From the NCBI GenBank assembly GCA_017532725.1, contig JAFXIZ010000065.1, positions 1 to 33,389 of the forward strand: 33,389 nucleotides of DNA. Direction: 5' to 3'. Made by a program: the position numbers and the translations under genes. Source of the DNA: Bacteroidaceae bacterium. GTDB taxonomy: Bacteria; Bacteroidota; Bacteroidia; Bacteroidales; Barnesiellaceae_A. Position 1 is the first letter of the stretch. Each line of letters starts with the position of its first letter. The notes beneath the pieces were generated by a model. That model was not told the origin of the DNA. It saw only the letters and a list, made by a program, of their open reading frames with translations, and made no database searches. Below are positions 1-33,389 of this stretch, piece by piece.

Positions 1-564
1 ACACTCACCACAACCATACGCGACCTTGAGCCGGGCGAATCTTGTACGATGCCTATCGCTATTTCGACAGGAGAACTTACATTACCTCAAACATCACGCA
101 ACGAAGTTGTTTGGTACAGTATAAATCTTGATCCGGGTTTGTTCACTATCCAATCGACCAACTACAACTACTTCAGTATGTATATGTATGACAGTTGCGA
201 TACCGAGAATTACTTGGCAGCATCACAATACGACGGCAGCAACTCGGGATACACACTTTCATACCAAGTTACCACCCCGGGATACTATTATTTGAAACTT
301 GATGGAATATATAACGTCATCACAGTAACCGTAAGTGGTCAAAGTTCGGGCATCGACGAGGTTGCACAAGGCAACAACATACGCATCGCAGGCAACAATG
401 TTACCGTTACTGCCGACAACAATCGCACCGACGTTGCCATATACGATATTACAGGTAAGGTAGTAGCCTCACAAGCCGTATATAACGAAGCGACATTTAA
501 CCTCGACTGTGGTATATATATAGTAAAGGTTGGTAATAAGATAACCAAAATAGCCGTACATTAA
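1..564 (+). CDS. T9SS-secreted protein, C-terminal part (5' end outside window)
   Basis: The reading frame is open from base 1, so this is the 3' part of a longer gene; the first ATG at 49 is probably internal. About 187 residues are visible. Residues near the middle (PGLFTIQS ... TPGYYYLKLDG) form an aromatic-rich beta-sandwich of the kind found in pre-peptidase C-terminal-like domains of secreted proteins. The last 75 or so residues start at GIDEV and contain VAIYDITGKVV and GIYIVKVG, the hallmarks of a type A T9SS sorting domain, which directs outer-membrane translocation and surface attachment or release. A strong hairpin terminator follows directly. The catalytic or binding part lies outside the window, so the function is unknown. 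The T9SS tail is confident; the pre-peptidase assignment is tentative. Confidence 0.85.
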   Translation, partial: TLTTTIRDLEPGESCTMPIAISTGELTLPQTSRNEVVWYSINLDPGLFTIQSTNYNYFSMYMYDSCDTENYLAASQYDGSNSGYTLSYQVTTPGYYYLKLDGIYNVITVTVSGQSSGIDEVAQGNNIRIAGNNVTVTADNNRTDVAIYDITGKVVASQAVYNEATFNLDCGIYIVKVGNKITKIAVH

Positions 565-571
565 TATTACT

Positions 572-602
572 AAAGGGTAAACTGCTTGCAGTTTGCCCTT
601 TT
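572..602 (+). terminator. Rho-independent terminator after the first T9SS cargo gene
   Basis: A 14-bp stem (572-585 with 588-601, one T-G wobble) closes over a minimal loop; the arms are AAAGGGTAAACTGC and GCAGTTTGCCCTTT. The stem ends in a short T-run. It lies 8 nt after the stop codon and 33 nt before the next start. It therefore ends the first gene or attenuates read-through into the M6 protease gene, for which I see no clear separate promoter. Confidence 0.8.
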
Positions 603-634
603 CAATACATCGCCAACAATATAAATCCTGAAAT

Positions 635-3520
635 ATGAAAAACTTGTTTCTTCGGGTCATTATCGGTATGGGAGCATTATTCTGCTTCACGCCGGTAGCA
701 CGCGCCATTATGGCAAACCCCAACCCCATCACTGTAACCCAACCCGACGGCTCACTGCTGACTATAAGGATATATGGTGATGAAAGTTTTCACTATACGA
801 CAACTATCGACGGATATTTGATTGAGAAGGACAAAGATGGTTTCTTTAAATATATTGACACCACCACGCAAAAGCCCCTCCAACTAATAGCCAATAACAT
901 CGATGCACGCACCACCGACGAGGTAAAAGTATTGTCACAATTGGCTCCTGCCAAGAGAATCATACCTCAATGGGTAGGACAACGAGTTGTTGGCAAGAAA
1001 TCGCCTCGCGTTACACCACCCACATCGGCACGCCCATTGGTGGGACAAAAGCGAGCAGCCGAAGAGACAGCAGAAAGTCAATATCTTGTTATATTGGTAG
1101 GTTTCAGCGACCGACCCTTCACATTTACCAACAACGATTTCGACAAGTGGCTAAACGAGAAAGGTTACTCGGTTGACGGAGGAACAGGTAGTGTGAAAGA
1201 CTACTATCGCGACAACTCTATGGGGCAATTTATCCCCAACTTTACCGTATTGGGCCCCTATACACTGCCCTACACACAACTCTACTATGCAGGCAATAGC
1301 GAGGACACCGGCGAGGATGCCAACCCTCGTGCTATGATTGTAGATGCCTGCAACATTGCCAAGGCACAAAACCCCGACATCGACTTCTCGATATTCGACA
1401 ACAACAAAGACGGTTATATGGACAACGTCAACGTTGTTTATGCCGGATATAGCGAGGCAAGTACCGGTAATGGCGATGATATGTGGCCTCACAGTTGGAC
1501 ACTCGATGAATTTTCGCTCACCATCGACGGCATCATTATCGACGCCTATGGTTGCTCGGCCGAGTTTGTAGGTGCCGAGGGCGAGAAGATGGACGGTATA
1601 GGAACATTCACGCACGAGTTTGGTCACGTTCTCGGCTTGAAAGATATGTACGACACCGACGAATATACCGACGGATACGGACTCGACCCGGGCGACTACA
1701 GCATCTTTGCTTCGGGTAGTTACAACAACGAAAGTCGCACACCTCCTTGCTTGATGGCCTTTGAACGTATGCAAATGGGATGGTGCAACCCTATAGAACT
1801 GAAAGACGTTGCCGATATATCGCTCAACCCCATCAGCGAAAACGTTGCATACTACATCAACGCCCAACCCAATAGAGCCGAAGGCACAGGACACGAATGG
1901 TTTATTCTTGAGAATCGCCAAAAAACCGGTTGGGACACCTATCTGCCCGCTCACGGACTACTCATATATCACTACGACTACACCGATGAGATGGTTGAGA
2001 AGTATTGGTCGGTCAACGGGCCCAATAACAACAGCAAGCACCGTTGTATGTATATAAAACCGGCCGACGGTATCGATGACACCAACACTCGCAATGGCGA
2101 CACCTATCCGGGACGCTCGGGAAATACCGAATTTACCGACAACTCAACCCCCAACGCCCTGAGTTGGGCAGGCGAAAAGACCAATACTCCCATAACCAAC
2201 ATTCGCGAGGAGGAGGGTGTTATCTATTTCCAAGTGAAAGGTGGTATCGAGAATCTATCTATCATAAAGACCCAAAAGCCCGACAACATACGCGACACAT
2301 CGATTGAGGTGACTGCTACGCTCGAAAAAAGCACCAAAGGCATTATCGAAATGGGCTTCTGCTGGGACACCGACCAAGACCCCGACATAAGCACATCGCC
2401 TCAGATTGTCGTAGCAACAGCCGATAACATAAGCACTACCATAACAGGCCTCAAGCCGGGCACACTCTACTATGTGCGAGCATATATGCGCCTTGAGGAC
2501 AATACAATAGTATATGGTGCAGCCATTCCCGTCAAGACCGAGTGCCAAGTGGCCAATGCGCCTTACATAGCCGACTTCAACTCGTGGACCGATGGCGAGC
2601 CCGACTGTTGGCAGATTATAGACAACAACAGCGATGGTACTACTTGGGTGTTTGATGATACCACTCAAGGTATGTTGTACCAATTTGACTATTGGAACAA
2701 CGCCGATGATTGGCTCATTTCTACCCGTATGGTCGTTCCCGAAAACGGTCATTTGTACTTTGTTCGTGGTGTCGTTGAGCAGACTACCGTCGAAAAACTC
2801 GATATATATGTATCGACACATACTCGCAACATCGAGGACTTCCACCTTGTCAAGCAATTCTCTTTTGCCGACAACTTCGGTATTCAAGTACCCGAGGAGG
2901 TTGACCTCAGTTCATACGCCGGTCAAGAGATTTATATAGCATTTGTATGTACTTCGGAGAAACTGCAAAGCAACTTGTGGCTATGGCAAATATACTTGGC
3001 AAGCAAGTTAGGTACTCCTAAAGTAACACGCTTCGAATTGGTAGGCAATGCGCTCGAACTCGAATGGACCGAGGTAGAGAATGCCGCAAGATACTATCTC
3101 GACTTCTACGAGGTAACCGATTCGATATATAACGGAGCAATGTTCTATCCCACCAATGAATGGGATTGCGTCAGTGGCGACGTAGAGTTGGCTACAGGCT
3201 CACTTTTCTTCACAGGCGACGGTATGGTAGAAACCCGTGCCTTCCCCGATGGCATAACCGACCTGATATTTATGATATATTCATCAGGTCCTATAGGTAC
3301 TTCAACATTCACTGTTGAAGGTACTGAAGATGGCGAAACTTGGGAACTGATAGGGCCGGCTGCCAACATATCGGAATACAATGCCGAAGGCTATGAAATG
3401 TTCTTAAGTGACTATTTATTGGGCAGAAAATTCCAAAAACTGCGTTTCACCTGCAAACACGGAGGTCGCAACATAAGAATCAAGTATCTGACACTGGGAT
3501 TTAATGAAGGTTATGTATGA
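635..3520 (+). CDS. M6-family secreted zinc metalloprotease, cut short by an in-frame TGA
   Basis: This frame encodes 961 residues. A Sec signal peptide covers residues 1-24 (hydrophobic core, then ARA). A pro-region typical of Bacteroidota M6 proteases follows (ITVTQPDGS ... DGYLIEKDKDG). The catalytic domain contains HEFGHVLGLKD: H327, E328, H331 and D337 fit the HExxHxxGxxD zinc site of immune-inhibitor-A-type peptidases. After it come an Fn3-like domain (about 539-636), a cleaved-adhesin/MAM-like domain (about 639-790), the start of another Fn3-like unit and a discoidin-like segment (about 860-957). The TGA at 3518-3520 is in phase with a further open stretch to 3925 that holds a T9SS tail, so the original gene was probably 635-3925 (about 1,096 codons). 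As it stands, the product has a signal peptide but no sorting tail. The 2,226-residue cargo gene starts 14 nt after the old stop and is probably co-transcribed. Confidence 0.88.
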   Translation: MKNLFLRVIIGMGALFCFTPVARAIMANPNPITVTQPDGSLLTIRIYGDESFHYTTTIDGYLIEKDKDGFFKYIDTTTQKPLQLIANNIDARTTDEVKVLSQLAPAKRIIPQWVGQRVVGKKSPRVTPPTSARPLVGQKRAAEETAESQYLVILVGFSDRPFTFTNNDFDKWLNEKGYSVDGGTGSVKDYYRDNSMGQFIPNFTVLGPYTLPYTQLYYAGNSEDTGEDANPRAMIVDACNIAKAQNPDIDFSIFDNNKDGYMDNVNVVYAGYSEASTGNGDDMWPHSWTLDEFSLTIDGIIIDAYGCSAEFVGAEGEKMDGIGTFTHEFGHVLGLKDMYDTDEYTDGYGLDPGDYSIFASGSYNNESRTPPCLMAFERMQMGWCNPIELKDVADISLNPISENVAYYINAQPNRAEGTGHEWFILENRQKTGWDTYLPAHGLLIYHYDYTDEMVEKYWSVNGPNNNSKHRCMYIKPADGIDDTNTRNGDTYPGRSGNTEFTDNSTPNALSWAGEKTNTPITNIREEEGVIYFQVKGGIENLSIIKTQKPDNIRDTSIEVTATLEKSTKGIIEMGFCWDTDQDPDISTSPQIVVATADNISTTITGLKPGTLYYVRAYMRLEDNTIVYGAAIPVKTECQVANAPYIADFNSWTDGEPDCWQIIDNNSDGTTWVFDDTTQGMLYQFDYWNNADDWLISTRMVVPENGHLYFVRGVVEQTTVEKLDIYVSTHTRNIEDFHLVKQFSFADNFGIQVPEEVDLSSYAGQEIYIAFVCTSEKLQSNLWLWQIYLASKLGTPKVTRFELVGNALELEWTEVENAARYYLDFYEVTDSIYNGAMFYPTNEWDCVSGDVELATGSLFFTGDGMVETRAFPDGITDLIFMIYSSGPIGTSTFTVEGTEDGETWELIGPAANISEYNAEGYEMFLSDYLLGRKFQKLRFTCKHGGRNIRIKYLTLGFNEGYV

Positions 3521-3925
3521 AATCTACTCAGCGCAGGTGCTGTAAATGACAATAAAATAACCATTCGGGAAACAGTCCCGGATGAATTTAAGCAGGGCAA
3601 AACCTACGCCATACAAGTCTATGCCGGCGATGGTATCTTGTATTACGATTCATCAGAGCCTGCATTCTATCGATACGATGCAAGCGTCAATAGAGTATTA
3701 TCCGACAATGTTCAAGCCTATGCTATGAACAACACCGTTTACATCGAGGGGATAACATCACCCACACACATATTGTGCAGCACCCCCGACGGAGTTGTAT
3801 TATACAACAACGAAACCGATGGCAATGCCGGTTGCACATTTGATGTTGCCGGTTACAAGGGTGTACTTATCATTCGTTTCGACCGTCAAAACGAAAGTCA
3901 AATTTTGAAAGTGATTGTGAAATAA
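3521..3925 (+). pseudogene. Detached C-terminus (T9SS sorting tail) of the M6 protease
   Basis: Directly after the TGA at 3518-3520 the same frame stays open for 134 codons to TAA at 3923-3925. The translation continues the Fn3-like unit (ITIRETVPDEFKQGKTYAIQ) and ends in a T9SS-type tail (NVQAYAMNNTVYIEG ... GVLIIRFDRQ ... ILKVIVK). There is no ATG within the first 70 codons or so and no signal peptide. It is therefore unlikely to be an independent gene; it is the remainder of a gene broken by one stop codon, or is reached by read-through, or the stop is a sequencing error. Confidence 0.75.
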
Positions 3926-3939
3926 TAAAATTTACCACA

Positions 3940-6900
3940 ATGAAACAGAGCAAACTTTTAACATCCCTACTCGTTATAGCAGCCGGATGCCTTATATATG
4001 CCTTTGCCGACAATGCCGAGAAGGTAAAACCTTCGGCAATAGGTCGCACCTCAACACCGACGCATAACAATACTGTCGATTACACCACCCAACGACTTAC
4101 AGCGGCCGAGGACGGTGCTCCCTACGGATTGCACCTTGTTGAGATTGACAATAAAGATGTAACACTGCGCTGGAACACCCCCGAAGCCACCAACGGATAC
4201 TTCGAGGACTTTGAGTCGCACCCCGATTTCGCAATCAACTCAAGTGGTAACATCGGTTGGAGTTATCTTGATATGGATAACGAATACACATACACTTGGA
4301 CGGCTGCATCATTCCCCACTCAAGGACAAAAGATGGCTTATGTCATTATGAATCCTGCTACTACAGTACCATCTGTTGCCGATTGGCCTGCCTATCAGCC
4401 CTATTCGGGAACAAAGATGCTTGTAGCATTTACGGTCGATGGTGGAAACAATGATTATATCATATCGCCCGAACTCAACTTTGATGAGAATTTTCAGGTC
4501 AGTTTCCGAGCCAAGAGTTACACCGACGCCTATGGTGCCGAGAGAGTGCGTGTAGGTTACTCAACAACCGGCAAACAAGCCTCAAACTTTACATTCATCA
4601 ACGAAGGAAACTATATAGAAGTACCTACCGATTGGACTCTTTTCAAATACGAAATACCTAAAGAGGCAAAATACGTCACAATCAACTGCGTTTCACACGA
4701 AGCCTTTATGTTGCTTATCGACGACATCTTTGTAGGCACCAACCGTGTGCGCCCCCAAGCACCTGCCAAGGTATATCTCGAAGGTTTCAACCTCTATCGC
4801 AACAACGAAAAAGTAAATAAAGACCTTATAACCGATGTTTTCTACACCGACATTGTTCCCGAGTACGATACATATTCTTACACCATTGGTGCTGTATATA
4901 GCGACGGTAGCGAAAAGATTCAATCGGAGGCTCTCGAGGTTGTAGTACCCGACATTCGGTTGCTTCCTTTTGAGGACAATTTCGACCAAAATATCCTCTC
5001 GGAAGATAAATGGAGTACCCCGGTCGATGAACACGGCAACGAATCGCGTTGGAGTAGTTCATACCACCCATACGGCTTGGTCGATTATGCTGCACAATAT
5101 GTATATTCTTCGCTCGAAAATTACTCACAATCACTCATCTCCACCGAACTGCACACACTCGATGCCGAAAATACTTATCTGCGATTCAATCTGCGCCACG
5201 TCAACTACAACAAAGAGGTTGGCGACTCGCTGGCTGTAGAGATTTCGTGCGACAACGAACTGACTTGGACTCGCATCGCAGCATTTGGCAACGATGAACA
5301 GACATTCGACTGGCGCGTTGAGCAATACTGCCTCAAGGATATACTCACCAATAATCTGTTCCGTATCCGCTTCCGTGCCTTCGGCGTAAATGCTTATTAC
5401 ATAGACTATTGGTACGTCGATGATATAAAGGTGTGGTGCCCCGAGTGGACGTCAGCCACACTCACCGTGCAATCTCAAGGCACACCTATTGCCAATTGCA
5501 AGGTCAACCTCACAGCCAATCACGATGCCATAATCGATGCAACGACCGATGAGAATGGTGTAATACAGATGCCCCAAATAGAAAAAGGCAAATACACCAT
5601 CACCATCGATGAGCGGGGTTACAACACATTCAGTGGCGTGTGGGATATTACCGACGACAGCAACAACTCATATACAGCAAGTGTACAACGACCCATATTG
5701 CAATTGAGCCAAAATGCCGTTCACGCCGACCTCACCACCGAAAGTACCACTACTAAAACTATCACGCTCACCAACACAGGCGATGGCGCACTGAATTGGA
5801 ATATCATACCTACCTTTGAAACCAACGCAGGCGATGACAGCAACGTATGGAATGTACAGAAAGACTTTGACGCATCGGGCGACTTACAAACATCGGTAGT
5901 ATTTGACGGTGAGTACTTCTACACCACCTCGACCTTCTATTTAGGCAAGTTCTTTAAGTACGACAAAGAGGGTAACTTTATCGAGGAGTTTTCTATACCG
6001 GGAATGTACTATATGATGTACGACTTTGCCTTCGACGGCACATATTTCTACGGTAGCGATTACAGCAATATACTCTTCTGCCTCGACTTGCGCAACAAGC
6101 GTTTTGTCAAGGAGATAGCCGTTACATCCGAACCCGACTTGAAAATTACACACTGTAGTTATGATCCACGCAACGACCAATTCTGGGTAGGTAGTTTCAA
6201 CTCGGTAGGTCGCATCGACCGAGAAGGTAATGTTACCGTAAGTTTCCGTAATATCTCAACAAGCAAGGATATAGGAGCCTTCGGCTCGGCTTACGACAAC
6301 GTAACCCCGGGAGGCCCATATTTGTGGTTTAGCAACGAGGAGATTTCAGGCACCAACCAAATAGACCAATTGGAAATTATCCAATACAACCTCAACACCC
6401 GCGCCCTTACCTCTATATCGCACTTGATAGATGACATACCGGGCTATAAGATTGGTAACCTTAATGTTCCCAACTATATATGTGGCTTGGAAGCGACATC
6501 CAACTTCATTGACGGAACACTCTCGTTGGTAGGTATCATCAAGCAATCGCCCTCGCGCATTTTTGTGTACGAATTGGCCAAAACTCAAGATTGGCTCACC
6601 ATAGAGCCCGAAGCCGGACTCTTGGCAAGTGGCGAGACGCAAGAGATTACCTTCAATTTCGATTCTCGCAATGGAGCAGTAGGCAATACCTACAACCTAC
6701 CTATGCAACTATTCACAGTCCCCGAGTTGGATATGCAGGATATACCTGTAAGTTACACAGCCACCGATGCCACCAACACACCCCGTCCCACACAACTTAA
6801 AGCGACCATTGACGGTACATCATCGGTTATCCTCTCGTGGCAAAACAACAGCAGCCACACCCCCGACGGATATTACATTTATCGCAACGGAGAGCGTGTC

Positions 6901-9900
6901 AACCAAGAGGTTATTGCCGAAACAACCTACACCGACACACAACTCGTAGCCGGCAACTATACCTACACCGTTACAGCCTTGTACGGCGAGAAAGAGTCGA
7001 TGCAAGCCGATGAGCGCAGCATCTACATCAAAGTAGGCGCACCATACTACGCCCCTCTCAATCTCTCACACAACGTTACGGGCAATCGTATGGTAAATCT
7101 CTCGTGGCAAAGTCCCGATGCAACATTGAAAGAAAACACCACCTTACGTTGGGACAATGGTATTAACGCCAATGCAATGGGAGTAGCCGACGGAGGATAC
7201 TTCTGGGCGGCTGTTGCTTGGGATCACACCGAACTTGTCGATTATCGCAATATGATATTAAACTCTATCGACGTATTTATACAAGAGCGTTTCCTATCTC
7301 TCTCACTGCAAGTGTACAAAGACAACAAACGCATTGTATCACAGAATATTGACGATACAAATATCATATATGGTGCATATAACAATATACCCCTCAAGAA
7401 TCCTATCATCATCGAGCCGGGATGCGACTATCGCATAGCCTTCCTCGTGGCACACGATAGTGGTATGCGCCCCATCGGATTGGATGCCTCGCCCTCGCAA
7501 AATGGCAAGGGTAACATCGTATCGACCGACGGTAAAGAGTGGTATCCCCTTACCCACATAGGTATGGACGGCAACTATAATATTTCGCTCAACCTAACAC
7601 CCTCCGATACTCCCGAGGTAGCACCTATAGGCTACAACGTGTATCGCGACGGCAAACGGGTGAACAACCAAAGCATCGAATCGTGCGCTTACAACGATGA
7701 GGTAACGACAGCCGGCCTATACAAGTACCAAGTATCATCGGTATATGCCGACGGTGGTGAATCGGCTCTTTGCGATGCCGTAACAGCGCAAATCATAGAT
7801 TTGAGTACGCCTCTGCCTCCTCGCAATGTTGTTGGCGAAACGGAGTTCAATCGCACCGTTCATATTCGTTGGGACTTCCCCCTACCGGTCGAAAGTTCAT
7901 TCCCCGTTGATTTGACACAAGTTCAGGCTACTGCCGAGGAGGGCTATCCCGAATATGTAAGTTCATTCCGAGGCAACCTCTCGGGTGAAATGGGTATTGC
8001 ATCGGACGGTCACTACATATACACAACACTGCACAGTACCAACGGCACAATATGTAAGTATAGCCTCGAGGGTGAGTATATCGAGAGTTTCTTGATAAAC
8101 AGCAGTCTTGGTGGTATTCGCAACTTGGCATACGACGGTAGCGACTTCTACGCTACCGACGGCAACAGTTCAATATATCGCATCGATATGGAAAGCAAGT
8201 CTATTGCCGACACAATTTCAGTGTCGGAAATTGCTCGCCACATTGCCTATATTCCCACCCTCGACAATGGCCGAGGTGGATTTGAAGTAGGCGACTGGGA
8301 AACAAGTATATATGTGAGCAAACGTGGCGCAAAATTGGCCGATGGGCCTATACTGAAGGGCGCAGCCGGATCGGCATACTTCGACGGCACATTATACACC
8401 TTTGAACAAGGATATGAACAGCCCTATATGATATGCTGCTACGACCAAGCCACCGGCGCACTAAAGAGAAAAATAGATATAAGCAACTACATTGAGATAA
8501 CTCCCGAAACAGGCTCGATGGCAGGTGGTATGTCGGTTATAACAACCAACGAGGGCTTAAACCTCTTGGCTGTAGCCTTGCAAGAGCCTTCCAATTGTCG
8601 CTTCATATTCTTTGACTTGGGCAGCATACAAGGCTTGGCAGGCTACAACATCTATCGCAATGGCGAGAAACGTAACGAAGAGCCTGTTCCCTTCCGTTAC
8701 TTCACCGAGGATGAATCGACTGTGGGCAGTTACGAATATGAAATAGAGACTGTTTATATCGACGGCAATACATCGGAACGCTCCGAAGCAACCCACATCG
8801 ATATATACGACGCCGAACATTGCGAAACGCCCTGCGATGTGCGAGCAACTCAATCGACCTACGGTTACAACGTGAATATCTCCTTTGTCGATCCCACAAC
8901 AATGCTCGCCGACACATACGAGAGTTTCGAAAATGGCACTGTCGGTACTGCATACGAGCGCAACGAATGGGAAAACGTCAACGGACTGTGGCGCATAAGC
9001 GACCTAACAGCCTACCAAGGCAACCACGCTCTGCAAGTAAGCAAAGAGGCCGACGGCTGGCTCATCATACCCATTGGCAAGCAAGATGGCGAAAAGATTC
9101 TCTCATTCGCAGCACGCAACCACGATGACCATTCGGGCAACGGTACGTTAAAGGTTATGACATCGACCGACGGAAAGAATATTACCGACTTCATTCCTAT
9201 GAGCAACATAATCACAAGTGAGGCTTGGAAACAATACACAATTACCATTCCGGCCGGTATCGATTATATAGCCATACGTCACGAAGCCGGCGCGCATACT
9301 CAGTATGTCGATGCCTTAGCCATAGACAACCACTTGGTAGGACAGGCATACGGATACGATATATTGCGCGATGGGGAACAACTCAATACCGAACTTATTA
9401 CCGATATTTCATACACCGATCGCAACCTCACACCGGGTAAGTACAGTTATCAAGTGCGTGCCTACTATGTGTCATCGTGCATAAGCGACTATTGCGAGCC
9501 TGTAGAGATTGAAGTAGATTATAGCAACGGTTGCCAAAAACCGGGTATGCTCTTTGTCGAAACACTCAACACCGGTGCCAACAGCCTCGCTTGGAGTGCC
9601 CCTGCCTTGGGCGACGTGGTAAACCTCAAGTGGCACAGTGGCAGTGTTCACGACGCAGCAGGTATGCCAAGTGGTGGAGCATTCTTTGCCGGAGTACAAT
9701 GGAACAACGATGAATTGAAACCTTACGAACGTATGTCGTTGTCGGAAGTAGAACTATACATCAACCAGATACCCGACGCGCTCTTCTTGCTTATATACGA
9801 AGGCGAAAACCTCATAGCCCAACAATACGTTCCCAACTTGAAACAATACAGTTTCAACACCGTAGAATTGAAACAGCCTCTGCTTATCAACACCAACAAG

Positions 9901-10620
9901 ACCCTTCGTGTGGTAGCCTACATCGAGCATAACGAAATATCGGTGCCCCTCGGTTACGACGAAGGCCCGGGCAAGGTAGGTCGTGGCGACTTGTACTCAA
10001 GCGACGGCAAAACGTGGAGTACGCTCAACGCCAACGATATCGATGGTAATTGGAACATAACATTGGGCTTGCGTGCCTATGCCGATAAGGGTAGTGCTAA
10101 AGCCCCTCGCAACTACCAAACATTGGATTTCTCGCCATTGGTTACAACCGACAACGTGGGTATTCGTACTGTTCGATTGGCACAGACAGCCACATCGGAA
10201 CGCAACTCATTCATCGGTTACAATGTATATTGCAACAGCGAACTGCTCAACGATGCACCCCTGCAAGACACATACTACATCGACGAGGAGATACACCCCG
10301 GCAACTTCTATGAGTACCAAGTGAAAGCCATCTACTCGGGTTGTGGCGAGGTAGGTTCAAATGTAGTACGTATAGCATCTACAGCCGGCATCGACAATAT
10401 CACCACCGACGGTGTAGCAATCAAAGTTCAAGACAATCGCATCTACATCACAGGTCTTGTCAAAGGCGATAAGGTAACACTGTTCGATGCTACGGGCAAG
10501 GTTGTTCATCGTGGCAAGTCGGTCGGCGAGGTTGAGTATGTAATCAACGCCACCATCCTACCACAAGGCATCTACATTGTACAAGTAGGCGACACGCAAA
10601 GCAAAATAGTTATTGGCTAA
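3940..10620 (+). CDS. Giant multidomain T9SS cargo with Fn3, cleaved-adhesin and propeller-like modules
   Basis: 2,226 residues. The signal peptide is residues 1-23 (AFA then D). AAGC at 14-17 is a poor lipobox, and a T9SS tail favours Sec cleavage. Six Fn3 second halves share GYNIYRNGEKVN ... YTYTVTALY, starting at 282, 977, 1231, 1568, 1805 and 2093. Five are separated from their first halves by insertions: cleaved-adhesin/MAM-like (about 86-266 and 1640-1800), a paired jelly-roll-like module (1067-1220 and 1895-2046) and a propeller-like segment (about 1310-1560). A second MAM-like domain (340-502), a carboxypeptidase-regulatory-like domain (503-580) and an ASH/BACON-like domain split by another propeller-like segment (637-884) also occur. 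The type A T9SS tail is 2149-2226 (VTLFDATGKVV, QGIYIVQVG). No catalytic motif is visible. Adhesion or glycan/protein binding at the surface is inferred from the module types. A strong terminator follows. Confidence 0.87.
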   Translation: MKQSKLLTSLLVIAAGCLIYAFADNAEKVKPSAIGRTSTPTHNNTVDYTTQRLTAAEDGAPYGLHLVEIDNKDVTLRWNTPEATNGYFEDFESHPDFAINSSGNIGWSYLDMDNEYTYTWTAASFPTQGQKMAYVIMNPATTVPSVADWPAYQPYSGTKMLVAFTVDGGNNDYIISPELNFDENFQVSFRAKSYTDAYGAERVRVGYSTTGKQASNFTFINEGNYIEVPTDWTLFKYEIPKEAKYVTINCVSHEAFMLLIDDIFVGTNRVRPQAPAKVYLEGFNLYRNNEKVNKDLITDVFYTDIVPEYDTYSYTIGAVYSDGSEKIQSEALEVVVPDIRLLPFEDNFDQNILSEDKWSTPVDEHGNESRWSSSYHPYGLVDYAAQYVYSSLENYSQSLISTELHTLDAENTYLRFNLRHVNYNKEVGDSLAVEISCDNELTWTRIAAFGNDEQTFDWRVEQYCLKDILTNNLFRIRFRAFGVNAYYIDYWYVDDIKVWCPEWTSATLTVQSQGTPIANCKVNLTANHDAIIDATTDENGVIQMPQIEKGKYTITIDERGYNTFSGVWDITDDSNNSYTASVQRPILQLSQNAVHADLTTESTTTKTITLTNTGDGALNWNIIPTFETNAGDDSNVWNVQKDFDASGDLQTSVVFDGEYFYTTSTFYLGKFFKYDKEGNFIEEFSIPGMYYMMYDFAFDGTYFYGSDYSNILFCLDLRNKRFVKEIAVTSEPDLKITHCSYDPRNDQFWVGSFNSVGRIDREGNVTVSFRNISTSKDIGAFGSAYDNVTPGGPYLWFSNEEISGTNQIDQLEIIQYNLNTRALTSISHLIDDIPGYKIGNLNVPNYICGLEATSNFIDGTLSLVGIIKQSPSRIFVYELAKTQDWLTIEPEAGLLASGETQEITFNFDSRNGAVGNTYNLPMQLFTVPELDMQDIPVSYTATDATNTPRPTQLKATIDGTSSVILSWQNNSSHTPDGYYIYRNGERVNQEVIAETTYTDTQLVAGNYTYTVTALYGEKESMQADERSIYIKVGAPYYAPLNLSHNVTGNRMVNLSWQSPDATLKENTTLRWDNGINANAMGVADGGYFWAAVAWDHTELVDYRNMILNSIDVFIQERFLSLSLQVYKDNKRIVSQNIDDTNIIYGAYNNIPLKNPIIIEPGCDYRIAFLVAHDSGMRPIGLDASPSQNGKGNIVSTDGKEWYPLTHIGMDGNYNISLNLTPSDTPEVAPIGYNVYRDGKRVNNQSIESCAYNDEVTTAGLYKYQVSSVYADGGESALCDAVTAQIIDLSTPLPPRNVVGETEFNRTVHIRWDFPLPVESSFPVDLTQVQATAEEGYPEYVSSFRGNLSGEMGIASDGHYIYTTLHSTNGTICKYSLEGEYIESFLINSSLGGIRNLAYDGSDFYATDGNSSIYRIDMESKSIADTISVSEIARHIAYIPTLDNGRGGFEVGDWETSIYVSKRGAKLADGPILKGAAGSAYFDGTLYTFEQGYEQPYMICCYDQATGALKRKIDISNYIEITPETGSMAGGMSVITTNEGLNLLAVALQEPSNCRFIFFDLGSIQGLAGYNIYRNGEKRNEEPVPFRYFTEDESTVGSYEYEIETVYIDGNTSERSEATHIDIYDAEHCETPCDVRATQSTYGYNVNISFVDPTTMLADTYESFENGTVGTAYERNEWENVNGLWRISDLTAYQGNHALQVSKEADGWLIIPIGKQDGEKILSFAARNHDDHSGNGTLKVMTSTDGKNITDFIPMSNIITSEAWKQYTITIPAGIDYIAIRHEAGAHTQYVDALAIDNHLVGQAYGYDILRDGEQLNTELITDISYTDRNLTPGKYSYQVRAYYVSSCISDYCEPVEIEVDYSNGCQKPGMLFVETLNTGANSLAWSAPALGDVVNLKWHSGSVHDAAGMPSGGAFFAGVQWNNDELKPYERMSLSEVELYINQIPDALFLLIYEGENLIAQQYVPNLKQYSFNTVELKQPLLINTNKTLRVVAYIEHNEISVPLGYDEGPGKVGRGDLYSSDGKTWSTLNANDIDGNWNITLGLRAYADKGSAKAPRNYQTLDFSPLVTTDNVGIRTVRLAQTATSERNSFIGYNVYCNSELLNDAPLQDTYYIDEEIHPGNFYEYQVKAIYSGCGEVGSNVVRIASTAGIDNITTDGVAIKVQDNRIYITGLVKGDKVTLFDATGKVVHRGKSVGEVEYVINATILPQGIYIVQVGDTQSKIVIG

Positions 10621-10636
10621 CATATCTCCACCTTTA

Positions 10637-10683
10637 ATAACAACAAACGCCTGCTTTATAACGGAGCAGGCGTTTGTTGTTAT
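10637..10683. terminator. Bidirectional terminator between convergent genes
   Basis: A perfect 19-bp stem, 10637-10655 with 10665-10683 (arms ATAACAACAAACGCCTGCT and AGCAGGCGTTTGTTGTTAT), encloses a 9-nt loop. It lies between the plus-strand giant cargo gene (stop at 10620) and the minus-strand glycosyltransferase (stop at 10685). AT-rich rather than pure-T flanks follow it on both strands. It can end transcription from both sides. Confidence 0.88.
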
Positions 10684-10684
10684 A

Positions 10685-11695
10685 TTATATATGTAGGTCG
10701 CTATACTTTTTCTTCCCACGCAGGAAGTAATCGAGAATGATATTCACACGGCCTTGAGGCAAGTCATTCAAACGATTTTCGGCAGGTTGGGTGTGATACT
10801 GATTTTTCATCTTATTATAATCGCGATGTGCGTCCCACACAGCCTTTACATAATCGGTCCTACCCGAGACAAGATACTTAACAGCCGATATGCCATCGTA
10901 TAATTTGCGACGGAAGATACGCCACGAACGGATATTGGCAGGCAAATTTTTGTACATCATCAACAGGTTGTTGCGATAGTTGAGGTACAACTTGCGAGGG
11001 CTGGCATTGTCGAGCGATGCACCTCCATAGTGATACACCTCGCCCCGAGGCACAGCCATAATGCGATAGCCCATAAGGCGCAATCGCCAACACAAGTCAA
11101 TCTCCTCCATATGCGCAAAGAAAGAGGCGTCCAAGCCACCGGCCTGCATATAGAGTTCGGTGCGCACAAAGAGAGCCGCACCCGATGCCCAAGCCACCTC
11201 AGTCACCTCATTATACTGACCATTATCGCGTTCTACAGTATCAAACACACGACCCCGACAATAGGCGTAACCATTACAATCGAGATAGCCACCACACGCT
11301 CCTGCATACTCGAAATATTCGGGCTCTCGATAGGCGCGTATCTTGGGTTGCAACGCTGCTACGTCGGGGTGCTGCTCGGCATACTCATACAGTGGTTGCA
11401 ACCAGCCCTTGCCTACAGCAACATCGGAGTTAAGCAGGACAATATAACGATACTCTTGCAACTGCGAAATGGCTCGATTGTAGCCCTCGGCAAAACCATA
11501 ATTCTCGGCAAAAGAGAGTACCCTCACAGCAGGGAACTCCTCCCGTAGCACATCGAGAGAGTTATCGGTAGAGCCGTTATCGGCAACTATAACATCGGCA
11601 AGGGTATCGGCCGTTTCGGCACACACCGAGGGCAGATACTCTTGGAGCAACTTGGCTCCATTCCAATTAAGTATAACTACTGCAACAGGTTTCAT
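10685..11695 (-). CDS. Family 2 glycosyltransferase (rhamnosyltransferase-like)
   Basis: 336 residues, full length for a GT2 of this type. The N-terminus VVILNWNG and DNGSTDNS (39-46) form the nucleotide-sugar fold. NSDV (89-92) is the DxD-like metal-binding motif. HMEEIDLCWR (195-204) is the acceptor-side motif typical of WbbL/RfbF-like rhamnosyltransferases. No membrane segment is evident, so it acts on the cytoplasmic face of the inner membrane. It is the last gene of a three-gene operon, 18 nt after the acyltransferase, which suggests a role in assembling an envelope glycolipid or polysaccharide. The sugar donor and acceptor cannot be read from the sequence. Confidence 0.9.
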   Translation of the reverse strand: MKPVAVVILNWNGAKLLQEYLPSVCAETADTLADVIVADNGSTDNSLDVLREEFPAVRVLSFAENYGFAEGYNRAISQLQEYRYIVLLNSDVAVGKGWLQPLYEYAEQHPDVAALQPKIRAYREPEYFEYAGACGGYLDCNGYAYCRGRVFDTVERDNGQYNEVTEVAWASGAALFVRTELYMQAGGLDASFFAHMEEIDLCWRLRLMGYRIMAVPRGEVYHYGGASLDNASPRKLYLNYRNNLLMMYKNLPANIRSWRIFRRKLYDGISAVKYLVSGRTDYVKAVWDAHRDYNKMKNQYHTQPAENRLNDLPQGRVNIILDYFLRGKKKYSDLHI

Positions 11696-11713
11696 AATTC
11701 ATTGTAACTTTTA

Positions 11714-12604
11714 CTACGCCCACTTCCAGCGTTTGTGAGTCCACAACCAAGCGTGAGGCGCGCGACGTATGGTCTGCTCCATAGCGGCTATATAGCGATT
11801 AGTTATATCATAGTCGGGGCAAGTAGTCGGATTATCTTCCAACAGACGGAATGTAGCGCGATAATAGCCACGCTTCACTACCTCCACATCGATATAAACC
11901 ACAGCCATATCCAATTTTCGCGCTATCGTTTCAAAACCGGTCAAAACGGGAGTAAGTTGCCCGAAAAATTCGGTACGATGATGTATATTGCGAGGCGACG
12001 GTGTTTGGTCGGCAATAAAACCGGTGAGCGACACACGTCCATCGCGCTTACATTTTATCAGATTTCGGAAGGTGTCATTCTTGGCAATACACTGTGTTCC
12101 AAATCGTGTACGCAAGCGAAGGAAAAAATTATCGAACCACTCATTTCGCAACGGGCGATATATCTGCCCCAATTGTATGCCTTGTGGCTGTGCGCACCAC
12201 ATTGTCAACGATGGTATCCACTCCCAATTGCCATAATGCCCCAACAACAACATTACCGACCGTCCTTGCGTGGTAAATCTATCTACCACATCGGCCCCCA
12301 CAAACTCCATACGACTGCGCATCTCCTTATCGCTGATGTGCAGTATCTTGATGGTTTCCACCATATAATCGGCAAAGTGCTTGTAGAATTGACGTTCTAT
12401 GACCAAGCGTTCATCATCCGACTTTTCGGCAAACGCCTTGAGCAGATTTTCACGCACCACCTTACGCCTATATCCTATTACATAATATATTATAAGGTAT
12501 AATAAGTCCGATATTATATACAATATAGGTAGAGGCAGTACAGCCAATAGATTGAGCAGCGCACTGAGCAACGAATATCCTATTTTCTCGAGCAAATTCT
12601 TCAT
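11714..12604 (-). CDS. Lipid A biosynthesis (LpxL/HtrB-like) acyltransferase
   Basis: 296 residues, close to the usual length of the LpxL/LpxM family. A hydrophobic N-terminal segment (about 12-44) anchors it in the inner membrane. The catalytic HX4(D/E) motif is H123-YGNW-E128. The family transfers an acyl chain to a lipid A precursor or related glycolipid at the inner membrane. The start is 5 nt downstream of the mtaB stop, so the two genes are translated from one message, and the GT2 gene follows 18 nt later. It could also acylate another lipid (LPLAT superfamily), so I give no gene symbol. Start chosen: ATG at 12604, directly before MKNLLEKIGY. Confidence 0.9.
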   Translation of the reverse strand: MKNLLEKIGYSLLSALLNLLAVLPLPILYIISDLLYLIIYYVIGYRRKVVRENLLKAFAEKSDDERLVIERQFYKHFADYMVETIKILHISDKEMRSRMEFVGADVVDRFTTQGRSVMLLLGHYGNWEWIPSLTMWCAQPQGIQLGQIYRPLRNEWFDNFFLRLRTRFGTQCIAKNDTFRNLIKCKRDGRVSLTGFIADQTPSPRNIHHRTEFFGQLTPVLTGFETIARKLDMAVVYIDVEVVKRGYYRATFRLLEDNPTTCPDYDITNRYIAAMEQTIRRAPHAWLWTHKRWKWA

Positions 12605-12609
12605 ACGTA

Positions 12610-13926
12610 TTATTCAAATTGGGCAGTAAGCGCATCACCGGCTTCGTTAAAGTCGCCCAATCGCACCATTCGCACTTTATTAACGACATCGCGATTATAA
12701 GGCATCTCCACCCTTATATAGTTATCGGTAAAGCCGTGCATAGGCCCACCCTTTGCCGGTTGCTCAAACAAGACAGGGCGCACGCTGCCTCGATGTGCCT
12801 CGTAGAAACGATGCAGCATCTCATCGGACAACTCAATAAGTTTATTGCATCGGCGATGTCTTTCGGGAATATCCACGACAGGCTCGATACCCAAAGCACG
12901 AGTGTTGGGTCGCTCGGAATAGGTAAAGACGTGCAGTTGCGTCACGTCGAGCGATGCTATAAAACGATAACTCTCCTCAAAAAGTTCATCGGTTTCGCCA
13001 CGCATACCGGCTATAAGGTCAACCCCTATAAAGGCATCGGGCATAACACGCTTGATGCACTCAATTTTGTGTGCAAACAAGGCTGTATCATAACGACGAC
13101 GCATCAACTGCAACACAGCATCGCTACCCGACTGCAATGGAATATGAAAGTGGTGACAAAATCGCTTGGAGTGAGCCACAAACTCTATTATTTCATCGGA
13201 GAGTAGGTCGGGCTCTATCGAGGATATGCGATAACGCTCGATACCCTCAACCTCGTCAAGAGCCTTTATCAAGTCATAAAAGTTCTCCTCACTATGCTTG
13301 CCAAAGTCGCCAATATTGACACCTGTTATTACAATCTCCTTACCCCCATTGGCTGCTACCTGACGAGCCTGCTCTACCATTTGTGCCACCGTACCACTGC
13401 GGCTGCGACCACGAGCAAAGGGGATGGTACAATAAGTGCAATAACAGTCGCAACCATCCTGCACCTTCAAGAAGTAGCGCGTACGGTCACCTCGCGAACA
13501 CGACGGGCTGAAGAGGCGTATATCCTTGTGAGGCGTAACAAACATCTCGCCTTGCTGCGACTTATCGAGCGAAGGCAGATACTTGAGTATATCCAATTTT
13601 TGCTCAGCCCCCAGCACCAAGTCAACCTCCGGCATATCCACTATTTCCTGTGGCTTGAGTTGTGCATAGCATCCTGTTACCACCATAAAGGCATCGGGGT
13701 GCTTGCGAGCAATGCGACGTATGGCTTGGCGGCACTTCTTATCGGCCAACTCGGTCACCGAGCAAGTATTTATTATACACAAATGAGCCTTCTCGCCTGA
13801 ACGGGCTTTGCGAATACCCTGCTCGGCAAGTAATTGACCCAATGTCGAAGTTTCGGCAAAATTGAGTTTACATCCCAGCGTATAAAAAACAGCCGTTTTA
13901 TCTTGAAAAACCGATGTATCTATCAT
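12610..13926 (-). CDS. mtaB: tRNA t6A37 methylthiotransferase MtaB
   Basis: 438 residues, normal for MtaB. The N-terminal methylthiotransferase domain has three cluster cysteines (C19 in TLGCKLN, C55 in NTCSV, C86 in TGCYAQ). The radical-SAM domain has C159-x3-C163-x2-C166 (DGCDCYCTYC), followed by ARGRSRS, the signature that separates MtaB from MiaB and RimO. A C-terminal TRAM-like region ends the protein. The enzyme adds a methylthio group to t6A at position 37 of tRNAs to give ms2t6A, using SAM and two iron-sulfur clusters. It is the first gene of an operon with the acyltransferase and glycosyltransferase; a -7 box (TAACTTTG) lies about 20 nt upstream. Confidence 0.93.
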   Translation of the reverse strand: MIDTSVFQDKTAVFYTLGCKLNFAETSTLGQLLAEQGIRKARSGEKAHLCIINTCSVTELADKKCRQAIRRIARKHPDAFMVVTGCYAQLKPQEIVDMPEVDLVLGAEQKLDILKYLPSLDKSQQGEMFVTPHKDIRLFSPSCSRGDRTRYFLKVQDGCDCYCTYCTIPFARGRSRSGTVAQMVEQARQVAANGGKEIVITGVNIGDFGKHSEENFYDLIKALDEVEGIERYRISSIEPDLLSDEIIEFVAHSKRFCHHFHIPLQSGSDAVLQLMRRRYDTALFAHKIECIKRVMPDAFIGVDLIAGMRGETDELFEESYRFIASLDVTQLHVFTYSERPNTRALGIEPVVDIPERHRRCNKLIELSDEMLHRFYEAHRGSVRPVLFEQPAKGGPMHGFTDNYIRVEMPYNRDVVNKVRMVRLGDFNEAGDALTAQFE

Positions 13927-13946
13927 TTGTCACCTTAAATTTTGCC

Positions 13947-13954
13947 CAAAGTTA
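13947..13954 (-). promoter_or_regulatory. Candidate -7 element for the mtaB operon
   Basis: On the minus strand this reads TAACTTTG, a full match to TAnnTTTG. It would start transcription about 15 nt before the mtaB ATG. The nearest upstream TTG is 23 nt away, slightly more than the usual 19-21 nt, so only the -7 box is claimed. Confidence 0.5.
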
Positions 13955-14029
13955 GGTATTTTGTGCCAAATTTTGCACAATAATACCGATTTGTTACATA
14001 AAGAATAAATAGGAATGAGCACAAACTGC

Positions 14030-14037
14030 TAATTTTG
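14030..14037 (+). promoter_or_regulatory. Candidate -7 element for the acyl-CoA ligase gene
   Basis: TAATTTTG matches TAnnTTTG and lies 46 nt before the ATG at 14084. I see no well-spaced -33 TTG. The 157-bp divergent region therefore holds one candidate -7 box for each strand. Confidence 0.5.
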
Positions 14038-14083
14038 TGCCTAAATCATACAACCTCATCAAGCATTTTGATTAAAAAACATT

Positions 14084-15745
14084 ATGATAGAACAACGATT
14101 AATACAGATTTATCAAGACAGTTTTCGTCAAAATTGGGAACTCCCTGCATTAACCGATTATAGTGCAAGAAAGACTATATCTTATAAAGAACTCTCTGAA
14201 GAGATTGCCAAATTGCACATCTTCTTACAAGAATGTGGTATAGAAAAAGGTGATAAAGTAGCGCTTGTTGGTAAAAACACACCTCAATGGTGTACCGTCT
14301 TTATGTCGGTTATTACATACGGTGCCGTTCTTGTTCCTATTCTTCAGGAATTCAACCCCCACGATATGCACCATATCCTCAACCACTCCGAATCGAAACT
14401 ATGCTTTGCAAGCAACCATATATGGGAACATCTCGAACTTGAGCGTCTGCCCAACGTTCGTGCCTCAATTTCTATCGACGACTTCTCATTACTTGCTCAA
14501 CAAGATGATGAAGAAATCGACATCAAGTTGCAGTCAATCAAAGAACTATATAATAAGAAATATCCCAACGGATTTACACAAGAAGATGTTGTATATGCCG
14601 ATAATGGCAACGATGAACTCGCTATTATCAACTACACATCGGGTACAACCGGATTTAGCAAAGGTGTAATGCTCACCGGCAACAACCTTGCAGGTAACGT
14701 TATGTACGGTACTCGTTCGCACCTCCACTACAAAGGCTCACGCGCATTGTCATTCTTGCCTCTTGCACACGCCTACGGATGCGCCTTCGACTTCCTCACC
14801 CCGTTGGCAGTAGGATCACACATCACACTGTTGGGTCGCACACCCTCTCCCAAGATTTTGTTGAAAGCCTTGTCGGAGGTAAAACCCAACCTCATCATCT
14901 GTGTACCCCTTATCCTCGAAAAAGTATATCGCAAACAAATACAACCCCTCATCAGCAAGGGAGCAATGCGTTTTGCACTCAACATCCCCCTACTCAACGA
15001 TCAGATATACGCACAAATACGCAAGAAACTCATCGACGCGTTTGGTGGCGAGTTTGAAGAAGTAATTGTAGGTGGTGCACCGCTTAACGGCGAGGTTGAG
15101 GCATTCCTTCGCAAAATCAAGTTTCCCCTTACCGTAGGTTATGGTATGACCGAGTGCGCCCCTCTTATCAGCCACACACCTCATCGCGAATTCCAAGCCA
15201 ACTCGGCAGGTCGCACCCTCTTTGGCTACGTCGAAACCAAGATAGAAAAGACCGACCCCAACAGCGAGATAGGCGAGATATGCGTTCGTGGCGAACACGT
15301 TATGCAAGGATACTACAAGAACGAAGAAGCAACCAAGGCTGTATTGGACAGCGAGGGTTGGTTGCACACCGGCGACTTGGGTACAATCACACCCGATGGC
15401 ACCATCTTCATCAAGGGTCGTTGCAAAACAATGTTATTGGGAGCCAACGGACAAAATATCTACCCCGAAGAGATAGAAGCAAAACTCAACAACCTGCCCT
15501 ACGTTATGGAGAGTCTTGTTGTAGAGCGTGATGGCAAACTCGTGGCACTTGTATTCCCCGACACCGAAACAATGGATGCCGACGGCGTTAGCAACGAAGA
15601 GTTGCCCGGTATTATGGAAGAAAATCGCAAACAACTCAATAAAATTGTAGCACCCTACGAGCAAATTGCCAAGATACAATTGCACGCCGAAGAGTTCGAA
15701 AAGACTCCGAAACGTAGTATTAAACGCTATTTATACACAAATTAA
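14084..15745 (+). CDS. AMP-forming long-chain acyl-CoA ligase
   Basis: 553 residues, a normal ANL-superfamily length. The P-loop-like motif A3 is YTSGTTGFSKG (about 184-194), the A5 motif GYGMTE is at about 352-357, HTGDLG is at about 428, and the A8-A10 region runs through KGRCKTMLLGANGQNIYPEEIE (about 443-464). The catalytic-lysine region lies near the end (KTPKRSIKRYLY, with the lysine in KTPKRSIKR). The enzyme activates a fatty acid with ATP to acyl-AMP and then acyl-CoA. Bacteroidales commonly encode several such paralogues, so the chain length and physiological role (lipid salvage, beta-oxidation-like use or envelope lipid synthesis) cannot be told. No transmembrane segment. The next gene has its own promoter 52 nt downstream. 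Confidence 0.92.
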   Translation: MIEQRLIQIYQDSFRQNWELPALTDYSARKTISYKELSEEIAKLHIFLQECGIEKGDKVALVGKNTPQWCTVFMSVITYGAVLVPILQEFNPHDMHHILNHSESKLCFASNHIWEHLELERLPNVRASISIDDFSLLAQQDDEEIDIKLQSIKELYNKKYPNGFTQEDVVYADNGNDELAIINYTSGTTGFSKGVMLTGNNLAGNVMYGTRSHLHYKGSRALSFLPLAHAYGCAFDFLTPLAVGSHITLLGRTPSPKILLKALSEVKPNLIICVPLILEKVYRKQIQPLISKGAMRFALNIPLLNDQIYAQIRKKLIDAFGGEFEEVIVGGAPLNGEVEAFLRKIKFPLTVGYGMTECAPLISHTPHREFQANSAGRTLFGYVETKIEKTDPNSEIGEICVRGEHVMQGYYKNEEATKAVLDSEGWLHTGDLGTITPDGTIFIKGRCKTMLLGANGQNIYPEEIEAKLNNLPYVMESLVVERDGKLVALVFPDTETMDADGVSNEELPGIMEENRKQLNKIVAPYEQIAKIQLHAEEFEKTPKRSIKRYLYTN

Positions 15746-15796
15746 TAGGTAAAAAACACGTTTTCGCAAGAGAAACAGAAAAAAAACTTTAATTTC

Positions 15797-15829
15797 TTGC
15801 AACGTATTGAAAAATTATCTATACCTTTG
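15797..15829 (+). promoter_or_regulatory. Bacteroidota-type promoter of the CDSC lipoprotein gene
   Basis: TTG at 15797-15799, a 22-nt spacer, then TACCTTTG at 15822-15829, a full match to TAnnTTTG. The predicted start of transcription is about 15836. An in-frame TTG at 15838 would leave no leader, which supports ATG 15880 as the real start, with a leader of about 44 nt. Confidence 0.7.
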
Positions 15830-15879
15830 TCGCGTTTTTGAAACTACAAGTTATTGTTTTATCTTTAATTAAGGAAAAA

Positions 15880-16101
15880 ATGAAAAAGTTAGTATTGTTC
15901 TTTGCAGTTGCTGCTGCTGTTTCTTTCGCAGCCTGCACCAACAAACCCGCTGAGGCTACTGAAGAAACTGTTGATAGCGTTGCTGTTGTATGCGACTCTT
16001 GCGCTGTTGCTTGCGATTCTTGCGAAGTAGCTTGCGATTCTTGCAAAGTAGCTTGCGATTCTTGCGAAGTAGCTTGCGATTCTTGCAAAGTAGCTGAATA
16101 A
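15880..16101 (+). CDS. Small cysteine-repeat lipoprotein (five CDSC heptads)
   Basis: 73 residues. MKKLVLFFAVAAAVSFAAC is a lipoprotein signal with C19 as the lipidated residue. A short acidic linker (20-36) follows, then five heptads of the form VACDSC(E/K/A), with cysteines at 38, 41, 45, 48, 52, 55, 59, 62, 66 and 69, and the end VAE. The mature protein is about 55 residues with ten cysteines besides the lipidated one, all in CxxC pairs and each pair carrying an Asp. No known domain is recognised. Metal binding or thiol redox buffering in the periplasm or outer membrane is inferred from the CxxC array only. It has its own near-consensus promoter and a terminator, so it is a single-gene unit. 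The start ATG follows AAGGAAAAA and lies about 44 nt after the predicted transcription start. Confidence 0.85.
   Translation: MKKLVLFFAVAAAVSFAACTNKPAEATEETVDSVAVVCDSCAVACDSCEVACDSCKVACDSCEVACDSCKVAE
15985..16089 (+). repeat. Five 21-bp in-frame tandem repeats coding for VACDSCx
   Basis: The units start at 15985, 16006, 16027, 16048 and 16069. Units 3-5 are identical except for alternation of GAA and AAA in the last codon (unit 2 differs from them by one base in its first codon). Unit 1 is the most diverged (GTT GTA first codons, GAC for GAT, GCT last). The gradient and the alternating last codon suggest growth by duplication of 42-bp (two-unit) blocks. Confidence 0.95.
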
Positions 16102-16127
16102 TTTATTCATTCAGTTTGAAGGAAGTT

Positions 16128-16161
16128 GAGCCGTTACCATTGGTGGCGACTCTTTTCTTTT
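16128..16161 (+). terminator. Rho-independent terminator of the CDSC lipoprotein gene
   Basis: An imperfect hairpin, 16128-16152 (GAGCCGTTACCA pairing with TGGTGGCGACTC with one mismatch), is followed by TTTTCTTTT. It lies 26 nt after the stop codon. Confidence 0.75.
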
Positions 16162-16491
16162 ATATATCATATAGTTGCTTATGCAACTATTTTAGCACGA
16201 TATAATAACGCCTACATAGTGTATGATACAAACAAGAAATAAAGTACATTCAGTACTTGTCTGCTATTACTTTATTTCCTACGTTCTTCATCGCATTATT
16301 TTTCTTTTACCTAAATACATAACTATATCAAATTATATTTCTATATTTACCCACGATTTCTCGAGGGCTTTTGTTGTTAATCTCGAAGCACATTGAGCAA
16401 CCCCTCGATTTGTCGAACTATTGATTGATTGGTGGGAGTTTCTATTAATGATAGTAGTGTGAATATCCTATCAATCTGTTTTTGTGGCTAA
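16162..16491. other. AT-rich stretch without a gene; inverted repeat and possible coding debris
   Basis: No convincing gene is present. An 11-bp inverted repeat (GAAATAAAGTA at 16236-16246, TACTTTATTTC at 16268-16278) encloses a second offset one (AAGTAC/GTACTT at 16242-16247 and 16253-16258). On the minus strand, 16487-16377 is a 36-codon open stretch ending in TAA whose translation (QIDRIFTLLSLIETPTNQS) looks protein-like but has no start codon. I take it as possible debris of a lost gene. Confidence 0.4.
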
Positions 16492-16644
16492 TCTAAACAA
16501 GGGCAGACAAAGCCTGTACACGTTTACCATTTGTTGGTAGAGGGCACAATGGACTACAATGTGATGAAAGCGCTTAACGGCAAGATTGCAACGCAGGATG
16601 GGTTGATGAACGCGATAAAGGCTGTTGTAAGCAAGTATCGATAA
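16492..16644 (+). pseudogene. C-terminal remnant of a phage-type SNF2-family helicase
   Basis: About 50 codons are open and end at TAA 16642-16644; a stop lies directly upstream and there is no start. The translation contains GQTKPVHVYHLLVEGTMDYN, then VMKALNGKIATQDGLMNAIKA. This matches the conserved C-terminal pattern of SNF2-type helicases in prophages of Gram-positive bacteria and Bacteroidota (G-Q-T-x-V-x-V-Y-H-L-x-A-x-G-T-x-D). The rest of the gene, normally about 450 residues, is absent. It marks a decayed prophage or similar element at this locus. Confidence 0.6.
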
Positions 16645-16664
16645 ATGTTGCGAATGTTAGGCAT

Positions 16665-16694
16665 ATAAAAAGGGGCTAAATTATATAAGCCCCT
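16665..16694 (-). terminator. Terminator of the small RHH gene, overlapping its stop codon
   Basis: AGGGGCT at 16671-16677 pairs with AGCCCCT at 16688-16694 (7 bp, 10-nt loop). On the minus strand TTTTAT follows the stem. The stem includes the last codons of the minus-strand gene, and this supports that gene as real. Confidence 0.65.
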
Positions 16695-16887
16695 CTAAAA
16701 GTTCATTGATAACATCGTTGCGAGTTTTGCCCATTCGCTCGGCGTAGGCTTTAAGATTGTTTGAAGCCATTTCCGACACCACAAATCCGAGAGTAATACG
16801 TTTAGCCTCTCCCTTCGGTTTGCGCCCTGCTCCTACTCGACGACCTCCTCGACCGCTTTTCTTTTCCGTTTTGTTTTCCATTTCCAT
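16681..16887 (-). CDS. Small ribbon-helix-helix-like DNA-binding protein
   Basis: 68 residues. A basic N-terminus with GRGGRRVGAGRKPKG (13-27, AT-hook-like) is followed by a strand (RITLGFVVS) and two helices (MASNNLKAYAERMG, TRNDVINELLEGL) in ribbon-helix-helix order. Such proteins bind operator or transfer-origin DNA as dimers. In Bacteroidota, the GGRRxGAGRK start is common among small proteins of plasmids, conjugative elements and prophages. The gene is isolated between a helicase remnant and a 130-bp set of inverted repeats, so it is probably a leftover regulator or mobilisation accessory of the same element. A -7 box (TAAATTTG, minus strand 17009-17002) lies about 115 nt upstream, and a terminator overlaps its end. 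Confidence 0.65.
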   Translation of the reverse strand: MEMENKTEKKSGRGGRRVGAGRKPKGEAKRITLGFVVSEMASNNLKAYAERMGKTRNDVINELLEGLI

Positions 16888-16908
16888 AATTTTATTTACT
16901 TTTGCACC

Positions 16909-17042
16909 ATAACCCCCAAGGTGGGGCGGGCTGCCACCCTCCCCTTTGGAATTAGATAATAACTTTGATTGTTATTACTTTGAATTTCCAAATCTTCAAC
17001 TCAAATTTAATTCGTATCATCGTTGTAGATTTTGGGGGTTAT
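16909..17042. repeat. Nested inverted repeats, possible attachment/transfer site or structured leader
   Basis: The outer 11-bp perfect arms are ATAACCCCCAA (16909-16919) and TTGGGGGTTAT (17032-17042). Inside lie a GC-rich imperfect hairpin (about 16917-16950), TTTGGAATT near 16945 facing AATTTCCAAA near 16983-16992, and TAATAAC/GTTATTA around 16958-16977. The GC-rich hairpin competes with the outer arms. No gene overlaps it. It sits directly upstream of the minus-strand RHH gene. Confidence 0.6.
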
Positions 17043-17166
17043 TCTTTCTTTTCTCGGCATCAGGATTTGTCCGTTGTAATCGCTCATTGATTACGCTACA
17101 AAAAAAACAAAAATATTTGAAATAACAATATTAATCAATATCGAGTTAATAGCCACAGTAACACTT

Positions 17167-17195
17167 TTGTGCTAAAGAAAAATTGTGTAAGTTTG
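17167..17195 (+). promoter_or_regulatory. Promoter of uvrA
   Basis: TTG at 17167-17169, an 18-nt spacer, then TAAGTTTG at 17188-17195 (matches TAnnTTTG). Transcription would start at about 17202, so the alternative in-frame TTG at 17183 lies inside the promoter and the ATG at 17225 is the start. Confidence 0.6.
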
Positions 17196-17224
17196 TAGTT
17201 TCAAAATGCTTAAGAAATAGAGAA

Positions 17225-20017
17225 ATGTCGCAGCAAAAGATAATCATAAAGGGCGCGAGGGTCAATAACTTGAAAAACATCGATATAGAGATACCTCGCA
17301 ACACACTTACAGTAATAACAGGCTTATCCGGCTCGGGCAAGTCGTCCTTGGCATTCGACACGTTATACGCCGAAGGCCAACGTCGGTATGTCGAGAGCCT
17401 ATCGGCCTACGCCCGACAATTCTTGGGACGTATGAACAAGCCCGAATGCGACTACATCAAAGGCATACCCCCTGCCATAGCCATTGAGCAAAAGGTAAAC
17501 ACGCGCAACCCTCGCTCAACGGTAGGAACATCGACCGAGATATACGATTACTTGCGTATGCTTTTTGCACGCATCGGGCGCACATATTCGCCGATTTCGG
17601 GCGAGGAGGTGCGCAGGCACGATGTGAAAGATGTCATTACCTGTATGCTATCCTACCCTCAAGGCACCCGATTTGCCCTGCTCACACGACTTGTCATACC
17701 TGCCGAACGCTCTCTCGAGGAGCATCTGGGCATACTGCTCAAAGAGGGTTTTACCCGTATTGAGATAAAGGGCAGTTTCATTGCAATAGAAGACATCCTA
17801 TCGCAAGCAACCACCTGCAACATAGCAGAAGCACGACTATTGGTTGACCGTATGGCTGTTGCCGACAACGGGGCTGCCATAAGTCGCCTCACCGACTCTA
17901 CCGAAACAGCATTCTTTGAGGGTGGCGATGAGTGTACACTGCAATTTCACCTTGATGGAGAGATAAAAGAGTACCACTTCAGCAAGCGTTTTGAAGCCGA
18001 CGGAATACAATTTGAGGCTCCAAGCGATTTGATGTTCAACTTTAACAGTCCTGCCGGTGCTTGTCCTCACTGCGAGGGTTTCGGTCGCGTTATAGGTATC
18101 GACGAAAACTTGGTGATACCCAATAAGACACTATCGATATACGAAGATGCCGTTATATGCTGGCGTGGCGAAAAAATGAGTGCTTGGAAACACGCCTTCA
18201 TTGCAGCATCGGAACAATCGGGGTTTCCCATACATCGACCATACTACCAACTATCGGACGAGGAGAAGAAGTTGCTGTGGGAAGGCGCCGATGGCATTCA
18301 CGGCCTGAACGACTTCTTCAAGATGCTGCAAGAAAACCAATACAAAATACAGTATCGCGTGATGTTGTCGCGCTATAGAGGCAAGACCACCTGCCCTCAT
18401 TGCAACGGCTCGCGACTTAAGCCGGCTGCATTGTATGTGAAGGTGTGTGGCCACACCATAATGCAACTTGTGCGAATGTCGGTCAAGGAACTACATCACT
18501 TTTTTGCCGACATCACACTCGACGATACCGAACAACAAATAGCGGCACGACTGCTTACTGAGATACGCAGCCGACTGCAATTCCTGATGGATGTAGGCCT
18601 CAGTTACGTCACCCTCGACCGACTCTCATCGACCCTATCGGGTGGCGAAAGCCAACGCATCAACCTTGCAACCTCGTTGGGTAGCAGTTTGGTAGGCTCG
18701 CTATACATTCTTGATGAGCCAAGCATAGGCCTACACTCGCGCGACACCGATATGCTTATAAAGGTGCTTCGACGCCTGCAACAAATAGGCAATACGGTGG
18801 TGGTTGTGGAACACGACGAAGAAATCATACGCGCTGCCGATCATATTATCGATATTGGCCCCTTGGCAGGACGCTTGGGTGGCGAGGTTGTATATCAAGG
18901 TGCGCTCAACCCTATACCCACCAATACCAATAGTTACACCATTCGCTATCTTACCAACGAGATGAGCATCCCCGTTCCCGAGCAACGTCGCAGATGGAAC
19001 AACTATATAAAGGTGGAAGGTGCTGCCGAGAACAACTTGAAGAATATCGATGTTGTTTTCCCATTGCGAGTTATGACCGTTGTAACCGGAGTCAGTGGCT
19101 CGGGCAAATCGACCCTTGTCAGCACCATTCTGCATCGCGCCTTGCTGCGCCACTACGGATTGGGTGGCGAAATACCCGGCACATACGCACGCCTGACAGG
19201 CGATATGCACCTTGTCAAGAACATTGAATATGTCGACCAAAACCCCATCGGTCGCTCCTCGCGATCCAATGCAGCAACATACTTAAAGGCTTTCGACGAA
19301 ATACGTCACCTCTTTGCCGACCAACAAGGCGCCAAGCAAATGGGCTTCAACGCCTCATATTTCTCGTTTAATGCCGAGGGTGGACGATGCGAAAACTGCA
19401 AAGGCGACGGAACAATTACCGTTTCTATGCAATTTATGGCCGATATTACCCTCGAATGCGAGTGTTGCAAAGGCAAGCGATTCAAACAAGAGGTGCTTGA
19501 CATCGAGTATCGAGGTAAGAATATATCGGATATCCTCGATATGACCATTAACCAAGCCATCGAATTTTTTGGCGAATGCAACGGCACGATAGAGAAACGC
19601 ATCATCAAGCGACTGCAACCCTTGCAAGAGGTTGGTTTGGGTTACATCAAATTGGGTCAATCATCCTCAACACTGTCGGGTGGTGAAAATCAGCGCGTCA
19701 AGTTGGCATACTTCTTGAGCAACGAGCGACAAGAGCCCACGCTGTTTATCTTCGACGAGCCCACTACAGGTCTGCACTTCCACGACATAGGCACCCTTAT
19801 GAAATCGCTCAATAACCTTGTTGAGCGTGGACACACCGTTGTCATTATCGAACACAACCTCGATGTGGTAAAATGTGCCGATTATGTAATAGATATGGGT
19901 CCCGAAGGTGGTGATGCCGGAGGTGAAGTTGTATGCTGTGGCACACCCGAGGAGGTTGCCGCTGTAGAAAAGTCATATACAGGAAATTTCTTACGAGAAA
20001 AACTACATATCAAATGA
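17225..20017 (+). CDS. uvrA: Excinuclease ABC subunit A (UvrA)
   Basis: 930 residues from ATG 17225, full length. There are two ABC-ATPase halves: Walker A motifs GLSGSGKSS (33-41) and GVSGSGKST (622-630), ABC signatures LSGGESQR (471-478) and LSGGENQR (817-824). Zinc-binding CxxC pairs are C280/C283 with C390/C393 and C722/C725 with C745/C748. UvrA scans DNA as a dimer, loads UvrB at bulky lesions and starts nucleotide excision repair in the cytoplasm. The start was chosen because a Bacteroidota promoter covers the longer TTG start. The stop TGA overlaps the ATG of the secreted subtilase gene by 4 nt (ATGA), so the two are translationally coupled. I see no SOS-type operator. Confidence 0.96.
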   Translation: MSQQKIIIKGARVNNLKNIDIEIPRNTLTVITGLSGSGKSSLAFDTLYAEGQRRYVESLSAYARQFLGRMNKPECDYIKGIPPAIAIEQKVNTRNPRSTVGTSTEIYDYLRMLFARIGRTYSPISGEEVRRHDVKDVITCMLSYPQGTRFALLTRLVIPAERSLEEHLGILLKEGFTRIEIKGSFIAIEDILSQATTCNIAEARLLVDRMAVADNGAAISRLTDSTETAFFEGGDECTLQFHLDGEIKEYHFSKRFEADGIQFEAPSDLMFNFNSPAGACPHCEGFGRVIGIDENLVIPNKTLSIYEDAVICWRGEKMSAWKHAFIAASEQSGFPIHRPYYQLSDEEKKLLWEGADGIHGLNDFFKMLQENQYKIQYRVMLSRYRGKTTCPHCNGSRLKPAALYVKVCGHTIMQLVRMSVKELHHFFADITLDDTEQQIAARLLTEIRSRLQFLMDVGLSYVTLDRLSSTLSGGESQRINLATSLGSSLVGSLYILDEPSIGLHSRDTDMLIKVLRRLQQIGNTVVVVEHDEEIIRAADHIIDIGPLAGRLGGEVVYQGALNPIPTNTNSYTIRYLTNEMSIPVPEQRRRWNNYIKVEGAAENNLKNIDVVFPLRVMTVVTGVSGSGKSTLVSTILHRALLRHYGLGGEIPGTYARLTGDMHLVKNIEYVDQNPIGRSSRSNAATYLKAFDEIRHLFADQQGAKQMGFNASYFSFNAEGGRCENCKGDGTITVSMQFMADITLECECCKGKRFKQEVLDIEYRGKNISDILDMTINQAIEFFGECNGTIEKRIIKRLQPLQEVGLGYIKLGQSSSTLSGGENQRVKLAYFLSNERQEPTLFIFDEPTTGLHFHDIGTLMKSLNNLVERGHTVVIIEHNLDVVKCADYVIDMGPEGGDAGGEVVCCGTPEEVAAVEKSYTGNFLREKLHIK

Positions 20018-22125
20018 AAAAAATAATCTTATCGCTCCTTGCCTGCATCTGTGCAAACTTTATTGTTGCACAACTGCAATACTCCCCCTCGGCGCAGATA
20101 CTCTTTAACAAGTCAAAAAGCAGTACCGTTCGCATCAAAGGCGACGGACAAGAGAAATACATTCCGGCTACTATCATAACATCCGATGCCACAGCATTGG
20201 AGCAATACGGCATTAAGGTAGGCACCCAAGTGGGCAACTACGCAACTGCACTTATCCCCACATCGGTTATACCGATGCTCAACGGAATAGATGCAATATC
20301 ATACATCGATGCCGGCAACCTTGCACACACTACCTTGGATGTAGCACTGCCGGGCATAGGATATCAACAGATATTAGAGTCATATACAGCCTCGCGCTTT
20401 ATGGGCAAAGGGGTTATTGTAGGTATTGTCGATATAGGTTTTCAGTGGAATCACATAGCATTTTGCAACGCCGACGGCAGCACCCGTATCCTCGCAGCGT
20501 GGAATCAGAATGACACTACAGGCACATCACCCGAGCCTTACAGTTACGGGTCGCTGTACGATACCGAAGAGGAGATATTGGCCGCAGCACCCTGTCCCGG
20601 CGAGATACACGGCACACACGTTGCATCGATAGCGGCAGGCAGTGCCATAGAGAACATCCCATACGGAGGTATCGCTCGCGAGGCATCACTCATTCTTGTC
20701 GATGCTATGCACACCGATGAAGGAGGTATATTCAACGAGGGTATTATAGACGGTATTAAGTTTATCTTCGACTACGCCGAGAAACTCGATATGCCTTGCG
20801 TTATCAACCTCAGTATAGGTGGCAATATGGGGCCTCACGACGGCACATCGGCATTCGATATCTTTTGCGACAGTTTGCAAGGGCCGGGGCGTTTGATTGT
20901 AGGTGCTATGGGCAATTCGGGCGATGAGTATTACCACCTCGGACACGACTTTGACACCCAAGAGAAGGAGGTACGCGCCGGATTGCGGCAATACGGAGGC
21001 CTTCCCGAAATCGACGGATGGAGCAAAGAGCCGGTACAATACGGCATAGAATTATACCACGGTCACACCGATACCGTACTCGACTGGACAGGTTGGATAC
21101 CCCTCGACACACTCTACGAAAACACTTTAAAATACTTCGACCGAGAGATAATGGTAGAGGCAGCCTCGCAAATATACCCCGAAAACGATTGCTACAACAC
21201 ACACATTGCAGTCAGTGGCATCCGAAACTTGGGCAACGCCTACTTTGCCCTGCGCATAAAAGGAGAGAGTGGCAAGGTAAACGTTTGGTGCAATACCCCT
21301 GCCACCGAATTCAGCACAAGAGGTTTCGAAGGATGGCTGGGTGGCGACTTTGAAATGACACTCAACGAGGTAGGAGGAACAGGCAAGCGTATCACATCGG
21401 TAGGCTCTTACACTTCCGATTCACAAAAAGCCACATTAGATTATAGTTCAACACACCCGGTAAATGATATTTCACCCTTCTCAAGTCGTGGATACACAGC
21501 CGACGGACGTATGAAACCCGAAGTTTGCGCTCCGGGATGTATCATCACAGCCGCATACAACGAAAAGTTGGCTGCCGACCCCGAGAATTTCTTCAACGGA
21601 TTGGTTGAAAACCGTTATGAAATAAACGGTGTTACATATTATTATGGTGCCAATTCGGGTACCTCAATGGCAGCACCCATCGTAACAGGAACATACGCGC
21701 TATGGTTGCAAGCCGAGCCTACCCTCACTCCCGAGCAAGCCAAAGAGGTACTAAAACTAACTGCCACACAAGACAGTTATACAAGCAACCCTGCCACATC
21801 GGGATACGGAAAGATAAACACCTATGCCGGTCTGAATCTTATTCTCGACAGGAATAATATAGAGTCGCCCACAAACAACACAGCGACAACAATCTACCCC
21901 AATGCAGGTAACGGCATCTTCAATCTTGTGTGCCAAGAGGCAGCAAGCGAGGTAGAGTTGCACATCTACACATCATCGGGTATGCTCATAGCATCAACAA
22001 CACTACAAGATGTGGCAAGCAACACTCCCATCAGGCTGCAAATACCCTCGGCACAACAAGGAATTTACTACATAACAGTTTGCGCCGATTGGGGTCGTTG
22101 CACACACAAATTTATCAAATTATAA
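20014..22125 (+). CDS. T9SS-secreted subtilisin-like (S8) serine protease
   Basis: 703 residues from ATG 20014. The signal peptide is about 1-20 (MKKIILSLLACICANFIVAQ). The catalytic triad is D140 (GIVDIGFQ), H199 (HGTHVAS) and S551 (SGTSMAAP). The oxyanion asparagine is in GAMGNSG. About 200 residues are inserted between that segment and the serine loop. The last 75 residues are a type A T9SS tail (TIYPNAGNGIFNL, VELHIYTSSGMLI, GIYYITV). The protease is exported to the outer surface and degrades extracellular protein; its substrate is unknown. Longer starts upstream would lie inside uvrA and precede the signal peptide, so the ATG in the ATGA overlap with uvrA is the start. Confidence 0.93.
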   Translation: MKKIILSLLACICANFIVAQLQYSPSAQILFNKSKSSTVRIKGDGQEKYIPATIITSDATALEQYGIKVGTQVGNYATALIPTSVIPMLNGIDAISYIDAGNLAHTTLDVALPGIGYQQILESYTASRFMGKGVIVGIVDIGFQWNHIAFCNADGSTRILAAWNQNDTTGTSPEPYSYGSLYDTEEEILAAAPCPGEIHGTHVASIAAGSAIENIPYGGIAREASLILVDAMHTDEGGIFNEGIIDGIKFIFDYAEKLDMPCVINLSIGGNMGPHDGTSAFDIFCDSLQGPGRLIVGAMGNSGDEYYHLGHDFDTQEKEVRAGLRQYGGLPEIDGWSKEPVQYGIELYHGHTDTVLDWTGWIPLDTLYENTLKYFDREIMVEAASQIYPENDCYNTHIAVSGIRNLGNAYFALRIKGESGKVNVWCNTPATEFSTRGFEGWLGGDFEMTLNEVGGTGKRITSVGSYTSDSQKATLDYSSTHPVNDISPFSSRGYTADGRMKPEVCAPGCIITAAYNEKLAADPENFFNGLVENRYEINGVTYYYGANSGTSMAAPIVTGTYALWLQAEPTLTPEQAKEVLKLTATQDSYTSNPATSGYGKINTYAGLNLILDRNNIESPTNNTATTIYPNAGNGIFNLVCQEAASEVELHIYTSSGMLIASTTLQDVASNTPIRLQIPSAQQGIYYITVCADWGRCTHKFIKL

Positions 22126-22176
22126 CAACAACGGCATCAATTTATAACTATCAAAAAAACCATAATTTAGGCAAAA

Positions 22177-22192
22177 GTGAAAACGTTTGCAC
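22177..22192. promoter_or_regulatory. Candidate LacI-family operator upstream of the GH77 gene
   Basis: GTGAAAACGTTTGCAC is a 16-bp palindrome with one mismatched pair and a central CG, the classic LacI/GalR-family operator shape (compare CRE and PurR boxes). It lies 105 nt before the ATG of the 4-alpha-glucanotransferase. The core AAACGTTTGC is shared with the perfect palindrome at 33326-33337. Confidence 0.5.
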
Positions 22193-22281
22193 TCAACACG
22201 TTACAAAATTTATCACCACCTTCCATATTAAATGGTGCAAAATATGTACTTTTAGCCACTAAAACCATAAAATACCAAAAT

Positions 22282-24942
22282 ATGACGTTAATTTTAAGCG
22301 TTAAGTATCACACATATTGGGGAGAGTCAATAGGTGTTGTCTTTGACGGCGAAGACTACATCCACCCCCTTACTTATGTCGATGCTGACAATTGGCAAAT
22401 AGAAATTAATTGCCCTGATACAACTACCGTCAAGTACAAATATGTTGTATGCCGTGACGGAGTTAAAGTTCGCACCGAGTGGGGCGAGCCTCATCAAATA
22501 AACATAAACAAGCAAACAGGAACTTGCCGTACATTCGATTCGTGGAATGATATTCCTGTTGACAATGCGTTCTTCAGTTCGGCTTTTACACAAAGTATTT
22601 ACGCCCGTAAAAGCCCCAAGAAAACTACCGTTGCCGCAAAACCCGGCACTATATTGTTGCAAGTAAAATCGGCAGCAATCGCTCCCGACGAGGTTCTTGC
22701 CGTATCGGGTAGTTGCAAAGCGCTTGGCGAGTGGGATGTAAAGAAAGCCGTAAAACTCAACGACAAGAACTTCCCCATCTGGGCAGTGGCTATAGATGCA
22801 GCCAAAGCAGGTGCCGAATTTGACTACAAGTTTGTCATTCTCGATGCCAAGAGTGGAGAGGTAAGAGCGTGGGAAAATCGCAACAATCGCCACTTCGTTG
22901 TGCCTCAAATTGCCGAGAACGAAGCCATCGTTCTTGCCGACACTCAAGTAGTGGTATCATCTCGCACTTGGAAGGGTGCCGGTGTTGCCGTTCCCGTGTT
23001 CTCTTTGCGTAGCGAAAAGAGTTTCGGTATTGGTGACTTTGCCGACCTCCGTTTGCTCGTTGATTGGGCAGCCGACACCGAGCAACGCATCATCCAAATC
23101 CTGCCTATCAACGACACTACAATGACAGGCACTTGGCACGACTCATACCCCTACAGTGCCAACTCAATCTACGCCTTGCACCCTCAATATTTGCGTATCG
23201 AGGAGATAGGCAAACTCAAGGAGAAAGCTCGTCGCGACCACTACGAGAATATTCGCAAAGAGTTGAACGCATTGTCGGATGTTGATTACGAGCGCGTAAA
23301 TCGTTACAAAAACGAGTACCTCCAAGAGATATTTGCACAAGAGGGCGATGCCACACTCGCATCGAAGGAGTATGTAACATTCTTCAATGAGAATAAATAT
23401 TGGCTTGTACCCTACGCAGCATATCGCACATTGTGCAGTTCGACAGGCACTCCCGACTTCCACCAATGGGGAGCATACGCTGTATATGACGCCAACGCCA
23501 TTGCAACATTCGATGCACCCGAAAGCCCCTATTGCAACACTATGCGTTTGCACTACTTCACTCAATACCACTTGCACTTGCAGTTGCAAGCCACTCGCGC
23601 CTACGCCCACAGCAAAGGCGTGGTATTGAAAGGCGATATACCCATCGGTATCAGCCCTCGCAGTGCCGACGCGTGGTCAACACCCAAATACTTCCACCTC
23701 GACAGCCAAGCCGGTGCGCCACCCGATGACTTCTCGGTACTCGGTCAAAACTGGTTCTTGCCCACATACAACTGGGAAGAAATGGACAAAGACGGTTACA
23801 TCTGGTGGAAATCGCGCTTCAGAAAGATGGCCGAATACTTCGATGCTTACCGTATCGACCACATACTTGGTTTCTTCCGTATTTGGGAGATTCCTTGCGA
23901 TGCTATTCACGGATTGCTCGGACACTTCAACCCCGCACTGCCCTTCACTGCCGAAGAGTTGGCTTCGCGTGGTTTTAACTTCGACAAGAACCTCTACACC
24001 TACCCCTACATTCGCGAATATATGCTCAGCGACATCTTCGGTCAATATGCCAACGATGCTCGCAACGAATACCTTTCGCCCCTTGGTGGTGGTTGCTACG
24101 GAATGCGTCCCGAAGTTAACACACAACGCAAGGTATATGACCTCTTTGCCAACTGCGACGACGAGCGTAGCGTAGCATTGCGCGAAGGTCTTATGCGTCT
24201 GCACGATGAGGTATTGTTTATAGAAGACCCCGTGAAGAAAGGTCACTACCACCCACGCATCTCGGCTTGGCAATCGTACATCTACCAATCGATGCCCGAG
24301 TACCAACGCCACGCTTTCGATGCTCTCTACAACGACTTCTACTACTATCGTCACAACGACTTCTGGTATCACGAAGCAATGAAGAAACTTCCTCCTCTGC
24401 TATCGGCTACCAATATGTTGGTGTGTGGCGAGGACTTGGGTATGATACCCCACTGCGTACCTGCCGTGATGAATCAATTGCAAATTCTCTCACTCGAGGT
24501 ACAACGTATGCCTAAAGAGGTCAACAACCAATTTGGTTGCACTTGGAACTATCCCTACCTCTCGGTTGCCACTACATCGACACACGATATGGCCGGCATT
24601 CGTGGTTGGTGGGAAGAGGCACGCGAACATATGCAAGACTTCTACAATCGCGTATTGTGCTTTGGTGGCAACAGCCCCTACTTCTGCGAGCCTTACATCT
24701 GCGAGCGCATTCTCGAACACCACCTCGCATCACCCTCGATGCTCACCATCCTGCCTTTGCAAGATTGGTTGTCGATGGACGGCGAGTTGCGTCGTGAGAA
24801 TCCTCTCGAAGAACAAATCAACGTTCCCGCAATCAACCCCTACTATTGGAAATATCGTATGCACCTCACTATCGAGGAACTCATCAAGGCCAAAGATTTC
24901 AACAATCGCCTGCGTGAGAAAATCATCCAATCGGGTCGATAA
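22282..24942 (+). CDS. malQ: 4-alpha-glucanotransferase (GH77, DPE2-like with CBM20-like domains)
   Basis: 886 residues from ATG 22282. N-terminal CBM20-like starch-binding domains come first: one degenerate (about 2-100) and one typical (about 124-203; SGSCKALGEWD, W and NRNNR). The GH77 barrel runs from about 232. The catalytic nucleophile is D526 in YRIDHILGF, the acid/base is E717 in CGEDLG and the third carboxylate is D769 in STHD. It transfers glucan chains between maltodextrins, freeing glucose, in cytoplasmic starch or maltose use. The length and the insertion in the barrel match plant DPE2 and Bacteroidota homologues rather than the 690-residue E. coli MalQ. The start matches the usual start of CBM20; the longer GTG start at 22177 would overlap the LacI-type palindrome. 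Ends at a strong terminator. Confidence 0.93.
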   Translation: MTLILSVKYHTYWGESIGVVFDGEDYIHPLTYVDADNWQIEINCPDTTTVKYKYVVCRDGVKVRTEWGEPHQININKQTGTCRTFDSWNDIPVDNAFFSSAFTQSIYARKSPKKTTVAAKPGTILLQVKSAAIAPDEVLAVSGSCKALGEWDVKKAVKLNDKNFPIWAVAIDAAKAGAEFDYKFVILDAKSGEVRAWENRNNRHFVVPQIAENEAIVLADTQVVVSSRTWKGAGVAVPVFSLRSEKSFGIGDFADLRLLVDWAADTEQRIIQILPINDTTMTGTWHDSYPYSANSIYALHPQYLRIEEIGKLKEKARRDHYENIRKELNALSDVDYERVNRYKNEYLQEIFAQEGDATLASKEYVTFFNENKYWLVPYAAYRTLCSSTGTPDFHQWGAYAVYDANAIATFDAPESPYCNTMRLHYFTQYHLHLQLQATRAYAHSKGVVLKGDIPIGISPRSADAWSTPKYFHLDSQAGAPPDDFSVLGQNWFLPTYNWEEMDKDGYIWWKSRFRKMAEYFDAYRIDHILGFFRIWEIPCDAIHGLLGHFNPALPFTAEELASRGFNFDKNLYTYPYIREYMLSDIFGQYANDARNEYLSPLGGGCYGMRPEVNTQRKVYDLFANCDDERSVALREGLMRLHDEVLFIEDPVKKGHYHPRISAWQSYIYQSMPEYQRHAFDALYNDFYYYRHNDFWYHEAMKKLPPLLSATNMLVCGEDLGMIPHCVPAVMNQLQILSLEVQRMPKEVNNQFGCTWNYPYLSVATTSTHDMAGIRGWWEEAREHMQDFYNRVLCFGGNSPYFCEPYICERILEHHLASPSMLTILPLQDWLSMDGELRRENPLEEQINVPAINPYYWKYRMHLTIEELIKAKDFNNRLREKIIQSGR

Positions 24943-24962
24943 TCACACGATATATCAACAAC

Positions 24963-25001
24963 AAAAATGTGCGCTCCTTGATGAAGGGAGCGCACATTTT
25001 T
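24963..25001. terminator. Bidirectional terminator between the GH77 and YfhO genes
   Basis: A perfect 15-bp stem (24963-24977 with 24987-25001; AAAAATGTGCGCTCC and GGAGCGCACATTTTT). T-runs follow on both strands because the arms end in A5 and T5. It lies between convergent genes. Confidence 0.92.
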
Positions 25002-25022
25002 TATACTCTAAACTGTATCTCT

Positions 25023-27452
25023 TTATCGCTTCACACGCAAGCGCACCACAAGGGGGGCAAGCAGCATAAGCAATATTCCTACCATCGATGCAAAGGCTAT
25101 ATGCTCGGTTGTGGCAACAGATGCCGGCTCAAAACGGAACACTACCTCGTGATTACCGGCAGGGATGTTGAGCGCACGCAGCACATAATTGGCTCGCGCC
25201 TCTTTGACGGGTGTGCCATCGATTGTAACGTGCCATCCCCAAGGGAAGTATATCTCGGAGAATACAGCCACGCGATTGTGGGCTGCACTACTCGCATAAC
25301 GCAACTCGTTGGGCTTATACGATGTCAGTGTTATGGTATCGCCTTCGGTGGCAACGGTAGCAGTAGCATCTATCAACTCGGCAAATCGCTTATCGATAAT
25401 GGCTGTGTGGGCGGGATCGAAGGTGTCAAGAGCAGCCATTTCGGCATCGGCATCATCCACCCATTGTACCTCCTCGACAAACCACGCATTACCCATTGCA
25501 TCGGGATTTTGCTGCACGGTTACGTTGCCATCTTGTAGAGGAACAATAAAGTATTTGGTATTGAGCATATTGAGTACAGGCTCGCTCATACGCGACAACT
25601 GTCGGTCTATAAGATCTTGATATCGAGCCAATTTAGCAGCGTGATAACCACCTACCGACTTGTGATAATACGATGTACGGGCATCACTGAAGGGGTCGCC
25701 TGTGGCAAGATTGAACACGCGATAGTTGGGGTCGGGGTCTTGCAGTATATACTTATCGACTTGTGTCATAGGGAATGGATCGCTCTTACGGCGATTCTCG
25801 ACAAATGAGTCACCGTTTAGGTAGCGTTTGTTTACACTACCCATATCGGCAATGAGCAATACACCTATTATAAGCAACGCCCATTGCTTTTTGATGCGAC
25901 CGTTGCTAACAAAGTATAGCACCAAGGCCACTGCCACTATATATAATAATGTGCGCAACGCATCGGCACTCAACACTGCTTGTCGTGCCTCGGCTATGTC
26001 GTTAAACAATGCTGCCAAACGACCATTCTGCGCTATCATATCATTCTCGTAGTAACTTGTAAACGACCCGAAAAGTCCGGGAGCAACAAATGCCAACAAG
26101 GCGATACCACCGGTAATTCCCGTGGCTATAAACATTGCCTTGAGTTGCTTTTTATCGGGGCTTTCTATAAACTGTTTCAGTGCCATAATGGCAAGCACCG
26201 GTATGCAAAACTCGGCAACAACCAATATACTCGACACCGTACGGAACTTGTTGTACATAGGGAAGTAGTCAATAAACCAATCGGTAAGAGGCATAAAATT
26301 CTTACCCCACGATAGCAGTATCGACAAGATGGTGGCTGCTATCAACGCCCACTTCATTGGCGATTTTATGGTAATACAGCCCATTACAAAGAGCATACAG
26401 ATGATAGCACCCACATATACAGGACCCGACGTACCGGGTTGGTCGCCCCAATAACTGTTCACCTGCGAGAGATAAGGACGCGCCGATGAAGATGCTGCTT
26501 CAACAGCCTTTTCGTGACTCGACAGCGCACCCGATGCTCCACCCTTGATATTGGGAATGAGTAGCGACATAGTCTCCATCTTGCCATAACTCCATTGGGT
26601 AATATAATCTTTACTCAATCCACTTTGTGGTTTCACCTTATTGTCGCCAACAGGGGTTGTAAGTTCCGAATGTCCACCACGCATTGTCTCTTTACTATAC
26701 TTTTGCGTATGGTAGAGCGACGGAAGATTGGCACCTACGGCAAGTGCGGCAGCAACGACCAACACGCCACTTGCTTTCAGGAATTGTGCCACTCTCTTTT
26801 CGCGAATAAGTTCAACAGCGTATGCTATAACCATAGCCACAATAACAAAAAGGAAGTAGTAGGTCATCTGTATGTGATTCGATGCAATCTGCAACATCGC
26901 AAAGAGTGCAGCCACACCACCTCCCAACAAATAACGACCTCGATATGCCCACACAATACCGGCCAGCGTGGGTGGAATATAGGCAAGGGTCACAAACTTC
27001 CAGATGTGACCGGCCTGTATAATGATAAAAAAGTATGATGAGAAGGTATATGCAATGGCACCCAATACAGCATAATACCACTTGCATCCTGTTGAAAGCA
27101 TAAAGATATAGAAGCCCACCAACATAATAAAGATAAGCGAAGCCGGACTTGTCATCCACAGGCTGTAGATATGCTCTATTTGTCGAATGATGGGATAGTT
27201 GGCATACGAGGGCGATATCTGGAATGTAGGCATACCCGAGAAGGTTGTATTGGTCCAACGGGTAGTCTCGCCGGTTGCCTCTTTAAACGCCTTGGCCTCC
27301 TGACCTATGGCTATACCTTGCTGTGTATCGTGCTGAAACAAGATTTTGCCCTCGAAGATTTCGGGAGCAAAATAGAGGTACGACACCACAGCAAAGAACA
27401 CAATCGACAATACATAAGGCAGAGCCTTCTTAACATTTGCTTTCCAATTCAT
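25023..27452 (-). CDS. YfhO family multi-spanning membrane protein
   Basis: 809 residues. The first 570 or so contain about 12-14 hydrophobic segments (for example LPYVLSIVFFAVVSYLYF at about 11-28 and SLIFIMLVGFYIFML). A first loop has FQHDTQQG, the acidic motif expected of GT-C-fold enzymes. The C-terminal 230 residues are a soluble periplasmic domain ending in a last membrane segment (IAFASMVGILLMLLAPLVV). In Bacillus, YfhO glycosylates lipoteichoic acid; in Bacteroidota the family is widespread with unknown substrate, probably a lipid-linked sugar transfer to an envelope polymer. The TPR lipoprotein gene lies upstream on the same strand, with a terminator between them, so the two are only partly co-transcribed. 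Start: ATG at 27452. Confidence 0.85.
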   Translation of the reverse strand: MNWKANVKKALPYVLSIVFFAVVSYLYFAPEIFEGKILFQHDTQQGIAIGQEAKAFKEATGETTRWTNTTFSGMPTFQISPSYANYPIIRQIEHIYSLWMTSPASLIFIMLVGFYIFMLSTGCKWYYAVLGAIAYTFSSYFFIIIQAGHIWKFVTLAYIPPTLAGIVWAYRGRYLLGGGVAALFAMLQIASNHIQMTYYFLFVIVAMVIAYAVELIREKRVAQFLKASGVLVVAAALAVGANLPSLYHTQKYSKETMRGGHSELTTPVGDNKVKPQSGLSKDYITQWSYGKMETMSLLIPNIKGGASGALSSHEKAVEAASSSARPYLSQVNSYWGDQPGTSGPVYVGAIICMLFVMGCITIKSPMKWALIAATILSILLSWGKNFMPLTDWFIDYFPMYNKFRTVSSILVVAEFCIPVLAIMALKQFIESPDKKQLKAMFIATGITGGIALLAFVAPGLFGSFTSYYENDMIAQNGRLAALFNDIAEARQAVLSADALRTLLYIVAVALVLYFVSNGRIKKQWALLIIGVLLIADMGSVNKRYLNGDSFVENRRKSDPFPMTQVDKYILQDPDPNYRVFNLATGDPFSDARTSYYHKSVGGYHAAKLARYQDLIDRQLSRMSEPVLNMLNTKYFIVPLQDGNVTVQQNPDAMGNAWFVEEVQWVDDADAEMAALDTFDPAHTAIIDKRFAELIDATATVATEGDTITLTSYKPNELRYASSAAHNRVAVFSEIYFPWGWHVTIDGTPVKEARANYVLRALNIPAGNHEVVFRFEPASVATTEHIAFASMVGILLMLLAPLVVRLRVKR

Positions 27453-27486
27453 AAACAGTCTTTTATATAGGGAAAGATAACCTTAT

Positions 27487-27530
27487 TAAAAAAAATAAGA
27501 GCGAGGCTGCCACCCATCGGCAACCTCGCT
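27487..27530 (-). terminator. Terminator after the TPR lipoprotein gene
   Basis: The stem AGCGAGG(C)TGCC at 27500-27511 pairs with GGCA(A)CCTCGCT at 27519-27530 (one mismatch). On the minus strand it is followed by TCTTATTTTTTTT (27499-27487). It lies between the TPR gene stop (27548) and the YfhO start (27452). Confidence 0.8.
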
Positions 27531-27547
27531 ATATTTATCACATTGTA

Positions 27548-29224
27548 TTAAATCGAAGAAACATCGAACTTGGCAAACTCCAAGTCTTTGGCAGCAATTT
27601 CGCGCATATTAGAGTCAAGACGGAACGACTGACGCAAGTTGGTAGTTACCATTTGCTCGTTGTTGGTGCGAGCGCCCAAGAGAGCCAACAAATAGTATGT
27701 AGTGGCATCGGGAGTTGTTATACCACCCAATGTAGTACGGGCTTTGTTATAGTCTTTCACCATAATTTGAGCCAAGGCAGCGTTGTTACTCTTGGCATCG
27801 CCAAATGAGCGTACGGCTGCGTTGTAGTCGCCTTTCTTGGTGTAATATACACCGAGGGCCTCGTTTACTTCGGGTACTTCGCCGGCTTTACCAAATGCGG
27901 CTGCGGCATCGTCGTACTTGCCTTCCAACATCTCGAGCAAGCCGTTGTTCATAGCCACCTCGGCCGACTCGGGTGCGCGCTTGGCAGCCTCGGCATACAG
28001 GCGTGCGGCTTCACTGTAGTTACCTGCCTTGTAGTACATCATACCCAAGTTGTTGTAACCTCTGTAGTCATCGGGATACACTTCGGTAACTTTGTTGTAT
28101 ATTTCGGTTTTGGCTGTATTGCTCTTAACGAGTGTTGCAGCATAAAGCAATTCATCAACCGACAACGAAGCAGGGTTGTTCTCGGCAAGAGCCGAAATCT
28201 CTTCATCCGACTTACCTATCACATTGATTGATGCAGTGATGCGTGAGCGACGCAATTGAGGCAATATCTCATCGGCCAAGTCACCATATATCGAAGAAAG
28301 GTTTTTAATCTCTTTCTCGCGTTGTTCGGGGTCATTGTACATTTCCAACACACGCAAGATGAGGTCTTTATCTTGGATATTAGAGGCTGCTACAAGTTCT
28401 TTGAAACCTTCCCAGTCCTCGGCAGTAAACTCGGCAGTGAGGTCGGCTTTGATACCATCTTTTTTCCATTGTTTTTCCATCATCTTCACTGTATTGGCCT
28501 CACGACCTTCAGCCAAGCGAGTATTGAGGTCGATGTTACCATCGGGCGATGCGTAAGAAGATATATTTACGTTCTCGATTTCAACATTTTCGGCAGCGTT
28601 TGCTTCTCGCATTTGGCTGTGAAATTCGTTCATATCGGCCGATTTCAACTCTTCGGCGCGAATGTTGGTTTGTTGAATGAGGAACTTGATATCGGCCGAG
28701 TACATCTCTTTGATGATGCGTTGGAACTTATCGGCAGTAATAGCAGGCGATACAGTGGCTGCGTTGGCAAGTTCGGCTGTGGCTATAACACCATCGGCTA
28801 CTTTTACGCGAGGCAATTCGTAGGCTTTCTTACCTTGTTGTATGTTGAAGGCGAGGTAGAGAGCCGACTTCTGCATCTCGGGGATATAATTAAATGCTAC
28901 GGGCATTGTAATCACGCCACCTGCTTTGTAACTGATTGTTTGGTCATTGCCTTGCACCTTCTCGCCTTGGTAGGTAAAGGGTGTGCCGGCTGTTTCGCCT
29001 GTGGCATATACCATATAGGGGGTTACTGTCACTACGGCTTTTTTGTTGAAGTACTTTTCGGGGAATGTACCTGTTACTGTTGCATTCACCATACCACCTT
29101 TAGCCTCAAGGGGTGAAGGATTTACCTTGAAGTACTCGGCAGTGAGGGGAGTCATTTCCTTGTTACAACCAACCAATGCCAACAAGCAGAGGCAGAGTAG
29201 AGGGAATGTTAATTTTCTTCTCAT
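27548..29224 (-). CDS. TPR lipoprotein with OmpA-like segment
   Basis: 558 residues. The lipoprotein signal ends in LVGC (17-20), so C20 is lipidated. Residues 21-180 form a beta-rich domain. About 222-250 contain SSYASPDGNIDLNTRLAEGREA, resembling the start of an OmpA-like peptidoglycan-associated fold. The C-terminal part (about 378-541) carries four to five TPR units (GYNNLGMMYYKAGNYSEAARLYAEA and similar). It is probably anchored in the outer membrane facing the periplasm, acting as a scaffold for an envelope complex; the partner is unknown. Bacteroidales encode many similar proteins. A -7 box (TAATTTTG) lies 47 nt before the ATG and a terminator follows. Confidence 0.8.
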   Translation of the reverse strand: MRRKLTFPLLCLCLLALVGCNKEMTPLTAEYFKVNPSPLEAKGGMVNATVTGTFPEKYFNKKAVVTVTPYMVYATGETAGTPFTYQGEKVQGNDQTISYKAGGVITMPVAFNYIPEMQKSALYLAFNIQQGKKAYELPRVKVADGVIATAELANAATVSPAITADKFQRIIKEMYSADIKFLIQQTNIRAEELKSADMNEFHSQMREANAAENVEIENVNISSYASPDGNIDLNTRLAEGREANTVKMMEKQWKKDGIKADLTAEFTAEDWEGFKELVAASNIQDKDLILRVLEMYNDPEQREKEIKNLSSIYGDLADEILPQLRRSRITASINVIGKSDEEISALAENNPASLSVDELLYAATLVKSNTAKTEIYNKVTEVYPDDYRGYNNLGMMYYKAGNYSEAARLYAEAAKRAPESAEVAMNNGLLEMLEGKYDDAAAAFGKAGEVPEVNEALGVYYTKKGDYNAAVRSFGDAKSNNAALAQIMVKDYNKARTTLGGITTPDATTYYLLALLGARTNNEQMVTTNLRQSFRLDSNMREIAAKDLEFAKFDVSSI

Positions 29225-29270
29225 AATGTAATGTTTTTAATTGTTTTGATTCTACTTTTATATAAACGTA

Positions 29271-29278
29271 CAAAATTA
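29271..29278 (-). promoter_or_regulatory. Candidate -7 element of the TPR lipoprotein gene
   Basis: On the minus strand this reads TAATTTTG, matching TAnnTTTG, 46 nt before the ATG. The nearest upstream TTG (29305-29303) is 24 nt away, a little too far. Confidence 0.45.
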
Positions 29279-29347
29279 GCAAATCTTGTTGATACCCCCT
29301 CACAATTGGTCGCCTTTTTAATTAATTTAATCAAATTATCACAATTT

Positions 29348-30268
29348 CTACACATCTTTCAGCAAAAGAGTATTGCGGGGATGATGTTCCAGCACCTCTT
29401 GTCGCAAGAAGTGCTTATCGAGGTGTACATATATCTCGGTAGTGGTAATACTTTCGTGACCAAGCATCTGCTGTATGGCACGCAGGTTGGCACCATTCTC
29501 CAGCAGGTGTGTGGCAAAAGAGTGACGTAGCGTGTGAGGACTGACACTCTTTTTTATACCACAACGCTCACACGCATCGCGCACTATGTAGAACACCATA
29601 ACGCGCGACAGGTGACGACCTCGGCGATTGAGAAAGAGATAATCTTCCTCACCGGCCTTGATGTCGAGCGTGACACGATCGGACATATACCGCTCTATTT
29701 CGCGCACGGCTTGTTGCGATATGGGTACCAATCGCTGCTTGTTACCTTTTCCCTCCACACATATATACTCATCTTGCAGATACAACTGCGACAAGCGCAA
29801 CCCTACCAACTCGGATACACGCAATCCACAACTGTACAATACCTCAAGAATGGCGCGATTGCGTTGCCCCTCGGCCGTACTGAGGTCTATCGACGAGAGC
29901 ATTGCATCGATCTCCTCAACGGTGAGCACTTCGGGCAAATGACGCCCCGTTTGTGGCATTTCAAGTTGCGAGGCCGGGTCTTCATCGATATACCCATCGA
30001 GTTTGAGGTAGCGAAAGAACGACTTTATACCCGATATGACGCGCGCTTGCGAACGCGCACCTATACCCACATCTTGCAGCGTACACACAAAATCGTGCAA
30101 CGTACCACGATCGACATCCAGCAACGACAGGTTGCCCGATGCCGTATATTGCAACAGTTTCTGCACATCGTTTGTGTATGCCTCAATGGTGTTGGAGGTC
30201 ATACCTTTTTCGAGGCGCAGATATGCAACATACCGTCGCAATAGGGTTTCTTGTGTAACAACTGCCAT
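29348..30268 (-). CDS. xerD: Tyrosine recombinase XerD (chromosome dimer resolution)
   Basis: 306 residues, normal for XerD. The N-terminal SAM-like core-binding domain is about 5-90. The catalytic domain has R150 (SCGLRVSEL), K174 (EGKGNKQR), H245 and R248 (HTLRHSFATHLL), H271 (LGHESITTTEIY) and the nucleophile Y280. It cuts and rejoins dif sites with a partner recombinase. The sequence is of the housekeeping Xer type, with no arm-binding domain, so I do not read it as a mobile-element integrase. It is divergent from aroQ; a -7 box (TACCTTTG) lies 51 nt before its ATG. XerD rather than XerC is the better name by resemblance; in single-Xer genomes the distinction would not apply. Confidence 0.9.
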   Translation of the reverse strand: MAVVTQETLLRRYVAYLRLEKGMTSNTIEAYTNDVQKLLQYTASGNLSLLDVDRGTLHDFVCTLQDVGIGARSQARVISGIKSFFRYLKLDGYIDEDPASQLEMPQTGRHLPEVLTVEEIDAMLSSIDLSTAEGQRNRAILEVLYSCGLRVSELVGLRLSQLYLQDEYICVEGKGNKQRLVPISQQAVREIERYMSDRVTLDIKAGEEDYLFLNRRGRHLSRVMVFYIVRDACERCGIKKSVSPHTLRHSFATHLLENGANLRAIQQMLGHESITTTEIYVHLDKHFLRQEVLEHHPRNTLLLKDV

Positions 30269-30297
30269 AATCAGTTAGTTATTCCGATTTTTTTGAC

Positions 30298-30305
30298 TAC
30301 TTTTG
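30298..30305 (+). promoter_or_regulatory. Candidate -7 element of the aroQ operon
   Basis: TACTTTTG matches TAnnTTTG, 75 nt before the aroQ ATG. It lies in the 112-bp divergent region next to the oppositely oriented xerD -7 box. Confidence 0.5.
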
Positions 30306-30318
30306 TGCGTCGCATTGG

Positions 30319-30326
30319 CAAAGGTA
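30319..30326 (-). promoter_or_regulatory. Candidate -7 element of xerD
   Basis: On the minus strand this reads TACCTTTG, matching TAnnTTTG, 50 nt before the xerD ATG. The two -7 boxes of this divergent region are only 13 nt apart and their promoters overlap. Confidence 0.5.
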
Positions 30327-30380
30327 ACGAAAGATAGTGAAACCTCCACTTTTTTTGAATAGTAAAAACATTTTATCGCA

Positions 30381-30806
30381 ATGAATATAGTTATTATCAA
30401 TGGCCCTAATCTCAACTTATTGGGACATCGCGAGCCTGACATCTATGGCAAACGCACCTTTGAGGAGTACCTCGACGAGTTGCGCGTTGCCTACCCACAA
30501 CACAACATCGAATATGCACAGAGCAATTGCGAGGGTACTATTATCGACCTCTTGCACCGATATGGATTCTCGGCCGATGCCATTGTGCTGAATGCTGCCG
30601 CCTACACGCACACTTCTATTGCCATAGCCGATGCCATTCGCGCCATAGACACTCCCGTTATCGAGGTACACATTTCAAACATATACGCTCGCGAGCCTTA
30701 TCGCCGTCAATCGATGATTGCCGAGGCGTGTCGTGGCTCGATAGCCGGATTTGGACTCGACTCCTATCGCTTGGCTATCGAAAGCATTGCAACAAACAAG
30801 AAGTAA
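30381..30806 (+). CDS. aroQ: Type II 3-dehydroquinate dehydratase
   Basis: 141 residues, typical of the dodecameric type II enzyme. The motifs are GPNLNLLG (8-15), catalytic Y22 (EPDIYG), SNCEGTIID (48-56), N71-AAAYTHTS with H77, EVHISN (95-100) with H97, and R108 in REPYRRQS. It converts 3-dehydroquinate to 3-dehydroshikimate in the shikimate pathway. It is the first gene of a plus-strand operon; the methyltransferase starts 7 nt after its stop. Confidence 0.95.
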   Translation: MNIVIINGPNLNLLGHREPDIYGKRTFEEYLDELRVAYPQHNIEYAQSNCEGTIIDLLHRYGFSADAIVLNAAAYTHTSIAIADAIRAIDTPVIEVHISNIYAREPYRRQSMIAEACRGSIAGFGLDSYRLAIESIATNKK

Positions 30807-30813
30807 CCCCAAT

Positions 30814-31446
30814 ATGTACGACGCCATAGAAGAATATATCTGCCAACACATCGACCCTGCCGAGCCGGCATTGGCTCGCCTCGATCGCGACACCCACGTC
30901 TATCACTTGCGCCCCCGTATGGTTTCGGGGCACCTGCAAGGGCGCATACTCAAGATGATATGCCGTATGGTACAGCCTCATAGGGTACTTGAATTGGGTA
31001 CATTTACAGGCTACTCGGCTTTGTGCTTTGCCGAAGGTATGGCAGCCGACGGCGAGGTGCATACACTCGAGATTGATGATGAGGTGGAGGACTTTGCACG
31101 CGAACACTTCGACCAATCGCCCTACGGACACAAGGTCAAGATGTTTATAGGCGATGCGCTCGAAACCATCAAAACCCTCACCGACACCTACGACCTCGTG
31201 TTTATCGATGCCAATAAGCGCGACTATCTGCGCTACTACGAGGCTGTGTTGCCGTTGGTGCGCCCCGGAGGTATCATTCTTGCCGACAACACCCTGTGGG
31301 ACGGCAAGGTAGTAACCGAGCCCGACAGTCGCGACCCCCAAACAGTGGGTATCGCTACATTCAACAACTTTGTTGCCACCGACGATCGCGTTGAAAAAGT
31401 GATACTCCCCTTGCGCGACGGACTCACAATTTTATGGAAAAAATAA
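30814..31446 (+). CDS. SAM-dependent O-methyltransferase (Methyltransf_3 / TrmR-like)
   Basis: 210 residues from ATG 30814. The SAM-binding motif I is LELGTFTGYSAL (59-70), followed by an acidic LEID (85-88). The metal/active region is DLVFIDANKRDY (127-138), and ADNTLWDGKV is the family signature near the C-terminal third. This family includes catechol/caffeoyl-CoA O-methyltransferases and the bacterial tRNA uridine methyltransferase TrmR. The small-molecule or tRNA substrate cannot be told apart here. The longer start at 30751 lies inside aroQ and lacks family-like sequence, so the ATG 7 nt after the aroQ stop is chosen. Confidence 0.88.
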   Translation: MYDAIEEYICQHIDPAEPALARLDRDTHVYHLRPRMVSGHLQGRILKMICRMVQPHRVLELGTFTGYSALCFAEGMAADGEVHTLEIDDEVEDFAREHFDQSPYGHKVKMFIGDALETIKTLTDTYDLVFIDANKRDYLRYYEAVLPLVRPGGIILADNTLWDGKVVTEPDSRDPQTVGIATFNNFVATDDRVEKVILPLRDGLTILWKK

Positions 31447-31455
31447 CGGTAACAC

Positions 31456-31486
31456 TTGTTGCATCAGCAAGAATTGTGTTATTTTG
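31456..31486 (+). promoter_or_regulatory. Promoter of rbfA
   Basis: TTG at 31456-31458, a 20-nt spacer, then TTATTTTG at 31479-31486 (one base off TAnnTTTG). It lies in the gap between the methyltransferase stop and the rbfA ATG at 31512. Confidence 0.5.
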
Positions 31487-31511
31487 CATTACTAAAACCC
31501 TATAATAAGAT

Positions 31512-31847
31512 ATGGAAACAACAAGACAAAACAAAATATGTCGCTTGCTACAAAAGGAGTTGAGCGAAATATTCCTGAACGAAACACGCAAGATGCCCGG
31601 CACATTGGTATCGGTTAGCATCGTGCGCATCAGCCCCGATTTGAGTATTGCCAAGGCATACTTGAGTGTATTCCCCTCCGAGAAGGCTCAAGCCACTATC
31701 GATGCTGTCAACGCCTCGTCGCGCGAGATTCGCTACCAATTGGCTCAACGAGTAAGATTCCAATTGCGCAAGATGCCCGAGTTGCACTTCTATCTCGATG
31801 ACTCGCTCGACTATATCGAGAATATCGACAACCTGCTACGCAAATAA
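31512..31847 (+). CDS. rbfA: Ribosome-binding factor A
   Basis: 111 residues, normal length. The KH-like fold is visible from conserved pieces: RQNKICRLLQKELSEIF at the N-terminus, VSVSIVRISPDLSIAKAYLSVF in the middle, and RVRFQLRKMPELHFYLDDSLDY near the end, including the R-x-x-P-x-L-x-F-x-x-D-x-S motif. RbfA assists 30S subunit maturation and cold adaptation by binding 16S rRNA. It is followed after 11 nt by the LolC/E-like permease gene, a neighbourhood common in Bacteroidales. Confidence 0.93.
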   Translation: METTRQNKICRLLQKELSEIFLNETRKMPGTLVSVSIVRISPDLSIAKAYLSVFPSEKAQATIDAVNASSREIRYQLAQRVRFQLRKMPELHFYLDDSLDYIENIDNLLRK

Positions 31848-31858
31848 CCCGTTGCACA

Positions 31859-33094
31859 ATGTCACTCGCCCTGCGCATAGCCTCGCGATACCTCTTCTCC
31901 AAGAAGTCTCATTCGGCCATCAACATCATATCGGTTATTTCGGTATGTGGTGTGGCTCTTATTACGGCTGCGCTGATATGTACCCTATCGGTATATAACG
32001 GCTTTTCACACCTTATCGACTCGTTGCTGTGCGACATACAGCCCGAACTGAAAATTCTACCCTCCAAGGGTAAGACGCTCGACAGCACACTCGACCTATG
32101 GGATGAGATAGCCGGCTGGGATGAAGTGGCATACATCACACCGGTTATCGAGGAGACTGCCTTGGCCGTTTACGAAAGGCAAATGCCGGTAATTGTCAAG
32201 GGAATACCCCTCGACTACAACAACGGCATCGCGCTCGATCGCACACTGTTCAACGGCGAGTACAAACTCAAGGATGAAATTGTATCATACACTATCATAG
32301 GCATAGGCGTGGGTGCAAAACTTGAGGCAGGCACCAACTTTGCACGCCCCATCGAGTTGTACGCTCCCTTGCGCAACCGTCGCGTCAACCTTGCCAACCC
32401 TGCCAACTCCTTTACCTCACAACGCTTCTTCGTGTCGGCTGTATTTTACACCAATCAGACACAGTACGACGACAATATGGTGTATATACCCCTCGACGAC
32501 GCTCGCGCACTCTTCGACTACACCACCGAAGCATCGGCTATCGAGTTAAGCACCCGACAAGGCGCAGCGACACAACGAGTTATGGAACGCTTGCGCAACA
32601 AGTTGGGCGATGAATATACGGTGCAAAACAGGCTTATGCAGAATGGCGAATCGTACCGTTGGATACAAATAGAGAAGTGGATAACATTCCTCATTCTGGC
32701 CTTTATACTGCTCATTGCCACCTTCAACATTGTGGGATCGCTATCGATGCTCATTGTCGATAAGCAAGACGACATAGCAACCCTGCGCAAGTTGGGAGCC
32801 GATGACAAACTCATTACACGCATCTTTATGACCGAAGGTTGGCTCATATCTATGTTGGGCGCACTGTCGGGACTCATTATTGGCACACTGTTATGCTGGC
32901 TGCAACAGGAGTTCGGACTCCTGCAACTCGGCAACGGCGAAGCCAACACCTTCATTGTCGAAGCCTACCCCGTAAGAATAGAGTGGAGCGACACAATCAT
33001 AGTCACAGCCATAGTCCTCCTATTAGGCGCAATAACAGCCGGATACCCCGCCAAGATACTCCGTAAGAAATTAGAATCGAAAGGCGAAAAGTAA
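31859..33094 (+). CDS. LolC/LolE-type lipoprotein-releasing ABC permease
   Basis: 411 residues, normal for LolC/E. One N-terminal membrane segment (about 22-45) follows the typical LALRIASRYLFSKK start. A periplasmic MacB-like domain covers about 46-270. Three C-terminal membrane segments (about 274-298, 327-350, 378-400) contain the FtsX-like signature DDIATLRKLGADDKLITRIF. With LolD this protein extracts lipoproteins from the inner membrane. The ATPase subunit is not in the window. The gene lies 11 nt after rbfA and is probably co-transcribed with it. LolC or LolE cannot be decided. Confidence 0.9.
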   Translation: MSLALRIASRYLFSKKSHSAINIISVISVCGVALITAALICTLSVYNGFSHLIDSLLCDIQPELKILPSKGKTLDSTLDLWDEIAGWDEVAYITPVIEETALAVYERQMPVIVKGIPLDYNNGIALDRTLFNGEYKLKDEIVSYTIIGIGVGAKLEAGTNFARPIELYAPLRNRRVNLANPANSFTSQRFFVSAVFYTNQTQYDDNMVYIPLDDARALFDYTTEASAIELSTRQGAATQRVMERLRNKLGDEYTVQNRLMQNGESYRWIQIEKWITFLILAFILLIATFNIVGSLSMLIVDKQDDIATLRKLGADDKLITRIFMTEGWLISMLGALSGLIIGTLLCWLQQEFGLLQLGNGEANTFIVEAYPVRIEWSDTIIVTAIVLLLGAITAGYPAKILRKKLESKGEK

Positions 33095-33389
33095 AAAGTC
33101 GCACTCTCGCAACAATAAACCCTAATCATTAAACACACTCCCCAACCCCTCCGGTCTGCGACCACCTACCCTATCGCTACGCGCAGAGGAGGATAAGGTT
33201 ACCTATATTAAACTCTAACCCCTAAACTCTCAACTTTATAGCCCCCTCTTTTGTCTTTTTGTTCTTATATCTAAACAAAAATTCCCTTCCTATTCTTATG
33301 CCTACAGCCCTCGTTTCACCGGGATGCAAACGTTTGCGAGTTAATTTCTGTTTAAAAACTTATTTTTTTCAATATATATAAGGTATTTG
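33095..33389. other. Noncoding end of window with inverted repeat
   Basis: No gene is seen in the last 295 bp. CCTCC-GG-TCTGCG (33148-33160) faces CGCAGAGGAGG (33182-33192), an 11-bp stem with a 2-nt bulge and a 21-nt loop. It may be a weak terminator for the permease gene, although no T-run follows. The last 50 bases are AT-rich, as in a promoter leader. Confidence 0.5.
33326..33337. promoter_or_regulatory. Candidate LacI-family operator at the end of the window
   Basis: GCAAACGTTTGC is a perfect 12-bp palindrome with a central CG, the core of LacI/PurR/CRE-type operators. It shares AAACGTTTGC with the site at 22177-22192. An AT-rich stretch ending in TATTTG follows, so the controlled gene probably starts just outside the window. 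Confidence 0.5.

Follow-up and report, generated by a model that had tools for sequence, protein, structure and literature searches.

A small gene in a contig of a Bacteroidaceae bacterium (GenBank JAFXIZ010000065.1; the whole stretch of 33,389 nucleotides that was analysed is hereinafter referred to as the window) encodes a lipoprotein with a regular array of cysteines, and raises the question of which family such a protein belongs to, how the array arose and what it is for. The gene is complete (positions 15880–16101, + strand; 73 aa) and, as translated, consists of a signal peptide with a lipobox (MKKLVLFFAVAAAVSFAAC, 15880–15936, + strand; lipidation predicted at Cys19), an acidic spacer, TNKPAEATEETVDSVAVV (15937–15990, + strand), in which the family alignment identifies one retained VDS motif of the ancestral type, and five 21-bp repeats (15991–16095, + strand), each encoding CDSC and a three-residue linker. 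The signal peptide is followed by a 54-residue tail that carries the five CDSC units; counted from Cys19, the mature part comprises 55 residues, with ten tail cysteines in addition to that of the lipobox, and is acidic (predicted pI ~4.05). Tandem Repeats Finder reports a period of 21 bp (7 residues) with five copies and 91% matches. Units 2–5 differ from each other at 0–1 of 21 bases (20–21 identical), and unit 1 differs from them at 4–5 bases (16–17 identical). When the mature peptide was shuffled 200,000 times, five CxxC motifs at period 7 never arose. The first-pass annotation had read the tail as five VACDSC(E/K) heptads; this holds for four units, the first being VVCDSCA. Minus-strand ORFs across the repeats were set aside as a consequence of stop-free repeats.

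The same annotation recognised no described family, a statement that has to be revised. Taking identity and history jointly, we consider it highly probable that the gene is a positional ortholog of the PG1828-family lipoproteins (NF050142) of Bacteroidales, with which it shares the locus and a near-identical signal peptide. NF050142 is the best NCBIfam match of the window protein, at 39.8 bits, i.e. below the naming cut-off of 50 bits; the members of the genus score 43.2–49.1 bits, and Cys-free positional orthologs exceed the cut-off (58.3 and 58.4 bits). An AMP-binding acyl-CoA synthetase (14084–15745, + strand; PF00501, 236 bits), which is divergent from mtaB, anchors the family locus in synteny comparisons and is found directly upstream of the lipoprotein gene both in the genus and in several further families. 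Three members that pass the NF050142 cut-off (L021, L022 and L228) sit at the synthetase locus, such that the window gene occupies the same place downstream of the synthetase as these proteins, with a consistent tree. The window protein also has a signal peptide with a lipobox and a short mature peptide, as expected of the PG1828 family, and both the family alignment and the locus comparison show that the signal peptide is near-identical between families. The likeness to PG1828 of Porphyromonas gingivalis extends to the signal peptide and lipobox, the size, the acidic low-complexity tail and the place downstream of an AMP-binding acyl-CoA synthetase: PG1829 is given as an AMP-binding protein (PMC10434189), and from the locus numbers PG1828 would most likely have the synthetase as its neighbour too. 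Triacylation has been reported for PG1828 (PMC11225709, PMC10126205), which is also described as a strong immune stimulator present in LPS preparations; by analogy, the lipobox cysteine of the window protein may be triacylated as well. The difference lies in the tail, which elsewhere in the family consists of Cys-free Asp-Ser/Thr repeats, as opposed to the CDSC repeats of the window protein.

When 393 Bacteroidales genomes were searched with the family profile (E <= 1e-6), matches were found in 81. Tail cysteines are absent in all 30 ortholog loci outside the genus, where the tail is mostly made of VDSA/VDTT-like repeats. In a tree of the neighbouring synthetase (38 loci), the 8 loci with Cys tails form one clade (SH-aLRT 99), the 30 Cys-free loci fall outside it, and the neighbouring clade, family f109, lacks tail cysteines. 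Given this distribution of Cys-containing and Cys-free loci, the simplest reading is that a tail of Asp-Ser/Thr repeats was converted to CDSC repeats once, on the stem of the genus.

Within the genus, orthologs with a Cys tail were identified in seven other genomes, with weaker matches elsewhere in the order. Counts for the genus refer to the 8 genomes with an intact locus, the window included; the contig of G006 stops within the upstream synthetase, so that the lack of an ortholog there carries no information, and a match in that genome on C119 is an unrelated lipoprotein cut at a contig end. The homologues in related genomes that the first-pass annotation had proposed to look for are thus present in every member of the genus with an intact locus, and the intact ORF, the lipobox Cys19 and these orthologs bear out a genuine lipoprotein gene. 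Its suggestion that the repeat number varies holds as well, the number ranging from 2 to 5 between species of the genus: there are five CD(S/T)C units in the window and G008, three in G001–G005 and two in G007. Across these 27 units, none of the 54 Cys or 27 Asp residues has been replaced, and synonymous codons occur among them (TGT was observed four times; GAC 10 vs. GAT 17); the serine is replaced by threonine once, and the linkers vary from one to four residues. This pattern of substitution indicates that the Cys codons of the tail are under clear purifying selection. Retention of the Cys and Asp residues through synonymous codon changes, next to linkers that vary, is not expected of a free spacer. 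The corresponding explanation, that the tail is a passive, disordered acidic extension of an abundant small lipoprotein in which repeats are gained and lost by slippage and the cysteines have no function of their own, would accommodate the low complexity and great variability of the tail across the family, along with the near identity of units 2–5 in DNA, a sign of recent duplication. However, we consider it unlikely, given the preservation of these codons between species and the normally high cost of unpaired cysteines in the envelope.

Cys-rich tails at other loci bear on the same explanation. A group of Cys-rich lipoproteins (L057 in G396 and its relatives) has a different signal peptide and does not match NF050142. 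Another lipoprotein with three CDSC units (L102 in G397) is encoded directly upstream of radA, and the lipoprotein encoded at the same radA locus in G410 has DST/DTT repeats and is free of tail cysteines, so that in at least one case a Cys-rich tail at another locus has a positional counterpart that lacks tail cysteines. In family f25, Cys tails are present in G380 and G317 and absent in G032, G145 and G240, and a lipoprotein of G435 has 16 tail cysteines. All the Cys-rich proteins among these resemble the window protein in that the lipobox precedes an acidic spacer, which leads into a tail with many CDSC or similar Cys motifs, but differ from it in their loci and, in part, in their signal peptides; they are unnamed in the libraries searched. 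This distribution suggests that Cys tails were gained independently at least twice, and probably more often, in Bacteroidales, and such apparent recurrence is a further argument against functionless cysteines. We tentatively propose, as a possibility short of a probable one, that Bacteroidales repeatedly converted Asp-Ser repeat tails of tiny envelope lipoproteins to CDSC thiolate arrays, and that the resulting metallothionein-like peptides, anchored in the envelope by lipid, would constitute a class without a name. When genome contigs were scanned with a three-unit CDSC pattern, the matches listed included four small Bacteroidales lipoproteins (L057, L102, L073 and L080), most of the others being simple repeats and unrelated proteins; two-unit matches in G102 and G114 are not lipoproteins. 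Lipoprotein-like N-termini combined with CDSC repeats were also observed in Planctomycetes, namely, in Planctomycetes bacterium Pan216 (L103) and Rhodopirellula europaea (L130).

The first-pass annotation had assigned the gene its own promoter and terminator, and both the promoter-like −7 box and the terminator stem prove to be conserved in the genus. The −7 box of Bacteroidetes has the consensus TAnnTTTG. When 8 genus members and 3 outgroup loci were aligned, a conserved promoter-like sequence was identified at 15797–15829 (+ strand), consisting of TTG at 15797–15799 and a −7 box of the Bacteroidetes type, TACCTTTG, at 15822–15829, with transcription predicted to start near 15836. The predicted 5′ leader (about 15836–15879, + strand) is nearly invariant in the genus; it is recognisably similar in another family (L015), beyond the needs of translation alone, and Rfam gave no match within the window. 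Downstream, an intrinsic terminator-like hairpin, GAGCCGTTACC/GGTGGCGACTC, followed by a T-tract (16128–16162, + strand), is predicted to fold and is conserved in the genus, with compensatory changes in the stem across 7 genomes. The codon adaptation of the gene is 0.63, compared with 0.71–0.78 for the three translation genes that served as the reference, and corresponds to about the 84th percentile of 73-codon stretches within the window; high expression is possible on this basis.

The region beyond the terminator differs between genomes. The window contains ~0.9 kb more than G001 between the lipoprotein gene and uvrA, including a 44-aa C-terminal remnant resembling a phage DNA helicase (16489–16644; phrog_62, E 3e-8) as well as a 68-aa ORF (16681–16887) that weakly matches a phage family, and the additional sequence is probably a decayed mobile element. 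In G005, an apparent phosphate-uptake (Pst-like) operon and a two-component system lie between the lipoprotein gene and uvrA (L045, 1525–8257), indicating that the downstream side of the locus has been rearranged.

Conservation of the signal peptide exceeds that of the mature part, within the genus as well as between families (window 15880–15936, L006, L008, L013, L015 and L228), which is unusual for a lipoprotein. Relative to the window, the signal peptide has no amino acid changes in five of the seven orthologs, one in G005 and three in G007, with synonymous changes present, and a control lipoprotein shows the reverse relationship (74% for the signal, 83% for the mature part). Conceivably, the signal peptide is itself the selected part, for example, as a released fragment with a signalling or regulatory role, the tail merely completing the lipoprotein. 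We consider this very improbable: the comparison involves a single control, no receptor or processing enzyme is known, and the conservation of the cysteines would be left unexplained.

As for the cysteines themselves, the tail is predicted to be disordered, in a low-confidence AlphaFold model (mean pLDDT 47.8, with the tail below 50), and a PDB sequence search with the window protein gave no match. Surface export in Bacteroidetes is directed by a C-X-K-(D/E)2 or SDDDD-like signal directly after the lipobox cysteine (PMC5080379). No such signal follows Cys19, where the residues are TNKPAEATEE, and a tail facing the periplasm is, thus, somewhat more likely, with the proviso that these signals come from other Bacteroidetes and may not be those of the genus. 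The gene's own promoter would drive production of a peptide that, once lipidated at Cys19, is held in the outer membrane and bears a flexible acidic tail. The paired thiols, with an Asp between them, would make this an envelope thiolate tail to which soft metal ions (Zn, Cu, Cd or Fe) bind reversibly; alternatively, the CDSC thiols would act as a thiol/disulfide buffer. The selection on the Cys codons makes such a role plausible, and we put the chances that the tail has been selected for metal or thiol chemistry at slightly below even.

Bacterial metallothioneins, such as SmtA and MymT, are likewise small, rich in cysteine and devoid of a predicted fold of their own, but the window protein differs from them in its predicted lipid anchor in the envelope, its regular heptad repeats and its lack of a match to known metal-binding or metallothionein families in Pfam and NCBIfam scans. 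No metal or redox gene adjoins the lipoprotein gene, nor was a regulatory site for a metal regulator identified; literature searches found nothing relevant on small Cys-rich or metallothionein-like lipoproteins in this phylum and no described function for a PG1828-type tail.

The conservation of CDSC fits disulfide cross-linking as well as it fits metal binding. In this main functional rival, intermolecular disulfides between CxxC motifs would join copies of the lipoprotein to one another or to partner proteins and so make the outer membrane stiffer; the protein would then be the covalent counterpart of an abundant structural lipoprotein. The regular paired cysteines on a lipid-anchored tail and the clear selection on them are compatible with cross-linking, as is the steady expression suggested by the leader and the signal peptide. 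However, codon adaptation is merely moderate, CxxC pairs favour intramolecular over intermolecular bonds, these bacteria are probably gut anaerobes and no partner is known, and we judge cross-linking to be improbable, marginally more so than the passive extension. Overall, the best explanation, to which we give somewhat better than even chances, is that the gene is a PG1828-type ortholog whose CDSC tail buffers metals or thiols at the envelope through its thiolates.

PG1828-type lipoproteins have been known, with a Cys-free tail, as immunostimulatory molecules of the envelope that act on the host; what is new is a regular cysteine array as the tail in one genus. Together with the similar changes on other lipoproteins in other lineages, this array represents a natural experiment on tail function, and it points to lipoproteins with Cys tails as candidate proteins with which gut anaerobes handle metals or thiols at the envelope.
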